64,000 nt of DNA from Luteibacter rhizovicinus (GTDB taxonomy: Bacteria; Pseudomonadota; Gammaproteobacteria; Xanthomonadales; Rhodanobacteraceae), in the NCBI RefSeq assembly GCF_004342265.1, contig NZ_SMCS01000004.1, positions 248,001 to 312,000 of the forward strand, written 5' to 3'. Below are positions 1 through 64,000 of this stretch, piece after piece (position 1 is the stretch's first letter; the number at the start of each line of letters is the position of its first letter). The notes under the pieces are model-generated. The model made no database searches, had not been told where the DNA came from, and saw nothing but the letters and a program-made list of their open reading frames with translations. The translations under genes and the position numbers were made by a program.

Positions 1-49
1 TCGCCTATCATCCGCGTCAGGTCGGCGTTACCGGCCATGGAACCGACGG

Positions 50-1183
50 ATGGGCGACAAAGAAGGTGTTCTGCGCTGGGTTCCCGAGTCCATTCGCGGA
101 CTGCGCCACGACTATCTGTTCCTCGCGCTGCTCGCCGCGCTGGTCGTGCTGACGGCGATATCGCCCGGGAAGATAGCGGGCTATCCGGGGCTGGTGGACT
201 GGCGGACGATAGCGACACTTACCGGTCTGCTGATTCTCACGAAAGCCGTCGAGATGAGCGGTGCGTTGCATCGCATCGGCAGCTGGTTGATCGAGCGTAC
301 CGCCACGCGTCGCATGACCGCGCTGGTTCTCGTGCTGGTGACAGCGGTGCTGTCGATGCTGGTAACGAACGACGTGTCGTTGTTCGTCATGGTGCCGCTC
401 ACATTGAGCATGTGCCGCGCCGCACGCATGCCGGCGACAAAACTCGTTGTGTTCGAAGCGCTCGCGGTCAACGCGGGATCGGCGCTGACGCCTATCGGCA
501 ATCCGCAGAATCTTTTTATCTGGCAACAGTGGGGCAATGGATTCGGTTCGTTCGTGTGGTCGATGGCGCCGTTGGTTGCGATGCTGTTCGCCATGCTGAT
601 TGTGCTGACCGCGGTTTCGTTTCCCGCGACGGCGTTGAAGGTCCACGATCATGTCGACGACCATGTGTTCGATCGTCACCTTCTGACTATCGCCGCGTTG
701 CTGTACCTGCCGTTCCTTGTACTCGCCGACATGCACTACACGACGCTGGCGCTCGCTGCCGTGCTCGTGGTTTTCCTTGTCGTCCGCCGCGATATCGTGG
801 CGCGCATCGACTGGGGATTGCTGATCGTCTTCGTACTGATGTTCGTCGACCTGCGACTGCTGGCGGGATTGCCTTCGGTGCACGACTTCATCGGCGGCCT
901 GGGGTTGGCCGATCCGAAGCGGCTCTACGTGGCGAGCGCGCTGGCGTCGCAGGGCATCAGCAATGTGCCTGCCGCGATCGCGCTGGCCGAGTATTCGCAG
1001 AACTGGAAGGTCATCGCCTGGGGCGTGAGCGTCGGCGGTTTCGGCTTCATCCTCGGCTCGCTGGCGAACCTGATCGCGCTGCGCCTGCTCGGAGAGCGCA
1101 GGGCGTGGATAACGTTTCACCTGTATTCGGGACCGTTCTTCGTGGTCGCCGCCGTGCTGGGCTACTTACTTTTACGGGTGTAG
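50..1183 (+). CDS. SLC13/ArsB-like inner-membrane anion permease
   Basis: A polytopic inner-membrane protein of 377 residues. It has about ten hydrophobic segments and the organisation of the ion transporter (IT) superfamily: SLC13/DASS, ArsB/NhaD and CitMHS. Near residues 147-155 it carries SALTPIGNPQN, the hairpin-type SxxTPxGNPxN signature of that superfamily. A second related hairpin around residues 300-310 (SQGISNVPAA) ends SNVPAA, as expected for the second inverted repeat. This supports secondary active transport of an anion such as a dicarboxylate, sulfate or arsenite, but the substrate cannot be read from sequence. The stop overlaps the end of the convergent LysR gene by 12 nt. The first 49 bases of the window hold no recognisable gene. 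The start at 50 is the first ATG in frame, and no strong ribosome site is visible. Confidence 0.82.
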   Translation: MGDKEGVLRWVPESIRGLRHDYLFLALLAALVVLTAISPGKIAGYPGLVDWRTIATLTGLLILTKAVEMSGALHRIGSWLIERTATRRMTALVLVLVTAVLSMLVTNDVSLFVMVPLTLSMCRAARMPATKLVVFEALAVNAGSALTPIGNPQNLFIWQQWGNGFGSFVWSMAPLVAMLFAMLIVLTAVSFPATALKVHDHVDDHVFDRHLLTIAALLYLPFLVLADMHYTTLALAAVLVVFLVVRRDIVARIDWGLLIVFVLMFVDLRLLAGLPSVHDFIGGLGLADPKRLYVASALASQGISNVPAAIALAEYSQNWKVIAWGVSVGGFGFILGSLANLIALRLLGERRAWITFHLYSGPFFVVAAVLGYLLLRV

Positions 1184-2068
1184 CCGCGCCTGCAGGAAGT
1201 CGATGAAGACCCGCAGTTTGCGCGGCATGTGCGCGCGGCTCGAGTAGTAGAGATAGAACCCGGGGAAGGTCGGCCACCACGGTTCCAGTAACGGCACCAG
1301 TCGGCCGCTTTCCAGATCGTCGCGCACGGTTTGCTCGAAGCAGCAACCGATGCCCGCACCCGCGCGCACGGCATCGAGCAGCAGGCCGAGATTGTTGCTG
1401 ATGAACGATCCGCTCACCGCGACGTCGAAGGCGCGTCCCCGATCTTCGTAATCCCAGCGATAGAGGTCGCCGCCGGCGAACCGCATGTTCATGCAGTTGT
1501 GTTCGTGCAGCGCTTCGGGGGTGTCGGGCGCGCCGTGCCGTTCGATGTACGAGGGAGTGGCGAACGTCACCTGGCGCATCGGGCCGCCCATGCGGATGGC
1601 AACCATGTCTTTTTCGACGCTTTCGCCGAGCCGGACGCCGGCATCGAAGCCATGGGCGACAAGATCGATGAACTTCGTGTCGCAGTGCAGCTCGACGACG
1701 ATATCGGGGTAGGCGGCCAGGAAGTCGGGCAGGTGAGGGGCTACGAGAATCGTCGCTACCGCGTCGGACACGTTAAGGCGCAGCAGGCCGGCGGGCCGGT
1801 CGCGCATCTCGTCGATACCCGCGACGGCGTCGGCCAGCGCGGCCAGCGCCGGCTGGGCATCGATCAGGAAGCGCTGGCCCAGTTCGGTGACGCCGACGCG
1901 TCGCGTCGTGCGATCGAGCAGGCGAACGCCGAGGCGTGCTTCGAGGTTGCGCACGGTCTGCGACAGCGCCGACGGCGATACGCCCATCTCGACCGCGGCG
2001 CGCGTGAAGCTCGCATGGTGGGCGACCCGGGCAAAGGCGGCGATGGCGGGTAACAGGTCGGGGGTCAT
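1172..2068 (-). CDS. LysR-family transcriptional regulator
   Basis: A LysR-type regulator of about 298 residues. The N-terminal winged helix-turn-helix (residues 5-65) contains the typical ASFTRAAVEMGVSPSALSQT stretch followed by LEARLGVRLLDRTTR. The rest is a periplasmic-binding-like effector domain of the CrgA/DsdC-like subgroup (RLGESVEKDMVAIR, then PxxPGFYLYY). I chose the ATG at 2068, giving a protein that starts MTPDLLPAI. The upstream in-frame ATG at 2101 would add 11 residues that do not belong to the fold. It is divergent from the aldo/keto reductase at 2197 with a 128-nt shared promoter region, so that gene is the likeliest target. It converges on the SLC13-like permease with a 12-nt overlap. 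The effector is unknown. Confidence 0.9.
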   Translation of the reverse strand: MTPDLLPAIAAFARVAHHASFTRAAVEMGVSPSALSQTVRNLEARLGVRLLDRTTRRVGVTELGQRFLIDAQPALAALADAVAGIDEMRDRPAGLLRLNVSDAVATILVAPHLPDFLAAYPDIVVELHCDTKFIDLVAHGFDAGVRLGESVEKDMVAIRMGGPMRQVTFATPSYIERHGAPDTPEALHEHNCMNMRFAGGDLYRWDYEDRGRAFDVAVSGSFISNNLGLLLDAVRAGAGIGCCFEQTVRDDLESGRLVPLLEPWWPTFPGFYLYYSSRAHMPRKLRVFIDFLQARLHP

Positions 2069-2196
2069 GGCCCGACTATAAAGCACAACTTCAAAGTGCA
2101 TGCACTCGAATGGGATGTTTGCGAGGTAATAAGCGGTCTAGCCTCGTCGTCATGGGTGGCGCACTCCGCGCGGCCCGATGAAACGGAACCCATGCC
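2069..2196. promoter_or_regulatory. Divergent LysR / aldo-keto reductase promoter region
   Basis: This 128-nt gap separates the LysR start from the aldo/keto reductase start. It contains the AT-richer stretch aaagcacaacttcaaagtgc. Within it GCAC and GTGC form a short dyad around an A/T-rich core (about 2083-2100), the kind of site LysR proteins bind. No consensus -35/-10 pair stands out. The regulatory role is inferred from the divergent arrangement. Confidence 0.4.
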
Positions 2197-3258
2197 ATGC
2201 AACTGGACGACTATCTGACCCTCGGCCGCACAGGCCTGCGCGTAAGCCCGATGTCGCTGGGCACAATGACCTTCGGCGACGACTGGGGCTGGGGCGCGGA
2301 TGCCAGCGAATCGCGGCGCATCTACGATGCCTACCGCGAGCGCGGCGGCAACTTCATCGATACGGCTAACTTTTACACGGGCGGCAGCTCGGAACGGTTG
2401 CTGGGGCAGTTCGTCGCCGGGCATCGCGACGAGGTGGTGATTGCCACGAAGTACACGATGAACATGCAGCCGGGCAATCCGAATGCAGGCGGCAATCATC
2501 GGCGGAACATGCTGCGCTCCGTCGAGGCGAGTCTGGAGCGGCTCGGCACCGACTACATCGACGTGATGTACCTGCATGCCTGGGATGGGCTTACGCCCGC
2601 CGAGGAGATCATCCACGCCTTCGACGACATCGTGCGTTCCGGCAAGGTCATGTATGTCGGCATATCGGACGCGCCCGCCTGGCAGGTGTCGCGCATGCAG
2701 ACCGTGGCGGCGCTACGTGGTCTTGCGCCGATCGCGGCGTTGCAGATCGAGTACAACCTGATCGAGCGCACCGTGGAGCGCGAACTGCTGCCGATGGCTC
2801 ACGAAATGGGCATCGGCGTGCTGGGTTGGTCGCCGCTCGCCAGCGGCGTGCTTACCGGCAAATACACGCGTGCGGATATGAATGGCGTACCGGCGACGGA
2901 AGCCGTGGGTACGCGCAAGAGCGTTGCGGTGGGCAATGGCGCACTGACGGCTCGCGGGCTGGACATCGCCGACGTGGTCGGCGAAATCGCGAAGGAGTCG
3001 GGCCGCTCGGCGGCCCAGGTAGCGCTTGCGTGGACCATGCGTCGTGTCGCGCCTTCGGTGATTCCGATCATCGGTGCGCGGACGCTGAAACAGTTCGAGG
3101 ACAACGTCGGTGCGCTCGATCTGGTGCTGTCGGACGATCAGGCGCGGCGGCTCGACGAGATCAGCGTAATCGAGCTGGGCTTCCCGCACGATTTCATGGC
3201 GCGGCCGCTGACGAACGGGATTATTACGGGCGGTACGAAGGTGCGCCGAGGCTGGTGA
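2197..3258 (+). CDS. Aldo/keto reductase
   Basis: A cytoplasmic NAD(P)H-dependent aldo/keto reductase of 353 residues, a single TIM barrel. All four catalytic residues of the superfamily can be placed: Asp55 and Tyr60 in FIDTANFY, Lys85 in VIATKY, and His127 in MYLHAWD. The C-terminal cofactor-binding segment appears as PSVIPIIGARTLKQFEDNV. Length and N-terminus (LGRTGLRVSPMSLGTM) match the YghZ/Tas-like (AKR family 9/11-type) branch used for detoxifying aldehydes and ketoaldehydes. The natural substrate is not evident. It is divergent from a LysR regulator and is followed by a REP-like inverted repeat, where it meets the PHB depolymerase head-on. Confidence 0.93.
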   Translation: MQLDDYLTLGRTGLRVSPMSLGTMTFGDDWGWGADASESRRIYDAYRERGGNFIDTANFYTGGSSERLLGQFVAGHRDEVVIATKYTMNMQPGNPNAGGNHRRNMLRSVEASLERLGTDYIDVMYLHAWDGLTPAEEIIHAFDDIVRSGKVMYVGISDAPAWQVSRMQTVAALRGLAPIAALQIEYNLIERTVERELLPMAHEMGIGVLGWSPLASGVLTGKYTRADMNGVPATEAVGTRKSVAVGNGALTARGLDIADVVGEIAKESGRSAAQVALAWTMRRVAPSVIPIIGARTLKQFEDNVGALDLVLSDDQARRLDEISVIELGFPHDFMARPLTNGIITGGTKVRRGW

Positions 3259-3273
3259 AGGCAAAAGCGCGCT

Positions 3274-3434
3274 CTCTGTCTCCCTGTGGGAGCGCGCCTG
3301 CGCGCGAAAGCCGACGGAGCGGCGATGCCGTGGGTGGCATCCGCGGCCAGGAGATTTGGCTCGCGACTGTGAATATCCGGCTTCCTCGCCCTGTTGGCTT
3401 TCGCGCGCAGGCGCGCTCCCACAGGGAGACAGAG
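3274..3434. repeat. REP-like paired inverted repeat, copy 1 (161 bp)
   Basis: Two perfect 39-nt inverted arms (3274-3312 and 3396-3434) enclose an 83-nt core. Each arm contains the module TGGGAGCGCGCCTGCGCGCG followed by AAAGCC. The core (GGCGATGCC, CATCCGC, CTTCCTCGCC) is conserved in the copies at 37.0, 56.6 and 58.7 kb. It fills the gap between two convergent genes (the aldo/keto reductase and phaZ). This is the arrangement of bacterial interspersed mosaic elements built from REP sequences. Confidence 0.9.
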
Positions 3435-3455
3435 CGCGCGCTTGCGCGGTACGGA

Positions 3456-4739
3456 TCAGCCTTTCTTCGGACCCTTGGCGCCCGTCGAGCTATTACCGCG
3501 ATCGAAGCGCTTGATGAAATCGCGCACATCCGGATACACCGTTTCGCGCCAGCGACGGCCGCTGAAAATGCCGTAATGTCCGGCGCCCGCGACAGTGATG
3601 TGCTTGCGGCTCTTCTTCGCGATACCGCTGCACAGATCGTGCGCCGCTTCCGTCTGGCCCGCGCCGGAGATGTCGTCGAGTTCGCCTTCGATCGTCAGCA
3701 GGGCCGTGCCCTTGATCTTCGCGGGACGGACCAGTTCGCCGTCGATTTCCCAGGTACCCATCGGAAGACGATGTTCCTGGAAAACGGTTTCGATGGTGTC
3801 GAGGTAATACTCGGCCGGCATGTCCAGCACGGCGTTGTATTCGTCGTAGAACTTGCGGTGCGCTTCGGCGTCGTCGAGATCGCCTTTGCGCAGGTTCTCG
3901 TAGAAGTCCCAGTGCGACATGACATGACGGCTGGGATTCATGGCGATGAAGCCCGCATGCTGCAGGAAGCCCGGATATACCGCGCGGCCGGCACCCGGAT
4001 ACTGCCAGGGCACCTTATGGATCAGCTGGTTCCGGAACCACGACAGCGGACGTGTGGTGGCGAGGTTGTCGACACTGGTCGGACTGCGACGGGTATCGAT
4101 CGGGCCGCCCATCAGCGTGAGCGTCGCCGGCGTGGCTTCGCCGCGCGCGGCCATCAATGAGACGGCAGCGAGCACCGGCACGGTCGGCTGGCACACGGAC
4201 ACCACGTGCGCGCGATGCACGCCGACATGGCGGATGAATTCTTCGATGTACGCAACGTAATCGGCGAGACCGAACGAGCCCTCGTCGACCGGAATCATGC
4301 GCGCGTCGACCCAGTCGGTGATGTATACCTTGTGGTCGCGCAGCAGCGTGCGCACCGTGTCGCGCAGCAGGGTGGAATGGTGACCGGACAGCGGCGCGAC
4401 GACCAGCACCGCCGGATCGTTTTTCATCTTGTCGACCGTCGCCTGATCGTCGCTGAAACGCTTGAAGCGCTTCAGCGTGCAGAACGGCTTGGCCATCGAC
4501 ACCTGTTCGACGATAGCCACTTCGTGGCCGTGCGCCTGCACGCTGTGGATGTCGAATTCGGGCTTCTCGTACGCCTTGCCCAGGCGGTACATCAGTTCGT
4601 ATCCCGCCGCCGCGCGATCCGCGCCGGGCATGCGGGAAATAAAGCTGCCGCTATCGCCGAACATTTTCGCGCTCGCTTCGGCCCAGTAGGTCAGGGGGCC
4701 GAGCATCGAGCGTTGCCATTCGTGCATGAGGTAGAGCAT
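3456..4739 (-). CDS. phaZ: Intracellular polyhydroxybutyrate depolymerase (PhaZ1-type)
   Basis: An alpha/beta hydrolase of 427 residues that matches the intracellular PHB depolymerases typified by Cupriavidus necator PhaZa1. These hydrolyse or thiolyse native PHB granules in the cytoplasm. The nucleophile is a cysteine rather than a serine: Cys183 in VVSVCQPTVP, the same residue number as in the C. necator enzyme. The acid is Asp at about 355 (EGELDDISGAG) and the base is His at about 388 (GAGHYGIFSG). There is no signal peptide, consistent with an intracellular enzyme. The C-terminus is a short lysine- and glycine-rich tail. No PHB synthase or phasin lies in the window. The start at 4739 is the first ATG and begins MLYLMHEWQRSML, as in the family. 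The 141-nt gap to the next gene (4740-4881) holds nothing I recognise. Confidence 0.92.
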   Translation of the reverse strand: MLYLMHEWQRSMLGPLTYWAEASAKMFGDSGSFISRMPGADRAAAGYELMYRLGKAYEKPEFDIHSVQAHGHEVAIVEQVSMAKPFCTLKRFKRFSDDQATVDKMKNDPAVLVVAPLSGHHSTLLRDTVRTLLRDHKVYITDWVDARMIPVDEGSFGLADYVAYIEEFIRHVGVHRAHVVSVCQPTVPVLAAVSLMAARGEATPATLTLMGGPIDTRRSPTSVDNLATTRPLSWFRNQLIHKVPWQYPGAGRAVYPGFLQHAGFIAMNPSRHVMSHWDFYENLRKGDLDDAEAHRKFYDEYNAVLDMPAEYYLDTIETVFQEHRLPMGTWEIDGELVRPAKIKGTALLTIEGELDDISGAGQTEAAHDLCSGIAKKSRKHITVAGAGHYGIFSGRRWRETVYPDVRDFIKRFDRGNSSTGAKGPKKG

Positions 4740-4881
4740 GCAGAGCGTCCGGGGGGATGGGGAAGGTGGCGCATCTTAGCTTGTGGCGGTGCACCACGTG
4801 TTAAGGCTTTGGTTTGATTGGGGAAAGGTAGGTGTTGGGGGGTATTCCTGGCGATGTTTGACGCAGGAGCGCTCGCAGGGG

Positions 4882-5643
4882 TTAAGCCCGCTTGCGGCAG
4901 ACCAGCAGGATCTCGTCCACTTCCGGGCCCGCCACGAACCCGTCTTTCAGGGCCAGGGGCTTTTGGAACCGCACGCCCAGCGGCATGAAGACTTTGTTGT
5001 ACCACCACATGGCGCGGGCCCTGCGATGGGTCAGGAACCACTGGCCCAGATCGAGCAGCTTCGACGATTTCGGCTGCATGCCGTACACGGCGCTGCGTTC
5101 GATAACGAAGCCGTGGCGGGCGAGAAGCTCCGTCACGGCGGCCGGTTCGTAGCGCCGGTAATGGCCCACGAATTCGTCGAACGCGTTCCATGCGGAAGGA
5201 TGCAGCGGAACCGACAGCAGCAGCGAAGCACCGGGGCGGGCGACACGCGCAAGCTCGCCGAGTGCGCCTTCGTCGTTCACCACGTGTTCGAGGATGTCGA
5301 AGGCGCAGACGAAATCGAAGCTGTTGTCGACGAAGGGCAGCGCACCGATCATCGCCTGGGCGACATGAGCGCCGTGACGGCCGAGTTCCGTCAGCGCGGG
5401 ACGGCTGAGATCGACGAATTGGGTATCGACCAGTGGCAGGCGTGGCCGCAAACCCGGCGCGACCTCCAGTCGCGATGTTGACGTCGCGGCCAGTTCGGCG
5501 ACGAGCGGCCACGTATTGAATCGCTCCGGCGCGAACAGTTTCGCGTCGCGCCAGAGCGCATCGTAAAAGCGCCGGTTGCTGCCGATCAGATCCGCATCCG
5601 TACGTGGGCCCGGCGTTTCCGGAGAAAAGGATGCGAAGGTCAT
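4882..5643 (-). CDS. Class I SAM-dependent methyltransferase
   Basis: A 253-residue protein with the methyltransferase-11-like core. The post-I acidic motif (LVDTQFVDLS) follows a degenerate motif I (RLEVAPGLRPRLP) in place of the usual DxGxGxG loop. FDFVCAFDILEHV is the typical motif II for class I enzymes, and PGASLLLSVPLHPSAW is motif III. A C-terminal segment with GHYRRYEP is shared with methyltransferases that act on lipid or glycan precursors. The substrate is unknown. It lies 10 nt downstream of the molybdenum hydroxylase gene on the same strand and may be cotranscribed with it, although no functional link is obvious. The odd motif I is worth noting, but SAM binding still looks possible. 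Confidence 0.82.
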   Translation of the reverse strand: MTFASFSPETPGPRTDADLIGSNRRFYDALWRDAKLFAPERFNTWPLVAELAATSTSRLEVAPGLRPRLPLVDTQFVDLSRPALTELGRHGAHVAQAMIGALPFVDNSFDFVCAFDILEHVVNDEGALGELARVARPGASLLLSVPLHPSAWNAFDEFVGHYRRYEPAAVTELLARHGFVIERSAVYGMQPKSSKLLDLGQWFLTHRRARAMWWYNKVFMPLGVRFQKPLALKDGFVAGPEVDEILLVCRKRA

Positions 5644-5653
5644 GGCGATTCCG

Positions 5654-7930
5654 TCAGCGTAGTCGGGCGAGCTCGCGTAACAGCGGCAGTCTGCGTATAC
5701 GCACCGCGGTGGCGCGGAAGACGGCGTTGGCCAGTGCCGGCGCGGTCGAAGGTACGCCCATGACGCTGGCGCCCGTCGGATCGGCGGTCGACGAGACGAT
5801 GGCTACTTCGACCTCGTTGGGCATCTGTGCCGTGGCGGACAAAGGGTAGTCCCGGAAACCGCGCTGCTGGACCTGACCGTCCTTAACGGTGATAGCCAGG
5901 TTCATCGCGGTGGACAGCGCATCCATCGTGGCGCCGGCGATCTGTGCTTCCAGACCGGAGGGGTTGACCACGCGGCCCACGTCCACCGCACAGACGACGC
6001 GCTGGATATCGATGCCGTCGGCGGTGGGAGCGACCTCGATCGCATGCGCGACATAAGCGCCCCACACATACGCACAGGCGATGCCCAGACCGTTCTCGCT
6101 ACGCAGCCAGCGAGTCCAGTCGATCTTTTCAGCGGCCATCCGCAACACGTTCGCAAGGCGTGCGGTATCGATCGGACCGCCGCGGCCGTTGTACGGAAGC
6201 TGGTGCGCGTCGCCGAGCATGGCCAGGCGATAGTCGAGCGGGTTGGCTTTCAGCGAGTGCGCGATTTCGTCGATGAAGCATTCGGTCGCGAACGTCGGTG
6301 TGACGTGCGGCGAGCCGCGCCATTCACCGCGTGGCAACTGGGAGTCCAGCGAGTACCAGTCGCTGCGGAAATTCGGTACGAGGCCGGCCGGCAGCGCGTC
6401 GGGCATCAGTTCCGACTGCCAGAGACGATTGTCGGCGACGCCTCGACCCTTCTGGATCGACGGGCTGGCCATGCGCTGGTGCCAACCGGCGATCTTCTTC
6501 TTCGCGTCGATGGATGCGTTCAGGCGATGCACGGCCAGCGGGCGATAGAAATCGTGGGCGAGGTCTTCGTCGCGCGTCCAGATGACCTTGATCGCTCGCG
6601 TACGAATGTCGGTGGATTTTTTCGCCAGCGCGATCAGCATCGCTTCGGCGACGTAGTCGTGTTGCAGGCGACGACCGAAGCCGCCGCCGCCGCGCGGTAC
6701 GCGGATATCGATCTGGTCGGGCTTGAATCCTGTCAGTCGCTGCACGACGGCATAGGCCTGACGTGGCGCCTGCGTGGCCGCGATCAGCGTGACGCTGGTA
6801 TCGGGATCGAGGCGGACGATGCAGTTCGGCGGTTCGGCGGTGGCGTGGGCCACCCAGGGCTGGAAGTACGTGGCTTCGAGCGCTCGCGCGGCTTTCTTGC
6901 GCGCGGTAGCGATGTCGCCGTCGTTGCGCACGATCGAGGGTTGTACCGATTCGTCGTCGAACATGGCGACGGCATGCTGCTCCAGCGCACCGGTGTTTGG
7001 CTCGGCGCTGGCGCCCGCTTTCCACGTGGCCTTCAGTGCCACGCGTCCCTGCAATGCCGCCCAGGTGTCCCTCGCCAGCACGGCGATGCCCACCGCCTGC
7101 GGCGTGTATCCCGACTGCTGGCCCTGTTCGGGCTGGATGTCGATGACGTCGTAGACGCCATCGACTTTCTTTGCCGCGTCGCGATCGGCGCTGTCCAGCG
7201 TGCCGCCGGGGAAGGGGCAGCGCGAAAGCACGGCAACGACCGCATCGCCCAGCATCTCGTCGATGGCATATTTCTGCCGGCCGGTGACAATGTCATGGGC
7301 GTTGACGTCACCGGCGGGCTGACCGATCAGCGTGTAACGATCGGCGGATTTGACGGGGGGAGCTTCGGACGGCGCCTGCAATGCGGCAGCCGCAGCGGCA
7401 AGGTCGCCGTAGGGCAGGCGACGGCCGTCCGGAGCAAGCACGGCCCCCTTGGCGCCACGGATCTGTTCCGCCGGTACGCCGAGGCGGCGGGCGGCCGCCT
7501 GGAACAGCAGCCAGCGCGCCAGCGCGCCAGCCTGTCGCAGATCGGCCCATGCGGCGGGGATGCTGCTGGCATCGCCGCTGTGCTGCCGTCCATAAATCCA
7601 GCGAGGTTCGCCGTTGCCCTCTTCGATGCCGAGGCCCAACTGCTCGACCACGACCTGCGACCAGTCGGCATCGAGTTCGTCCGCGATGATGCGCGCGAGC
7701 GATGTTGCCGTGCCTTCGCCGTTGTCGGGATCGCGCACGCCAATATAGATGCGGCCGTCCGCCGCGATGCGCAGGTACGGGCCAAGCTGGGACCACGCGT
7801 CGCCGAGCAGGCCAAGCGGTACGGGGCGATCGAATGCCGACGCGCTGCCCACGCCGACGATGAGCGCACCGGCGGCGCCGGCGGCGAACTGCAGGAAACG
7901 GCGGCGCGAGATCTGGACCTGTCCACTCAT
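5654..7930 (-). CDS. iorB: Molybdopterin-binding aldehyde/isoquinoline oxidoreductase large subunit, Tat-exported
   Basis: The large catalytic subunit (758 residues) of a xanthine oxidase-family molybdenum hydroxylase of the IorB/QorB-like type, binding a molybdopterin cofactor. It starts with a twin-arginine leader (SRRRFLQFAAGAAGALIVG), so the folded heterodimer is probably exported to the periplasm with its iron-sulfur partner. Family landmarks include the glycine-rich PRGGGGFGRR segment (about residues 430-440), GEWRGSPHVTP, and a C-terminal VMGVPSTAPALANAVFRATAVRIRRLP-type region in which the active-site Glu is expected. I chose ATG 7930 because it gives the Tat signal and overlaps the stop of the small-subunit gene by 4 nt. 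The longer in-frame ATG at 8104 would read through that gene. No cytochrome or XdhC maturation gene is adjacent. Confidence 0.9.
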   Translation of the reverse strand: MSGQVQISRRRFLQFAAGAAGALIVGVGSASAFDRPVPLGLLGDAWSQLGPYLRIAADGRIYIGVRDPDNGEGTATSLARIIADELDADWSQVVVEQLGLGIEEGNGEPRWIYGRQHSGDASSIPAAWADLRQAGALARWLLFQAAARRLGVPAEQIRGAKGAVLAPDGRRLPYGDLAAAAAALQAPSEAPPVKSADRYTLIGQPAGDVNAHDIVTGRQKYAIDEMLGDAVVAVLSRCPFPGGTLDSADRDAAKKVDGVYDVIDIQPEQGQQSGYTPQAVGIAVLARDTWAALQGRVALKATWKAGASAEPNTGALEQHAVAMFDDESVQPSIVRNDGDIATARKKAARALEATYFQPWVAHATAEPPNCIVRLDPDTSVTLIAATQAPRQAYAVVQRLTGFKPDQIDIRVPRGGGGFGRRLQHDYVAEAMLIALAKKSTDIRTRAIKVIWTRDEDLAHDFYRPLAVHRLNASIDAKKKIAGWHQRMASPSIQKGRGVADNRLWQSELMPDALPAGLVPNFRSDWYSLDSQLPRGEWRGSPHVTPTFATECFIDEIAHSLKANPLDYRLAMLGDAHQLPYNGRGGPIDTARLANVLRMAAEKIDWTRWLRSENGLGIACAYVWGAYVAHAIEVAPTADGIDIQRVVCAVDVGRVVNPSGLEAQIAGATMDALSTAMNLAITVKDGQVQQRGFRDYPLSATAQMPNEVEVAIVSSTADPTGASVMGVPSTAPALANAVFRATAVRIRRLPLLRELARLR

Positions 7931-8475
7931 GCCTTGGCGTCCTTCATGGTCGCCGCGGCGCGTTTGATCGCCTTGCGAATACGCCCGTAGCTGCCGCAGC
8001 GGCACAGGTTGCCGATCTTGTCGATGTCCGCGTCGGATGGATTCTTCTGGCGCGAGAGCAGGTCGACCGCCGCCATCAGCTGGCCCGGCTGGCAATAACC
8101 GCACATGGTGGCGTCCTCGTCGATCCAGGCCTGCTGCACGGGATGCAGCTTGCCCTGGCCGTCGGCCAGGCCTTCCACGGTGGTGACGCGCTTGCCGGCG
8201 AGCTTTTCCATCTTCGTGGTGCAGGAGGCCACGGCCTTGCCTTCGACCAGCACGGTGCAGAAGCCGCAGTCGCCCTGATCGCAGCCGTATTTGGCGCCGG
8301 TCAGGCGCAGTTCGTCACGCAGATACCAGAGCAGGGGCATCGTTTTGTCGCCCGTGTGCCGGTAGAGCTTGTCGTTGACGACCAGGTCGATGCCTTCGCG
8401 CACGGGCTTGGACACCGGCGGGGTGCTGCCGGCTTTCGGTACGGGGACTGGGGCGGTCGGGCCTTGCTGTGCCAT
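7927..8475 (-). CDS. iorA: (2Fe-2S)-binding small subunit of molybdenum hydroxylase
   Basis: The 182-residue electron-transfer subunit that partners the Tat-exported large subunit downstream. The N-terminal plant-type [2Fe-2S] site is CDQGDCGFC followed by a later Cys (VASC), and the C-terminal four-helix [2Fe-2S] site is CGYCQPGQ with CRCG. Residues 1-27 form a proline-rich extension (TAPVPVPKAGSTPPVSKP) that the core family lacks. The protein has no signal peptide of its own, so export would occur by hitchhiking on the large subunit, as known for other enzymes of this family. Its TGA overlaps the large-subunit ATG (7927-7930), indicating translational coupling. Confidence 0.92.
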   Translation of the reverse strand: MAQQGPTAPVPVPKAGSTPPVSKPVREGIDLVVNDKLYRHTGDKTMPLLWYLRDELRLTGAKYGCDQGDCGFCTVLVEGKAVASCTTKMEKLAGKRVTTVEGLADGQGKLHPVQQAWIDEDATMCGYCQPGQLMAAVDLLSRQKNPSDADIDKIGNLCRCGSYGRIRKAIKRAAATMKDAKA

Positions 8476-8522
8476 TCGGTTTCCTCACTCGAGCGCCGTC
8501 ATTGTCGCATCGGTGTATGTGT

Positions 8523-9836
8523 TTAGTGAGCGACTTTACTGAACAGGCGACGCCATACGAAGTAAACCGGTATGCCCGCCACCACGATCAGGCCGACGAC
8601 ACCGGCGCTGAGCGGGTTCTTGATGGCGGTGGCCACCACCACGCCGACCACGGTCATAAGGAACAGCACCGGCAGCAGCGGGTAGGCGGGTGTCAGGAAG
8701 GCCGGCACTTCGCGGTCGCGCATGCGGTACCAGAACAGCGTGGCGACGGTGATAGCGCAGGCGGACCAGTCGCCGAACGTGGCGAAGTTCAGCAACTGCT
8801 CGAAGTCGGTCGTCATCGCCAGGACGATAGCCCAGCCGCTGAGCAGCACCAGGGCGATATTCGGCGTGTGGTAGCGCGGATGCAGGCGCGCGACGATTTT
8901 GAAGAACATGCCGTCGTCGCCCATGACCTGAAGCACGCGGGCGCCGGCGACCAGGGTGATATTGCAGAAACCCAGGGCCGATATGGCAATGCCGATCGCG
9001 ATGACTTTCGCGCCTGGCTCGCCGAAGACCCGGCGCATGACATCCGCGGCGGGTGCGCGGCTTTCCGCCAGACCGCCGTGGCCCAGTACCGACAGGTACG
9101 CGAAGTTCGTCAGGGTATAGGCGGCGACGACGACGATCATGCCGAGGAACAGGGCGCGCGGCAGCGTGCGCTGCGGATCGCGCACCTCGCCCGCCAGATT
9201 GTTCAGATAGGTAAAGCCGCTATACGCGAAGAGCACCGGTAGCAACGCGCCGACGAAACCGACGTCGCTCACGGTCGGATCGGCGGCCAGCGCCTGGGTG
9301 CTGCCCGCGCCGGCGAAGGCCAGGCCGGTCACTACCAGCACCGCCACGGCGGTGAGTTTCAGGATGGCGAAGACGTTCTGTACCTGGGCGCCGAAGCGGA
9401 TGCCGAACAGGTTGAGTCCCGTGACGAAGACCAGCGCCCCGACCGTCAACGGCTGGGTCATGGACGGGGGCAGGCCGAGAGCCGGTGTCGCGTACAGGGC
9501 GAAAATGGTCGCCACCGCCGCGCTGCTGCCGCTGTAGATAACGAGCAGCATGGTCCAGCCGAACAGGAACCCCGCGGGGCGTCCGAACGCTTCGCGCAGA
9601 TAGACGTAGCTGCCGCCCGCCTGCGGCCGGCGCGCGCCGAGTTCCGCATAGCAGAGGGCGCCGATCAGGGTCAGCAGACCGCCACCCACCCACAGCAGGA
9701 GCAGGATCAGGCCGGACGATGTCCGCTGCGCCGCGATATACGGATTGACGAAGATGCCACCGCCGATGATGCCGCCGACGACGATCAGCGCGGCATCCAT
9801 GAGCGTAAGACGACGGACGTACCCGGTGGAGGACAT
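8523..9836 (-). CDS. APC-family amino acid permease
   Basis: An inner-membrane amino acid-polyamine-organocation transporter of about 437 residues with roughly twelve transmembrane helices. The hallmark helix-1 motif is IVVGGIIGGGIFVNP (residues 20-35). A further family feature is EAFGRPAGFLFGW around residue 90. I chose ATG 9836 (MSSTGYVRRLTL) because the N-terminus then starts just before helix 1. The longer version from 9992 would run across the divergent lysAC start. It probably imports or exchanges an amino acid, but specificity is unknown. It is divergent from lysAC with 140 nt between the two start codons. Confidence 0.87.
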   Translation of the reverse strand: MSSTGYVRRLTLMDAALIVVGGIIGGGIFVNPYIAAQRTSSGLILLLLWVGGGLLTLIGALCYAELGARRPQAGGSYVYLREAFGRPAGFLFGWTMLLVIYSGSSAAVATIFALYATPALGLPPSMTQPLTVGALVFVTGLNLFGIRFGAQVQNVFAILKLTAVAVLVVTGLAFAGAGSTQALAADPTVSDVGFVGALLPVLFAYSGFTYLNNLAGEVRDPQRTLPRALFLGMIVVVAAYTLTNFAYLSVLGHGGLAESRAPAADVMRRVFGEPGAKVIAIGIAISALGFCNITLVAGARVLQVMGDDGMFFKIVARLHPRYHTPNIALVLLSGWAIVLAMTTDFEQLLNFATFGDWSACAITVATLFWYRMRDREVPAFLTPAYPLLPVLFLMTVVGVVVATAIKNPLSAGVVGLIVVAGIPVYFVWRRLFSKVAH

Positions 9837-9976
9837 TTGGCGGCTTCGTTGGGAGTGACCGTGAAGCATGGCGGGGAGGGGCGTGAGGGGCAAGAGCGGG
9901 GGGCTCTCGTTGCCTTTTTCGCCTTGCAGCGCAACACTCCCGGACTTCCATTCCCCCCAACCGGCAAGATTCCTCA

Positions 9977-12589
9977 GTGAGCGAAAACGCAATAGCGCCG
10001 TTGCCCGCCAACGCGCCCTGGATCGTCATGAAGTTCGGCGGCACCAGCGTCGCCACCGTTGCGCGCTGGCGCAATATCCTCGAACTCGCAGCATCGCGTC
10101 GCGCCGAAGGCGCCCGCGTGCTGATCGTGGTGTCGGCACTGTCCGGCATTACCGATGGCCTGAAACAGCTTTGCACGCACACTGAATCGAAACGCCGCTC
10201 GGAAGCGGCCGCCGCACTGGCCGATCGCCACCACACGCTGCTTGCCGACATGGCGCTGGCCATGCCCGAAACCCTGGGTGCGCGGCTGGCCGATCTGGCG
10301 GCACTGGCCGACGCCGGCGCCGCCGAACTCGGCGAGCTGGCGTGGCAGGCCCGGGTGCAGGCGCACGGCGAACTGATGTCCAGCGCTCTTGGTGCGGCTT
10401 TTCTCAGTGCCAACGGTTTGACGACGGCATGGCTGGATGCGCGCGATTGCCTCGCATCCGTCGCGCTGCCGAACCAGAACGAGCGCACGCGTCTGCTCTC
10501 GGCGATGGTCGAACCGCACTACGACGCGGAACTGTCCGCGCGCCTCGCCTCGCTGGGCGAGGTCTTCATCACGCAGGGCTTCATCGCGCGCGATGTGGAA
10601 GGCCGCACGGTGCTGCTCGGTCGCGGCGGATCGGATACATCGGCCGCTTACTTCGGTGCCCTGTTGCGCGCCGAACGCGTGGAAATCTGGACCGACGTCG
10701 CGGGCATGTTCAGCGCCAATCCGCGTCAGGTGGCCGGTGCGCGTCTGTTGCAGCGTCTGGATTACGAAGAAGCCCAGGAAATCGCATCGACCGGCGCCAA
10801 GGTGCTGCATCCGCGCTGCCTGTCGCCGTTGCGCGAACCGCGCGTGCCGTTGCTGATCAAGGACACCAACCGGCCCGAGCTGGAAGGCACGTCCATCGGT
10901 CCCGAAGTGCGCGAGCATGCGCCCAGCATCAAGGCCATCAGCGCACGCAAAGGCATTACGCTGATCTCGATGGAATCCGTGGGCATGTGGCAACAGGTCG
11001 GCTTCCTCGCCGACGTGTTCGATGCGTTCAAGCGCCACGGTCTTTCCGTCGACCTTATCGGTTCGGCCGAAACCAACGTTACGGTCTCGCTCGATCCGAC
11101 CGAGAACCTGCTCGATTCGGACGCGATCGCCGCGCTGGCCGCCGACCTGGCGCGCGTGTGCCGGGTGAAGGTCATTGCGCCATGCGCCGCGATCACGCTG
11201 GTCGGTCGCGGCATGCGCTCGATGCTGCACAAGCTGTCCGGCGTGCTGGCCGAGTTCGGTCAGCTGCGCGTGCACCTGATTTCCCAGTCGTCCAATAATC
11301 TCAACCTGACCTTCGTGGTCGACGAGGACGTAGTGGACGACATGCTGCCGCGACTGCACGAACTGCTGATCGGCGCCGGCGCGTTGCGCACCGACGACAG
11401 CCTGTTGTTCGGACCGAGCTGGCAGGCGCTTTACGGTACCGGCGAGCAGGTGTTGCCCCCTGCGCAGTGGTGGCAGGCCGAGCGTCCGAAACTGCTTGAG
11501 CTGGCGCAGGAACGCACGCCGCGTTACGTCTACAACCTGCCCACGATCCGTGCGCAGGCGCGTCGACTGAAAACCCTCTCCGCTATCGATCGCGTCCATT
11601 ACGCCGTCAAGGCCAATACGCATCCGGGCATTCTGAAAGCGCTGGCCGAGGAAGGCATGGCGTTCGAATGCGTGTCGCCGGGCGAGCTGGCCGTCGTGCA
11701 GGCGGCGGTGCCGGAGACGGCGCCGATCCTGTTCACGCCGAACTTCGCCGCGCGCCGCGACTTCGTCGCCGCACTGGCGACGCGCGCGACCATCGGTATC
11801 GACGCGCTGCATCCCATCGAACACTGGGGCGATCTGTTCGCCGGTCGCGACATCATGCTTCGCGTCGACCTCGGTCGGGGCCTTGGCCATCACGAGAAAG
11901 TGCGCACGGGCGGCACGGGCAGCAAGTTCGGCGTACCCATCGAACATATCGATCGCTTCCTGCGTCTTGCCGATGCGGCGGGCGCGCGCGTTATCGGCCT
12001 GCATGCCCATCTGGGCTCGGGCATTCTCGATGCGGCGCACTGGGGCGAGGTCTATTCGCAGCTCGCCGCGCTGGCCGAACGTATCGGCAGCATTTCCATC
12101 CTGAACATCGGTGGCGGACTCGGCGTGCCTTCGCACCCGGGCGAAACGCCGCTGGATATGAGTGCGCTGGACCGTGTGCTGAAATCGGTACGTCAGGCGT
12201 ATCCGCAGTTCCAGGTGTGGATGGAGCCGGGCCGTTTCCTGGTGGCCGATGCGGGCGTGCTGCTTGCGCGCGTCACCCAGGACAAGGAGAAGGGCGCCAA
12301 CGTGCGTTACCTCGGCTTGGACACGGGCATGAACAGTCTTATTCGTCCCGCGCTTTACGACGCGTGGCACGAGATCGCCAACCTCACCCGGTTCGGCGAA
12401 CCGGCCACGACGATGTATCAGATCGTCGGTCCCATCTGCGAATCCGGCGACGTGCTCGGCTCGGATCGTCGTTTGCCCGAATCGAAGGAAGACGACGTGA
12501 TCCTGATCGGACAGGGAGGGGCGTATGGTGCGGTGATGTCGTCGCGCTACAACCTGCGCGACGAAGCCGACGAGGTATTGCTTCCATGA
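9977..12589 (+). CDS. lysAC: Bifunctional aspartate kinase / diaminopimelate decarboxylase
   Basis: A natural fusion of the first and last enzymes of lysine biosynthesis, 870 residues. The N-terminal part (about 12-450) is aspartokinase: it opens with the ATP/aspartate motif KFGGTSV and ends in two ACT domains (EFGQLRVHLISQSSNN), which implies feedback control. The C-terminal part (about 480-865) is a PLP-dependent alanine racemase-fold decarboxylase. Its Schiff-base lysine is Lys545 in HYAVKAN, the phosphate-binding loop is NIGGGLG, and CESGDVLG is the conserved C-terminal substrate Cys motif. This fusion is typical of Xanthomonadales. The start is GTG at 9977. Its stop overlaps the murL start by 4 nt (ATGA). 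Coupling to murL and murD2 puts DAP supply and D-Glu incorporation in one operon. Confidence 0.96.
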   Translation: MSENAIAPLPANAPWIVMKFGGTSVATVARWRNILELAASRRAEGARVLIVVSALSGITDGLKQLCTHTESKRRSEAAAALADRHHTLLADMALAMPETLGARLADLAALADAGAAELGELAWQARVQAHGELMSSALGAAFLSANGLTTAWLDARDCLASVALPNQNERTRLLSAMVEPHYDAELSARLASLGEVFITQGFIARDVEGRTVLLGRGGSDTSAAYFGALLRAERVEIWTDVAGMFSANPRQVAGARLLQRLDYEEAQEIASTGAKVLHPRCLSPLREPRVPLLIKDTNRPELEGTSIGPEVREHAPSIKAISARKGITLISMESVGMWQQVGFLADVFDAFKRHGLSVDLIGSAETNVTVSLDPTENLLDSDAIAALAADLARVCRVKVIAPCAAITLVGRGMRSMLHKLSGVLAEFGQLRVHLISQSSNNLNLTFVVDEDVVDDMLPRLHELLIGAGALRTDDSLLFGPSWQALYGTGEQVLPPAQWWQAERPKLLELAQERTPRYVYNLPTIRAQARRLKTLSAIDRVHYAVKANTHPGILKALAEEGMAFECVSPGELAVVQAAVPETAPILFTPNFAARRDFVAALATRATIGIDALHPIEHWGDLFAGRDIMLRVDLGRGLGHHEKVRTGGTGSKFGVPIEHIDRFLRLADAAGARVIGLHAHLGSGILDAAHWGEVYSQLAALAERIGSISILNIGGGLGVPSHPGETPLDMSALDRVLKSVRQAYPQFQVWMEPGRFLVADAGVLLARVTQDKEKGANVRYLGLDTGMNSLIRPALYDAWHEIANLTRFGEPATTMYQIVGPICESGDVLGSDRRLPESKEDDVILIGQGGAYGAVMSSRYNLRDEADEVLLP

Positions 12590-13932
12590 GTAGCTTCGCC
12601 GATCCCCGCAACGCCGCATCCTTCCGTTTCGTTCGCCACGGGTTCGCCGATGGCGTCGCCGAACTGGTCTATGCCTTCGACGATGGCCCGGAGCTGATCG
12701 AGCGGGTGACGTTCCCCGGCGCGCCGACCGTTCCGGCCGAACGGGCGGGTGCGTTCGAGGCGGCATTGCGATTGCTGCATCTGGTCGCCGGCGTCAGTTA
12801 CTACAAGGCCGGTATTCCGGAACGGATCGTCGTCGAAGGCTGGACGCCCGACGAGGACACCGCGACCTTGCTGGACTCGCTGTATCTGCACGGTCTGGCC
12901 GAGTTCGCCTATCGCAACCGCCTCGACCTGCGTGGCCGCGTGCGTTTTCCGACCGGTGGTACGCGTCCGGCGCGTGCGGGTGCTATCGGATTGCCGCAGC
13001 GTTCGCTCGTGCCGATCGGTGGCGGCAAGGATTCGGTCGTGGCCGTCGAGGCGATCAAATCGATCGGCGCGGAAGCGACGGCCGTATGGGTAGGCAACTC
13101 GCCCCTGATCGCCACCTGCGCCGAACGCACGGGCCTGACCACGCTGAACATCGCGCGCGAACTGGCGCCGGGTTTATTCGAGCTTAATCGCATGGGTGCC
13201 TGGAACGGCCACATTCCGGTGACCGCGGTGAATTCGGCGATCCTGGTGCTGGCCGCCATCCTTTATGGCTACGACAGCATCGTGTTCGCCAACGAGCGTT
13301 CGGCATCCGTCGCCACCCTTGAGTACGAGGGGCAGGAAGTGAACCACCAGTGGAGCAAGGGCTTCGGTTTCGAAAAATCCCTGCACGACTATCTGCACGG
13401 ACACGTCGCCAGCGATCTCGATTATTGCTCGCTGTTGCGGCCGTATTCGGAACTGGCGGTGACGAGCGCGTTCGCGCGGCTCGGTGCGCCGTATTTCGAA
13501 GTGTTCTCCAGCTGCAACCGCAACTTCCGTATCCTCGGCCCCAAGCCGGCGGATCGCTGGTGCGGGCAGTGCCCGAAATGCCATTTCGTTTTTCTGGCGC
13601 TGGCGCCGTTCATGCCCAAGCAGCGTTTACTGTCGATCTTCGGTCGCAACCTGCTCGACGACGAATCGCAGGTGGCCGGATTCGACGCATTGCTGGAATT
13701 CCAGGATCACAAGCCATTCGAATGCGTCGGCGAAGGCGCGGAAGCGCGCGCGGCGATGCATGCGCTGTCGCAACGGCCGGATTGGCGCGAAGACGCCCTG
13801 ATCGTTCGCTTTCGTCGGGAAATCCTCCCGCAACTGGACGTGGCAGAACTCGCGCTGGAGCCTTGGCTCGAGCCGGGCGCGTCGCATCTGGTGCCGCAGC
13901 GTCTGAGCGGAGCGTTGGATGCCCTGGGCTGA
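12586..13932 (+). CDS. murL: UDP-MurNAc-L-Ala-L-Glu epimerase MurL
   Basis: A 448-residue homologue of MurL, the enzyme shown in Xanthomonas oryzae to epimerise the terminal L-Glu of UDP-MurNAc-L-Ala-L-Glu to D-Glu in an ATP-dependent reaction. It replaces free D-Glu made by glutamate racemase. The ATP site is a PP-loop-like motif, PIGGGKDS (residues 143-150). The C-terminal half has a cysteine-rich segment (FSSCNRNF, then WCGQCPKCHF) that looks like a metal site. The start overlaps the lysAC stop (ATGA), and the end overlaps the murD2 start by 14 nt, so the three genes are surely cotranscribed. Its partnership with a MurD2-type ligase immediately downstream makes the assignment firm. Confidence 0.94.
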   Translation: MSSFADPRNAASFRFVRHGFADGVAELVYAFDDGPELIERVTFPGAPTVPAERAGAFEAALRLLHLVAGVSYYKAGIPERIVVEGWTPDEDTATLLDSLYLHGLAEFAYRNRLDLRGRVRFPTGGTRPARAGAIGLPQRSLVPIGGGKDSVVAVEAIKSIGAEATAVWVGNSPLIATCAERTGLTTLNIARELAPGLFELNRMGAWNGHIPVTAVNSAILVLAAILYGYDSIVFANERSASVATLEYEGQEVNHQWSKGFGFEKSLHDYLHGHVASDLDYCSLLRPYSELAVTSAFARLGAPYFEVFSSCNRNFRILGPKPADRWCGQCPKCHFVFLALAPFMPKQRLLSIFGRNLLDDESQVAGFDALLEFQDHKPFECVGEGAEARAAMHALSQRPDWREDALIVRFRREILPQLDVAELALEPWLEPGASHLVPQRLSGALDALG

Positions 13933-15274
13933 TCTCCGGCAACGCGCCATCGCGGTCTGGGGATTCGGGCGCGAAGGGCGCGCGGCGCTGACTGCGTTGC
14001 GCGCGCACCTGCCGGGACAGGTGTTGGATCTTTTTTGTTCGCCGTCCGAAGTGGAGGCGGTACGTCATGCGTTCGGCGACGACGTGCGCGTGCACGACAT
14101 CGCACCCGACGCGGCCGCACTCGCGGCGTTCGATGTCGTCATCAAATCGCCCGGTATTTCCGCTTACCGCCCCGAACTGTTGGAGGCGGCTGCACGCGGT
14201 ACGCGATTCACATCGGGAACGGCACTGTGGTTCGCGACGCATCGCGACGCGCACACCATCGCCGTCACCGGTACGAAGGGCAAGAGCACGACCAGTGCGC
14301 TTATCGCGCATCTGGCACGTTCGCTCGGCGTTCGCACCGCGCTGGCGGGAAATATCGGTCTGCCGCTGCTCGAACTCGACGACGCGCAGGCCGGCCTGTG
14401 GGTGATCGAGCTGTCGAGTTTTCAGACGGGCGATGCGAGTGGCGTCGATCTTGGCGTCGTGACCAGCCTTTACGAAGAACATCTCGACTGGCACGGTTCG
14501 CGCGAACGTTATCTGGAAGACAAGCTGAAGCTTGCGAGCGCGTCTTCCCGTGTGCTGGTGAACGCGATGCAGCCTACGCTGTTGGCTCACGTTGCGGCGC
14601 ATCCCGACGTGCACCGTTTCGGCGACGCGCAGGGCTGGCATGTCGCCGATGGCTGGATTCGTCGCGGCGACGAACGTGTGATCGAAGCCGCGTGCGTTAC
14701 GGCACCGGGCCTGCATAACGCCGTCAATGCATGTGCCGCATTGGCGGCGCTCGAACTCATGGGTTTCGATGCGCGTGCCGCCGCGCCCGCGCTCGCGACT
14801 TTTGCGCCGCTGCCGCACCGCCTGCAGCCGCTCGGGGAGCGCGACGGGCTGCGCTGGGTCAACGATTCCATCAGCACGACGCCGTTAGCCAGTCTCGCCG
14901 CGTTGGAAAGCCTGCAGGGCGAGCGCATCGCGCTTATTGTCGGCGGCCACGATCGCGGTCTTGACTGGAGCGTGTTCGTCGATGCGATGCGTGTCGATGC
15001 GCCGTTGGCTATCGTCTGTCAGGGCGCGAACGGCGAGCGCATCGCGGCAGCTCTTGAAGCCGCTGGCGTCGGGGTCGTGCATCACGCGACCGATCTTGCG
15101 GGTGCGGTGAGCAAAGCCCGCGCGTTGCTGGATGGTCACGGCTATGTCGTGCTGTCGCCGGGCGCGCCGAGTTTCGATCAGTTCCACGACTATGCCGACC
15201 GCGGTCGGCGATTCGCGGAGCTGGCGGGTTTCGATGCGGGTGTCGCGTCGATTCAGGGGCTGGGCGTTTACTGA
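13919..15274 (+). CDS. murD2: UDP-MurNAc-L-Ala:L-glutamate ligase MurD2
   Basis: A 451-residue Mur ligase related to MurD. The N-terminal dinucleotide-like fold begins IAVWGFGREG, the ATP-binding P-loop is TGTKGKST (residues 117-124), the central domain has SSFQTG and EEHLDWHGS, and the C-terminal domain has VNDSIST and VGGHDRGLD. MurD2 enzymes add L-Glu, instead of the D-Glu used by classical MurD, to UDP-MurNAc-L-Ala, giving the substrate for MurL. The assignment rests on adjacency to murL as well as on the ligase motifs. The start overlaps the murL end by 14 nt. A paired REP-like inverted repeat follows the stop, in the gap to a convergent gene pair. Confidence 0.93.
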   Translation: MPWADLRQRAIAVWGFGREGRAALTALRAHLPGQVLDLFCSPSEVEAVRHAFGDDVRVHDIAPDAAALAAFDVVIKSPGISAYRPELLEAAARGTRFTSGTALWFATHRDAHTIAVTGTKGKSTTSALIAHLARSLGVRTALAGNIGLPLLELDDAQAGLWVIELSSFQTGDASGVDLGVVTSLYEEHLDWHGSRERYLEDKLKLASASSRVLVNAMQPTLLAHVAAHPDVHRFGDAQGWHVADGWIRRGDERVIEAACVTAPGLHNAVNACAALAALELMGFDARAAAPALATFAPLPHRLQPLGERDGLRWVNDSISTTPLASLAALESLQGERIALIVGGHDRGLDWSVFVDAMRVDAPLAIVCQGANGERIAAALEAAGVGVVHHATDLAGAVSKARALLDGHGYVVLSPGAPSFDQFHDYADRGRRFAELAGFDAGVASIQGLGVY

Positions 15275-15290
15275 GGCGTTACGGCTTTAT

Positions 15291-15391
15291 CGCTCCGTTG
15301 GCTTTCGCGCGCAGGCGCGCTCCCACAGAAAGACAGGAACGCGCTATTGATCTCTGTGGGAGCGCGCCTGCGCGCGAAAGCCAACGGAGCG
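15291..15391. repeat. REP-like paired inverted repeat, copy 2 (inside-out)
   Basis: Two perfect 38-nt inverted arms (15291-15328 and 15354-15391) separated by 25 nt. The same REP module as in copy 1 is present, but the arms face the opposite way: the AAAGCC/GGCTTT ends are outermost and the TGGGAGC ends innermost. It therefore lacks the conserved core. It lies between convergent murD2 and the FlhB-C-like gene and could fold into a very stable cruciform or transcript hairpin. Confidence 0.9.
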
Positions 15392-15428
15392 GATTAGCCG
15401 AACAGCGATTGCCCAGAAGATCCGCAAG

Positions 15429-15698
15429 TCAGCGCTGTTCTTGCGCCGCCGACAGCAACGTACCCACCACCGCCGCCAGCGCCGCATAGAGCTCGGTCGG
15501 TACATCGTCGCGCAGCTTCACGGCTGCCAGCAGCGTCGCTATCTGCGGATCGAGATGCGGCGACAGCCCCAGCGACTGGGCGCGATCGAGCATGGCCTTC
15601 ACGCCGGCGGCATCGATATGTTTGCTGGTGCCACTGTCGGTGGGTGACGCGACCCGCAGCGTCACGCTGCGGCGGGGCGAAGGCAGGCTGGCGGTCAT
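15429..15698 (-). CDS. Small FlhB C-terminal-domain-like protein
   Basis: An 89-residue protein resembling only the cytoplasmic C-terminal domain of the export-switch proteins FlhB/YscU (DAAGVKAMLDRAQSLGLSPHLDP, then AAVKLRDDVPTELYAALAAVVGTLL). The four membrane helices and the NPTH autocleavage motif are absent, so it is a free-standing homologue like FhlB/YlqH rather than the export gate itself. It overlaps the start region of the upstream FliK-like gene by 4 nt (15695-15698), so the two are translationally coupled. A role in substrate-specificity switching or hook-length control of a flagellar type III system is likely but inferred. No other flagellar structural gene is adjacent. The start is the ATG inside the overlap. 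Confidence 0.82.
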   Translation of the reverse strand: MTASLPSPRRSVTLRVASPTDSGTSKHIDAAGVKAMLDRAQSLGLSPHLDPQIATLLAAVKLRDDVPTELYAALAAVVGTLLSAAQEQR

Positions 15699-16849
15699 GC
15701 GGTGGCTTCGAGTAATACGGCGCTGTACGCGCCGGCTGGCTGGGGCAGGCCATGGATGCAACTGAGGTGGTCGAGCTGCAGGCCACTGCGTTCCAGTAGC
15801 TGGCGCAACGTCAGGAATTCGTCTTCGATGCGGCTCACCGTCGGGCCGTGCTGCGCCCAGATGCGTACCGACACGCGCGTCGTACGCAACTGGATTTCTC
15901 CCTGTATGGCGCCAAGCGACGGCAGATCGACGGCGAAGCCGACGGTCCATGCGCCTTCGCGATCTTCGGGACGCGGCGCTGATTCCTCGATGCGCAGTTG
16001 CAGGATGTCGTATCCGCGAACGCCGCCCAGCGGAATTTCGACCATCCACACGCCGGTCTGCGGTGGCGATTCCAGTTGGGCGATTTCCACGCGCGCGAGC
16101 GCGCTGCGGACATTCACGCGCAACTGGGCGACGAGGTCCTCGACTTCGGTTTCGGTGGACATCTCAGGCAGACGCATCTGTGCGATCAGCGGTCGCTGGC
16201 GCAACGGTGGCGCGGTGTCGCTCAGCGAGGGCGGCAAGCCGCTGCGAGCTCGCGCCGGCGGGAGTTCGTCCAGCGTGCGACGAAGCTGGAGCAGGGCGGC
16301 TTTCCAGTCGTCGGTGGCGGGTGCTTCATCCGCGGGCGTGGACAGGCGCGACTCCAGGAATAGCCCGCTGCGTGCGATGGCTTCCTTCAGGCCGCTCGGA
16401 CTGCCCACATCGCCGGGCTTGCTGATAGCGGCTTCCAGCGTCGCCAGCGCGGTGCGTAGCGGCGCGGGCAGCAAGCGGGCAGCGGGTCGTCGCGCCAGCG
16501 CGCTGAGTACGCCGAGCAGCGGTGCATAACCATTCTGCAGAGGCAGCCGATCGCGTAGTCCTTGCATGGCAATGCGGTCGCCGGCCGGCTGGGCCAGGAT
16601 TTCGAGCTGGGGTTGTGCGCCCTGGGTAAGGACGCGGACCTGGAACTGCTGGGGAAGCTGGGTGCCCGCGGCATCGGCCTCGACCGTCATGCCACCCACC
16701 TGGAGCAACAACCGGCCCTGATCGCTCAGTCCGAGCAGATTCGCCGACAGCAACGTACCGACACGCCAGCTATCCACCGAACCGGCGGTACCCGCAGCCG
16801 CGCCCGCCCATAGCTGGGCAGCCAGACTGGTGGTCGGTGGGATGTTCAT
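15695..16849 (-). CDS. fliK: FliK-like flagellar hook-length control protein
   Basis: A 384-residue protein with a variable alanine/proline-rich N-terminal two-thirds and a C-terminal region (about 270-380) resembling the FliK C-terminal domain: ESPPQTGVWMVEIPLGG, FAVDLPSLGAIQGEIQLR and VRIWAQHGP, then a helix. FliK proteins measure hook length and signal to FlhB to change export substrates. The neighbouring FlhB-C-like gene overlaps by 4 nt and fits that partnership. It is isolated from the main flagellar gene set, so it may be a paralogue rather than the sole FliK. Similarity in the N-terminal part is low, as usual for this family. Confidence 0.75.
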   Translation of the reverse strand: MNIPPTTSLAAQLWAGAAAGTAGSVDSWRVGTLLSANLLGLSDQGRLLLQVGGMTVEADAAGTQLPQQFQVRVLTQGAQPQLEILAQPAGDRIAMQGLRDRLPLQNGYAPLLGVLSALARRPAARLLPAPLRTALATLEAAISKPGDVGSPSGLKEAIARSGLFLESRLSTPADEAPATDDWKAALLQLRRTLDELPPARARSGLPPSLSDTAPPLRQRPLIAQMRLPEMSTETEVEDLVAQLRVNVRSALARVEIAQLESPPQTGVWMVEIPLGGVRGYDILQLRIEESAPRPEDREGAWTVGFAVDLPSLGAIQGEIQLRTTRVSVRIWAQHGPTVSRIEDEFLTLRQLLERSGLQLDHLSCIHGLPQPAGAYSAVLLEATA

Positions 16850-16955
16850 GGGCAGGGCCTCCTGCGTCCGTTGTCGCGGCCCGAATGGGCGCGTTCCTGT
16901 TGCTCAGGGCATCGGCCGATTTCGCAAGAACTTTAGAAGGCGCAAGGGCCCGTTC

Positions 16956-16989
16956 CCTGTAGGAGCGCGCTTGAGCGCGCCCCTACAGG
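16956..16989. repeat. Single REP-like hairpin
   Basis: A 34-nt imperfect palindrome, CCTGTAGGAGCGCGC, TTGA, GCGCGCCCCTACAGG. It is the single-hairpin form of the GTAGGAGC repeat family found paired elsewhere in the window. This copy sits in the divergent gap between fliK and tgt, 22 nt upstream of the tgt start. All paired copies are in convergent gaps. Confidence 0.8.
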
Positions 16990-17008
16990 TGATGCCTCGA
17001 CCGGCTAA

Positions 17009-18148
<1,140 letters not shown>

Positions 18149-18304
18149 CCCGCCACCGGGCCGCCAGCCGGCTTGGGTTCGATCCCCGCGGCCCCCAACC
18201 CGTTCACTTCCGGTGCACGGGGCCGGGGTGCGTGGCATAATCCACGATCTTTTTCAGCGAACGGGCATTTTTTTCAGGCCGTTCCATAACTTGCGAGATA
18301 TCCG

Positions 18305-18649
18305 ATGAGCATCATGACCTCCGCAACACTTGCCCAGGCCGCCGCTCCAGCCGTCGCGGCCCCCAATGGCGCGTTCGGCCTGTCGCCCCTGATCCTGATG
18401 GCGGTGCTGTTCGGCATCTTCTATTTCATGATGATCCGCCCGCAGATGAAGCGTCAGAAGGAGCACCGCGCGCTGCTTTCCGCGCTGTCCAAGGGCGACG
18501 AAGTGGTCACCAGCGGCGGTATCGCCGGTCGCATCACGGAAGTGGGCGAGTCGTTCATCAGCATCGAAATCGCGCCGAACGTGTCGATCAAGGTGCAGAA
18601 GGGCGCTATCTCGCAGGTCCTCCCCAAGGACTCGCTGAAGAACTCCTGA
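18305..18649 (+). CDS. yajC: Preprotein translocase subunit YajC
   Basis: A 114-residue protein with one N-terminal transmembrane helix (LILMAVLFGIFYFMMIRPQ, residues 29-47) followed by the conserved cytoplasmic domain (MKRQKEHRALLSALSKGDEV and VTSGGIAGRI). YajC binds SecDF and stabilises the translocon accessory complex in the inner membrane. Its position between tgt and secD is the canonical order. The 156-nt gap from tgt (18149-18304) includes a TATA-like GCATAATCC stretch near 18235 and a T-rich run, so a separate promoter for yajC-secDF is possible. Confidence 0.96.
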   Translation: MSIMTSATLAQAAAPAVAAPNGAFGLSPLILMAVLFGIFYFMMIRPQMKRQKEHRALLSALSKGDEVVTSGGIAGRITEVGESFISIEIAPNVSIKVQKGAISQVLPKDSLKNS

Positions 18650-18694
18650 CGCCCGCTGCCGCGGCTCGGTTGCCGCTTTAATGGAATGCAAGGC

Positions 18695-20569
18695 ATGACT
18701 GATTTTCCACGCTGGAAATATGCGCTGGTCGTAATCGTGTTGCTGTTCGGTCTCGTTTACGCGCTGCCGAATATCTTCCCGCCCCAGAACGCCGTACAGA
18801 TATCGGCCAATCGCGGTGCTACCGTCGATGCGGCTCTGAAGGCCAAGGTCGAAGGGGTGCTTCAGCAGAACAAGACGCCCGTGTCGTCCGTCGAGATCGA
18901 CGCCGCCGGCACGCGCCTGCTCGCGCGCTTCCCCGATGCCGACTCGCAGTCGAAAGCGGGCGATGCGTTGCGTCAATCGCTGGGCGAGCAGTACACCGTT
19001 GCGCTGAACCTGGCTTCGACGGTGCCCGGCTGGCTTCGTTCGATCAATGCCAATTCGATGCCGCTCGGCCTCGATCTGCAGGGCGGCGTGCGCTTCCTGA
19101 TGGAAGTGGACCAGAACGCGGTCGTCGACACGCAGGAAACGCGTTACGCCGAGGACATTCGTTCCCTGCTGCGCGACAAGAACATCCCGTACGACTCGGT
19201 GAACCGCAATCCGCGTGGTCAGGGCGTTGGCGTCATCCTGCGTTCCGACGCGGACCGTCAGGCAGCCGCGACGCTGCTCTCCACGGAATACACCGACCTG
19301 CAGGTCGGCGATGGCCCGACGACCGGCGATCGTTTCGTGCTGAATGCGACAGTCAAGCCGGCAAAGCTGCGCGAACTGGCCCAGAGCACCATCCGCCAGA
19401 ACGTCAGCACGCTGCGCAATCGCGTCAACGCGCTGGGCGTGTCCGAGCCGATCATCCAGCAGCAGGGCGAAAGCCAGATCATCGTCGAACTCGCCGGCGT
19501 CCAGGATACGGCCGAGGCCAAGAAGCTGATCGGCGCGACCGCGACGCTGCAATACCGCGCCGGCCTCTACAGCCCGCAGCAGGCAGTGGACGCCGCCCGT
19601 TCGGGCAGCGTGCCGCCCGATGCGAAGCTGTACTACGGCCGCGACGGCCGTCCGTACCTGCTCAGCAAGAAAATCATCGCGACCGGCGACGAGTTGATCA
19701 ACGCCAACTCGGGCCGAGACCAGCAAAACGGTACGCCGAATGTCGACGTCCAGCTGAACAGTTCCGGCGCACGCAAGATGGCGGAGTTCACCAACGCGAA
19801 CGTTGGCAAGCCGATGGCGGTGCTCTACATCACCCGCGTGAACGAGGTGAAGATCATCGACGGCAAGGAAGTGAAGGTGCCGAAGACGACCGAAGAGGTC
19901 ATCAACTACGCGAACATCAGCAGCCCGTTCAGCAGCAAGTTCCAGACCAACGGCTTGCCGAGCGATTCGGAAGCCCGCGATCTCGCCCTGTTGCTGCGTG
20001 GCGGTTCGCTGGCCGCGCCGGTCGACATCGTCGCCGAAAGCGTCATCGGTCCGAGCCTTGGCGCGGACAACATCAAGAAGGGTTTCAATGCCGTGATGAT
20101 CGGCCTTGGCCTCGTGCTGCTGGCCGCTGCGATCTACTACAAGCTCTTCGGTCTGGTCGCCGACATCGCGCTGTTCCTCAACCTGGTGCTGCTCGTTGCC
20201 GTGATGTCGCTGATCGGTGTGACGCTGACCATGCCGGGTATCGCGGGTATCGTGCTTACGCTCGGTATGGCGATCGACGCCAACGTACTCATCTGCGAAC
20301 GCATCCGCGAAGAACTGCGCAACGGCTCCTCGCCGCTGGCCGCGATCCGCACGGGTTACGACAAGGCATGGGCGACCATTCTCGATGCCAACGTCACCCA
20401 TCTGCTTGCCGCGCTGGGTCTGATGACGATGGGCTCGGGTCCGATCAAGGGCTTCGGCGTTACGCTGTTCATCGGCATCCTGACATCCATGTTCACCTCG
20501 GTGACCGTGACCCACGCCATCACCGCGCTGATCCACGGCGGCCGCAAGCTCAAGACGCTGTCGGTCTAA
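18695..20569 (+). CDS. secD: Protein translocase subunit SecD
   Basis: A large accessory subunit of the Sec translocon (624 residues from this start). It uses the proton-motive force to complete periplasmic release of exported proteins. Visible features are TM1 (WKYALVVIVLLFGLVYALP), the first periplasmic motif GLDLQGGVRFLMEVD, the large periplasmic P1 head, and the RND-like C-terminal helices including GIAGIVLTLGMAIDANVLI and NVTHLLAALGLMTMGSGPIKGFG. The ATG at 18686 is also in frame, but a GGA lies right against it. The ATG at 18695 has GGA at normal spacing and gives the family-like MTDFPRWKY N-terminus. secF follows after 16 nt. Confidence 0.96.
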   Translation: MTDFPRWKYALVVIVLLFGLVYALPNIFPPQNAVQISANRGATVDAALKAKVEGVLQQNKTPVSSVEIDAAGTRLLARFPDADSQSKAGDALRQSLGEQYTVALNLASTVPGWLRSINANSMPLGLDLQGGVRFLMEVDQNAVVDTQETRYAEDIRSLLRDKNIPYDSVNRNPRGQGVGVILRSDADRQAAATLLSTEYTDLQVGDGPTTGDRFVLNATVKPAKLRELAQSTIRQNVSTLRNRVNALGVSEPIIQQQGESQIIVELAGVQDTAEAKKLIGATATLQYRAGLYSPQQAVDAARSGSVPPDAKLYYGRDGRPYLLSKKIIATGDELINANSGRDQQNGTPNVDVQLNSSGARKMAEFTNANVGKPMAVLYITRVNEVKIIDGKEVKVPKTTEEVINYANISSPFSSKFQTNGLPSDSEARDLALLLRGGSLAAPVDIVAESVIGPSLGADNIKKGFNAVMIGLGLVLLAAAIYYKLFGLVADIALFLNLVLLVAVMSLIGVTLTMPGIAGIVLTLGMAIDANVLICERIREELRNGSSPLAAIRTGYDKAWATILDANVTHLLAALGLMTMGSGPIKGFGVTLFIGILTSMFTSVTVTHAITALIHGGRKLKTLSV

Positions 20570-20585
20570 GGGGCAGGAGAACGAC

Positions 20586-21548
20586 ATGGAAATCTTCAAC
20601 CACAATTCCAACTTCAACTTCCTGGGCCTGCGCCGTTTCAGCATCGGTCTGGCGATCCTGCTGATGCTGGGCTCGGTCGGCCTGATCCTCGGGAAGGGCT
20701 TCAATTACGGCCAGGACTTCACCGGCGGTATCGTGGTCGGCGTCGCTTACGACAACCCGATCAGCACCGCCGACGTTCGCACGGCGCTCGAAAAGGCCGG
20801 CCTGGAAAACACGCTTGTGCAGGCCGTGGGCGGCACGCGCGAATTGTCCGTACGCCTGCAGGGCAAGGACGATACCGCGTCCACCGGCCTCTCCGGCGAC
20901 GAGGCCGCGGGCAAGGTCGCGCAGGACGTTGTCGCGGCGCTGAAGGCGGCGCGTCCGGATGTGCGTATGACGAGCCGCTCGTTCGTCGGTCCGCAGGTTG
21001 GCGAAGAGCTGCGCAGCGACGGTATCGTCGCGGTGATCTTCGTCATCGTCGGCATCATGGGTTACCTGTGGATCCGCTTCGAGAAGCGCTTCGCCATCGC
21101 GGCGCTGGCCACGGAAGTCCACGACGTGCTGGTCACCCTGGGCATCTTCGCGCTTACCCAGCGCGAATTCGACCTGACGGTTCTGGCGTCGGTGCTTGCG
21201 GTGGTCGGCTATTCGATCAACGACAAGGTGGTCGTATTCGACCGCGTTCGCGAACTGTTCCGCGTCAGCCGCAACGCCACGCCGGAAGAAGTGCTGAATC
21301 GCTCGATCAACAGCACGCTTTCGCGAACCATCATCACGTCGCTGTTCACGGGTATCACGATGGCCGCGCTGTACTTCATCGGCGGCCCCGTGGTTCATGG
21401 CTTCGCGATCACGATGCTGATCGGCATCCTGGTCGGTACGCTCTCGTCGATCTTCGTCGCCAGCCCGATCCTGCTGTGGCTGGGCGTGTCGAAGAAGGAC
21501 CTGATGCCGGTGGCCAAGGACGAGGGCGAGCTTGCTCGCCGGCCCTGA
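20586..21548 (+). CDS. secF: Protein translocase subunit SecF
   Basis: The 320-residue partner of SecD with six transmembrane helices. Family motifs are the first-helix exit GFNYGQDFTGGI and the transmembrane block YSINDKVVVFDRVRE, followed by SRTIITSLFTG. It has a good ribosome site (GGCAGGAG) before the ATG. It is the last gene of the tgt-yajC-secDF block and is followed within 20 nt by a rho-independent terminator. Confidence 0.97.
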   Translation: MEIFNHNSNFNFLGLRRFSIGLAILLMLGSVGLILGKGFNYGQDFTGGIVVGVAYDNPISTADVRTALEKAGLENTLVQAVGGTRELSVRLQGKDDTASTGLSGDEAAGKVAQDVVAALKAARPDVRMTSRSFVGPQVGEELRSDGIVAVIFVIVGIMGYLWIRFEKRFAIAALATEVHDVLVTLGIFALTQREFDLTVLASVLAVVGYSINDKVVVFDRVRELFRVSRNATPEEVLNRSINSTLSRTIITSLFTGITMAALYFIGGPVVHGFAITMLIGILVGTLSSIFVASPILLWLGVSKKDLMPVAKDEGELARRP

Positions 21549-21566
21549 GTCATCGCATCAGTAGTG

Positions 21567-21596
21567 AAAAGGCCCGGCTAGTCCGGGCCTTTTTTA
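21567..21596 (+). terminator. Rho-independent terminator after secF
   Basis: GC-rich hairpin AAGGCCCGG, CTAG, CCGGGCC followed by a run of six T residues, 20-50 nt after the secF stop. The preceding AAAA run lets it also act, less strongly, for the small gene converging from 21851. Confidence 0.9.
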
Positions 21597-21611
21597 TGGT
21601 CCTTGCGCTTC

Positions 21612-21851
21612 TCAGAACTCTTCGTCGTCCCGGCTCGCGCCTTCGGCGTCGTCACGCAGCGTAACGACGACATAGGCGGCACCGATCAGCGAGGCGCAGA
21701 GCCACGCGTAGGCGATCTGAAGAGGCATTCGCGGTACGGCGGCAGCGACTTTGGGTGCGAAAGCCAGGCCGCTCATGCCGACAACGGCAAGGAATGCGGC
21801 GACCGTCCAGACCAGCCTCCTGGACGGCACGTACTTGGTGGAAGTGTTCAT
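21612..21851 (-). CDS. Small two-helix membrane protein, unknown function
   Basis: A predicted 79-residue protein with two hydrophobic segments (LVWTVAAFLAVVGMSGLAFA at about 13-32, and MPLQIAYAWLCASLIGAAYVVV at about 42-63) separated by a short loop, and an acidic C-terminal tail (DDAEGASRDDEEF). I do not recognise the family. It converges on secF across a terminator and is divergent from the gene at 22021. The shared upstream region holds a perfect 7-bp dyad (21910-21929). Reading frame, codon use and start context look coding. Confidence 0.6.
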   Translation of the reverse strand: MNTSTKYVPSRRLVWTVAAFLAVVGMSGLAFAPKVAAAVPRMPLQIAYAWLCASLIGAAYVVVTLRDDAEGASRDDEEF

Positions 21852-21909
21852 CGACTGAGCCCCTGTGCTCGATTTCGTGACGCCGTGCAGACAAATGTGA
21901 CGTCGACGC

Positions 21910-21929
21910 TTGTAGGAAATACCCTACAA
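21910..21929. promoter_or_regulatory. Perfect dyad, candidate operator
   Basis: TTGTAGG, AAATAC, CCTACAA: perfect 7-bp inverted half-sites spaced by 6 nt in the divergent region between the genes starting at 21851 and 22021. Size and spacing suit a dimeric helix-turn-helix regulator, for example the NarL/FixJ family. No regulator is adjacent that clearly matches. Confidence 0.45.
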
Positions 21930-22020
21930 AAGTGATCCCAGCAAGTGCCCATTTTCTGAACGGCAGGGGTGGTCGCGCGCTAAACTACCGGTTCACATCC
22001 TCCCCGTGCTGGAAAGAACC

Positions 22021-22311
22021 ATGGCCGAACGCGCCTTCCCGAACTTTGTGATGCGATCTGGCGCCAGCAAGGACGGTTCCCGCTATACGGCGTATCTGTC
22101 GGTTCATCCCAATGGCCCGGGCTTCCCGCAGTACTTCACGGTGTACGACAACCGGAGTTTCCGCGAACTCGGCGTTGCCGAAGCGGCGGCCGAGAAAGCG
22201 CTCGGACTGGTCCTGGATGTCGAGGAAGACGGTACGCCGGTCTTCGCGGAAGGGGAGACCGGATTCGACGACGACCGGCCGGGCGAAGAAGAAGCCGAGG
22301 AGCGCGACTAG
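22021..22311 (+). CDS. Conserved small acidic protein, unknown function
   Basis: A 96-residue soluble protein of unknown function. The first two-thirds look like a small beta-rich domain (NFVMRSGASKDGSRYTAYLS and FPQYFTVYDNRSFRELG); the end is a strongly acidic tail (EEDGTPVFAEGETGFDDDRPGEEEAEERD as separate blocks). I chose the ATG at 22021 because GGAAAG lies 5 nt before it; an upstream ATG at 22006 has no such site. The stop lies 4 nt before the end of a convergent response-regulator gene. No partner can be named from context. Confidence 0.65.
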   Translation: MAERAFPNFVMRSGASKDGSRYTAYLSVHPNGPGFPQYFTVYDNRSFRELGVAEAAAEKALGLVLDVEEDGTPVFAEGETGFDDDRPGEEEAEERD

Positions 22312-22315
22312 GCGC

Positions 22316-22684
22316 TCAGCTGTGCAGCGCCGCTTCCACGGCCTGGAGAAGCTGACGGCGGTCGTAAGGCTTGGGCAGGAACGACGTGCGGATGCCGATA
22401 CGGTGCTCTACGCCGCCCACGTCGCCGGACACGACCAGTACCGGGATGCTCAGTCCGAGGCGGCGTAGTTCGTTCAGCATTTCGATGCCGTCCATGTCGC
22501 CGGGCATATTCACATCCGTAAAGACGAGGCCGATGTCCGGATGTTCGCGGACGGCAGAAAGCGCATCGGTGGCATTGGACGCCGTGAGTACGTGGTAGCC
22601 CGCCAGTTCGAGCATGAAGCCCGTGATATCCAGCACGTTCCGGTCGTCCTCGACGATGAGTACCGTGGCTTCGTCTGACTGCAT
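22316..22684 (-). CDS. Single-domain response regulator (CheY-like receiver)
   Basis: A 122-residue stand-alone receiver. The acidic pocket (Glu12-Asp13-Asp14 region in IVEDD), the phospho-acceptor Asp57 (FTDVNMPGDMDG), Ser86 in VVSGD and Lys105 in LPKPYDRR are all present, so phosphorylation should work. There is no DNA-binding output domain. It probably acts through protein contacts or as a phosphate carrier. It is divergent from the PAS histidine kinase at 22853 with a 168-nt gap, which makes that kinase the natural partner. FixJ-type and PAS-kinase-linked receivers of Rhodanobacteraceae have the same short form. Confidence 0.9.
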   Translation of the reverse strand: MQSDEATVLIVEDDRNVLDITGFMLELAGYHVLTASNATDALSAVREHPDIGLVFTDVNMPGDMDGIEMLNELRRLGLSIPVLVVSGDVGGVEHRIGIRTSFLPKPYDRRQLLQAVEAALHS

Positions 22685-22852
22685 AGGGATCTCATTGCGA
22701 GGCGTCGGCCGGGAATGTGTCCCACCTCGCGTCGGTAAACCGTGACGCCTTTGGTACAACGATGGACGCCGCGCGGCGACAACCGGACTTGACACTCCGC
22801 CGACGCTGCGTCTCCATACGGGTCGACACACAAAAAAAGCGAGCATTCCTTC

Positions 22853-24190
22853 GTGGCGAACAGTACCGACGGCAAATACCGGGAGTACGTGGAAGCTTCC
22901 GCCGATTGCATAAAGGAGCTCGATCCGGATGGTGTCATCCGTTTCATCGGCGGCCGCGGTGCCGCGGTGCTCGGGTTCGACAATCCGGCGGATGCACTGG
23001 GCGTGTCGTGGATCGACCTGTGGCCGGCGGACGCCCGCGAGATGGTGGCGCGCTCCCTTGCCACTGCGCGGTCGGGCACCCGCGTGACGTTCGCTTGTAC
23101 GCGGCCGTCGCCCGGCGGCGCGCTGCGCTGGTGGGATGTGTCCGTGACGCCGGTGCTGGCCGACGACGGCTCGTTCGATCATTTCATCGTCATCAGCCGC
23201 GACATCACCGATCGGGTGCAACTCCAGGTCGCGCTGGAGTCGATCAACGAACGGCTGCAGGACAAATTGAACGAGACTGTGGCCAGCTCGGTATCCGCCA
23301 CCAGCCGTTACGGAACGTTGCTGGAGCGCCTGGCGGCCGAGCATGACGCGCTCGAGGCGGCGGAGCGGCGGCTCGCCCAGGTCAGTACCGAGCTGAATAT
23401 GGCGACGACCGCGCGCCGGCTCGCCGAGGAAAGCGCCCGGCAAGCGCACAGGCAGCAGGCGATCGGGCAACTGGTCGGAGGCATTGCCCACGACTTCAAC
23501 AACATGCTGCAGACCGTCATCGTCAGTCTGAGCGGACTGGAAGAAGACATCGAGTTGCTGGCTCCCCAGCATCGCAAGATGCTCCGCTATGCCGTCGAGG
23601 GTTCCCGGCATGCGACGGCGCTGACACGCCGCCTCCTTGCGTTCGCAAGGACGCATCCCGCACATCCGGAACCGCTAGACCTGGTGCAGGTGGTCAACGA
23701 GTTCGGCGATTTCGCGCGGCACGGCATGGGTGGGCGTATTGGATTGGTCGTCGAAACGGCCGAGGAGCGGCTCCCCGCGTATCTGGACCGTCACGCCCTC
23801 GAGCAGGCGCTCATGAATCTGTGCCTGAACGCTCGCGATGCGATGACGGCCGGCGGTACGGTGCGCATCGAGCTGTTCGCTCGGGAGTTGGTGGCGATGC
23901 CGGGCGTTTCGTTGCGCGACCGCGGGGCGGGCCGCTACGTCGCCATCGCTGTGAGCGACAGCGGCGAGGGGATGAGCGAAGCGGTACGCCAGCGCCTTTT
24001 CGAGCCCTATTTCACGACGAGAGCCGGCGGCAGCGGCCTCGGCCTGGCCGAGGTGTATGGCAGCGTGGCCCAGGCGGGCGGTTTCATCGAGGTGGAAAGC
24101 GAAGCCGGACGGGGCACCAGGATTCAGCTGGTCTTCCCGCGTTACTTCGGCGTCGTGGAACCGATGAGCGATTCCGTGCGGAAAGTGTGA
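22853..24190 (+). CDS. Soluble PAS-domain sensor histidine kinase
   Basis: A 445-residue histidine kinase with no transmembrane helix. Residues 8-125 form a PAS/PAC sensor (YREYVEASADCIKELDPDG, then FDHFIVISRDITD). A coiled coil (130-205) leads to the DHp helix with phospho-acceptor His213 in GGIAHDFNNML. The HATPase domain has the N box (QALMNLCLNARDAM), G1 (DSGEGMSEAVRQR), F box (LFEPYFTT) and G2 (GGSGLGLAEV). There is no receiver domain, although this subfamily is often hybrid. The start is GTG at 22853. It is divergent from the single-domain receiver at 22684, probably its phosphorylation partner. The ligand of the PAS domain is unknown. Confidence 0.92.
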   Translation: MANSTDGKYREYVEASADCIKELDPDGVIRFIGGRGAAVLGFDNPADALGVSWIDLWPADAREMVARSLATARSGTRVTFACTRPSPGGALRWWDVSVTPVLADDGSFDHFIVISRDITDRVQLQVALESINERLQDKLNETVASSVSATSRYGTLLERLAAEHDALEAAERRLAQVSTELNMATTARRLAEESARQAHRQQAIGQLVGGIAHDFNNMLQTVIVSLSGLEEDIELLAPQHRKMLRYAVEGSRHATALTRRLLAFARTHPAHPEPLDLVQVVNEFGDFARHGMGGRIGLVVETAEERLPAYLDRHALEQALMNLCLNARDAMTAGGTVRIELFARELVAMPGVSLRDRGAGRYVAIAVSDSGEGMSEAVRQRLFEPYFTTRAGGSGLGLAEVYGSVAQAGGFIEVESEAGRGTRIQLVFPRYFGVVEPMSDSVRKV

Positions 24191-24200
24191 CGAAAGTCGC

Positions 24201-24227
24201 TCAACTCATGGAGATCGCTGCCGATAA
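24201..24227 (+). promoter_or_regulatory. Predicted sigma-28 (FliA) promoter of motAB
   Basis: The -10 element GCCGATAA (24220-24227) is identical to the FliA consensus. The -35 element TCAACTCA (24201-24208) shares TNAA with the consensus TAAAGTTT, and the spacer is exactly 11 nt. It lies about 93 nt upstream of the motA start. FliA control of motAB is established in many gammaproteobacteria. Confidence 0.75.
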
Positions 24228-24319
24228 GACCTCAGAGATGCTCTGAATACGTTTACGCGGGCCTTGTTGCCTGTCACTCATTGCCGTTCGGAGCGTCCCT
24301 GGCTGAGAGGAATGTTTTC

Positions 24320-25174
24320 ATGTTGGTCATTATCGGTTCCATTATTGTCCTCGTCAGCGTACTGGGCGGTTACGTACTTTCACACGGCACCATCGGCGCA
24401 CTATGGCAACCCTACGAACTGCTGATCATCTTCGGCGGCGCGCTGGGTGCGTTCATCAGTGCCAATTCGATGGACATCGTGAAGGGCTCGCTGCGCGACA
24501 TCGCCGCTCTTTTCAAAGGGCCGAGGTACCGCAAACAGGACTACGTCGATCTGTTGTCGCTGCTTTACGACATCTTCGTGAAGATGCGTAAGGAAGGGCA
24601 GCTGGCGATGGAAGAGCATATCGAGAACCCAGCGACCAGTTCGCTGTTCTCGGCCTATCCGCGTCTGGTCGCCGAACACCATCTGGTCGACTTCATCACG
24701 GACTGCCTGCGTCTGATCGTCGGCGGCAGCATGGACCCGCACGAGCTCGAACAGTTGCTGGACATCGAACTGGAAACCCATCATCACGAAGCGGTCGCAC
24801 CCGCGCACGCCGTCCAGAAAATGGCCGACGCGCTGCCCGGTTTCGGTATCGTCGCGGCGGTTCTCGGCATCGTCATCACGATGAAGTCCATCGATGGCGA
24901 TGCCGTCGTTATCGGCGAGCACATCGCTGGCGCGCTGGTGGGCACGTTCCTGGGCATCCTTCTTTGCTACGGCTTCGTCGGACCGCTCTCCGCGGCGATG
25001 GAAGCGCGGGTGTCAGAAGATGGCAAAGCATTCGAATGCGTAAAGGTCGGTCTTCTTGCCTCGCTTCGCGGTTACAACCCGATGGTTGCGATCGAGTTCG
25101 CCCGCAAGTCGCTGACATCGAGGACGCGCCCGAACTTCCAGGACATGGAAGCGCACCTGAAAGCCGTTCGTTAA
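24320..25174 (+). CDS. motA: Flagellar stator protein MotA
   Basis: A 284-residue inner-membrane stator subunit with four transmembrane helices (LVIIGSIIVLVSVLGGYVL; ELLIIFGGALGAFI; ALPGFGIVAAVLGIVITM; LVGTFLGILLCYGFVGPL) and the large cytoplasmic loop between helices 2 and 3 that contacts FliG. With MotB it forms the proton channel that drives flagellar rotation. I chose the ATG at 24320 because GAGAGGAA lies just upstream and the protein then starts at helix 1. Its 5' region holds a near-consensus sigma-28 promoter. motB follows after 9 nt. Confidence 0.96.
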   Translation: MLVIIGSIIVLVSVLGGYVLSHGTIGALWQPYELLIIFGGALGAFISANSMDIVKGSLRDIAALFKGPRYRKQDYVDLLSLLYDIFVKMRKEGQLAMEEHIENPATSSLFSAYPRLVAEHHLVDFITDCLRLIVGGSMDPHELEQLLDIELETHHHEAVAPAHAVQKMADALPGFGIVAAVLGIVITMKSIDGDAVVIGEHIAGALVGTFLGILLCYGFVGPLSAAMEARVSEDGKAFECVKVGLLASLRGYNPMVAIEFARKSLTSRTRPNFQDMEAHLKAVR

Positions 25175-25183
25175 GCCGTCGCC

Positions 25184-26215
25184 ATGTCCGAACTGAAACA
25201 GGTCATCATCGTCCGGAGACGAAAGAACCGCGGCAGCGGCCATCACGGCGGTGCGTGGAAAGTCGCCTATGCCGACTTCGTCACCGCGATGATGGCGTTC
25301 TTCCTGGTGATGTGGCTCGTCGGCGCCGGCACGAAACAGCAGCGCGCGGCGATCTCCGAATACTTCAGAAATCCCAGCATGACGCAGGGACAGTCGACCA
25401 TGGCGCCCTCGGGCAGAACGGGTCCCGGTGGCGCGAGTACCAGCATGATCAAGCTGGGTGGCGCAATGAACCTGCCCACCGGTCCGGGCAAGGAATCCGC
25501 GTTTGCTCCGCCTAGTGCCGAGGAAGCCGAGAAGCTGGCGAAAGAAAAGGAAAAGAAGCGCCTCGAACAGTTGATGAAGGACCTCAACGAAGCGATCGCC
25601 AAGAGTCAGGCGATGGCGCCGTTCAGGGATCAGCTGTTGCTCGACATCACGTCCGAGGGGCTACGCATCCAGATCGTCGACAAGCAGAACCGGCCCATGT
25701 TCGACATGGGCAGCGGTGCTTTGAAATCCTATACCGTCCAGATTCTGCACGAGCTGGCAGGGTTCGTGAATCAGGTGCCCAACCAGATCAGCATCTCGGG
25801 CCACACGGACAGCGCACCCTATGTCCGGGCGGACAGCCAGTACGGCAACTGGGAACTGTCGGCCGATCGCGCCAACGCCGCACGACGTACGTTGACCGAT
25901 GGCGGCATGCAGGCGGCCAAGGTGGCTCGTGTCGTGGGTCTCGCGGCATCGGTTCCGTTCGACAAGAACGATCCCTCGGCCGCCATCAATCGCCGTATCA
26001 GCATCGTCGTCATGACCGAGCAGGCGGCCAGGGCCGCTTTGTCGTCGGAACTGGTGTCCGCGCCCAGGGCGCTGCCCAGCGTACCGGTCCTTCATCCGGC
26101 CGAACCCGGGCACGCTGGCGCTGGCGTGCCAGCGGCACCGGCATCGCACGCGGCCGAGGTGTCGACCCGGGAATCGGCAGCACCGCCTCCGGCGCCGCCT
26201 CGGGCACCGATCTGA
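25184..26215 (+). CDS. motB: Flagellar motor protein MotB
   Basis: A 343-residue partner of MotA. The single transmembrane helix (residues 31-48) begins with the proton-carrying Asp31 in AYADFVTAMMAFFLVMWLV. A linker and plug region is followed by an OmpA-like peptidoglycan-binding domain (about 165-280) with ISISGHTDSAPY and NRRISIVVMT. The last 60 residues are an unusual Ala/Pro-rich tail (APRALPSVPVLHPAEPG, then APPPAPPRAPI) beyond the usual end of the family. It forms an operon with motA. Confidence 0.96.
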   Translation: MSELKQVIIVRRRKNRGSGHHGGAWKVAYADFVTAMMAFFLVMWLVGAGTKQQRAAISEYFRNPSMTQGQSTMAPSGRTGPGGASTSMIKLGGAMNLPTGPGKESAFAPPSAEEAEKLAKEKEKKRLEQLMKDLNEAIAKSQAMAPFRDQLLLDITSEGLRIQIVDKQNRPMFDMGSGALKSYTVQILHELAGFVNQVPNQISISGHTDSAPYVRADSQYGNWELSADRANAARRTLTDGGMQAAKVARVVGLAASVPFDKNDPSAAINRRISIVVMTEQAARAALSSELVSAPRALPSVPVLHPAEPGHAGAGVPAAPASHAAEVSTRESAAPPPAPPRAPI

Positions 26216-26505
26216 ACGACGTACGTCAGGCGATCTGAACAGGTATGCGATACGAGGGGCGTCGTGACGATGTCTCCATCCGGATGCCGCCGGATTTTCG
26301 CCAGCGATAAACGTTTGGACGTCCAATTGACGTAGCGATGGAGCGAGTCGGCACGCTGCTGGCGGCAGGTCGTGCCGGAAGCTCGATTTGACGTGCAACC
26401 TCCGTAACTTAGCACGGCATGGCGTGCCGAATCCCTTGTGGCGACCGGCGCTTGCGCTCGGCTCCCGCGGGGCGCAGGATGGGGCAACAGGGGAAGGAGC
26501 AACTA
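26216..26505. other. 290-nt intergenic region with no recognised gene
   Basis: This gap follows motB and precedes a small gene with a strong ribosome site. It contains an imperfect hairpin around GGCACG and CGTGCC (26350-26375) and a TTGACG box near 26387, but no T-run terminator and no convincing -10. The TGA-to-GTG distance leaves room for a promoter of the downstream gene or a short RNA. I see no tRNA-like or riboswitch structure. Confidence 0.5.
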
Positions 26506-26748
26506 GTGAATAGCAACAGTAATAGTCACAGTAAACTTCGTGTTGTCGCCAAGGCGATGAAGCAGGACGACGATACCGGTCAATCGGTCTATCGTTCCAG
26601 CTATCGTATTCTCGATGCGCAGGGCGAAGAGATCGAAACCAGAACGGGCACCCATGCTTACAGCGATATCACCAGTGCTTACAACGAAGCTTTCGCGCTC
26701 GGACACGAGCGGCTGAAGCTGCTCGGCGCCGAAGATGCGGTAGTTTAG
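26506..26748 (+). CDS. Small conserved hypothetical protein
   Basis: A predicted 80-residue soluble protein with a Ser/Asn-rich start (NSNSNSHSKLRVVAKAM) and a compact region (GQSVYRSSYRILDAQGEEIETR, then YNEAFALGHERLKLLG). I do not recognise the family. The start is a GTG at 26506: GGAAGGAG lies 7 nt upstream, the strongest ribosome site in this neighbourhood, while in-frame ATGs at 26419 and 26479 lack one. The end overlaps the 3' end of convergent murU by 4 nt. Confidence 0.6.
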   Translation: MNSNSNSHSKLRVVAKAMKQDDDTGQSVYRSSYRILDAQGEEIETRTGTHAYSDITSAYNEAFALGHERLKLLGAEDAVV

Positions 26749-27422
26749 TCGCGAAGCCGCGCATCGAGTTCGTCCCGTTGTGCGGGCGTGCCGATGTTTC
26801 GCCAGAATCCGTCGTAGCGTTCGCCACGAAGCGTCTTTTCTTGCATGGCGCGTCGATACATCGGTAACAGTTTGAACCGCCCCGGTTCCTGACCGCTGAC
26901 GATCTCGCGTCGATACACACCGATATTGCCGAATGTCAGCCGTTCGGCGGCGGCCGGCGCATCGTCTTCATAAAGACGTCCATCCGCGAGCGCGAAGTCC
27001 CCATTCGCATGCCAGTCGGGATTGGGAACCATCACGAGGTGAGCTACGCCATCCGGTTCGGCTGGAAGCGACGCGTAGTCGAAGTCGCTGTAGATATCGG
27101 CACTGACCACGATGAACGGTTCGGGCCCGAGCAGCGGTAATGCGTTGAGGATGCCTCCGCCGGTTTCGAGCGGTTGCGGCCCTTCATAGGCGTACCGGAT
27201 ACGCATGCCCCAGCGCGAACCGTCGCCCAACGCAGCGGGAAACTGATCGGCAAGATGCGATGTGTTGATGACGACATAACGTACGTCGGCGGCCGCGAGC
27301 TTTTCCAGATGCCACACGATAAGCGGCTTGCCACCGACCTCGAGCAGGGGCTTGGGCGTGTGCGTCGTAAGAGGGCGCATGCGCTCGCCGAGCCCGGCGG
27401 CCAGGATCAGGGCATGCCTCAT
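26745..27422 (-). CDS. murU: N-acetylmuramate-1-phosphate uridylyltransferase MurU
   Basis: A 225-residue nucleotidyltransferase that makes UDP-MurNAc from MurNAc-alpha-1-phosphate and UTP. The signature is LAAGLGERMRPLT with Lys24 in THTPKPLLEV, and the metal-binding Asp is in VVSADIYSDFD. The ATG at 27422 removes an artefactual N-terminal extension and overlaps the amgK stop by 4 nt. With AmgK it forms the recycling bypass found in Pseudomonas and Xanthomonadales, which regenerates UDP-MurNAc without de novo MurA/MurB and confers intrinsic fosfomycin tolerance. It ends head-on against the small gene at 26748. Confidence 0.93.
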   Translation of the reverse strand: MRHALILAAGLGERMRPLTTHTPKPLLEVGGKPLIVWHLEKLAAADVRYVVINTSHLADQFPAALGDGSRWGMRIRYAYEGPQPLETGGGILNALPLLGPEPFIVVSADIYSDFDYASLPAEPDGVAHLVMVPNPDWHANGDFALADGRLYEDDAPAAAERLTFGNIGVYRREIVSGQEPGRFKLLPMYRRAMQEKTLRGERYDGFWRNIGTPAQRDELDARLRD

Positions 27423-28435
27423 GCTTCGAGCGGCCGGCGGATGTCGCGGCTGGCTGCTTTTCGTTCGATCAGATCGGCGAAGTCCGCCAGTTCGTGATGG
27501 CGCCGCGCGACGTCGAGTACATAGGCGAGTACGCGTGGCAGATCGTCGAGATAGCCGGCCTTGCCGTCGCGATACCAAAGGCGGCAGAAGAGGCCGAGTA
27601 CCTTGATGTGCCGCTGCAATCCGGCCAGGTCGAACCAGCGTCGGAAGCGGTCGCTGTCGATGTCTTCGCCGATGATATGCGTGTGGAGCAGGCGCAGACG
27701 GTAGCCTTCCACCCAGCCTTCCACGCGTTCGTTGTCCCAGGCGATATAGCAGTCGCGCAGGAGCGAGGCCAGATCGTAGGTGACCGGTCCCACCATGGCA
27801 CCCTGGAAATCGATGATGCCCGGGTTATGCGGCGGACAGATCAGCAGGTTGCGGCTGTGATAATCGCGATGCATGAAAGTGCGCGGCTGCTCCGCGATGC
27901 CATGCATGATCGTGTCGAACGCCGCTTCGACGACATCCCACTCGTCGCACGATATGGGCAGACCGAGGTGCTTTTCGATGAACCATGTCGGCATGATTTC
28001 CAGTTCCATGGTCTGCCATGCGCGGTCGAACGCGGGGAGATCATGGGTGTCGACTTGCGTCTGCATGTGGACCAGAGCATCGAGCGCGTCGGCATAGAGG
28101 GCGTCGACCGACGAGGTGTTCAGCTCCGGCAGGTACGTGCGCGTGCCCAGGTCCTCGATAAGCAGGAAGCCTTGCGTCGCATCGACGGCCTCGATGGCCG
28201 GAACGTGCAGGCCGGCAGCGGCGAGTCTGCCGCCGATGTCGATCCACGGCGCGGGATTTTCCTGCGCGGGCGGCGAATCCATGACGATGACGGTGCGGCC
28301 ATCGAGGTCGCCTCGCCAGTAGCTGCGAAAGCTGGCGTCAGCCGAGGCGGGTACCAGCGCGAGGCCAGGGTGGCCGGTGGCGGCACGGGCCCAGGCGAGG
28401 CGGGCGGCGGAGCGGTCGGTGGATGTTGTGGGCAT
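27419..28435 (-). CDS. amgK: N-acetylmuramate/N-acetylglucosamine kinase AmgK
   Basis: A 338-residue aminoglycoside-phosphotransferase-fold kinase that phosphorylates the anomeric OH of MurNAc in cell-wall recycling. The catalytic loop is HRDYHSRNLL (Asp191) and the metal motif is IIDFQGA (Asp209). The start at 28435 (MPTTSTDRSAARL) places the protein just after a nested inverted repeat; the longer version from 28591 would translate that repeat. It is coupled to murU by a 4-nt overlap. The short product, the overlap and the paired enzymes make the assignment secure. Confidence 0.92.
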   Translation of the reverse strand: MPTTSTDRSAARLAWARAATGHPGLALVPASADASFRSYWRGDLDGRTVIVMDSPPAQENPAPWIDIGGRLAAAGLHVPAIEAVDATQGFLLIEDLGTRTYLPELNTSSVDALYADALDALVHMQTQVDTHDLPAFDRAWQTMELEIMPTWFIEKHLGLPISCDEWDVVEAAFDTIMHGIAEQPRTFMHRDYHSRNLLICPPHNPGIIDFQGAMVGPVTYDLASLLRDCYIAWDNERVEGWVEGYRLRLLHTHIIGEDIDSDRFRRWFDLAGLQRHIKVLGLFCRLWYRDGKAGYLDDLPRVLAYVLDVARRHHELADFADLIERKAASRDIRRPLEA

Positions 28436-28453
28436 GGGCGAATGATAGCGAAG

Positions 28454-28604
28454 CGGGGGTTGGGGGATGGGTAGTGGGGGCGTGTTTCCGACGAACGCTT
28501 GAGGGAACGACAATCGCCCGGCGAACGCTACGTCTGCTGGGCGATTGTCATTCCCTCGGACAATCGCCGGAACCACGCCCCCACTACCCATCCCCCAACC
28601 CCCG
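28454..28604. repeat. Nested 151-bp inverted repeat with G-quadruplex-like arms
   Basis: Perfect 31-nt outer arms (28454-28484 and 28574-28604) begin CGGGGGTTGGGGGATGGG and contain four runs of three or more G (G5, G5, G3, G5). That pattern matches an intramolecular G-quadruplex on the plus strand for the left arm and on the minus strand for the right. Inside are 19-nt arms, 18 of 19 matching (28501-28519 and 28539-28557), around CGATTGTC-type sequence. It lies in the divergent gap between amgK and the amine oxidase gene. Both long reading frames that cross it are artefacts. It resembles a non-autonomous mobile repeat. Confidence 0.85.
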
Positions 28605-28662
28605 TTTTCCCCGTTGTCGCCATCCGTTTCTTGTGCTTTGCTTCAGGCAGAGGGGAGAGACC

Positions 28663-30267
28663 ATGCCAGATAACGTCAGTTCGTTACCCATGACCCGCAG
28701 GCAGCTCCTGAGGATGATCGGCGTCGCCGGGAGTGGGGCGCTGATGTATCAGGCGATGTCGGGGCTGGGTTTCGCCGCCGAGTCGACGTACCGGCGGCCG
28801 CCGCCGCTGACCGGCTCGGGCAACGGCGCATCCGTGCTGATTCTTGGCGCGGGCCTGGCAGGGCTGGTCGCGGCGTACGAACTGCGCAAGGCCGGCTACA
28901 AAGTTCAGGTACTCGAATACAACCAGCGCGCGGGCGGCCGGAACTGGACCCTGCGCGGCGGCGATACGTATACGGAACTCGGAGGCCATACCCAGACCTG
29001 CCAGTTCGACCAGGGTCAGTACTTCAATCCCGGGCCGTGGCGCATTCCCTATCACCATTACGGTGTGCTCGATTACTGCCGTCAGCTGGGCGTCGCGCTG
29101 GAGCCGTTCGTACAGGTCAACCACAACGCCTATTTCCACGGCCGCGATGTCTACGGCGGCAAGCCGCAGCGACTGCGCGAGGTCAAGGCCGACTTTCAGG
29201 GCGGCATCAGCGAACTGCTGGCCAAGGCCTCGTCGAAAGGGCGGCTCGACGACCTGGTAACGAAGGAGGATCGCGAGATCCTGCTCGAGGCACTGCGTCA
29301 GTGGGGCGGCCTCAACAAGGACTTCGCTTACGCATCCGGCATCGAGAGCAGCGAGCATCGCGGCTATACCCGCGACGCGGGTGGCGGAGCACTTGGCAAA
29401 CCCGAATTCTCGAAGCCGGCGAATCTGCACGACGTGCTCAACGCACGGTTGTGGAGCAACATCGCCGCCAGCGATCAGTACGAATACCAGACGACGATGA
29501 TGCAGCCGGTTGGCGGGATGGATGCGATCGCCCGCGCCTTTACCCGCGAAGTCGGCAGTCTTATCCGCTACGGCGCGAAGGTGACCGACATCGCACAGGA
29601 CGGGCAGGGCGTCACCGTCACCTGGGAAGACACGAAAGCGCCAGGCACGAAGCAGCAGTCGAAAGCGGACTGGTGCCTGTGCACCATACCGTTGTCGATC
29701 CTGAGCCAGATTCCCATCCAGGTAGGCAGCGCGATGTCGGCCGCGATCGGCGCCGTACCCTATATGTCTTCGTCGAAGGTCGGGCTTCAGTTCAGCCGGC
29801 GATTCTGGGAGGAAGACGATGCCATCTATGGCGGCGTGTCGTTCAGCGACCTGCCTATCGGCATGTTGTCCTATCCCAGTCACGGCTTCGGCACGAAGAA
29901 GGGCGTCCTGCTGGGCTCGTATACGTTCTTCACGGAAGCATTCGAATTCACGGCGCTCGATCCGGCCGAGCGGATACGCAAGGCCCTCGAATACGGACGG
30001 CAGATCCATCCGCAGTACGACAAGACGTTCGAGAACGGCATGGCTGTCGCCTGGCATCGCTCGCCTTTCACGCTGGGCTGTTTCGGCTGGTGGACCGACG
30101 AGAAGCGCGAGAAGCATTACGCCGATCTGTGCGCCGTCGACGGCAGGATTGCACTGGCCGGCGAGCATGCCTCGTATCTTCCCGCATGGCAGGAAGGCGC
30201 GATTCTCTCGTCGCTGAGCGCCATCGACCAGTTGCATCGACGCGCACTCGCGGGAGGCCACGCATGA
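28663..30267 (+). CDS. Tat-exported FAD-dependent amine oxidase / L-amino-acid oxidase
   Basis: A 534-residue flavoprotein of the monoamine oxidase/L-amino-acid oxidase family. A twin-arginine leader (TRRQLLRMIGVAGSGALMY, residues 11-29) sends the folded, FAD-loaded enzyme to the periplasm. The Rossmann FAD motif is VLILGAGLAGLVAAYEL (about 58-74), followed by YNQRAGGRNWTLR. The C-terminal FAD-binding end is IALAGEHASYLPAWQEGAI. These enzymes oxidise an amine or amino acid to an imine. GAGGGGAGAG before ATG 28663 is a strong ribosome site, and the longer version from 28423 would run through the nested repeat. The stop overlaps the cytochrome c gene by 4 nt, suggesting a cytochrome rather than oxygen as electron acceptor. 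The substrate is unknown. Confidence 0.92.
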   Translation: MPDNVSSLPMTRRQLLRMIGVAGSGALMYQAMSGLGFAAESTYRRPPPLTGSGNGASVLILGAGLAGLVAAYELRKAGYKVQVLEYNQRAGGRNWTLRGGDTYTELGGHTQTCQFDQGQYFNPGPWRIPYHHYGVLDYCRQLGVALEPFVQVNHNAYFHGRDVYGGKPQRLREVKADFQGGISELLAKASSKGRLDDLVTKEDREILLEALRQWGGLNKDFAYASGIESSEHRGYTRDAGGGALGKPEFSKPANLHDVLNARLWSNIAASDQYEYQTTMMQPVGGMDAIARAFTREVGSLIRYGAKVTDIAQDGQGVTVTWEDTKAPGTKQQSKADWCLCTIPLSILSQIPIQVGSAMSAAIGAVPYMSSSKVGLQFSRRFWEEDDAIYGGVSFSDLPIGMLSYPSHGFGTKKGVLLGSYTFFTEAFEFTALDPAERIRKALEYGRQIHPQYDKTFENGMAVAWHRSPFTLGCFGWWTDEKREKHYADLCAVDGRIALAGEHASYLPAWQEGAILSSLSAIDQLHRRALAGGHA

Positions 30268-30662
30268 TGCGCATGCCGATCTTCGCGGTGACCCTTGCGA
30301 TCGCGGGCATGGCGCATGCCGGACACGACGATGCCTTCATCGACCGGAAAGACGCTGCGACGGTGGATGGCCGGACGATCTTTACCCACCTGTGCCAGGC
30401 CTGCCACATGGCCGACGGCAAGGGCGCAACGGGTGCGGGAGCCTATCCCGCGCTCGCCGGCAATCCGAAGCTGCTGGCGCCTCTCTATCCCGCCGCGATG
30501 GTCATGAACGGTCGTGGCGCGATGCCCGGGTTCGGCCAGATGTTCAGCGACGAACAGATCGCAAGCGTGGTGAACTACGTACGCACCCATCTCGGTAACC
30601 ATTATCCCGATACCTTAAGCGCCGCCGACGTCAAAGCGCTTCGCCCACCGGAGAAACCATGA
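30264..30662 (+). CDS. Periplasmic c-type cytochrome
   Basis: A 132-residue exported monohaem cytochrome c. A signal peptide (MPIFAVTLAIAGMAHA) precedes the haem site CQACH (residues 44-48); GAMPGFG supplies the likely sixth ligand methionine (Met88). The start is 30264 (ATG ATG CGC ATG) and overlaps the amine oxidase stop by 4 nt; its end overlaps the ridA-like gene by 4 nt. It is best explained as the electron acceptor of the amine oxidase, which would make that enzyme a dehydrogenase in vivo. This is inferred from gene order. Confidence 0.93.
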   Translation: MMRMPIFAVTLAIAGMAHAGHDDAFIDRKDAATVDGRTIFTHLCQACHMADGKGATGAGAYPALAGNPKLLAPLYPAAMVMNGRGAMPGFGQMFSDEQIASVVNYVRTHLGNHYPDTLSAADVKALRPPEKP

Positions 30663-31147
30663 AAAACCTCGCGATGTTCCTGTCCGCCTTCATTCTTTCG
30701 ACCTCCGCGTTCGGCGCGGACGTCGTCAGGCACAAAATCCCGAACAGCACGTTTCCCATTTCCGCGGCGGTCGAAATACCGGCCGGAAAGACCCTGGTTT
30801 TCCTGAGCGGTGTCGTACCTCCCGTGGCCGATGCTTCCGCGGCGAAGGATTCCCTGGCGGCCTATGGCGATACGAAGACCCAGACGGTTGGCGTGCTGAC
30901 GTCCATCGAGAAGCAGCTCAAGGGCATGGGCCTGGGCATGGGCGACGTGGTGAAGATGCAGGTCTTCCTGGCGGGCGATCCGGCCAAGGGCGGCAAGATG
31001 GACTTCGCGGGTTTCATGGCGGGCTATACGCAGTTCTTCGGCACGCCGGCACAGCCGAACCTGCCGTCGCGTTCGGCGATGCAGGTCGCGGCGCTGGCGA
31101 ACCCGGCCTTCCTGGTGGAAATCGAGGTCACGGCCGTCCGTCCCTGA
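30659..31147 (+). CDS. Exported RidA-family imine deaminase
   Basis: A 162-residue member of the RidA/YjgF/UK114 family with a cleavable signal peptide (MKNLAMFLSAFILSTSAFGA), so it acts in the periplasm. RidA proteins hydrolyse reactive imines and enamines to keto acids and ammonia. The family core (SGVVPP at 51-56, VGVLTSIEKQLKGMG, VVKMQVFLAG and the final EIEVTAVRP) is present. The usual Arg105-type ligand (LPSRSAM) is in place. The gene overlaps the cytochrome by 4 nt. An exported RidA behind an amine oxidase would clear the imine that the oxidase releases. Other RidA proteins are cytoplasmic, so the secretion signal is a notable variation. Confidence 0.9.
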   Translation: MKNLAMFLSAFILSTSAFGADVVRHKIPNSTFPISAAVEIPAGKTLVFLSGVVPPVADASAAKDSLAAYGDTKTQTVGVLTSIEKQLKGMGLGMGDVVKMQVFLAGDPAKGGKMDFAGFMAGYTQFFGTPAQPNLPSRSAMQVAALANPAFLVEIEVTAVRP

Positions 31148-31210
31148 CGACCAGTTCCTGATCGGCGGTCCGACCATGTACGCTTCCTTTCTTTTAAGCT
31201 CGGTTGCGAC

Positions 31211-32488
31211 ATGGTCTCTACCTCGGATCCGCGGATCGGCATCATCGGCCTCGGCTACGTCGGACTGCCTCTGGCGGTCGAATTCGGCAGGCATTACGAC
31301 ACGCTCGGTTTCGACATCAACCCGGCGCGCATCGCCGAGCTTCGCTCGGGCCGCGATCACACCATGGAAGTACCGGCGGACGCGCTGACCGACGCGGCGC
31401 GCCTGCGATATACCGAATCGGTGCACGACCTGCGCGATCGCAATGTCTATATCGTGACCGTGCCCACGCCCATCGACGAGGCGCAGCGCCCCGACCTGGA
31501 GCCGCTGGAACGTGCGTGCCGCATGCTCGGCGAGTTGCTGACGCCGGGCGATCTGGTCGTTTTCGAGTCCACGGTTTATCCGGGTACCACCGAAGAAGTC
31601 TGCGTGCCGATTCTCGAGGCAGGCTCCAGTCTTAAGTTCAACGTCGACTTCCATTGCGGATACAGCCCGGAGCGCATCAATCCCGGCGATCACGCGCGTC
31701 GCGTCGTGGACATCCGCAAGCTGACGTCGGGCTCCACGCCGGAGGCCGCCGAGCGCGTCGACGCGCTCTATCGCACGATCATTCGCGCGGGCACGCACAA
31801 GACCTCGTCGGTGCGTGTCGCGGAGGCGGCCAAGGTCATCGAGAACGTGCAGCGCGACGTGAACATCGCGCTGGTGAACGAACTTGCACTGATCTTCAAC
31901 CGGTTGGGCATCGACACGGAAGAAGTGCTGGAAGCCGCGGGCACGAAGTGGAACTTCCTGCCGTTCCGTCCGGGTCTGGTGGGCGGTCATTGCATCGGCG
32001 TGGACCCTTACTACCTAACGCACAAGGCGGAGGTCACGGGTTACCACCCCGAACTGATCCTCGCCGCGCGGCGTATCAATAGCCGCATGGGAACCTATGT
32101 CGCCGACCGCGTCATCCGGTTGATGAGCGAACGCCGTCTGCATATCGTCGATGCGCGTGTACTGGTGCTGGGGCTGGCGTTCAAGGAAAACTGCCCGGAC
32201 CTGCGCAATACGCGCGTCGTGGACATCACGCGCGAGCTGCAGCACTCCATGGCCAGCGTCGATGTCTACGACCCCTGGGTCGATGCCGACGAAGCCGAAC
32301 GCGAATACGGCCTGCGTCCGATCGTGCAGATCGAGGAAGGCGTCTATGACGCGGTCATCATCGCCGTGGCGCATTCGCAGTTCCGCGACTTCGGCGCGGA
32401 ACGCATCCGCGCGTTCGCGAAGCCAGGCGGTGTGGTTTACGACGTGAAGTCGGTACTTCCGCAAAATGCGGTAGACGGTCGCCTCTGA
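31211..32488 (+). CDS. UDP-N-acetylhexosamine 6-dehydrogenase (TviB/WbpA-like)
   Basis: A 425-residue UDP-sugar dehydrogenase that oxidises the C6 hydroxyl of a UDP-sugar to a uronate in two NAD-dependent steps. The N-terminal Rossmann fold (IGIIGLGYVGLPLA), the VPTPID motif and ESTVYPGTTE precede the catalytic Cys261 in GGHCIGVDPYY. The sequence resembles TviB/WbpA, which act on UDP-GlcNAc and feed Vi antigen or LPS O-antigen synthesis, more than UDP-glucose dehydrogenase. It stands alone, with no glycosyltransferases beside it, so its polysaccharide is not in the window. Upstream lies a 63-nt gap after the ridA-like gene. Confidence 0.93.
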   Translation: MVSTSDPRIGIIGLGYVGLPLAVEFGRHYDTLGFDINPARIAELRSGRDHTMEVPADALTDAARLRYTESVHDLRDRNVYIVTVPTPIDEAQRPDLEPLERACRMLGELLTPGDLVVFESTVYPGTTEEVCVPILEAGSSLKFNVDFHCGYSPERINPGDHARRVVDIRKLTSGSTPEAAERVDALYRTIIRAGTHKTSSVRVAEAAKVIENVQRDVNIALVNELALIFNRLGIDTEEVLEAAGTKWNFLPFRPGLVGGHCIGVDPYYLTHKAEVTGYHPELILAARRINSRMGTYVADRVIRLMSERRLHIVDARVLVLGLAFKENCPDLRNTRVVDITRELQHSMASVDVYDPWVDADEAEREYGLRPIVQIEEGVYDAVIIAVAHSQFRDFGAERIRAFAKPGGVVYDVKSVLPQNAVDGRL

Positions 32489-32586
32489 CGCTGTTGTTTT
32501 AGGGATCGGTGCGATTTATTTGGTTCTTTCTGCAATTCGGGAGGGCTCGGCTTCGCCATCGCTTTCGCGCTCGGACGTTTCGGGGA

Positions 32587-32826
32587 GAGCCGTCGGCCAC
32601 CACCCTCGACGCTCCGGCTTCACCGTCGCTCGGGGAAGGAGAGCCGCTGCGCGGCTTTTGTCTGATGGCTTACGCCCCGTCGCGCCCGCGCTGCGGGCGG
32701 GGTTTTTTGATTCGGCCTCCCTGCCTCAGAAAAAACGGCGGACCGTCCAGGTCCGCCCCCTGCGGGCCTTGTCCGCCCGCCGCGCTCGGTTCCGCAAGTC
32801 GCGTCGAGGGTGGTGGCCGACGGCTC
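32587..32826. repeat. 240-bp element with 24-bp inverted ends and opposed terminators
   Basis: Perfect 24-bp inverted ends, GAGCCGTCGGCCACCACCCT (32587-) and its complement ending at 32826, bound a region holding two rho-independent hairpins pointing opposite ways. One (32675-32708) is on the plus strand and ends in TTTTTT; the other (32729-32757) is on the minus strand and follows AAAAAA. It occupies most of the convergent gap between the UDP-sugar dehydrogenase and the TonB receptor and has the layout of a small non-coding mobile element. No gene is seen in 32489-33072. Confidence 0.75.
32675..32708 (+). terminator. Rho-independent terminator within the inverted element
   Basis: GC-rich stem built from CGCCCGC and GCGGGCG (32683-32689, 32693-32699) extended by CCCC/GGGG, then TTTTTT. 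It would stop transcription from the UDP-sugar dehydrogenase, whose stop lies about 190 nt upstream. Confidence 0.7.
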
Positions 32827-32978
32827 TTCCGGATGCTGCGATGACGTGGAGGAAAGCATCGCGTCGACGCACGAGCGTGAGGCGACCAAGTCACGGATAA
32901 CACGAGCCGCCCAGCGACTGTCCTCAACCAAAGAGCGATGAGCTGCACGAGACCGTTCCCGCAGTGCGTGAAGAACCA

Positions 32979-33005
32979 TAAAAAAACCCGGCCTGGGGGC
33001 CGGGT
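32979..33005 (-). terminator. Terminator of the TonB receptor gene
   Basis: On the minus strand, GGCCCGG-type stem (32998-33004 with 32987-32993, 7 bp, 4-nt loop) is followed by a run of T residues (A run at 32979-32986 on the plus strand), starting about 68 nt after the receptor stop. A second, similar hairpin at 32729-32757 points the same way. Confidence 0.85.
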
Positions 33006-33072
33006 CCGAGATATCTCGAAGAAGTCAGCAACGCCGCGCGGAAGGGAGGTCCCGCGCGGCGCTTTGTCACAG

Positions 33073-36000
33073 TTACAGGTCGTAGCGAACCGCGAAGCGG
33101 AAGTAACGCGGGGCGCTGTAGGACGCAGGACGCAGGTACGTGACGACCGGAGCGCCGGCGCTGTTCTCGCCGACTTCGATCACGCTGGTCTTGCGCTGCT
33201 GAGTGAACACGTTGAACACATCGACGTTGAACGCCAGCTTGTGGTCGGCGAACGCCGGACGGTATTCCGCACCGAGGTTAAGCTGCTCGGTCCACGGCAG
33301 ACGGCCACGGCTGCCACGGGGCGAAACCTTGCCATCGCAGTAGAAGTAGGCGGCGCCGTACTTGACCGGGTCGCCCGGAGCCACGCCGAGGCAGTTGACC
33401 GGACGGCCGGAAGCTACCGTGAGATTGGCGCTGAACAGCCACTCGGGGTTGTACTGGTAGTAGCCGTACGCCTTCAGCTGGTGCTTGCGGTCGTTCGGCA
33501 GCGAGCCGTTCGAGCCGACCATCAGTTCCGGTGCATCCCAGTCCTGCGTGACCGACGGGTCGCGCTGGCCGATGTCGGACTTCAGCATGCCTTCGGAGTT
33601 GCCGTAGCTGTGCGACCAGACGTAGTCGACCTTGCCGTACCACTGCTGGTTGAACTGGTGTTCGGCGTACAGGTTCAGCGCGACGTACTTACGCTTCAGC
33701 TCCGGGAAGCCGATGCCGTTGTTGGTGAAGTCTTCCTTGGTGAGCGTGACGTCGCGGAACGTGCCCTTGCCGTCCATGTTCACCTGGAACGTATTCGCCT
33801 TGCCCGGGTTGAACAGGTAGCAGCCCGACACGACGGCCTTGCTCATGTCGACGCTGTTGCGCTTGCCCCAGTTCGTGAACGGACGCGAATCGCAGAAGTC
33901 GTCGATCGAGCTCTTCAGCTTGCGGTACGTGCCCTTGGCGCCGACCGTCCAGTTGTTGTCGAACATCTTGTCGAAGCCCAGGATGTACTCGTCCTGGTAG
34001 TAGGCGCCCATGCCCTTGGCCGCGATGGTGCGCGAATCGGGGTTGGTGCCGTCATGACCGTTCGACGGGTATTCCTTGCCGTTCGGCTTGAAGCCGATCG
34101 GTGCGCCGGTGACCGGATCGATGCTGTCGAAGGAACCGAACTGGCGCAGGTAGTACGAACCCGACGCGGCACGCACGGCGACGTTCGACGGAATGGCCAG
34201 GTGGTAGCGACCGGCATTGCCGTAGATCTTCAGCGTCGAATCGCCGAAGACGTCCCAGCTCACGCCAAGACGCGGGGCCAGCTGATGACGCTGCTTGACG
34301 TAGACGTCGCCGCCGCCGTTGATGTTCTTGAACTGCTCGTTACGCAGGCCGACGTAAGCCAGCCAGCGGTCGGTGACCTGCCAGTGGTCTTCGATGAACT
34401 GCGCTTCCTGCACGGTTTCGACGTTCGATGCCGCGTAGTAGTACACGCGCTGGACATAGCGCTGGTTCGGCGAGAACAGTACGTCCGGATAGCCCTGGAT
34501 CGTGCCGGTCTTGTTGGCGTTGCCATACGACCAGTAGTAGGAGCCGCCGTTGCCGCGACCCGATTCGGGGCCTTCGTACGAGTTGCCGGCGAAAGACTGC
34601 AGCGTCTGGTTGTCGAGACCCGCGCGGATGTCGTGATCGCCGATGCGATATTCGGCATCGAGGCGCCAGCCGTGCGTCTTGTCCTTGGCGCCCGGCGCCA
34701 GCAGCTGGCCAACGAGGTAGCAGCTGGGCGGGAAGACGGCCTGACCGCCGACGGTGAAGCTGCCGCTGATGAGCGGGCAGCTGCCGCCGACGCTGTTGGT
34801 CGTCTGCACGTGTTCCGTGGTGCTGCGGCCGTACAGTGCGTTGATCGTCAGGTTGTCCGTGATGTAACCGGTGTACTTGGCGATGTAGACGTCGCCACCC
34901 GGCGTCGCGCCTGCGGTGCCGTAGTTCTTCGTGTAAGCCGAACCACGGTAAGCGCCGCGAGTGCCGGTGGCGTAGTTGTACGCGTAGATCTGGTCGGTAT
35001 TGGTCGTCTTGTCGCTGAAGCCGGTCAGTTCGAGCAGATGGCTGTCCGTGATGTTCCAGTCGACTTTGGCGAGGTAACGCGACGTCTTCGTACTGAAGTC
35101 GGTATGCGTCGAAGCAGCGGTTGACCCGATGGTCATGCCTTCCTGCTTGATGAAGTCGCCGGTCAGGTAGAAGAACAGCTTGTCCTTGATCAACGGACCG
35201 CTGATGTATGCGGAGTATTCGGTGTTCCAGCTCTTGTTGCGCGCACGGTCCTGATACAGCTGACCATTGACCAGGTAGATGTCACGTGGGGAATCGCGCA
35301 GGCCGGTCGGCGTGTAGACGATCTGGCCGCCTGCCTTGAACGTGTTGCCGCCGCGCTTGGTGATCATGTTGACCACGCCGCCGGTGGAACGGCCGTATTC
35401 GGCGCCGTAACCGCCCGTGTAGATCTGCTGCTGGTCGATCGCGTCGTAGGGCAGGCTGGTGAGGCCCAGGCCGGTCAGTGCGTTGGTGACGGCGTAACCG
35501 TTCACGTAGTACTGGTTTTCAGCGGCCGAAGCGCCACCGAACGAAGCGACGTTGCCGTAGCGCGAGTCGCCGCCAACGGCACCCGGAGCCAGCAGCGCGG
35601 CGGACGTGACGTCGCGCGCGATGGGCAGCTTCTGCAGCTGTTCGGAGGTCAGCACGGTGCGCGAGTCGACCGACGAAACGTCGATGGCCGGCAGCACGTT
35701 GCCGGTGACCTGCACGCCTTCCAGCGTCTGGGCGCCGGTGGCTTCGGAAACGAACGAGACGTCCGTGCCGGTGCCGAGCTGGACGGCGACATCTTCGCGC
35801 GTCTGCACGACGGTGCCATTGCGCATGACCGACACGTCGTAACGGCCGACCGGCAGCGACGAGGCGCGGTAGCGACCGTCGGCGTCGACCGTGATGTCAC
35901 GGCTGAAGCCCGTGTCCTTGTTCTGCAGGTGGACGACCGTGCCGGCGTCGGCCGCGGTACGTCCGAATACAACGCCCGAGGCGTTGGACTGCGCGTGCGC

Positions 36001-36084
36001 GACGCCGCCGATCGACAGACCGAGTGCGAGTGCAAGCGCGGTGGGCCGCAAAAAGCCGGTGCGGCCGTGGATGGATCTGATCAT
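33073..36084 (-). CDS. Oar-like TonB-dependent outer-membrane receptor
   Basis: A 1003-residue outer-membrane receptor. A signal peptide (ALALALGLSIGGVAHA) is followed by a carboxypeptidase-regulatory-like beta-sandwich (about 33-110: VFGRTAADAGTVVHLQNKDTG, then TVDADGRYRASSLPVGRYDVSV). The plug domain (about 130-240) has a VEGVQVTG-like TonB-box region, YVNGYAVT and a VVNMITKRGGN segment. The C-terminal beta-barrel ends FRFAVRYDL, the terminal aromatic-rich strand needed for insertion. Such Oar-type receptors are expanded in Xanthomonadales and import oligosaccharides or peptides, or act in adhesion. The substrate is unknown. The leader region carries a small hairpin close to the start. Confidence 0.93.
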   Translation of the reverse strand: MIRSIHGRTGFLRPTALALALGLSIGGVAHAQSNASGVVFGRTAADAGTVVHLQNKDTGFSRDITVDADGRYRASSLPVGRYDVSVMRNGTVVQTREDVAVQLGTGTDVSFVSEATGAQTLEGVQVTGNVLPAIDVSSVDSRTVLTSEQLQKLPIARDVTSAALLAPGAVGGDSRYGNVASFGGASAAENQYYVNGYAVTNALTGLGLTSLPYDAIDQQQIYTGGYGAEYGRSTGGVVNMITKRGGNTFKAGGQIVYTPTGLRDSPRDIYLVNGQLYQDRARNKSWNTEYSAYISGPLIKDKLFFYLTGDFIKQEGMTIGSTAASTHTDFSTKTSRYLAKVDWNITDSHLLELTGFSDKTTNTDQIYAYNYATGTRGAYRGSAYTKNYGTAGATPGGDVYIAKYTGYITDNLTINALYGRSTTEHVQTTNSVGGSCPLISGSFTVGGQAVFPPSCYLVGQLLAPGAKDKTHGWRLDAEYRIGDHDIRAGLDNQTLQSFAGNSYEGPESGRGNGGSYYWSYGNANKTGTIQGYPDVLFSPNQRYVQRVYYYAASNVETVQEAQFIEDHWQVTDRWLAYVGLRNEQFKNINGGGDVYVKQRHQLAPRLGVSWDVFGDSTLKIYGNAGRYHLAIPSNVAVRAASGSYYLRQFGSFDSIDPVTGAPIGFKPNGKEYPSNGHDGTNPDSRTIAAKGMGAYYQDEYILGFDKMFDNNWTVGAKGTYRKLKSSIDDFCDSRPFTNWGKRNSVDMSKAVVSGCYLFNPGKANTFQVNMDGKGTFRDVTLTKEDFTNNGIGFPELKRKYVALNLYAEHQFNQQWYGKVDYVWSHSYGNSEGMLKSDIGQRDPSVTQDWDAPELMVGSNGSLPNDRKHQLKAYGYYQYNPEWLFSANLTVASGRPVNCLGVAPGDPVKYGAAYFYCDGKVSPRGSRGRLPWTEQLNLGAEYRPAFADHKLAFNVDVFNVFTQQRKTSVIEVGENSAGAPVVTYLRPASYSAPRYFRFAVRYDL

Positions 36085-36412
36085 GCAAAGAGCCCCTGTC
36101 AGGCCCCGCGAACGGGGCCCATCTTTTTATGGATTGAAGTGCGATCGTTTGTGGTAACGACCGCGGTAGACAGCGTCCGCGTGGTCCTGGCCGGTGACTC
36201 CCCTGTGGCCAGAACCTGGGTATCGCAAAAAGCTGCGGGCGTAGGTTTATACGGACATTTCACTGTTGTCAAATTTTCGTGAAACATCGATGACAATAGT
36301 GTCCTAGTAGGGTTTTTGCCGGATTTGCGTACTTGACAGCAGACATGGGGCGGGCGCAGGTATTTGCGATTGCGAGGTCTTAGACTCGACGTTTCCCCAC
36401 CGGAGAACCGCC
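36085..36412. other. 328-nt intergenic region: 5' regions of the TonB receptor and GST
   Basis: A divergent, AT-richer region. The receptor side has a hairpin (36102-36119: GGCCCCG, CGAA, CGGGGCC on the plus strand), 18 nt upstream of the receptor start. In the receptor mRNA it would form CCCCG-UUCG-CGGGG, and on the plus strand it is followed by a T run. It could expose or hide the ribosome site or act as a terminator of antisense transcription. Further upstream I see no repressor dyad and no clear sigma-70 pair. Confidence 0.5.
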
Positions 36413-37036
36413 ATGGATACGAAGTCGCGCGTCACGTTTTTCTATTCGCCGCAGACGCGGGCCGGTGGAACGATGATCCTGCTGGAGGAGCTGGGGGCCG
36501 ACTACGATCTGCATCAGCTGAACATGCGCGCGGGCGAGCAGCGCGGTGCGGAATACCTGGCGGTCAATCCCATGGGCAAGGTGCCGGCGATCGTCCATGA
36601 CGGCGCGCTGGTGACGGAGCAGGTCGCGGTTTTCCTGTATCTGGCCGACCTGTATCCGGAGGCTGGCCTCGCCCCCGCTATCGGCGATCCGCTGCGTGGG
36701 CCGTATCTGCGCTGGATGGTTTTTTATGCCAGCTGCTTCGAGCCGGCCGTGGTGGACAAGTCGCAGGGTTACGGCCCCACGCCGCCGTCGATGTGTCCGT
36801 ACGGCGACTACGACACGATGCTGTCCACGTTGATGGGGCAACTTGAAAAGGGCCCTTACGTCCTCGGCGAGCGTTTCTCGGCGGCGGACATACTCTGGGG
36901 CAACGCCCTGACCTGGATCACCGCGTTCAAACTGGTGGAGGCGACGCCGTTGGTGCAGGCGTACATCGATCGCGTGAATTCGCGTCCGGCGGTGGTGCGG
37001 GCACGGGCACGCGATGCGGAACTGGCAGCGGCCTGA
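36413..37036 (+). CDS. Glutathione S-transferase
   Basis: A cytoplasmic transferase of 207 residues that conjugates glutathione to electrophiles. The N-terminal thioredoxin fold (residues 7-80: VTFFYSPQTRAGGTMILLEEL) includes NPMGKVPAIV, a cis-proline glutathione-site motif, and LVTEQVAVFLYLADLYP, where the Glu-Gln pair replaces the usual Glu-Ser. The C-terminal domain is alpha-helical (GERFSAADILWGNAL). The class is not clear (theta/beta-like). It precedes a paired REP-like repeat that separates it from the convergent amtB gene. Confidence 0.9.
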   Translation: MDTKSRVTFFYSPQTRAGGTMILLEELGADYDLHQLNMRAGEQRGAEYLAVNPMGKVPAIVHDGALVTEQVAVFLYLADLYPEAGLAPAIGDPLRGPYLRWMVFYASCFEPAVVDKSQGYGPTPPSMCPYGDYDTMLSTLMGQLEKGPYVLGERFSAADILWGNALTWITAFKLVEATPLVQAYIDRVNSRPAVVRARARDAELAAA

Positions 37037-37040
37037 CACA

Positions 37041-37177
37041 TACGGAGCTCGCTTGCGAGCGAAAGCCAACAGGGAGAGGACGCCGGGTGTTCACATCCGC
37101 CAGTCCGATATCCTGGCTGCGGATGTCACCCACGGCATCACCGCTTCTTTGGCTTTCGCCCGCAAGCGAGCTCCTAC
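37041..37177. repeat. REP-like paired inverted repeat, copy 3
   Basis: Arms GGAGCTCGCTTGCGAGCGAAAGCC (37044-37067) and GGCTTTCGCCCGCAAGCGAGCTCC (37151-37174) differ by a single position when complemented. The core is the conserved core of copy 1 in reverse orientation (TGCGGATGTCACCCACGGCATCACCGC-like). It lies between convergent gst and amtB. The left arm carries ACGGAGC, a slightly shorter outer part than in other copies. Confidence 0.88.
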
Positions 37178-37189
37178 AAAAGAGCAGGT

Positions 37190-38927
<1,738 letters not shown>

Positions 38928-39059
38928 TCATTACAGTGGGTTGCGTGGGGAGGCGTCCGGGTAGCGATCCGGCCTGCCTCCATATCGCGCACGTCTATGG
39001 GGCATGTTGCCCGCTTATGGTGCAGTGCAACCGGATTGCGTTGGGACGACACAATCTGT

Positions 39060-39070
39060 ACCATTTTGGT
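39060..39070. promoter_or_regulatory. Candidate Rrf2-type operator upstream of the suf regulator
   Basis: ACCA, TTT, TGGT: short dyad 26 nt before the start of the Rrf2-family regulator gene, downstream of an AT-richer stretch (ACAATCTGTACCATTTTGG). Rrf2 proteins often repress their own operon by binding an AT-rich dyad over the promoter. This is a position-based guess. Confidence 0.3.
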
Positions 39071-39096
39071 CCTGTATCCACACCCGACCTTCCCCG

Positions 39097-39540
39097 ATGC
39101 TCCGTGTCAGCCGACTGACCGATTACGCGACCGTGGTGATGACCGTCATCGCCGCGCACCCTGCCGACGTGCTCAGCACGGCGCAGATCGCGGACGGCGC
39201 CCGTCTGGAACTGCCCACGGTCAGCAAGCTCCTGAAGCTGTTGGGGCATGCGGGTCTGGTGGAGTCGTTTCGTGGCGTCAACGGCGGCTACCGGCTCGCC
39301 CGTGCGCCCGAGGCGATCAGCCTTGCCGATATCGTCGAGGCGATGGAAGGACCGATCGGCATGACCGAGTGCAGCGCGGCGCAGGGCCAGTGCGAGCGCG
39401 AGTCGCAGTGCGGCGTGCGCGGTAGCTGGCAGCAGGTCAGCGGTGCCGTCGACGGTGTGCTGCGCGCCATGACCCTGGCACAGATGCTTGCCGGCGCCCC
39501 GCAGGCGACGGCAAAACACGCGGCGACCGCCGCGGGATAA
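39097..39540 (+). CDS. Rrf2-family Fe-S cluster assembly regulator (SufR/IscR-like)
   Basis: A 147-residue winged-helix Rrf2 protein. It begins [19 protein letters not shown], with the helix-turn-helix in [24 protein letters not shown] and the wing at [11 protein letters not shown]. Three cysteines near residues 92-106 ([14 protein letters not shown]) match the [2Fe-2S] ligands of IscR/SufR. It precedes sufB by 8 nt, so it almost certainly heads the suf operon and regulates it in response to cluster status. I chose ATG 39097 because the earlier ATG at 39004 would add a non-homologous leader. Confidence 0.93.
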
Positions 39541-39548
39541 GCAAACGC

Positions 39549-41027
<1,479 letters not shown>

Positions 41028-41059
41028 GCCGACGAAGCGACTGACGCACTCACGTTCTG

Positions 41060-41863
41060 ATGGATAGCACCATGCACATGCTCAAAATTCACAACCTCCA
41101 TGCCCGCGTCGAAGGCAAGGAAATCCTGAAAGGCCTTTCGCTGGAAGTGAATCCCGGCGAAGTCCACGCGATCATGGGACCGAACGGTGCCGGCAAGTCG
41201 ACGCTGGCCAACGTGTTGTCCGGACGCGAAGGTTACGAAGTCACCGAGGGCAGCGTGCTGTTCAACGGTCGCGACCTGCTGGCGCTGGAGCCCGAAGAGC
41301 GTGCCGCCGAAGGCGTGTTCCTCGCTTTCCAGTATCCGGTCGAAATTCCCGGAGTGAACAACACCTATTTCCTGCGCGCGGCGCTCAATGCGCAGCGGAA
41401 GTATCGCGGCGAAGAAGAGCTGGATTCGATGCGCTTCCTGAAGCTGGTGCGCGAGAAGCTGAAGATCATGCAGATCTCCGACGAGCTGCTGCATCGCGCG
41501 GTCAACGAAGGCTTCTCCGGCGGCGAGAAGAAGCGGAACGAAATTTTCCAGATGGCCGTGCTCGAACCGAAGCTGGCCATCCTCGACGAGACCGATTCGG
41601 GCCTGGATATCGATGCCCTGAAACAGGTGGCCGAAGGCGTGAACGCGCTGCGTTCGCCGGATCGTTCGTTTGTCGTCGTCACGCATTACCAGCGGCTCCT
41701 CGATTACATCGAACCGGACTTCGTGCACGTGCTTGCGGGCGGCCGTATCGTCGAAAGCGGCGACAAGAGCCTGGCGTTGAAGCTCGAAGAACAGGGTTAT
41801 GCGTGGCTCGCTGACACCCATCCGGAGCTTGCGAAGGCGGAGCTCGCGGGAGACCGCGCATGA
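41060..41863 (+). CDS. sufC: Fe-S assembly ATPase SufC
   Basis: The 267-residue ABC-type ATPase of the SufBCD complex. Walker A is GPNGAGKST (about 41-49), the ABC signature is SGGEKKRNEIFQM, and Walker B is AILDETDSGLDIDAL, with the typical SufC modification. The ATP cycle drives conformational change in SufB/D. The start at 41060 gives a short leader (MDSTMHM) before MLKIHNLHAR; 41072 or 41078 are also possible. It overlaps sufD by 4 nt. Confidence 0.96.
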   Translation: MDSTMHMLKIHNLHARVEGKEILKGLSLEVNPGEVHAIMGPNGAGKSTLANVLSGREGYEVTEGSVLFNGRDLLALEPEERAAEGVFLAFQYPVEIPGVNNTYFLRAALNAQRKYRGEEELDSMRFLKLVREKLKIMQISDELLHRAVNEGFSGGEKKRNEIFQMAVLEPKLAILDETDSGLDIDALKQVAEGVNALRSPDRSFVVVTHYQRLLDYIEPDFVHVLAGGRIVESGDKSLALKLEEQGYAWLADTHPELAKAELAGDRA

Positions 41864-43197
41864 CCGAAGTCCAGGCCAGCCGCACGCCGTTCGTGCAGGC
41901 GGTGCTGGATGCCGAGGGAGCTGAGGCTTCCGAAGGTACGGGCATTGTCTGGCTCGACACGGCGCGCCGCGAGAATCTCGATGCGTTCCTTGCCACCGGC
42001 TTGCCGGAGGGAAGGAGCGAAGCGTGGAAATACACGCCGCTTCGCGCGCTGGCCCAGCGGGCGTTCGCGCCGGCCGACGCCGACGCGGCACGCGCCGCGA
42101 ACGTAGATGCCGCGGTATTCGCTCTGCCCGGCGTCACCGGTCCGCGCATCGTCCTCGTCGACGGAGTGTTCCGCGCGGATCTTTCCGTGCTCGACACGTT
42201 GCCTTCCGGCCTTCGCGTAGAACCGCTTTCGGTTGCTTTGACGTTGGCGCCCGAACCGCTGCGTTTCGCCCTGGCGGCACGGCATCGCCGGGATGCCGCC
42301 GACGCGTTCCTGCATCTCAATGCGGCGCTGGCGCGCGATGGCGTGGTGGTGAATGTCGCCGAAGGCTGCACGATCGAATCGCCCGTTCACGTGGTGTACG
42401 TCGCCACGCAGAATGACGTCGCGTGGCACGCGCGTGCGCTGGTCGAGGTCGGGCAGGGCGGTCATCTGAATGTCGTCGAGCACCACGTCGCGATCGGCGA
42501 TGCGAATGCGCTGGGCACGGTCGTTTCCGATTTCGTGCTGCGCGACGACGCCGTGCTCGAACTCGTGCTGATACAGGATGCCTCGGCGGCCGCGACGCTC
42601 GTTCGTCGCAGCCATGCGCGCGTCGGCGCGCGTGCCGCGGCCACCGTTCATGCCGTGGAACTCGGTGGCGCGCTGGTGCGTCACGAACTGACGGCGGAAC
42701 TGGTCGGCGAAGGTGCGCGCTTCGATTCTCGCGGCGTTTTCGCGCTGAAGGCTCGCCAACATATCGATACGCAGATGGATGTTCGCCATCAGGCCCGCGA
42801 CACCACGTCCGACGCATTGTGGCGCGGCGTGGCCGACGGTCGTTCGCGCGGCGTTTTCCGCGGTGCGATTGTCGTGGCCGAGGGAGCCGACGGTAGCGAT
42901 GCCGCACTGAGCAACAAGAATCTGCTGCTTTCCGCACAAGCGGAAATCGATACCAAACCCGAACTCGAAATTTACGCGGATGAGGTCAAGGCGGCACATG
43001 GCGCCACCATCGGTCAGCTCGACGAGCGTTCGATGTTCTATCTGCGCTCGCGCGGTATCCCGCAGGTCCAGGCGCGCAGCCTGCTGACGCTGGCCTTCTG
43101 TCGCGCGGCGCTCGGATCGCTGCCGAACGAAGCGCTTCGCGAGCACCTCGGCGCACTGCTGGTGGCGCACCTGCCGACCGGCCCCGCCGAGGCGTGA
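41860..43197 (+). CDS. sufD: Fe-S assembly protein SufD
   Basis: The 445-residue partner of SufB with the same beta-helix and C-terminal SufBD domain (GRSRGVFRGAIVVAEGADGSD, LLLSAQAEIDTKPELEIYADEVKAAHGATIGQLDE). It serves in iron acquisition or complex stability. The start overlaps the sufC stop by 4 nt (ATGA). sufS follows directly. Confidence 0.96.
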   Translation: MTEVQASRTPFVQAVLDAEGAEASEGTGIVWLDTARRENLDAFLATGLPEGRSEAWKYTPLRALAQRAFAPADADAARAANVDAAVFALPGVTGPRIVLVDGVFRADLSVLDTLPSGLRVEPLSVALTLAPEPLRFALAARHRRDAADAFLHLNAALARDGVVVNVAEGCTIESPVHVVYVATQNDVAWHARALVEVGQGGHLNVVEHHVAIGDANALGTVVSDFVLRDDAVLELVLIQDASAAATLVRRSHARVGARAAATVHAVELGGALVRHELTAELVGEGARFDSRGVFALKARQHIDTQMDVRHQARDTTSDALWRGVADGRSRGVFRGAIVVAEGADGSDAALSNKNLLLSAQAEIDTKPELEIYADEVKAAHGATIGQLDERSMFYLRSRGIPQVQARSLLTLAFCRAALGSLPNEALREHLGALLVAHLPTGPAEA

Positions 43198-43223
43198 CCT
43201 CCCGGATCAATGACGGAATCGTT

Positions 43224-44471
43224 ATGACTGCCAAGCCCGAATCCCATGCGCTGCCGCTCGATGTCGAGCGCATCCGCGCCGACTTTCCGCTGCTGGCGCG
43301 CACCGTCCACGGGAAGCCGCTGATCTATTTCGACAACGCGAATACCAGCCAGAAACCGGTATCGGTAATCGACGCCGTGGATCGGCATTATCGCGAACAC
43401 AATGCCAATGTCGCCCGCGCCGTGCACCAGCTGGGCGAGGAAGCCACGGCCTCGTACGAAGGCGCGCGCGACAGTCTTGCGCGTTTCCTCAATGCGTCGT
43501 CGCGTAACGAAGTCATCCTTACCTCCGGCACGACACAGTCGATCAATCTCGTCGCGTATAGCTGGGCGCTTCCGCGTCTTAAGCCGGGCGACGCCATCCT
43601 GACGACCGTGATGGAGCACCACGCGAACATCGTGCCCTGGCAGATCGTGGCCGAGCGCACGGGTGCCGTGGTCAAGGCGGCTCCCATCGATACGAACGGC
43701 GAACTCATTGTCGAGAAATTCGTCGAGATGCTGACGCCGGACGTGAAGCTTGCCTGTGTCGCCCACGTGTCCAACGTGCTCGGTACGGTAAACCCGGTAC
43801 GCGAACTGGCGCGCGAGTGCCGCAAGCGCGGCATTCCGTTGCTGGTGGACGGTTCGCAGGCGGCGCCGCATCGTCCGATCGACGTGCAGGCGCTGGGCTG
43901 CGATTTCTACGCGGTGACCGGGCACAAGATGCTGGCACCGACGGGTACCGGCGCCCTGTGGGCGAAGCGCGAACACCTGGAGTCGATGCCGCCGTTCTTC
44001 GGTGGCGGCGAGATGATCCGCGAGGTGCGTTTCGACGGCACGGTGTTCGCCGATCCTCCGCATCGTTTCGAAGCGGGTACGCCGAACATCGCGGGGTTCG
44101 CCGGCATGACCGCCGCTATCGATTATCTGAACGGCATCGGCTTCGATCGGCTGGAGACTTACGAGCAGGGTCTGCTGGCCTATGCCACCGATGCGCTGGA
44201 GAGCGTGCCCGGTGTGCGTATCTTCGGCCGCGCGGCTGAAAAGGAGCCGGTCATTTCGTTCCTGATCGAAGGCGCGCATGCGAACGATATGGCGACGCTG
44301 CTGGACCTGGAAGGCGTCGCCGTGCGCTCGGGTCACCACTGCGCGCATCCCCTGATGCAGTTCTTTGGCGTGCCGGCCACCCTGCGTGCCTCGCTTGCGT
44401 TCTACAACACCCGCGCGGAAGTGGATGGGTTCATCCGGGCGATAGAGAAGGTGCGCAAGCTGCTGCTCTGA
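43224..44471 (+). CDS. sufS: SUF cysteine desulfurase SufS
   Basis: A PLP-dependent group II cysteine desulfurase (415 residues from this ATG), releasing sulfur from cysteine as persulfide for SufB. The PLP lysine is Lys235 in VTGHKMLAPTGTG. The catalytic cysteine is Cys373 in VRSGHHCAHPLM. A GTG at 43194 overlaps the sufD stop and would add ten residues; I chose ATG 43224 because the family N-terminus starts here. No sufE or sufU lies next to it, so the sulfur acceptor must be elsewhere. Confidence 0.95.
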   Translation: MTAKPESHALPLDVERIRADFPLLARTVHGKPLIYFDNANTSQKPVSVIDAVDRHYREHNANVARAVHQLGEEATASYEGARDSLARFLNASSRNEVILTSGTTQSINLVAYSWALPRLKPGDAILTTVMEHHANIVPWQIVAERTGAVVKAAPIDTNGELIVEKFVEMLTPDVKLACVAHVSNVLGTVNPVRELARECRKRGIPLLVDGSQAAPHRPIDVQALGCDFYAVTGHKMLAPTGTGALWAKREHLESMPPFFGGGEMIREVRFDGTVFADPPHRFEAGTPNIAGFAGMTAAIDYLNGIGFDRLETYEQGLLAYATDALESVPGVRIFGRAAEKEPVISFLIEGAHANDMATLLDLEGVAVRSGHHCAHPLMQFFGVPATLRASLAFYNTRAEVDGFIRAIEKVRKLLL

Positions 44472-44503
44472 CAGAACGTCCCTGGCGGGGATATCATCTC
44501 CGC

Positions 44504-45064
44504 ATGACGAACGCTCCCACCTCGAAAACACTCTCCCCAGGGTTCCGTTACGCGACGTCGGCCGACGTGTCGGCGATCGTCGGGCTTGTCGAGTCCGCCT
44601 ACCGGGGCGCCGCCAGCCGGGCCGGCTGGACGACCGAGGCCGACCTGCTCGCCGGCAGGCGTACGGACGCCGAGGAAATCGGCCAGCTGCTGGCCGGTTC
44701 CGAGGGGCGCTTCGTGCTCCTGGAAGAGGGCGGGGAGTTGCTCGCCTCCTGCTATATCGAGAAGAAAGGCGATGCCTGCTATTTCGGCATGTTCTCCGTA
44801 CGCCCGTTGCGCCAGGGCGGCGGCATCGGCCGCCGTGTGGTCGCCGAGGTAGAACGTCTCGCCCGACAGGACTGGGCATGTTCGAGCGTCGAAATGGCCG
44901 TGATCGACGTGCGCGACGAACTGATGGCCTGGTACGGCCGGCGCGGTTACGCGCGCACCGGCAGATTCAGTCCGTTTCCTTATGGCGACGAACGCTTCGG
45001 TATTCCCCTGCGCGACGACCTTCGTTTCGAGTACGTGGTCAAGCCGTTGGGAGGCGAGGCATGA
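44504..45064 (+). CDS. GNAT-family N-acetyltransferase in the suf operon
   Basis: A 186-residue GNAT acetyltransferase. The acetyl-CoA motif is VRPLRQGGGIGRRVVAEVER (about residues 100-120), followed by the D/B-motif helix and a C-terminal FEYVVKPLGGEA. It lies 32 nt after sufS and overlaps the Rieske gene by 4 nt, so it is probably cotranscribed with the suf genes. The substrate is unknown; a role in cluster assembly is not established. Confidence 0.85.
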   Translation: MTNAPTSKTLSPGFRYATSADVSAIVGLVESAYRGAASRAGWTTEADLLAGRRTDAEEIGQLLAGSEGRFVLLEEGGELLASCYIEKKGDACYFGMFSVRPLRQGGGIGRRVVAEVERLARQDWACSSVEMAVIDVRDELMAWYGRRGYARTGRFSPFPYGDERFGIPLRDDLRFEYVVKPLGGEA

Positions 45065-45375
45065 ACGGCTGGGTCCGGGTCGGCACGCGCAGCGAGCTGC
45101 TTCCCGGAGAGCACCGCATCGTGTGGGACGGCGACACGGCGATCGCCGTCTACAACATCGACGGCGACCTTTATGCCATCGAGGACGTGTGTACCCACGA
45201 CGGCGGCGAGCTGGCGGACGGACCGCTTATCGGCTTCGAGGTCGAATGCATCCGGCATGGCGCCCGGTTCGACGTGCGCACCGGCGCGGTGACCTGCCCG
45301 CCTGCCTACGAACCCGTGGCGACGTTCCCCGTGCGCGAAGACGAAGGCGCCATCTGGACCCAGGACAACCGCTGA
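45061..45375 (+). CDS. Rieske-type [2Fe-2S] ferredoxin in the suf operon
   Basis: A 104-residue free-standing Rieske protein like the ferredoxin components of ring-hydroxylating dioxygenases (BphF type). The cluster ligands are Cys44/His46 in CTHDGG and Cys63/His66 in ECIRHGARF. No oxygenase or reductase gene lies nearby, so it is not a dioxygenase subunit in this context. Its place at the end of the suf operon suggests electron transfer for Fe-S assembly, which is inferred. The start overlaps the GNAT gene by 4 nt. Confidence 0.9.
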   Translation: MNGWVRVGTRSELLPGEHRIVWDGDTAIAVYNIDGDLYAIEDVCTHDGGELADGPLIGFEVECIRHGARFDVRTGAVTCPPAYEPVATFPVREDEGAIWTQDNR

Positions 45376-45673
45376 CCAACGGCACGTAGGCAGCTACCGG
45401 TCAAGGCCTTAGACTTGTCGGGGAACCAACACGTAGATGTGTTGTCTGAGGCGGCAATCGATGTGCGTCATGGGCATGTCTTTCGAAGTCCCTACGCTAC
45501 AATGTCGAAAGATAAGTCTAAGGTTTGCCGCGCACTATCCGCTCGTCCCACAAGACGAACGAAGCCCATGTGCCGGCACGTTAAAATTCCAGTGATCGGA
45601 TGGCGGGAGTGGACAGTGTCGTCTACTCGCACGGGCTTACCTTCTGACTGGCCGTATACGATCATGGGCCGTG
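45376..45673. other. 298-nt structured AT-richer leader upstream of the exporter operon
   Basis: A region noticeably lower in GC than its neighbours. It contains a 13-nt inverted repeat, CCTTAGACTTGTC at 45407-45419 and GATAAGTCTAAGG at 45511-45523 (12 of 13 matching). Inside it an 8-nt perfect pair, TCTTTCGA at 45479-45486 and TCGAAAGA at 45505-45512, flanks a TACAAT box (45498-45503) like a -10 element. A reading frame of 88 codons crosses it but does not look coding. It may hold the exporter promoter, a small RNA or an insertion remnant. Confidence 0.5.
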
Positions 45674-47077
45674 ATGACTAGACACTTCCTTGCCTGCGCC
45701 CTCGCGTCTTTCGCCGCTATGGCGGCTGGCTGCGCGGGGCTTGGCGTGAAGTATCCGCCGACGCCGCCCGAACTGCCGGCGCAATGGAGTGCGTTGCCGC
45801 CTCCGCCAGCGGCTACCGCGCCGGATCTGCACGGATGGTGGAAGGCATTCGGCGACCCCGCGCTCGACGCCGTCGTCGAGCGCGCGCTCAAAGACAACCT
45901 CGATGTCGCGCAAGCGGTCGAGCGTCTGCAGGCCGCACGCGGTCTCGATCATCATTCCGGCGATCGTTTTCTTCCCTCGCTGAAGGGGAAGACGGACGAC
46001 CTGTTCGATCCGGACGCCAGTGCGTCGTTCTTCGTCGCCGGGTTCGATTCGGTTTGGGAATTCGGTTTCTTCGGCCGTGCCACCGGTGCGGAGCGCGCCG
46101 CGCGCGGACAACTCCAGTCGAGCGTGGCCGAGGTGAAAGCCGCACGCGTTACGGTCATTGCCGAGGTGGTTCGCAACTGGGTCGAAATGCGCGCCGCGCA
46201 GCAGCGGGTCCGGCTGCTGACGGATCTGCGCGACGAACGAGCCAGGCGTGTCGATCTGGTCGAGACCCGCGCGAAGCTGCGCATGGCCTCGCCCGTCGAC
46301 GTCGCGAAGGCGCACGGCGAACTTGCCCGTGCCGAATCCGCGCTCATGGATCCCAAACAGGCATACGACACGGCATCCCGGCAGCTTGCGGTGCTGCTCG
46401 GCATGAACGCCCCGGATGCCGCATGGGAGACAGTTGCCGACGTCCCCCAGTTGGGCGACTGGAAACTCGATGGCGCACCGGCCGAGCTGCTGCGCACCCG
46501 GCCGGAAATCGCGAAGGCGGAAGCGGACGTCGTGCGTGCGGCGGGCGAGCTCGGGCTCGCTCGCGCCGAGATGTATCCCAGCATCGGACTGGGCGCTTCG
46601 ATGATCTGGTCGACCAATATCGTCAGCTATCGCCGCACGCATACGCACGGCATCGCGTCCGTCGGCCCCGTTCTGGATATTCCGTTGTTCGACTGGGGCA
46701 TGCGCGCCGCCGCGGCGCACGCCAGCCGCCATCAGTTCCAGGCGACGGTGCTGGCCTATCGGCAAAGCGTCCTGCAAGGTGTCGCCGAAGTGCAGACCGC
46801 ACTCGACAATCTGCAGGCGCAGCGCGAGCGGGAGCGTCACAGTCTGGATGCCTGGCAGGCATCCACGGTGGCCGACAACGCCATGGCTACCCGGACGCGT
46901 CTGAAACTCGCGAGCGAACTGGATCGTGCGGATACCCGCGTCGCGGTGGCGGAAGCCGGCGTCGACATGGTGGATGCACGGGCAACCCGCGATCTTGCTT
47001 ATGTCGCGCTGTTCAAGGCGCTGGGAGGCGCTCCGGTAGTCGCGGATGAAGATAGCGACGCCGAGGCGGCGCGCTGA
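45674..47077 (+). CDS. TolC/NodT-like outer-membrane efflux lipoprotein
   Basis: A 467-residue outer-membrane factor for tripartite export. The signal peptide ends in the lipobox AAGC (Cys about 20), so it is lipid-anchored. Two repeats of long coiled-coil helices follow (LKDNLDVAQAVERLQAARG; LQAQRERERHSLDAW), with the NodT pattern LRTRPEIAKAEADVVRAAGELGLARAEMYPSI in separate blocks. It is the first gene of a four-gene operon with a permease, an ATPase and an adaptor. A GTG at 45671 is also in frame, but ATG 45674 is more usual. Confidence 0.93.
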   Translation: MTRHFLACALASFAAMAAGCAGLGVKYPPTPPELPAQWSALPPPPAATAPDLHGWWKAFGDPALDAVVERALKDNLDVAQAVERLQAARGLDHHSGDRFLPSLKGKTDDLFDPDASASFFVAGFDSVWEFGFFGRATGAERAARGQLQSSVAEVKAARVTVIAEVVRNWVEMRAAQQRVRLLTDLRDERARRVDLVETRAKLRMASPVDVAKAHGELARAESALMDPKQAYDTASRQLAVLLGMNAPDAAWETVADVPQLGDWKLDGAPAELLRTRPEIAKAEADVVRAAGELGLARAEMYPSIGLGASMIWSTNIVSYRRTHTHGIASVGPVLDIPLFDWGMRAAAAHASRHQFQATVLAYRQSVLQGVAEVQTALDNLQAQRERERHSLDAWQASTVADNAMATRTRLKLASELDRADTRVAVAEAGVDMVDARATRDLAYVALFKALGGAPVVADEDSDAEAAR

Positions 47078-48210
47078 TGGTTCCTCTCGCCCGCAAAACA
47101 CTTATCTACGAGTGGCGCCGTTTTCTGCCGGCGATTCTCGCCGTCGGCTTCGCCGGCCTGCTGCAGGTGCTGCAGGCGGCGCTCGTCCTTGGCATTTTCA
47201 GCAGCGCCAGTGTTTACATCACCGGATCGACCGCCGATATATGGGTGGGTTATCCGGGCACGCAAAGCGTTGACCAGGGGCGCTCGCTCGATCCCAACGT
47301 CGAAATGCATATGCGGATGGACCCCCACGTAACGCAGGTCGAGCCGTTCATCTGGCTGGATGGCGACTGGCGGGGCGACCGCACCACGGGTGGCGTATCG
47401 GTTTACGTGTCGGGAATCGATCCCCGTCCCGAAGGACTGATGTTCGCCCGCGTGCTGGACAAGGACATGCGCGCCCGTCTGGAAGAGCCGGACGCTGTCG
47501 TCGTCGACCGCGCGGACCTGGAGAAGCTCGGTGTCGGCGTAGGCAAGCAGGCCGCGATCAACGGGCATACGGTGCGCATTGTCGGTGTGAGTTCGGGCTT
47601 GCGCGCGCTGGGCGGGGTGAACGTCGTGACGTCGCTGGAAACGGCGCGCCGGCTGAACCCCGATCCACAGGATGCCGGTCGCCCGACGTATCTGGTAGCG
47701 AAGCTCGACGCGAACGCCGATACGAAATCGGTCGCCGCACGGCTACGGCATGCCACCGGCTTCGGTCCCTACGATGTCTGGGCGGCGCGCGATTTCGCGC
47801 GGCGAACGGTTCTCTACTGGATGCTGGATACAGGTGCCGGCGCGGGCGTGCTGTTCCTGGCGGGTATCGTCTTTCTGGTCGGTGCCGTCATCACCAGCCA
47901 GACGCTGGTCGCGGCGGTAGCCGGTTCCGTTCGCGAATACGCGACGCTCAACGCGCTAGGCGTAGGCTTGCCCGCACTGCGCCGGGTAGTGCTGGAGCAG
48001 GCGTTCTGGGTGGGCGCGCTGGGATTATTCGGCGCATCGTTCGTCGGGGCGCTGTTGATGGCGATCGCCCGAAGCCGCGACGTGCCCGTGTACCTCAGCA
48101 TACCTGTCACGTTGATATGCGCACTGCTCGTGATGGCGCTGGCCGCGGTGTCGGGTCTTGCCGCCATGCGCAGCCTGCGTCGCGCCGATCCCGCCACGTT
48201 GCTGAGGTGA
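47077..48210 (+). CDS. FtsX-like ABC exporter permease (MacB/DevC type)
   Basis: A 377-residue inner-membrane permease of the FtsX/MacB superfamily with four helices. TM1 is near 20-40 (FLPAILAVGFAGLLQVLQAALVLG). A large periplasmic domain follows (about 50-240). Three C-terminal helices (GVLFLAGIVFLVGAVITS; FWVGALGLFGASFVGALLMA; TLICALLVMALAAVSGLAA) complete it. The cytoplasmic motif REYATLNALGVG is typical of the family. It shares a base with the stop of the outer-membrane gene and is followed by the ATPase after 4 nt. Cargo is unknown; DevC homologues export glycolipids or small molecules. Confidence 0.9.
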   Translation: MVPLARKTLIYEWRRFLPAILAVGFAGLLQVLQAALVLGIFSSASVYITGSTADIWVGYPGTQSVDQGRSLDPNVEMHMRMDPHVTQVEPFIWLDGDWRGDRTTGGVSVYVSGIDPRPEGLMFARVLDKDMRARLEEPDAVVVDRADLEKLGVGVGKQAAINGHTVRIVGVSSGLRALGGVNVVTSLETARRLNPDPQDAGRPTYLVAKLDANADTKSVAARLRHATGFGPYDVWAARDFARRTVLYWMLDTGAGAGVLFLAGIVFLVGAVITSQTLVAAVAGSVREYATLNALGVGLPALRRVVLEQAFWVGALGLFGASFVGALLMAIARSRDVPVYLSIPVTLICALLVMALAAVSGLAAMRSLRRADPATLLR

Positions 48211-48214
48211 TGCC

Positions 48215-48979
48215 ATGAATTCACCTCTCGACAATAAGCGTTATGCCGGACCCAGCCTGAGGGCCGAACGGGTCACGAAGTCGTTCGTCACGGGACGCGT
48301 TCGCACGAGCGTCCTTCACGAAGTGTCGCTGGAACTTCATGCGGGCGAACTGACGCTGATTTCCGGGCCGTCCGGTTGCGGCAAGAGCACGTTGCTCGCG
48401 ATATTGAGCGGTCTGCAGAAGGTCGACTCCGGCGAGGTATTCGCCCTGGGCGACAAGCTGGACGACCTCGGGCAACGCGAGCTCGAACGGTTTCGCCTGG
48501 CCCACACCGGTTTCGTTTTTCAGGGTTTCAACCTATTCCCCGCGCTGACGGCGCTGGAGCAGGTGGAACTTCCGCTGCATTACCTGGGGCTGCCTTCGCG
48601 CGAAGTTCGCGAGCGGGCGCTTCGTTCGCTGGACGAAGTGGGCGTCGCTCATCGCGCTTCCCTGCGTCCGACCGAACTTTCGGGTGGCGAAAAGCAGCGC
48701 GTCGCGGTGGCCCGCGCCATGGCGAAAGAGCCCGAGCTGCTCTTCGCCGACGAGCCGACCAGCGCACTGGATGCCGCGAACGGGCAGATGGTGATCGATC
48801 TGCTTCATCGTATAGCGCGTACCCATGGCACCACGGTCCTGTGCGTCAGTCACGATCCTCGTCTTCTGGGTCACGCGGATCGCGTGCTCGCCATGGAAGA
48901 CGGGCGGATACTAAGCGATCAGCGCCACACGCCCGAACTGGCGCCGGGTCGCTCGAACCAGGAGATATCTTCGTTATGA
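48215..48979 (+). CDS. ABC transporter ATPase (LolD/MacB-type)
   Basis: A 254-residue ABC ATPase. Walker A is GPSGCGKST, the Q-loop is FVFQGFNLFPALTALEQVELPL, the signature is LSGGEKQRVAVARAM, and Walker B is LLFADEPTSALD. It powers the FtsX-like permease upstream. The C-terminus (ELAPGRSNQEISSL) extends beyond the core ATPase. Its stop overlaps the adaptor gene start by 4 nt. Confidence 0.94.
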   Translation: MNSPLDNKRYAGPSLRAERVTKSFVTGRVRTSVLHEVSLELHAGELTLISGPSGCGKSTLLAILSGLQKVDSGEVFALGDKLDDLGQRELERFRLAHTGFVFQGFNLFPALTALEQVELPLHYLGLPSREVRERALRSLDEVGVAHRASLRPTELSGGEKQRVAVARAMAKEPELLFADEPTSALDAANGQMVIDLLHRIARTHGTTVLCVSHDPRLLGHADRVLAMEDGRILSDQRHTPELAPGRSNQEISSL

Positions 48980-49887
48980 ACGCGATTGCAACGCACCGGA
49001 AGGCGTGCCTGATCCTGCTTTCGCTGGCCCTCGCGGCTTGTTCGGGGCATGGGAATGCACCCGCGACCGCAAGCGCGCCCGAATCGAACTACGCTGCGGC
49101 CGCGCGTGGCCGCGTCGACGTCGAAGGCGGACTGCTTTCGCTTTCGATGCCGCGCGACGGCGTACTCGTACGGATGGATGTGCACGAGGGCGACACCGTG
49201 AAGGCGGGGCAGGTCCTGGCCGCCCTCGACGACACGCCGGCGAAGCTTGCCGTCGCCGCGGCCGAAGCGGAACGTGCCCAGGCGAACGCGCAGATCGCCT
49301 CGCTGGGCAAGCGTATCGCGGCTGCGAAGCAGCGTGCGCAACGGCTTGCCCAGGCGGAAGCCAGCGGCGCCGGAGACGGGCAGAGCGCGGACGATGCGGC
49401 GGACGCACTGGTCCAGCTCGGCGCGGAACAGGATGCCGCCACGGCGCAGGTCGCCGTACTCGCCCAGAAAGTCAGCTCCGCAAACTACGAGCTTGCCCAG
49501 CGCACGCTACGCGCGCCCTCCAACGGACTGGTCACCCGGGTGCTGGCCCGTCCCGGCGCATCCGTGGGGACGGAGAATCCGCTCATCGTTCTGTTGCCCG
49601 ATACACCGCGTCTCGTTCGCGCCGAACTCAGCGAAACCTTTGCCAATAACGTGCAGCCGGGCATGCATGCGGAAGTCACGGCCGACGGCGATGCGAAAGC
49701 GACGCCGCGGCAGGCGACCGTCGTGCGTGTCGGTTCCGTGATCGGCCCCGGCGTTCTGGACGACGACGCGCAGGCACGGGCGAATTCGCGCACGGTGGAA
49801 TGCGTGTTGTCGTTCGATACGCCACAAGACCTTCGCATCGGGCAACGCGTGCTGGTGCGTTTCACGAAGCAGGGCGCGAAGCCCTGA
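48976..49887 (+). CDS. HlyD/MacA-like periplasmic adaptor lipoprotein
   Basis: A 303-residue membrane-fusion protein. The signal peptide ends in the lipobox LAAC (Cys22). A biotinyl-lipoyl-like domain (VDVHEGDTVKAGQVLAAL-type region), a coiled-coil hairpin rich in Ala and Gln (about 85-165) and a beta-barrel domain (RLVRAELSETFANNVQPGMHAEV) follow. It links the inner-membrane ABC complex with the TolC-like protein. The start overlaps the ATPase stop. Together the four genes make a complete tripartite exporter resembling DevBCA-TolC. Confidence 0.92.
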   Translation: MNAIATHRKACLILLSLALAACSGHGNAPATASAPESNYAAAARGRVDVEGGLLSLSMPRDGVLVRMDVHEGDTVKAGQVLAALDDTPAKLAVAAAEAERAQANAQIASLGKRIAAAKQRAQRLAQAEASGAGDGQSADDAADALVQLGAEQDAATAQVAVLAQKVSSANYELAQRTLRAPSNGLVTRVLARPGASVGTENPLIVLLPDTPRLVRAELSETFANNVQPGMHAEVTADGDAKATPRQATVVRVGSVIGPGVLDDDAQARANSRTVECVLSFDTPQDLRIGQRVLVRFTKQGAKP

Positions 49888-49906
49888 CGCACGGCGAAGC
49901 GCTGGC

Positions 49907-50674
49907 TCAGAAGTGGTAGACGAAGGCCAGCGTCTGCGAAATCTGGGTCCGCGATCCATACGAGCGGACCAGCGGGCTGTTTGCCGCGGCCCCCAGCAGG
50001 CGGCCAATATTGATCGACAGTGCGAAGCCCGTATGCTCGCTGGTGGGCAGGAAGGCGTCGTATTCGATATAGGCCATCTGTGCCCCGGCGCCCGGTCGCC
50101 ATGGCGCGGTTCCGATGCTCGTGGCCTCGTCGGCACTCAGGCCGAAGAAGCGCCGCATCGCCGGACCGTTCATCGCTTGCCATTGCAGCTCGAAGGACTG
50201 CTCGATATAGCCGATATCGGGTAGCTTCAGATCGCCGTAGACATCCAGGTACGCCCCCGCTCCGTCGGTGTCGTGGCTAACACGCGAGCCCACGCTCCAT
50301 TGCTCGTCGAACGCATATTCGATGTATCCGCCGCCCTGCAGCCGCGGCGAAAGCGACGTGACCTTGCCGCCGAGCGTACCCAGGTCTTCGTGGCTGCGGC
50401 CCCACATATAATTTCCGTACGGACCGCCATGCCAGTGCGTGCCGTGGATCAGATCGACGGTCAGGCCGTCGACCGTCGAAAGCTCGCCAATCTCCGGCAG
50501 GTCGATGTCCACATAGGGCAGGAGCTGGTTGCGATGGGTGCTGGCGCCGATCCAGGACGGAATGTGCTGCACGCCGGCCCCGAACGCGTAGCTGGGCGCC
50601 TCGCTGGCGGAAGCGATGCCCGATACGACTAGCAGGGCCATCGGGATTCCGGCGAGGAGGGAGCGAAGCGGCAT
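49907..50674 (-). CDS. MipA/OmpV-family outer-membrane protein
   Basis: A 255-residue outer-membrane beta-barrel. The signal peptide (PLRSLLAGIPMALLVVSGIASA) precedes a mature part with FGAGVQHIPSWIGASTH, GGYIEYAFDEQWSVGSRV and a terminal LAFVYHF, typical of the MipA/OmpV family (MltA-interacting protein). MipA links lytic transglycosylase and synthase in E. coli, but many homologues are porins of unknown role. I chose ATG 50674 because it starts right at the signal peptide; ATG 50710 adds 12 residues. It converges on the exporter operon 20 nt away. Confidence 0.8.
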   Translation of the reverse strand: MPLRSLLAGIPMALLVVSGIASASEAPSYAFGAGVQHIPSWIGASTHRNQLLPYVDIDLPEIGELSTVDGLTVDLIHGTHWHGGPYGNYMWGRSHEDLGTLGGKVTSLSPRLQGGGYIEYAFDEQWSVGSRVSHDTDGAGAYLDVYGDLKLPDIGYIEQSFELQWQAMNGPAMRRFFGLSADEATSIGTAPWRPGAGAQMAYIEYDAFLPTSEHTGFALSINIGRLLGAAANSPLVRSYGSRTQISQTLAFVYHF

Positions 50675-50821
50675 GGGCACGGATATGGGGGGTGATCGGG
50701 CGGAAATCATAGTCGGACAAAGTGAACGGGAGCCTCCTTAGGGGAACCTTCGGCCACTGGGAAAGGGGTGCGAAAGGTACCGTCCCTAACCTGCCGTCAA
50801 CCCTGATGGTGGACTTCCTAC

Positions 50822-51526
50822 GTGAATCATTCGGTTTCCTGGAACATTCTCTGCGACTTCGACGGCACGATTACCGTCGAGGACGTGATCGATTCGCTGC
50901 TCGACCGCTTCGGCCGTCCCGGTTGGGAAGTGCTCGAGCGCGACTGGCGCGCGGGCCGCATCGGTTCGGCTGAGTGCATGGCCGGGCAGGTCGGTCTTCT
51001 CGACGTCAGCCGCGAGGAAATGGACGCGCATCTCGACGGACTGCATATCGACCATGGCTTTCCGGCGTTCGTCGGTCAGGCGAAGCGTCTTGGCATGCCC
51101 ATCCGTGTCGTCAGCGACGGGCTCGATTACGCCATCGATTCGATCCTGAGCCGTCATGGCCTCGATACGCTGCCGGTTGCCGCCAATCACCTGAACATGG
51201 CGGGCGAGCGCGAGTGGCGTCTGACGTCGCCGTTCCGCAAGCCGGACTGCCGTAGCGGTACCTGCAAGTGCGCCTGCGTTGCCGAAGCGCGCAGCGATGG
51301 CCGCAAGACGCTGTTGATCGGCGACGGCGCATCGGATTTCTGCGCCGCCGACACCGTCGATTTCGTGTTCGCCAAGAACCGTCTGATCGAACACTGCCGC
51401 GCCGCGGGTATTCCCTACGTGCCCATCGCCAGCTTCGACGAAGCGCTCGAGCTTCTGCCCGCGCTTGCTGACGGACGTCTCCCGCCCGAGATCGTCGTCC
51501 ACCCGATTTCCGCACTTACGACGTAA
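50822..51526 (+). CDS. HAD-superfamily phosphatase (MtnX-like)
   Basis: A 234-residue class IB HAD phosphatase. Motif I is CDFDGTIT (Asp12/Asp14), motif II RVVSDGLD, and motif IV GDGASDFCAA. Residues around 140-150 carry a Cys cluster CRSGTCKCAC, as in MtnX-type enzymes that dephosphorylate 2-hydroxy-3-keto-5-methylthiopentenyl-1-phosphate. No methionine-salvage gene is nearby, and a class III aminotransferase follows after 15 nt. The substrate is therefore more likely a phosphorylated alcohol or amino alcohol in that pathway. The start is GTG at 50822. Confidence 0.88.
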   Translation: MNHSVSWNILCDFDGTITVEDVIDSLLDRFGRPGWEVLERDWRAGRIGSAECMAGQVGLLDVSREEMDAHLDGLHIDHGFPAFVGQAKRLGMPIRVVSDGLDYAIDSILSRHGLDTLPVAANHLNMAGEREWRLTSPFRKPDCRSGTCKCACVAEARSDGRKTLLIGDGASDFCAADTVDFVFAKNRLIEHCRAAGIPYVPIASFDEALELLPALADGRLPPEIVVHPISALTT

Positions 51527-51541
51527 CAGGATTTCCCTCCC

Positions 51542-52945
51542 ATGAACGTTCTGACCAAGAACCCCAAGGTCGTCATCGACGACGCCCAGCTGCTCGTCGA
51601 CGAGGCGAAATACTGTTCGTTCGGCGACACCGTGCACTATGTCGATCCGCCGAAGATCTTCCGTCATGCGGAAGGCAGCTACATCTACGACAGCGAGGAC
51701 ATCCCCTTCCTCGACCTGCAGATGTGGTACTCGGCCGTGAACTTCGGTTACGGCAACAAGCGTCTTAATGATTGCCTGAAAGACCAGATCGACCTGCTTC
51801 CCCAGGTAGCCAGCCAGTACCTGCACCAGACAAAGATCGAGCTTGCCAAGACGATCGCGGTCGACGCGAAGTCGAAGTTCGGTCTGGACGGCCGCGTGCA
51901 TTTCAACGTCGGCGGTGCGCAGGCGGTGGAAGACTCGCTGAAGATCGTGCGTAATGCGCGTAACGGCAAGAGCCTGATGTTCGCGTTCGAAGGCGGCTAC
52001 CACGGCCGTACGCTGGGGGCGTCGTCCATCACGTCCAGCTACCGCTATCGCCGCCGCTTCGGCCACTTCGGCGAGCGCGCGATGTTTGTCCCGTTCCCGT
52101 ATCCGTTCCGTCGCCCGAAGGGTATGACGCCGGAAGAATACTCCGACGCCTGCGTACGCCAGTTCGAGCGTCTGTTCGAGACCGAATACAACGGCGTGTG
52201 GGATCCGAAAGCGGGGCAGGCCGAATACGCCGCGTTCTACGTCGAACCGATCCAGGGCACCGGTGGCTACGTCATCCCGCCGAAGAACTTCTTCATCGAT
52301 CTGAAGAAGGTGCTCGACAAATACGGCATCCTGATGGTCTGCGACGAAATCCAGATGGGTTTCTGGCGCACGGGCAAGCTCTGGTCGATCGAGAACTTCG
52401 GCGTGAATCCGGACATCATCGTCTTCGGCAAGGCGCTGACCAACGGCCTCAATCCGCTGTCCGGTCTGTGGGCGCGCGAAGAGCTGATCAATCCGACGAT
52501 CTTCCCGCCGGGTTCGACGCATTCGACGTTCAACTCCAATCCGCTCGGTACGGCGCTCGGTCTCGAAGTCATCAAGATGGGCTACGAGCTGGACTACGGC
52601 ACGAAGGTCGTGGAGAAGGGCAAGCACTTCCTCGATGGCCTGAAAGACCTGCAGAAGCGTCACAAGGAAATCGGCGACGTCGACGGCCTCGGTCTCGCGC
52701 TGCGTGCCGAAATCTGCACCGACGACGGCTTCACGCCGAACAAGGAACTGCTCGACCGCATGGTCGACATCGGCCTTGCCGGCGGCCTGGAGCACAACGG
52801 CAAGAAGATCGGTCTCGTGCTGGACGTGGGCGGCTGGTACAAGAACGTCATCACGTTCGCGCCGTCGCTCGACATCAGCCACGAAGAGATCGACCTGGCC
52901 ATCTCGCTGCTCGATCAGCTGCTGACCAAGGCCAAGCGCGCCTGA
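51542..52945 (+). CDS. Class III PLP-dependent aminotransferase
   Basis: A 467-residue class III (omega-amino acid) transaminase. The PLP-binding lysine is Lys297 in IIVFGKALTNG and the PLP-nitrogen acid is Asp268 in MVCDEIQMG. The active-site Gly/His motif is FEGGYHGRTLGA and PFREGGYHG-type glycine loop is present as EGGYHG. It resembles the 4-aminobutyrate/ornithine/lysine-6-aminotransferase group, but the particular substrate is not evident. It is cotranscribed with the HAD phosphatase and converges on the ketosynthase/ACP genes. Together with them it may make an amino-containing small molecule. Confidence 0.9.
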   Translation: MNVLTKNPKVVIDDAQLLVDEAKYCSFGDTVHYVDPPKIFRHAEGSYIYDSEDIPFLDLQMWYSAVNFGYGNKRLNDCLKDQIDLLPQVASQYLHQTKIELAKTIAVDAKSKFGLDGRVHFNVGGAQAVEDSLKIVRNARNGKSLMFAFEGGYHGRTLGASSITSSYRYRRRFGHFGERAMFVPFPYPFRRPKGMTPEEYSDACVRQFERLFETEYNGVWDPKAGQAEYAAFYVEPIQGTGGYVIPPKNFFIDLKKVLDKYGILMVCDEIQMGFWRTGKLWSIENFGVNPDIIVFGKALTNGLNPLSGLWAREELINPTIFPPGSTHSTFNSNPLGTALGLEVIKMGYELDYGTKVVEKGKHFLDGLKDLQKRHKEIGDVDGLGLALRAEICTDDGFTPNKELLDRMVDIGLAGGLEHNGKKIGLVLDVGGWYKNVITFAPSLDISHEEIDLAISLLDQLLTKAKRA

Positions 52946-52953
52946 TGGACCGG

Positions 52954-52989
52954 ACGGGTGGGTCGGGCGTTCACGCCCGGCCCACCCGT
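52954..52989. terminator. Hairpin between convergent aminotransferase and ketosynthase genes
   Basis: A 16-bp stem with one mismatch (ACGGGTGGGTCGGGCG / CGCCCGGCCCACCCGT), TTCA loop, in the 55-nt convergent gap. There is no T run, so it is a rho-independent terminator only in a loose sense; it could block read-through in both directions. Confidence 0.45.
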
Positions 52990-53000
52990 TGCCGTGGGCC

Positions 53001-54230
53001 TCAACGAGGCTCGCACACCGCAAGGACGGCATTCAGGCCGCCGAATGCGAATGAGTCGGACAGCGCCGCCCGCACGTGCATCACGCGGGCATCGTTGCGA
53101 ACGATATCCAGATCGCAGTCCGGATCGCTGTCGATGAAGTTGGCCGTGGGCGGTACGATGCCTTCCTTGATCGCCCCGATCGTCGCGATGAGTTCGAGTG
53201 CACCGGAGGCACCAAGCGCATGGCCATGCATCGATTTGGTCGAGGAAACACATATGTTCCGCGCGTGCGCACCCAGCGCCATGTGGAGTGCGCGGGTTTC
53301 CGTGACGTCGTTCGCCTGCGTGCCCGTGCCGTGCGCGTTGACGTAGTCGATCGCGGAGGGTTCCATGCCCGCATCGGCAAGCGCCGCGTGGATGGCTTGC
53401 GCGGCGCCGTTGGCGGAGGGAGCCACGATGTCGCCGGCATCCGAACTCATGCCTACGCCCGCGATCTCGGCAAGCACCGTCGCACCGCGTCGACGCGCAT
53501 GCTCGATGGATTCGAGTACGAACATGCCGGCGCCTTCGCCAAGCACCAGCCCGCGCCGCTGCTTGCAGAAGGGGCGGCAGGTATCGTCCGCGAGGATACG
53601 CATCGCTTCCCACGCACGAATGACTCCGAACGAGAGGCAGGCCTCCGTGCCGCCAGTCACGGCGACGTCGACCATGCCGCTGCGGATCATGCCGACGGCC
53701 TGGGCGATCGCGTGATTGGCCGATGCGCACGCGCTGGTCACCACGAAGGCGGGGCCGGACAGGCCGAATTCGATGCCGATGTGGCTCGCTGGAGCACTGG
53801 CCATGATGCGCACGATGCTCAGGGGATGGACGCGCTGTCCGTTGCCCTCGCCGTACAGGTGGCGACTCGTATCGTCGTGCGAGGTCTCGCCGCCGGCGCC
53901 CGTGCCGATGATCACCGCTGTGCGGGTGCGCAGCCCGTCGTCGAACGCGATGCCCGACTGGGCGACCGCTTCGCGCGATGCGAGCAGGGCGAACTGGGAT
54001 ATCCGGTCGAGCAGGGGAAGTACGTGAGGGTCGAAGTGCGACTCGGGCGTGAAGTCGGGAACCTGCGCCGCGATACGCGCGCGAAGTTCCGCCGAGCGGG
54101 GATGGACCAGCGGGCGGATGGCGGACTGGCCTGCCACCAGTCCACTCCACAATCGATCCGCTCCGATACCGAAGGCGCTTACCGCGCCCATGCCCGTGAT
54201 CGCCACACGGCCTTCCTGGATTGCTCGCAT
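53001..54230 (-). CDS. Beta-ketoacyl-ACP synthase (FabF/KAS II-like)
   Basis: A 409-residue condensing enzyme with an intact triad: Cys168 in TSACAS, His300 in NAHGTGT, and His335 in SMHGHALGASG. It differs from housekeeping FabF in surrounding motifs, and it is paired with its own ACP on the same strand, 56 nt upstream. This makes it a dedicated synthase for a secondary lipid or polyketide-like product rather than the main fatty-acid enzyme. It converges on the aminotransferase. Confidence 0.92.
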   Translation of the reverse strand: MRAIQEGRVAITGMGAVSAFGIGADRLWSGLVAGQSAIRPLVHPRSAELRARIAAQVPDFTPESHFDPHVLPLLDRISQFALLASREAVAQSGIAFDDGLRTRTAVIIGTGAGGETSHDDTSRHLYGEGNGQRVHPLSIVRIMASAPASHIGIEFGLSGPAFVVTSACASANHAIAQAVGMIRSGMVDVAVTGGTEACLSFGVIRAWEAMRILADDTCRPFCKQRRGLVLGEGAGMFVLESIEHARRRGATVLAEIAGVGMSSDAGDIVAPSANGAAQAIHAALADAGMEPSAIDYVNAHGTGTQANDVTETRALHMALGAHARNICVSSTKSMHGHALGASGALELIATIGAIKEGIVPPTANFIDSDPDCDLDIVRNDARVMHVRAALSDSFAFGGLNAVLAVCEPR

Positions 54231-54286
54231 CGCCTGACTCCCCGGCTGGTTTCGTTTCGCCTTGCGGCGCGGAGTGAACCGGATGA

Positions 54287-54550
54287 TCAGGCGGGGGGAG
54301 CGGCATCCTTGCGTGCCAGCGCTTCCCGCAGCGCACCGATCAGTCCTGCGACCGTGTCGCCGTCGAAGTTGGGATCGCGCTCGGGAAAGGTCACCTTGAA
54401 CTCTTCCTCGATGTCGAAAATCACCTCGATAGCGTCGAGGGATGTCACGCCCAGATCCTTCAACGTTGATTCGAGCGTGATGGTGGACCGGTCTATCTTC
54501 GCGTCGTTGGCGATGATATCGAATACCTTGCTTTCAATCGGATCGCTCAT
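54287..54550 (-). CDS. Acyl carrier protein
   Basis: An 87-residue acidic helical ACP. Ser37 in DLGVTSLDAIEVIF is the phosphopantetheine attachment site; the typical DSL is replaced by TSL. It is the only carrier protein in the window and precedes a ketosynthase on the same strand, so it is probably cognate to it. It is divergent from the FemAB-like gene with 90 nt between the two starts. Confidence 0.92.
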   Translation of the reverse strand: MSDPIESKVFDIIANDAKIDRSTITLESTLKDLGVTSLDAIEVIFDIEEEFKVTFPERDPNFDGDTVAGLIGALREALARKDAAPPA

Positions 54551-54640
54551 AGTCCCGACCTCCCCGTTGCCGCGAACCCCGGAGCCAAAACGGCATCCGG
54601 CTGGCGTGGCACCCCGAGTCTAAACGTAAAAAGCTTACGC

Positions 54641-55711
54641 ATGCCTTTCCTCAATCAACTCGAACCGGACAGCCTGCTCGGGCACTTCGACCGACACCCT
54701 CCCGTCGGCTTCGATACCCTGCGTTCGAAAGACGGCATGCCCCTGTTCGCGGCTCCGTTCGATCTGCTGACGACGGCCGATGATGCGTTGCGCCATCGCG
54801 TCCAGGGTTTGCCGTTGTATCGCTTCTGGTCGCGCCTGCTCCGGCCGCGTACGTGCTTCGCCGGAACGACCGTGACCGAGTACGCGGTGTTCCCCGCCGG
54901 AGCCGACCCCGCCGCGCTGGCCGCGGAGCTTCGATCGACTGTCGGACGGGCGCATACGCTGCTGGTGGTCAAGGACATTCCGCTCGGATCGCCGTTGCTC
55001 GATGCGTCGTCCAGCGACTGGTCGCAACGGTTCGTCGATGCCGCCGGGGCGGAGGGCTTCATCACCGTCGAAGGGCAGGCGCTTGCGTGGCTGCCGATCG
55101 ATTTCGCTTCGGCGGACGACTATCTGAGCCGGATGTCGGCGAGCCGGCGGAAGAATCTGCGTCGCAAGCTTCGTTCCCGCGACGAACTGGAGATCGAGGC
55201 GATACCCACGGGTACCGCTTTCGCCGATGAAGGTCTCGTCGAGCGTTTCTATGCGTTGTATTGCGAGGTTTACGCGCAAAGCGAAACGCATTTCGATCTG
55301 CTGACGCTCGATTTTTTCCGGGACGCATTTCAGGATGCGAACGGTGGCGGCGTGGTGTTCGTTTACCGCAAGGACGGCGAGACGATCGGATGGAATCTCT
55401 GCTACGAACACCAAGGCCGGCTGCTGGATAAGTACATCGGCTTCTCCTATCCCCGTGCACGCGACTACAACCTGTACTTCGTGAGCTGGATGCATAACCT
55501 CGAGTACGCCAGGCAACGAGGTCTTACGCACTATGTGGCAGGGTGGACCGATCCGGAAGTAAAGGCATCGCTGGGCGCGAGCTTTCATATGACGCGTCAC
55601 GCGGTATACATACGCAACCCTCTGCTCCGTTTCGTGCTCCGCCGCCTGGCGAAGCACTTCGAGAGCGACCGCCAGTGGCAGGAAAAGCACAATGCGTCCC
55701 GTCGTCCTTGA
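54641..55711 (+). CDS. FemAB/GNAT-like N-acyltransferase (DUF482-type)
   Basis: A 356-residue protein with the GNAT-like fold of the peptidoglycan-biosynthesis/FemAB-like (DUF482) family. The core has SASRRKNLRRKLRSRDELEIE (about 167-187), FYALYCEVYAQSETHFDLLT and GETIGWNLCYEHQGRLLDKYIG. The conserved motif is typical of proteins that transfer an acyl group from a carrier or CoA to an amine. It ends in a 20-nt overlap with the ureohydrolase-like gene. The substrates are unknown. The position opposite an ACP/ketosynthase pair suggests an acyl-ACP donor. That is inference. Confidence 0.75.
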   Translation: MPFLNQLEPDSLLGHFDRHPPVGFDTLRSKDGMPLFAAPFDLLTTADDALRHRVQGLPLYRFWSRLLRPRTCFAGTTVTEYAVFPAGADPAALAAELRSTVGRAHTLLVVKDIPLGSPLLDASSSDWSQRFVDAAGAEGFITVEGQALAWLPIDFASADDYLSRMSASRRKNLRRKLRSRDELEIEAIPTGTAFADEGLVERFYALYCEVYAQSETHFDLLTLDFFRDAFQDANGGGVVFVYRKDGETIGWNLCYEHQGRLLDKYIGFSYPRARDYNLYFVSWMHNLEYARQRGLTHYVAGWTDPEVKASLGASFHMTRHAVYIRNPLLRFVLRRLAKHFESDRQWQEKHNASRRP

Positions 55712-56570
55712 TATCGATGGTTCGGTCGGGCCGCTGGCCCGCCGGATCGTGCTGCCGCTGGAAGAGTGGCAGGAGTCGCTGCGCTTCGCCTGTTCGCTAG
55801 GGGCGCTGCGTCGTTTTCGCGAAACGCTGGATGCCACGTTGCCTGCCGATTTCGGCACCGTATTCACGGGCAGCGGAGACTTCCACCATCTTACCTGGCC
55901 GCTGATCGAGCGAGTCCCCGGCCGCGAGCCGTTCCAGGTCGTGGTATTCGACAACCATCCGGACAACATGCGCTTTCCGTTCGGCGTGCATTGCGGATCG
56001 TGGGTGCGCCGCGTTGCGATGTTTCCGCGCGTCACGCACGTCCATGTCGTCGGCATTACTTCGGGCGATATCGGGCGCAAGCACGCATGGGAGAACTATC
56101 TGGCCCCGTTGCGTGCGCGCAAACTCACGTACTGGTCGTCCGGTGTGGACACCGGTTGGGCGCAGCGCGTGGGACTTGGCCACGGATTCCGCAGCTTCGC
56201 CACGTCCGCCGACCTGGTGGCCGCTTTCGTCGACGAGCAGAAGGGTCGTAGCGATGCGACTTATCTGTCGATCGACAAGGACGTTTACGACGCATCCGTT
56301 GCGATGACGAACTGGGACCAGGGCACGCTGGACGAGGCGGGCGGCGAGGCGATGATCGACGCATTGCGCGGACGCATCGTGGGTAGCGACGTGACTGGCG
56401 AGATATCGCGTTATCGCTATAAGTCATGGTGGAAACGACGTCTGAGCGCGATGGACGGTCAGGAAGAAGTCGCCGAGGAAAGCCTCGCGGCATGGCAGGC
56501 GCAGCAGCACGCACTCAACGAACGCCTGCTGCTAGCCATCGCCCGCAATACCGCCAGCTCCGTGTTGTAG
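55692..56570 (+). CDS. Ureohydrolase-fold (arginase/agmatinase-like) protein
   Basis: A 292-residue protein with the dinuclear-metal signature of the arginase/agmatinase/HDAC superfamily: His65/His66 in GSGDFHHL, Asp87-x-His89-x-Asp91 in FDNHPDN, Asp195/Asp197 in LSIDKDVYD, and Glu237 in TGEIS. The canonical GGDHS and SxDxDxxDP motifs are altered, so substrate is unclear. It may remove a guanidino or acyl group from an amine. The start overlaps the FemAB-like gene by 20 nt. The stop codon lies inside the first arm of a REP-like repeat. No arginine-catabolism gene is adjacent. Confidence 0.75.
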   Translation: MRPVVLDIDGSVGPLARRIVLPLEEWQESLRFACSLGALRRFRETLDATLPADFGTVFTGSGDFHHLTWPLIERVPGREPFQVVVFDNHPDNMRFPFGVHCGSWVRRVAMFPRVTHVHVVGITSGDIGRKHAWENYLAPLRARKLTYWSSGVDTGWAQRVGLGHGFRSFATSADLVAAFVDEQKGRSDATYLSIDKDVYDASVAMTNWDQGTLDEAGGEAMIDALRGRIVGSDVTGEISRYRYKSWWKRRLSAMDGQEEVAEESLAAWQAQQHALNERLLLAIARNTASSVL

Positions 56571-56705
56571 GAGCCCGCTTGCGGGTGAAAGCCAGCAGGG
56601 CGAGGAAGACGGATGCGCATATCCGCGAGCCCGATCTACGGGCTGCGGATGCAAACCGCATCTTCACCGCTTCGTTGGCTTTCGCCCGCAAGCGGGCTCC
56701 TACAA
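56565..56705. repeat. REP-like paired inverted repeat, copy 4
   Basis: Arms TTGTAGGAGCCCGCTTGCGG followed by GTGAAAGCC on the left and GGCTTTCGCCCGCAAGCGGG followed by CTCCTACAA on the right. The core is conserved with copies 1, 3 and 5, in the reverse orientation to copy 5. The left arm supplies the stop codon (TAG, 56568-56570) of the ureohydrolase-like gene. It lies between convergent genes. Confidence 0.9.
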
Positions 56706-56719
56706 AAAAAAGCGTAGCG

Positions 56720-57739
56720 TTACAGCCGTCCGATCAGGTACTGCACGATCAGGCTCGTCACCGCTACCGATGCCCATACGCCCAGTCCCAGCAGGATCGG
56801 GCGCGGGCCGGTCGACGCCATGCGCCGCAGGTCGGCCGACAGGCCGATCGAGGTCAGCGCCACGATGATCAGGCACTCGGCCGCGAAGTGAACCCAGGGT
56901 AGTGCGACCTCGGGAACCAGGCCTGCTGTGCGCACGGCCGAAGCGACCAGGAACCAGAGGATGAACCAGGGAAAGATGCTGCGCAGGCTGAAGTCGCTGC
57001 GGCCGCTGCGCTTTTCCTTCCAGCCGACGATCAGTGCGAGAACGAGACAGATGGGGATGATCAGCGTGGCGCGCGTGAGCTTGACGATGGTGGCGTAGTC
57101 GCCGGCGGCATGACTGAAACTGTAGCCCGCCGCGACGACCGACGAGGTGTCGTTGATCGCGGTGCCTGCCCACAGGCCGAAGCCGAGGTCGGACAGATGC
57201 AGCAGATGGCCGAGCGCGGGAAACAGCAGTACCGCTACCAGGTTGAAAAGGAAGATGGTCGAGATCGCGAACGCGGTGTCGTGCTCGTCGGGCTTGAGGA
57301 TGGGCACCACGGCGGCGATAGCCGAACCGCCGCAGATGGCGGTGCCCACGCCGATCAACAGGCGCAGCTTGTCGTGCACGCGCAGGACCTTGCCCAGGAC
57401 GAACGCGGAGATGCCGGCAGCGGCCACCGTGGTCACCGTGACCGACAGCGATTCGAGCCCGGTATGCGCCACCTGGGTCAGGCTCAGGCCGAAGCCAAGC
57501 GCGATGATCGACCACTGGAGGATCTGCTTCGACGCGAAACGGATGCCCGGCTGGAACGATGCGGCGGGCGGGGCGAAATGGCGCACGACCAGCCCGAGAA
57601 CGATGCCGAACACGGCGCCGCCCACCAGCGGCAGCAGTTTCCCCAGCCCGAAAGCGACGGCGGCGACGGCGAAAGCCAGGGCCAGGCCGGGAAGCTTGTT
57701 CTGAGCGGGAGGGATGGTGACGGTTTCGATGGCGGACAT
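56720..57739 (-). CDS. yeiH: YeiH-type (UPF0324) membrane protein
   Basis: A 339-residue inner-membrane protein with ten or eleven hydrophobic helices, belonging to the YeiH/UPF0324 family, proposed to export sulfonates or sulfate. Family features are ALGFGLSLTQV, GVGTAICGGSAIAA (central conserved motif) and WAGTAINDTSSVVAAGY. It is divergent from a YeiE-like LysR regulator across 90 nt, the arrangement seen in many proteobacteria. Confidence 0.9.
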   Translation of the reverse strand: MSAIETVTIPPAQNKLPGLALAFAVAAVAFGLGKLLPLVGGAVFGIVLGLVVRHFAPPAASFQPGIRFASKQILQWSIIALGFGLSLTQVAHTGLESLSVTVTTVAAAGISAFVLGKVLRVHDKLRLLIGVGTAICGGSAIAAVVPILKPDEHDTAFAISTIFLFNLVAVLLFPALGHLLHLSDLGFGLWAGTAINDTSSVVAAGYSFSHAAGDYATIVKLTRATLIIPICLVLALIVGWKEKRSGRSDFSLRSIFPWFILWFLVASAVRTAGLVPEVALPWVHFAAECLIIVALTSIGLSADLRRMASTGPRPILLGLGVWASVAVTSLIVQYLIGRL

Positions 57740-57785
57740 GAGGGTGGTTCCAGAGCGATGGCGCTATTTTCCGCTCCTGAAATCC

Positions 57786-57821
57786 ATAAGCATATTGAGT
57801 ATGTCTTATTCAGTGTATAAG
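57786..57821. promoter_or_regulatory. Three phased half-sites: candidate LysR operator for yeiH
   Basis: ATAAG (57786-57790), CTTAT (57805-57809) and ATAAG (57817-57821). The last two form a perfect 17-bp dyad, CTTAT-N7-ATAAG, the T-N11-A type of LysR box. It lies 8 nt before the LysR start and 46 nt from the yeiH start, in the shared control region. Confidence 0.6.
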
Positions 57822-57829
57822 AATGACTG

Positions 57830-58705
57830 ATGATAGGAATCAGCCCCCGCCAGCTCGAAGTCTTCGTGGCCATTGCCCTGGATGGCAGCGTTCGTGCGGC
57901 GGCCGAGCGTCTGTATCTCAGTCAGCCGGCCGCCAGCATGGCGCTGGCGGAGCTGGAGCGTCAGTTGGGTTCACCCTTGTTCGCTCGCGAGAAGGGCCGG
58001 CTGCGGCTCAACGCACGCGGCCGTGAACTGTTGCCGTTGGCGCAGGAGCTGATCGAACGCTTCGCGGAACTGGAGCGTCGCGCCGGCGATGCCAGTGCGG
58101 CGTTGAGTGGCGAACTTCGCGTCGGTGCGAGCAATACGGTCGGCAACTATCTGGTCGGCGATCTGCTCGGTCCGTTTGCGTCGGCGCATCCGGGGGTGTC
58201 ATTACGGCTTGGCGTCGCCAATACGGCGCGCATTGCCGAAGGCGTGCTGGATCATGCTTACGACGTCGGTTGCGTCGAAGGCCCGGTCACGCACCCTTCG
58301 CTGGACGTACGACCCTGGCGCGAAGACTGGCTGGCGGTATGCGTGCGTCCGGACCATCGTCTTGCGGGAAAACCGCGGCTGCGCCGCGAAGACTTCGCAG
58401 GCGAACGCTGGGTGCTGCGCGAACGCGGTTCGGCGACCCGTGCCATGAGCGAACGCGCACTGGCGGAACTGCCCGCCGGCACGACGGTCCTGGAGCTCGA
58501 TCAGTCCGAGGCGATCAAGCAGGCGGTGATCGCGGGATTGGGCATCGCCTGTCTTCCCGCTGTGGCGATCGGCGATGCCGTTGCGGCAGGGCGGTTAGCT
58601 GTACTCAAAACGCCGTTTCTGGATATGCGCCGGGTACTGTCGGTGGTGGTGCACCGGTCGCGTTATCGCGGGGCGCTGCTGGATGCGTTTCTGGGGATGC
58701 TGTAA
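57830..58705 (+). CDS. YeiE-like LysR-family regulator
   Basis: A 291-residue LysR protein. The winged helix covers residues 5-65 (PRQLEVFVAIALDGSVRAAAERLYLSQPAAS in separate blocks). The effector domain shows the CysB-like GELRVGASNTVGNYLVGDLLG (about 92-112). It is close to YeiE, which in E. coli controls yeiH and sulfite-related genes. Divergent position and a dyad upstream support control of yeiH. A REP-like repeat follows. Confidence 0.92.
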   Translation: MIGISPRQLEVFVAIALDGSVRAAAERLYLSQPAASMALAELERQLGSPLFAREKGRLRLNARGRELLPLAQELIERFAELERRAGDASAALSGELRVGASNTVGNYLVGDLLGPFASAHPGVSLRLGVANTARIAEGVLDHAYDVGCVEGPVTHPSLDVRPWREDWLAVCVRPDHRLAGKPRLRREDFAGERWVLRERGSATRAMSERALAELPAGTTVLELDQSEAIKQAVIAGLGIACLPAVAIGDAVAAGRLAVLKTPFLDMRRVLSVVVHRSRYRGALLDAFLGML

Positions 58706-58725
58706 CCGGAGTGCTTTCCATCCCT

Positions 58726-58864
58726 TGTAGGAGCCCGCTTGCGGGCGAAAGCCAACGGAGCGGCGATGCCATGCGTGACATCCGCAGCCCGCAGATCGGG
58801 CTCGCGGATGTAAGCATCCGTCTTCCTCGCCCCGTTGGCTTTCGCCCGCAAGCGGGCTCCTACA
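58726..58864. repeat. REP-like paired inverted repeat, copy 5
   Basis: Perfect 28-nt arms (58726-58753 and 58837-58864) built from TGTAGGAGCCCGCTTGCGGG plus CGAAAGCC, with the conserved core (CGGCGATGCC, CATCCGCAGCCCG, CATCCGTCTTCCTCGCC). It lies between the convergent LysR and ptsI genes, in the same orientation as copy 1. Confidence 0.92.
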
Positions 58865-58877
58865 CAGGGATGGCGGG

Positions 58878-60653
58878 TTACAGCGCCCCAACCTCATCGG
58901 TATCGCATTCGCCGATGACGCCGTGCGCGAGCACCGTGAGCAGGTGCGCCTCGACCTCGTCGCGGGTATGCGCGCGGAACAGCTTCGGCGCCGCCTGCCG
59001 CAATGCCTTGCAATCGAGCACGGTCAGCTTGTCGCGCACCTGTAGCAACTGTCCCGGATGCATGCTGAATTCCTCGAGGCCCATGGCGACGAGGAGCGGC
59101 GTGAATGCGGTATCGCCCGCGATTTCGCCGCAGAGACTGACCGGCTTGCGTGCCCGTCGAGCCGCGGCGATGACGTGTGCGATAAGACGCAGGAACGCCG
59201 GTTGCAATGGATCGTAAATCCCTTCCAGTGCATCGTTGTTGCGATCGGCCGCCAATACGTACTGGGCCAGATCGTTCGTTCCGATGGAAAGGAAATCGGC
59301 TTTCTGCAGAATGCTGGTGACACCGATGGCGGCGGCGGGTACTTCGATCATCGCGCCGATATCGAGACGCTCGGGCAACTCATGGCCTTCGCGGCTCAAC
59401 GCTTCGCGGGCTTTCTTGATCAGCGCGCGTACGGCGACCATTTCGCCCATGTGCGTGACCATGGGCACGAGGATACGGATCGGGCCGTAACACGCGGCGC
59501 GCAGGATGGCGCGCAACTGCACGCTGAAAACGTCCGGGTAACGCAGGGACAGCCGCACGCCGCGCACGCCGAGCGCGGGATTTTCTTCGCCGCGAATGGT
59601 CAGTCCGGCGGCGTCGGCTTTGTCCGCGCCGAGATCCAGCGTACGGATGGTGACGGGCAGGCCGCCCATGCCGAGAACCAGGTCGCGGTAGGCCACGAAC
59701 TGTTCGTCTTCGGAAGGCAATCCGCGCTGGCGCAGGAAAAGGAATTCGGAACGATAAAGACCGATACCGTCGGCACCGCGCGCACGCGCCTGGGCGACAT
59801 CGCTTGCGATTTCCGCATTCGCGAAAAGACGCATATGCGCGCCATCGCGGGTAAGCGTGGGCGCGGAGGCAAGAGCTGCGAGGCGACGGCCTTCCTGGGC
59901 CGCCTGACGCTGCCACTGACGGTAGCGCGCGAGATCCTGGGCGGTGGGATGGACGATGACATCGCCGTTCTCGGCGTCGATCAGAACGAGATCGTCGTCG
60001 TTGATGGTGGCCAGCGCGTCGCGCGTGCCGACCAGCATGGGCAGGTTGAAACTGCGTGCCAGGATGGCGCTGTGCGAATACACGCTGCCCGCGCTGGCGA
60101 CGACGCCGAGCATGCCTTGCCCCGCCATGGACGCCATGTCGGCGGGGGCGACGGTATCGCTGACGACGATTTCGCCGACACGTGCCGCAAGCTTGCGTTC
60201 TTCGCGACTGGACTGCTGCTGCAGTACCGACATTACGCGGCCGATAACCTGGTCGATGTCTTCGCCTCGGCTCTTGAGGTAAGGGTCGTTCATCGCGTCG
60301 AACACGGCGGCGAGCCGGTCGCGCTGCATCTTCAGAGCCGCGCTGGCCGTGTAGTGGCCTACCGAGATGAGTTCGTCCAGTCCGCGCAGCAATTCGTCGT
60401 CGTCCAGCAGCAGACTGTGCGCGTCGATGAAATCGCCGACCTCGCGGGCAAGGGCGCCATGCAGTTTGCTGCGCAGCTCGCGCAATTCCTGCCGTGCCGT
60501 GTCGATCGCCTTGTGCAGGCGTTCGATTTCCGGACCGATTTCTTCGTTCTCGAGCAGACGCGTGTCGACGGTGTAAATGCTGGGCTGAACAAGACGCGCG
60601 CGTCCGAGGGCCATACCCCTGGCCGCGGGTGTGCCGGTCAGCACGTATCTCAT
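58878..60653 (-). CDS. ptsI: PTS enzyme I
   Basis: A 591-residue PEP-protein phosphotransferase, first enzyme of the PTS phosphate relay. The phospho-histidine is His194 in SHSAILAR; the PEP-binding domain has IGLYRSEFLF, GVRLSLRYPDVF, GAMIEVPAA, and FSIGTNDLAQY. The C-terminus ends ECDTDEVGAL. No PTS permease lies nearby, so with HPr and EIIA it is a regulatory relay of the kind known in Xanthomonas. It is the last gene of the hpf-hprK-rapZ-EIIA-HPr-EI block, read right to left. Confidence 0.95.
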   Translation of the reverse strand: MRYVLTGTPAARGMALGRARLVQPSIYTVDTRLLENEEIGPEIERLHKAIDTARQELRELRSKLHGALAREVGDFIDAHSLLLDDDELLRGLDELISVGHYTASAALKMQRDRLAAVFDAMNDPYLKSRGEDIDQVIGRVMSVLQQQSSREERKLAARVGEIVVSDTVAPADMASMAGQGMLGVVASAGSVYSHSAILARSFNLPMLVGTRDALATINDDDLVLIDAENGDVIVHPTAQDLARYRQWQRQAAQEGRRLAALASAPTLTRDGAHMRLFANAEIASDVAQARARGADGIGLYRSEFLFLRQRGLPSEDEQFVAYRDLVLGMGGLPVTIRTLDLGADKADAAGLTIRGEENPALGVRGVRLSLRYPDVFSVQLRAILRAACYGPIRILVPMVTHMGEMVAVRALIKKAREALSREGHELPERLDIGAMIEVPAAAIGVTSILQKADFLSIGTNDLAQYVLAADRNNDALEGIYDPLQPAFLRLIAHVIAAARRARKPVSLCGEIAGDTAFTPLLVAMGLEEFSMHPGQLLQVRDKLTVLDCKALRQAAPKLFRAHTRDEVEAHLLTVLAHGVIGECDTDEVGAL

Positions 60654-60685
60654 TCGAACCTCGTCGTACTGCCTTCGGACATGCG

Positions 60686-60955
60686 TTAAGCGCCTTCGTC
60701 GAACTTGCGGTTGAACAGGTCGATGACGGCCGCGAGCGCGTCGACCTCGTCCGGGCCGTCCGCGCGCACAGTAAGGGAAGTGCCCATTCCCGCCGCGAGC
60801 ATCATGACGCCCATGATGCTTTGCGCATTCACTTCGCGTCCCTTATTGAGAAGCCACACGCCGGATTTGAAACGCGAGACCAGCTGTACCAGCTTGGCCG
60901 AGGCTCGCGCGTGCAGGCCGAGCCGGTTGGATACCACGATGTCCTGTTCAAGCAT
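60686..60955 (-). CDS. ptsH: Phosphocarrier protein HPr
   Basis: An 89-residue HPr. The phosphorylated His15 is in RLGLHARASA; Ser46 (NAQSIMGVMML) is the likely HprK target, matching the presence of the hprK gene in this cluster. It shuttles phosphate from EI to EIIA and signals carbon status. The start overlaps the EIIA stop by 8 nt, so translation is probably coupled. Confidence 0.95.
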   Translation of the reverse strand: MLEQDIVVSNRLGLHARASAKLVQLVSRFKSGVWLLNKGREVNAQSIMGVMMLAAGMGTSLTVRADGPDEVDALAAVIDLFNRKFDEGA

Positions 60956-61340
60956 GGTCGATGAAAATTCCCCCGCGACCGCCTGTGGCGGCGATTTCCG
61001 CCAGTTCGGGTAGCGTTTTTTCCGAGTAGTTGAGAACGCGCAGCAGCATCGGCAGATTGAGGCCGGAGACGCAGCGCAGATGGACGCCGAGTTCGCCAAG
61101 CGACAGGCCGATATTGCAGGGCGTGGCGCCATACAGGTCGGCCAGCACCAGCACGCCGTCGCCCTGGTCCAGGTCGCGGGCGTGTTTCGCCGTGAGCGTA
61201 CGCATGATGTCGGGGTCGGAGTTGGCCGGTACCTCGACGGCATCCACGGTCAGCGGAAGCGACGGTATGACATGGCGCGCGGCGGAGATCAGCGCTTTGC
61301 CGACCGCCTCGTGCGTCATGAGCAGAACGCCGACGCTCAT
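60948..61340 (-). CDS. PTS EIIA component (mannose/ManX type)
   Basis: A 130-residue EIIA domain of the mannose family. His10 in VLLMTHEAVG is the expected phosphorylation site. As no EIIB, EIIC or EIID partner lies near, it probably has a regulatory role, as shown for EIIA-Man in Xanthomonas. It lies between rapZ and ptsH. Confidence 0.9.
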   Translation of the reverse strand: MSVGVLLMTHEAVGKALISAARHVIPSLPLTVDAVEVPANSDPDIMRTLTAKHARDLDQGDGVLVLADLYGATPCNIGLSLGELGVHLRCVSGLNLPMLLRVLNYSEKTLPELAEIAATGGRGGIFIDHA

Positions 61341-61379
61341 GTCTGTGGATCGCGTGTTGTGAAAAGTTTCGTCATGGCG

Positions 61380-62276
61380 TCATTCGAGTTCGCGGTGGAA
61401 GGTGAGGACGTTGCCGCGCTCCGCGCGAAAATGCTGGGCGAGTTTCTCGACCAGGTAGACGGATCGATGACGGCCCCCGGTACAACCGATCGAGACGGTG
61501 ACATAGCTGCGGTCGGCACCCTCGAAACGGGGTAACCAGGTTTCCAGCCAGCGCACCACATCGCCATAGTACTCGCCTGCCATGGGCTGCGCCTCCAGAT
61601 ACTCGCGCACGGGCAGGTCCTTGCCCGACAAGGGGCGCAGGGCGGCCTCCCAGTGCGGGTTCGGCAGACACCGGGCGTCGAAGACGAAATCGGCGTCGGG
61701 AGGCAGGCCGCGGCGGTAGGCAAACGATTCGAAAAGCAGGGTGGTGCCGTCCGACGCCTCGGCGTAGCCCGTGGCGAACAGCCGGCGTAGCTGATGGACG
61801 TTGAGGTCGCTGGAATCGATCACCTTGTCGGCGATGTTCACCAGCGGACGCAGCAGCTTGCGTTCCTGGGCGATGGAATCGGCCAGCGACAGGCGCTCGA
61901 TCGCCAGAGGGTGCCGGCGGCGGGTTTCCGAATAGCGCTTGATGAGCACTTCGTCGCGGCTGTCCAGGAAGATCAGGTGGACCTGGACACCGGACGTCGC
62001 CAGTTCGGAAAGCACCTGGGGCATGCGCTGGAGGTCGGCGACGCGATTACGCACGTCGACACCTACCGCGATCCGCTTGCGCGGACCGTGTTCGCCGTGG
62101 CTGACCGCCGCAACCAGTTGCGGCATCAGCGCGGCCGGCAGGTTGTCCACGCAATAGAACTCGAGATCCTCGAGCGCGCGCAGGGCGACCGTCTTGCCGC
62201 CGCCGGACATGCCGGTCAGGACGACGAGGTGGATGGCGTCGGCGTCGACGATGGGGGTGAACGGGCTCTCGGTCAT
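61380..62276 (-). CDS. rapZ: RNase adapter protein RapZ
   Basis: A 298-residue P-loop protein. Walker A is GMSGGGKT (residues 22-29). The C-terminal domain ends in STGCTGGRHRSVYL-like (IGCTGGRHRSVYLVEKLAQHF), the family's hallmark. In E. coli, RapZ senses GlcN6P and steers RNase E to the sRNA GlmZ, so controlling UDP-GlcNAc supply. The genes lie in the same order as in Xanthomonas. Whether a GlmZ sRNA exists here is not known. Confidence 0.95.
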   Translation of the reverse strand: MTESPFTPIVDADAIHLVVLTGMSGGGKTVALRALEDLEFYCVDNLPAALMPQLVAAVSHGEHGPRKRIAVGVDVRNRVADLQRMPQVLSELATSGVQVHLIFLDSRDEVLIKRYSETRRRHPLAIERLSLADSIAQERKLLRPLVNIADKVIDSSDLNVHQLRRLFATGYAEASDGTTLLFESFAYRRGLPPDADFVFDARCLPNPHWEAALRPLSGKDLPVREYLEAQPMAGEYYGDVVRWLETWLPRFEGADRSYVTVSIGCTGGRHRSVYLVEKLAQHFRAERGNVLTFHRELE

Positions 62277-62283
62277 CGTGTCT

Positions 62284-63234
62284 CTACCAGGGAGGAAGCC
62301 GACGCATCTGATGTGCCTGACGGTCGATGAATGTCTGGGCCGGATCGATGCCCTTGCTCTTCAGTACGTGGTTTCGCACAGCGGCCTCGACCAGCACCGA
62401 CAGGTTGCGGCCGGGGGCCACGGGAATGGTGATCATCGGCACGTCGACATCGAGGACGTTGCGCCGGCTGACGTCGCCGGTGAGGCGGGTCATGGCGTCG
62501 GTTTCCTCGCCGTCGCGCATCGGCTTCAGGTGAATCACGAGACGAAGGTACTTGGAGGGCTTGACCGCCGTATGACCGAACATTTCACGGATATTCAGCA
62601 CGCCCAGGCCGCGCACTTCCAGCAGGTCCTGCAACAGCTCGGGGCAGGCTCCGTCGATAACGTCCGGTGCGATCAGGGTGAACTCGGTCGCATCGTCGGC
62701 CACCAGACGATGGCCGCGGCTGATCAGTTCCAGCGCCAGTTCGCTCTTGCCCGAGCCCGGCCCACCGGTGATCAGGACCCCGATGGAGAAGACTTCGAGG
62801 AAAACGCCGTGCAAGGTGACCCGCGGCGCAAGGGTGCGCGCGAGGTGGTATTGCAGGTACGTCAGCAGTTCGTGTCCGCGCTTGGTGCTCTGCCAGAGCG
62901 GTGTGTCGGTTTCTTCCGCCACTTCGCGCAGGTCGGAAGGGATCGACTGATCTTTCGTGACGATCAGCGCGGCTGGCTGATAGGCGGCGATCTTGTGGAT
63001 CGTTTCCCAGCGCTGGCGCGAATCGAGGCCATCGAGGTAGATGAGCTCCTCGGTGCCGACGATCTGGATCTTGTTGGGATAGATGACGTTGAGATAGCCA
63101 ACCAGCGAGGGCCGGCGGCTCTGCTTCGCATTGGGCTCCAGGACGCGGGCTTCGCCACGCATGCCGGCGGCCCAGCGCAGCGCCATGCGCTCGTGCACTC
63201 CGTCGAACAGTTGTCTGGCGGTAAGCCGGTCCAC
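62284..63234 (-). CDS. hprK: HPr kinase/phosphorylase
   Basis: A 316-residue bifunctional enzyme that phosphorylates and dephosphorylates HPr at a serine. Walker A is GGPGSGKS (157-164); LHGVFLEVF contains the family His; [16 protein letters not shown] is the HprK signature. I chose GTG at 63234: AAAGGA lies 6 nt upstream and the length then matches the family (about 316). The ATG at 63324 would add 30 unrelated residues. HprK is otherwise rare in gammaproteobacteria but common in Xanthomonadales. Confidence 0.94.
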
Positions 63235-63376
63235 TTGGGATCCTTTGACGGCAGGTTGCGACGCCACCTGCGGCGTCGTCGTGAACCGTATTGTGCCATC
63301 AAGAGGGTTCGGCTGGCCCGGCAAGGGCCTCGGAGCCGGCGGGCCGCCCCGTATGGGGCGGCCTTGGGAGAGCGCA
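63235..63376. other. 142-nt hpf-hprK gap, no ptsN
   Basis: A gap with a GGCCGCCCC-GTAT-GGGGCGGCC hairpin (63342-63363, 9-bp stem) without a T run. In many related genomes ptsN (EIIA-Ntr) lies here. No reading frame in the gap resembles it. Confidence 0.65.
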
Positions 63377-63697
63377 TCAACCCGCGGCGCGGGCGTTGCG
63401 GACTTCCTGATTGTGGTGATCGGTGAGTTTTTCTTTGTGCTTGCGCAACTGGTCGACCAGCTTGGCCATCATCGCATCGATGGCGACGTACATGTCGGTG
63501 CCGGTAGCCTCCGCGTGCAGGTTGTCGCCAGCGCAGGCGAGAGTTCCCGCGGCCTTTTTCTCGGCGTCGACGGAGAGGACCACGGTCAGAATTTTTATAT
63601 TCTCGAAAAGGCGTTCGAAGCGGCTGATTTGTGACTCGACTCGTTCGCGCAGAGCCGGGGTGATGTCAATGTGCTTGCCGCTGAGCTGTACTTTCAT
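63377..63697 (-). CDS. hpf: Ribosome hibernation promoting factor HPF (short form)
   Basis: A 106-residue short HPF that binds idle 70S ribosomes and promotes 100S dimers. The core is [20 protein letters not shown], then [19 protein letters not shown] and [17 protein letters not shown] chose ATG 63697, preceded by AGGAGG at ideal spacing. The position just after rpoN is conserved. The protein lacks the C-terminal dimerisation domain of long HPFs. Confidence 0.94.
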
Positions 63698-63820
63698 GAC
63701 GCCTCCTTGTTGCTGAGGTTGTCGCCGTTTCGGCGACGAGGACGGAGCGGCCTTGGCCTGCTCCTCGAGCCTGAACTTATGAAGACACACTATTCGCAGT
63801 GGGGTTCCCGCAGCCGCGAT

Positions 63821-64000
63821 TCAACCGGCGCGCGTTCGTTCGCTAGAGCTTGGAATGCGAAGCGCCTCGCGGTACTTCGCTACCGTACGTCGTGCGACCT
63901 GAATGCCGCGTCGATGCAATTCCTCCGCGAGTGCCTGATCGGATAACGGGCGCCGCGGATCTTCCGCGGTAATGAGTTTGCGCAGCATGGCCTGGATGGC
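63821..64000 (-). CDS. rpoN: RNA polymerase sigma-54 factor RpoN, 3' end (partial)
   Basis: Only the last 59 codons are in the window; the gene continues beyond 64000. The reading [20 protein letters not shown], then [21 protein letters not shown], ends in [11 protein letters not shown]. This contains the RpoN box [10 protein letters not shown] that recognises the -24 promoter element. RpoN directs transcription from sigma-54 promoters such as that found upstream of glnK. The gene is followed by hpf, hprK and PTS genes. No complete start-to-stop ORF is visible. Confidence 0.95.

Follow-up and report, generated by a model that had tools for sequence, protein, structure and literature searches.

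A conserved gene cluster in Luteibacter rhizovicinus with a proposed role in making an amine-bearing envelope lipid

The locus and its neighbours

The window analysed here is a stretch of 64,000 nucleotides of Luteibacter rhizovicinus (contig NZ_SMCS01000004.1, positions 248,001 to 312,000); coordinates below are those of the window. Six genes (HAD, AT, KS, ACP, FEM and URH) lie next to an exporter and an outer-membrane protein gene:

45671..47077, plus strand: NodT/TolC-family outer-membrane channel of the exporter (TIGR01845, 208.1 bits, just below the cut-off of 210.05)
47077..48210, plus strand: DevC-like FtsX/MacB permease (only NCBIfam match TIGR01185 DevC, E 7e-26)
48215..48979, plus strand: DevA-like ABC ATPase (best NCBIfam match TIGR02982 DevA, E 7e-65)
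48976..49887, plus strand: HlyD/DevB-like periplasmic adaptor (TIGR01730 RND_mfp best; DevB family E 4e-17)
49907..50710, minus strand: MipA/OmpV-family outer-membrane protein, divergent from HAD (PF06629, E 4e-22)
50761..50777, plus strand: direct repeat GAAAGG-N5-GAAAGG between MipA and HAD, 44 nt before the start of HAD
50822..51526, plus strand: HAD, a HAD-IB phosphatase of the MtnX-like superfamily, not MtnX itself (TIGR01489; motif CDFDGT at D12)
51542..52945, plus strand: AT, a PLP-dependent class III aminotransferase (PF00202, E 1.5e-69; K297)
53001..54230, minus strand: KS, a FabF-like beta-ketoacyl-ACP synthase, dedicated paralogue, accessory module (ketoacyl synthase, E 6e-47)
54287..54550, minus strand: ACP, an acyl carrier protein, accessory module (PF00550, E 5.7e-11; S37)
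54641..55711, plus strand: FEM, a FemAB/MprF-fold transferase of 356 aa (Acetyltransf_6, FemAB_like)
55692..56570, plus strand: URH, a ureohydrolase-fold metal hydrolase (Arginase, 28 bits; cut-off 22)

The six reading frames are intact at these positions, and the catalytic residues named in the initial annotation (C168, H300 and H335 of KS, S37 of ACP, K297 of AT, and the DxHxD and DxD motifs of URH) are all present. HAD and AT are 15 nt apart, KS and ACP 56 nt, and FEM and URH overlap by 20 nt.

HAD exceeds the cut-off of the superfamily model TIGR01489 (96.2 bits against 81.55) and falls short of both MtnX equivalog models in NCBIfam (TIGR03333, 78 of 303 bits; NF007103, 96.7 of 292), which rules out methionine salvage by MtnX as its role. 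An alignment of 60 AT sequences has 202 of 467 residues invariant. Among them is T240, at a position in EPxQGxxG that is occupied by Glu, Asp or Ala in the five best relatives of solved structure; on this evidence, AT is a very conserved separate subfamily of class III aminotransferases. With its Cys-His-His triad, KS passes the FabF-like KAS II subfamily model (NF005589, 403.9 bits against 387) and lies below the fabF equivalog cut-off (TIGR03150, 418.5 of 493.75 bits); at 39% identity to the best other KS of the same genome, it is ruled out as the housekeeping FabF.

Distribution, partner genes and a shared promoter repeat

The gene set extends beyond the six genes. In relatives it also includes an alpha/beta hydrolase (ABH) and a pair of ArnE/ArnF-like EamA proteins. 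A DegT aminotransferase, MipA, the DevCAB/TolC-like exporter and ACP-KS join it in some lineages, and two-component genes of the PmrA/QseB-like kind often adjoin ABH or HAD. The L. rhizovicinus genome itself carries a second locus in the order RR-HK-ABH-EamA-EamA-DegT.

Among 299 genomes of the order, URH is present in 74, AT in 79 and ABH in 83, and the ABH-positive genomes are exactly the union of the URH-positive and AT-positive ones (Fisher p 8e-53 to 4e-68 for co-occurrence, uncorrected for kinship). Because of this exact match, random neighbours were rejected as an explanation. The co-occurrence search suggested as a check in the initial annotation found a conserved cluster and no random scattering. 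In nine genomes AT and ABH are present but URH is missing, and in four URH and ABH occur where this AT is absent; the system is thus modular, and its forms cannot all share one chemistry. Within the genus, 13 of 14 genomes (that of the window included) have URH, as one copy each.

Gene content was compared in 40 URH-centred stretches selected from the 74 URH-positive genomes (three of them shortened by contig ends). FEM is present in all 40, AT in 30 (one of these, in L055, a distant relative of 354 bits only), HAD in 29, KS and ACP in 28 each and HK in 19; HlyD (21) and RR (23) were left unused, since unrelated proteins may be among those counted. There are 12 different arrangements, gene content included. 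In the stretches examined HAD adjoins AT, FEM adjoins URH, and ABH has two EamA genes next to it. FEM and URH go together. In addition to their joint presence in 40 of 40 stretches, a close FEM was not found in the nine genomes that have AT and ABH but no URH, where the best matches were broken fragments in one genome and a distant match of 103 bits in another. A search of genome contigs with one FEM protein returned three loci only.

The set is also found on plasmids of Rhizobium, Agrobacterium, Roseomonas and Xanthomonas, including many rhizobial and agrobacterial ones. In one search with 21 matches, five weak ones (E 4e-6 to 1e-3) were not counted as the system. In Alphaproteobacteria the same set forms single operons, in which MipA recurs as it does in relatives of L. 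rhizovicinus. Some of these operons hold a fatty acid desaturase, and some also a cyclopropane-fatty-acid synthase; such genes suggest that the product is an acyl lipid. Downstream of one operon lies a phosphoethanolamine-lipid A transferase gene.

The initial annotation treated the six genes as the unit, and this is not borne out: ABH is at least as constant and goes along with two EamA proteins, and ACP-KS is an accessory, optional module. The latter is absent from 8 of 13 other genomes of the genus, which rules it out as the core of the system, and was not found beside the alphaproteobacterial operons examined. The exporter is linked to the cluster in 17 of the 40 stretches and missing from 23; it may therefore just lie next to the system without belonging to it.

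The direct repeat upstream of HAD is probably a response-regulator box, judging from its recurrence in promoter regions. With at most one mismatch it occurs in 31 of 43 HAD upstream regions, compared to 10 of 1500 random 160-mers, and in a looser window at 38 of the 43; near ABH, again at one mismatch or fewer, it is found at 13 of 45 loci. In L. rhizovicinus the ABH promoter has the box with two mismatches and the RR promoter has no match (five mismatches). A search of 1.26 Mb gave 58 sites, against 1 to 5 for each of seven other spacers and 41 in the reversed sequence, and the box is not enriched across the L. rhizovicinus genome (13 sites versus 23 in a backward control). Since GGAAAGG, the repeat in extended form, reads almost the same backwards, these last two controls are not independent, and we relied on the other spacers and the random stretches instead; the invariance of the half-sites is circular, the sites having been chosen by match. 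Before HAD at 16 loci outside the order the box was not found (3 to 5 mismatches). PmrA has a TTAAG-type consensus, and a box of that type was found in none of 437 upstream regions scanned on one strand.

The FEM-URH pair and comparison with known systems

The Pfam matches of FEM are PF13480 (Acetyltransf_6, E 5e-15) and PF04339 (FemAB_like, E 9e-13) only, the classical FemAB model being absent from the result. Fold comparison gives a double-GNAT Fem/MprF fold, with the best matches among aminoacyl-tRNA-dependent transferases, including peptide synthases solved with streptothrisamine. From its modelled fold, FEM resembles aminoacyl-tRNA-dependent transferases more closely than acyl transferases, which makes doubtful both the transfer of acyl groups to amines assigned to it in the initial annotation and a chemistry centred on KS and ACP. 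The more general part of that annotation, an amine-bearing lipid or metabolite, is still the best general reading. Unlike the fold, the sequence profile of FEM does not link it to FemX/FemA or to the streptothrisamine-binding Sba18/Sbb17: against PDB sequences it gave no match, and then four at E 0.23 to 0.55 that were taken as chance. FEM also differs from the MprF/LpiA lysyl- and alanyl-phosphatidylglycerol synthases, with 10 to 15% identity in aligned parts and no fused membrane flippase domain. The flippase candidates here are separate genes, and AT, HAD, ABH and URH are additional.

URH belongs to the arginase/ureohydrolase superfamily by its Pfam Arginase match, its alpha/beta amidinohydrolase fold and its binuclear metal ligands. 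The ligands D87, H89, D91, D195 and D197 (in D87-N-H-P-D91 and D195-K-D197) are invariant in 30 sequences, that of the window included. URH is set apart from arginase, agmatinase and proclavaminate amidinohydrolase by its low identity to the solved chains listed (11 to 18%) and by conserved motifs of its own, GSGDxHH, HCGSW and NWDQG. It has no NCBIfam match, and a search of PDB sequences with URH alone gave nothing useful, nor was a PHROGs comparison informative.

The wider gene set is similar to the Arn system, which places L-Ara4N on lipid A and is controlled by PmrA/PmrB, in its ArnE/ArnF-like EamA pair, in a DegT protein that is sugar-aminotransferase-like as ArnB is, and in its PmrA/QseC-like two-component genes. 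However, ArnA, ArnC, ArnD and ArnT are not listed in ten annotated plasmid stretches, which have HAD, class III AT, ABH, FEM and URH instead, and the box is GAAAGG-N5-GAAAGG rather than TTAAG-type. The matches themselves lie below the curated cut-offs: ArnE, the best NCBIfam match of EamA1 (30.6 of 92 bits), and ArnF, also matched by EamA2 (24.8 of 99); PmrA, matched first by RR (210 of 330), and QseB (196 of 345); and QseC, then PmrB, matched by HK. The exporter of the window is similar to DevBCA-TolC, which exports heterocyst glycolipids in cyanobacteria, in that the permease matches DevC and the ATPase DevA, with KS and ACP genes nearby. It differs in its linkage to the cluster in fewer than half of the stretches and in its scores, which are below cut-off for DevC (91 of 290 bits), DevA (219 of 296) and the adaptor models as well; in Pfam the permease also matches MacB_PCD and FtsX. 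All of these likenesses to ArnE/F, DevCAB and PmrA/QseC therefore indicate superfamily kinship only.

Two other systems are partly alike. As described in the available excerpt of PMC11324152, the sphingolipid genes of Caulobacter (AcpR, CC_1154) likewise have a dedicated ACP close to a transferase and a PLP enzyme; in the present cluster the latter is of class III, not a serine palmitoyltransferase, and a dehydrogenase is absent among the recurrent genes. Some predicted tRNA-synthetase-like peptide operons, in the excerpted text of Biol Direct 2010 (PMC2922099), bring together arginase, PLP enzymes and ACP-linked enzymes with a ligase of the GNAT fold. Those operons are centred on methionyl-tRNA-synthetase paralogues, of which there are none among the recurrent genes here. 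Like the initial annotation, which knew of no matching pathway, our search of the literature on the gene set, its parts and its lipid chemistry found no published description of the set.

A proposed envelope system and its alternatives

We propose, with a probability of roughly 0.55, that the cluster is the biosynthetic half of a conserved, regulated envelope system that makes an amine-bearing lipid, the product and substrates being inferred. Envelope stress would act through the response regulator to induce the operons of HAD and of ABH. AT and HAD would make an amine-bearing head group, to which FEM, if its modelled fold is a guide, would attach an aminoacyl group or, less likely, a fatty acyl group. 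URH, as a putative metal-dependent enzyme of the amidinohydrolase type, would work with FEM and trim the product, e.g. by taking off a guanidino or amide group. ABH may act on the acyl part, with ACP-KS, where present, supplying a special acyl chain. The ArnE/ArnF-like EamA pair could then serve as the inner-membrane flippase for the lipid, with the DevCAB/TolC-like pump taking it outward; the outer envelope would thereby gain a cationic aminolipid. A more specific version, rather improbable as it stands, is that FEM, as a soluble enzyme, takes an amino acid (e.g. arginine) from tRNA and loads it onto an amine lipid made for this purpose, and that its arginase-fold partner converts the residue on the lipid (e.g. 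arginyl to ornithyl), before ArnE/ArnF-like flipping and DevCAB/TolC-like export. If true, URH would to our knowledge be the first lipid-acting arginase-type enzyme, and the pathway a third route to cationic envelope groups beside Arn and MprF. A serinol-type head group, a sphingolipid-type pathway and guanidine export were considered as ideas only.

The strongest competitor, which we hold to be a real though lesser possibility, is a narrowed form of the initial annotation's reading: FEM is an ordinary acyl-thioester-dependent N-acyltransferase, with ACP-KS or the housekeeping ACP acylating the AT/HAD amine to an N-acyl amine lipid without any tRNA. ACP and KS do lie between AT and FEM, both here and in 19 of the 40 stretches, PF13480 is named as an acetyltransferase domain, and Caulobacter ceramide, in the portion of PMC11324152 available, is formed with the help of a specialised ACP (AcpR, together with Spt) and, as a separate enzyme, the N-acyltransferase CC_1154. 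The fold matches of FEM and the optional nature of ACP-KS point the other way. The fold matches to peptide synthases solved with streptothrisamine could also be read as a sign of a secreted small molecule (a lipopeptide-like or aminoacylated antibiotic, or a signal) leaving through the DevCAB/TolC-like pump, with EamA as a drug/metabolite exporter. Both the exporter and ACP-KS adjoin the locus here, and VlmA, which belongs to an antibiotic pathway, is related to MprF (PMC2922099, in the excerpt available). We regard this as unlikely: a single-copy URH in nearly every genome of the genus and so many stretches without the exporter are more in keeping with a housekeeping trait of the envelope than with a variable secondary metabolite, and the desaturase and cyclopropane-fatty-acid synthase genes of rhizobial operons suit a lipid.

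It is also conceivable that the genes are unrelated neighbours, i.e. functional pairs that serve separate pathways. HAD-AT lies apart from FEM-URH in some genomes (L113, L114 and L116), and the ABH locus is apart in the genus of L. rhizovicinus. The presence sets match exactly, however, with 83 genomes as the union of 74 and 79, and the same set forms one joint operon in Alphaproteobacteria and recurs in 12 arrangements, which leaves this explanation very improbable.

An aminolipid has been reported in Luteibacter mycovicinus (PMC11165876), and an unidentified aminolipid together with aminophospholipids in Dyella thailandensis (PMC12789092), each as given in the excerpt available. None of the aminolipids reported for the family has been linked to these genes, and in the chemotaxonomic papers listed by a search on polar lipids such lipids occur in unrelated bacteria too. 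We know of no genes that have been assigned to them.

The GAAAGG-N5-GAAAGG box may mark the regulon of a PmrA/QseB-like regulator. URH may represent a new arginase-fold enzyme family linked to a transferase of the Fem/MprF fold; for lipids, we know of no precedent for such a pairing. Finally, the gene set, with URH in 74 of the 299 sampled genomes of the order and the set itself on many rhizobial and agrobacterial plasmids, provides a concrete candidate for the aminolipid genes of this family.

Composition of the gene set

The six open reading frames described in the initial annotation, encoding a phosphatase (HAD), a class III aminotransferase (AT), a ketosynthase (KS), an acyl carrier protein (ACP), a Fem/MprF-fold transferase (FEM) and a ureohydrolase-fold hydrolase (URH), are all present in the sequence in the order and on the strands reported. 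FEM and URH overlap by 20 nt as stated there, and none of the catalytic residues listed is missing. Treating the six genes as the whole unit, on the other hand, did not hold up, since relatives add further genes. We read 40 URH-centred stretches of about 20 kb, hand-picked for genus spread from the 74 URH-positive genomes of the Xanthomonadales, three of them shortened by contig ends. FEM was found in 40/40, AT in 30 (only a distant relative in one, L055), HAD in 29, and KS and ACP in 28 each; joining them were an alpha/beta hydrolase (ABH, 33), two ArnE/ArnF-like proteins (EamA, 32), a DegT aminotransferase (30), the DevC-like permease and NodT channel of an exporter (17 each) and a MipA/OmpV-family outer-membrane protein (MipA, 11). 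Counting gene content, the core genes take 12 arrangements, with ACP-KS in both orientations. A typical full set, on a Xanthomonas sacchari plasmid (L093), reads HAD, AT, (KS, ACP), FEM, URH, (DegT, EamA, EamA, ABH, HlyD, ATPase, permease, TolC, HK, RR), where brackets denote the opposite strand and RR/HK is a PmrA/QseB-like two-component pair. The window holds part of this surrounding set:

45671-49887: DevCAB/TolC-like exporter, a short way upstream of the six genes, as is MipA

ABH, EamA and DegT were not found in the 64-kb window, which spans positions 248001-312000 of contig C4 in the 4.47-Mb genome; they occur on another contig (C2, locus L103) as a consecutive RR-HK-ABH-EamA-EamA-DegT. 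Three same-genus genomes (G130, G154, G218) each carry two ABH copies at two places, and one stretch of G130 (L115) holds RR-HK-ABH alone.

Among the relatives found, the closest with a name is Luteibacter jiangsuensis (L078), whose FEM shows 63% identity. The genome encodes a second, canonical PF04339 (FemAB_like/DUF482) protein (G000:C5:1776-2873, L134), which scores 455 bits with that model; FEM scores only 48 bits and is thus a distant branch of the family. URH is adjoined (window 56720-58705) by genes for a transporter of the YeiH family and a LysR regulator resembling YeiE. Both recur near URH in six related loci (L038, L039, L040, L072, L073, L078) and are probably syntenic neighbours.

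Co-occurrence and distribution

A co-occurrence check of the kind proposed with the initial annotation, run over the order for URH, AT and ABH, bore out a conserved set. Of 299 genomes of the order, this one included, 74 carry URH, 79 an AT orthologue (E <= 1e-120) and 83 ABH (E <= 1e-50), the ABH genomes being exactly the union of the other two sets (Fisher p 8e-53 to 4e-68 for co-occurrence of the three, ignoring kinship). Four genomes have URH and ABH without the AT orthologue, and nine have AT and ABH without URH (0/9 by profile search). In these nine the FEM profile gave no close match: one has fragments, another a distant match of 103 bits, five score less than 41 bits and two gave nothing. 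The fragments, three separate matches at G227:C11:17386-18295, look like a FEM copy in decay, in keeping with a loss of FEM together with URH. From these sequence searches, FEM-URH looks to have been gained or lost as a pair.

ACP-KS is optional to the gene set. Of 13 other same-genus genomes sampled, five carry KS (G095, G287, G130, G154, G218) and eight yielded none at E <= 1e-90; AT is present in all eight and URH in seven. In L038 and similar neighbours HAD-AT-FEM-URH has no KS or ACP match in between, and the alphaproteobacterial operons read showed neither nearby. In G842, from another class, a 51% identical KS is located on a different contig.

The URH profile matched 4/369 genomes of a gammaproteobacterial sample (one weakly) and 21/398 of a Pseudomonadota sample, 16 strongly and five weakly (E 4e-6 to 1e-3); ten of the 16 lie outside the order (families f118, f171, f229). 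Among 72,556 plasmid records, the window URH matched 49 (19 with a coverage of 80% or more of the query) and a Phyllobacterium URH 47, mostly from Rhizobium, Roseomonas, Agrobacterium and Bartonella. Operons of Rhizobium, Agrobacterium, Sinorhizobium and Phyllobacterium read RR-HK-HAD-AT-URH-EamA-[desaturase]-ABH-FEM-EamA-[CFA synthase]-MipA, the bracketed genes occurring only in some. After one of these operons come genes for a phosphoethanolamine-lipid A transferase and for a diacylglycerol kinase, and one Agrobacterium plasmid has the exporter, not MipA, directly downstream. At the usual place of AT, next to HAD, Roseomonas and Aureimonas carry a class III enzyme resembling glutamate-semialdehyde aminomutase. 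Three loci of the Xanthomonadales (L051, L066, L067) show the gene order URH-EamA-ABH-FEM-EamA of the Alphaproteobacteria with ACP-KS added to it, thus joining the alphaproteobacterial and Xanthomonadales-type architectures. A plasmid of the bat-derived Bartonella sp. HY406 (L094) carries an AT-FEM-URH trio near an MBOAT O-acyltransferase gene, HAD not adjoining; URH occurs in four further Bartonella records.

A repeat upstream of HAD

When direct 6-mer repeats without mismatches were counted in the gene upstream regions at spacers 4, 5 and 6, GAAAGG/CCTTTC repeats emerged at spacer 5. At no more than one mismatch, the 1.256 Mb of loci contain 58 sites of GAAAGG-N5-GAAAGG, and 44 of these stand near HAD, ABH or MipA; each of seven other spacers gives 1-5 sites. 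By the same measure the repeat lies in 31/43 HAD upstream regions versus 10/1500 random stretches. An exact copy stands 44 nt ahead of HAD in the window (50761-50777). The ABH promoter of this genome holds GAAAGGTTAGTGAAACC (two mismatches), and versions with two to three mismatches occupy the same position in three other ABH promoters of the genus; a scan of this genome's RR promoter gave no repeat. Two other exact sites occur in the genome (G000:C5:56371-56387, G000:C7:40147-40163). Since the repeat is not rare genome-wide (13 sites versus 23 for a backward control) and was not seen in the HAD upstream regions of 16 loci outside the order, the case for this candidate shared control element rests on its position within the order.

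Known systems and proposed function

Each part belongs to a known superfamily. By NCBIfam, with all matches under curated cut-offs, the first EamA is closest to ArnE (30.6 bits) and the second to the 2A78 model of carboxylate/amine transporters, followed by ArnF; HK matches QseC, then PmrB; RR matches PmrA first; DegT matches the sugar aminotransferases WecE-like, DesI, PseC and ArnB; DevC is the sole match of the permease and DevA the first of the ATPase. We do not assign the set to Arn, MprF or DevBCA, since features tested for these systems were not borne out, and its PLP enzyme differs in kind from that of sphingolipid pathways. The initial annotation could identify no described pathway with this exact combination, and our literature searches on the set, its parts and its chemistry, which covered neither bioRxiv preprints nor the majority of subscription papers, returned no description. 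The nearest text is a 2010 prediction of different peptide operons with GNAT/ACP/arginase (PMC2922099).

What the analysis shows is the gene set, its co-occurrence, the folds, the intact catalytic residues and the shared repeat; beyond that, the likeliest reading is that the product is a lipid. Two reports describe an aminolipid in Luteibacter mycovicinus (PMC11165876) and an unidentified aminolipid with aminophospholipids in Dyella thailandensis (PMC12789092), which is consistent with a lipid without being specific to it. AT and HAD would supply the head group, FEM may add an aminoacyl decoration and URH may trim the product; EamA would then flip the lipid and the DevCAB/TolC-like pump export it, and envelope stress would control the system.
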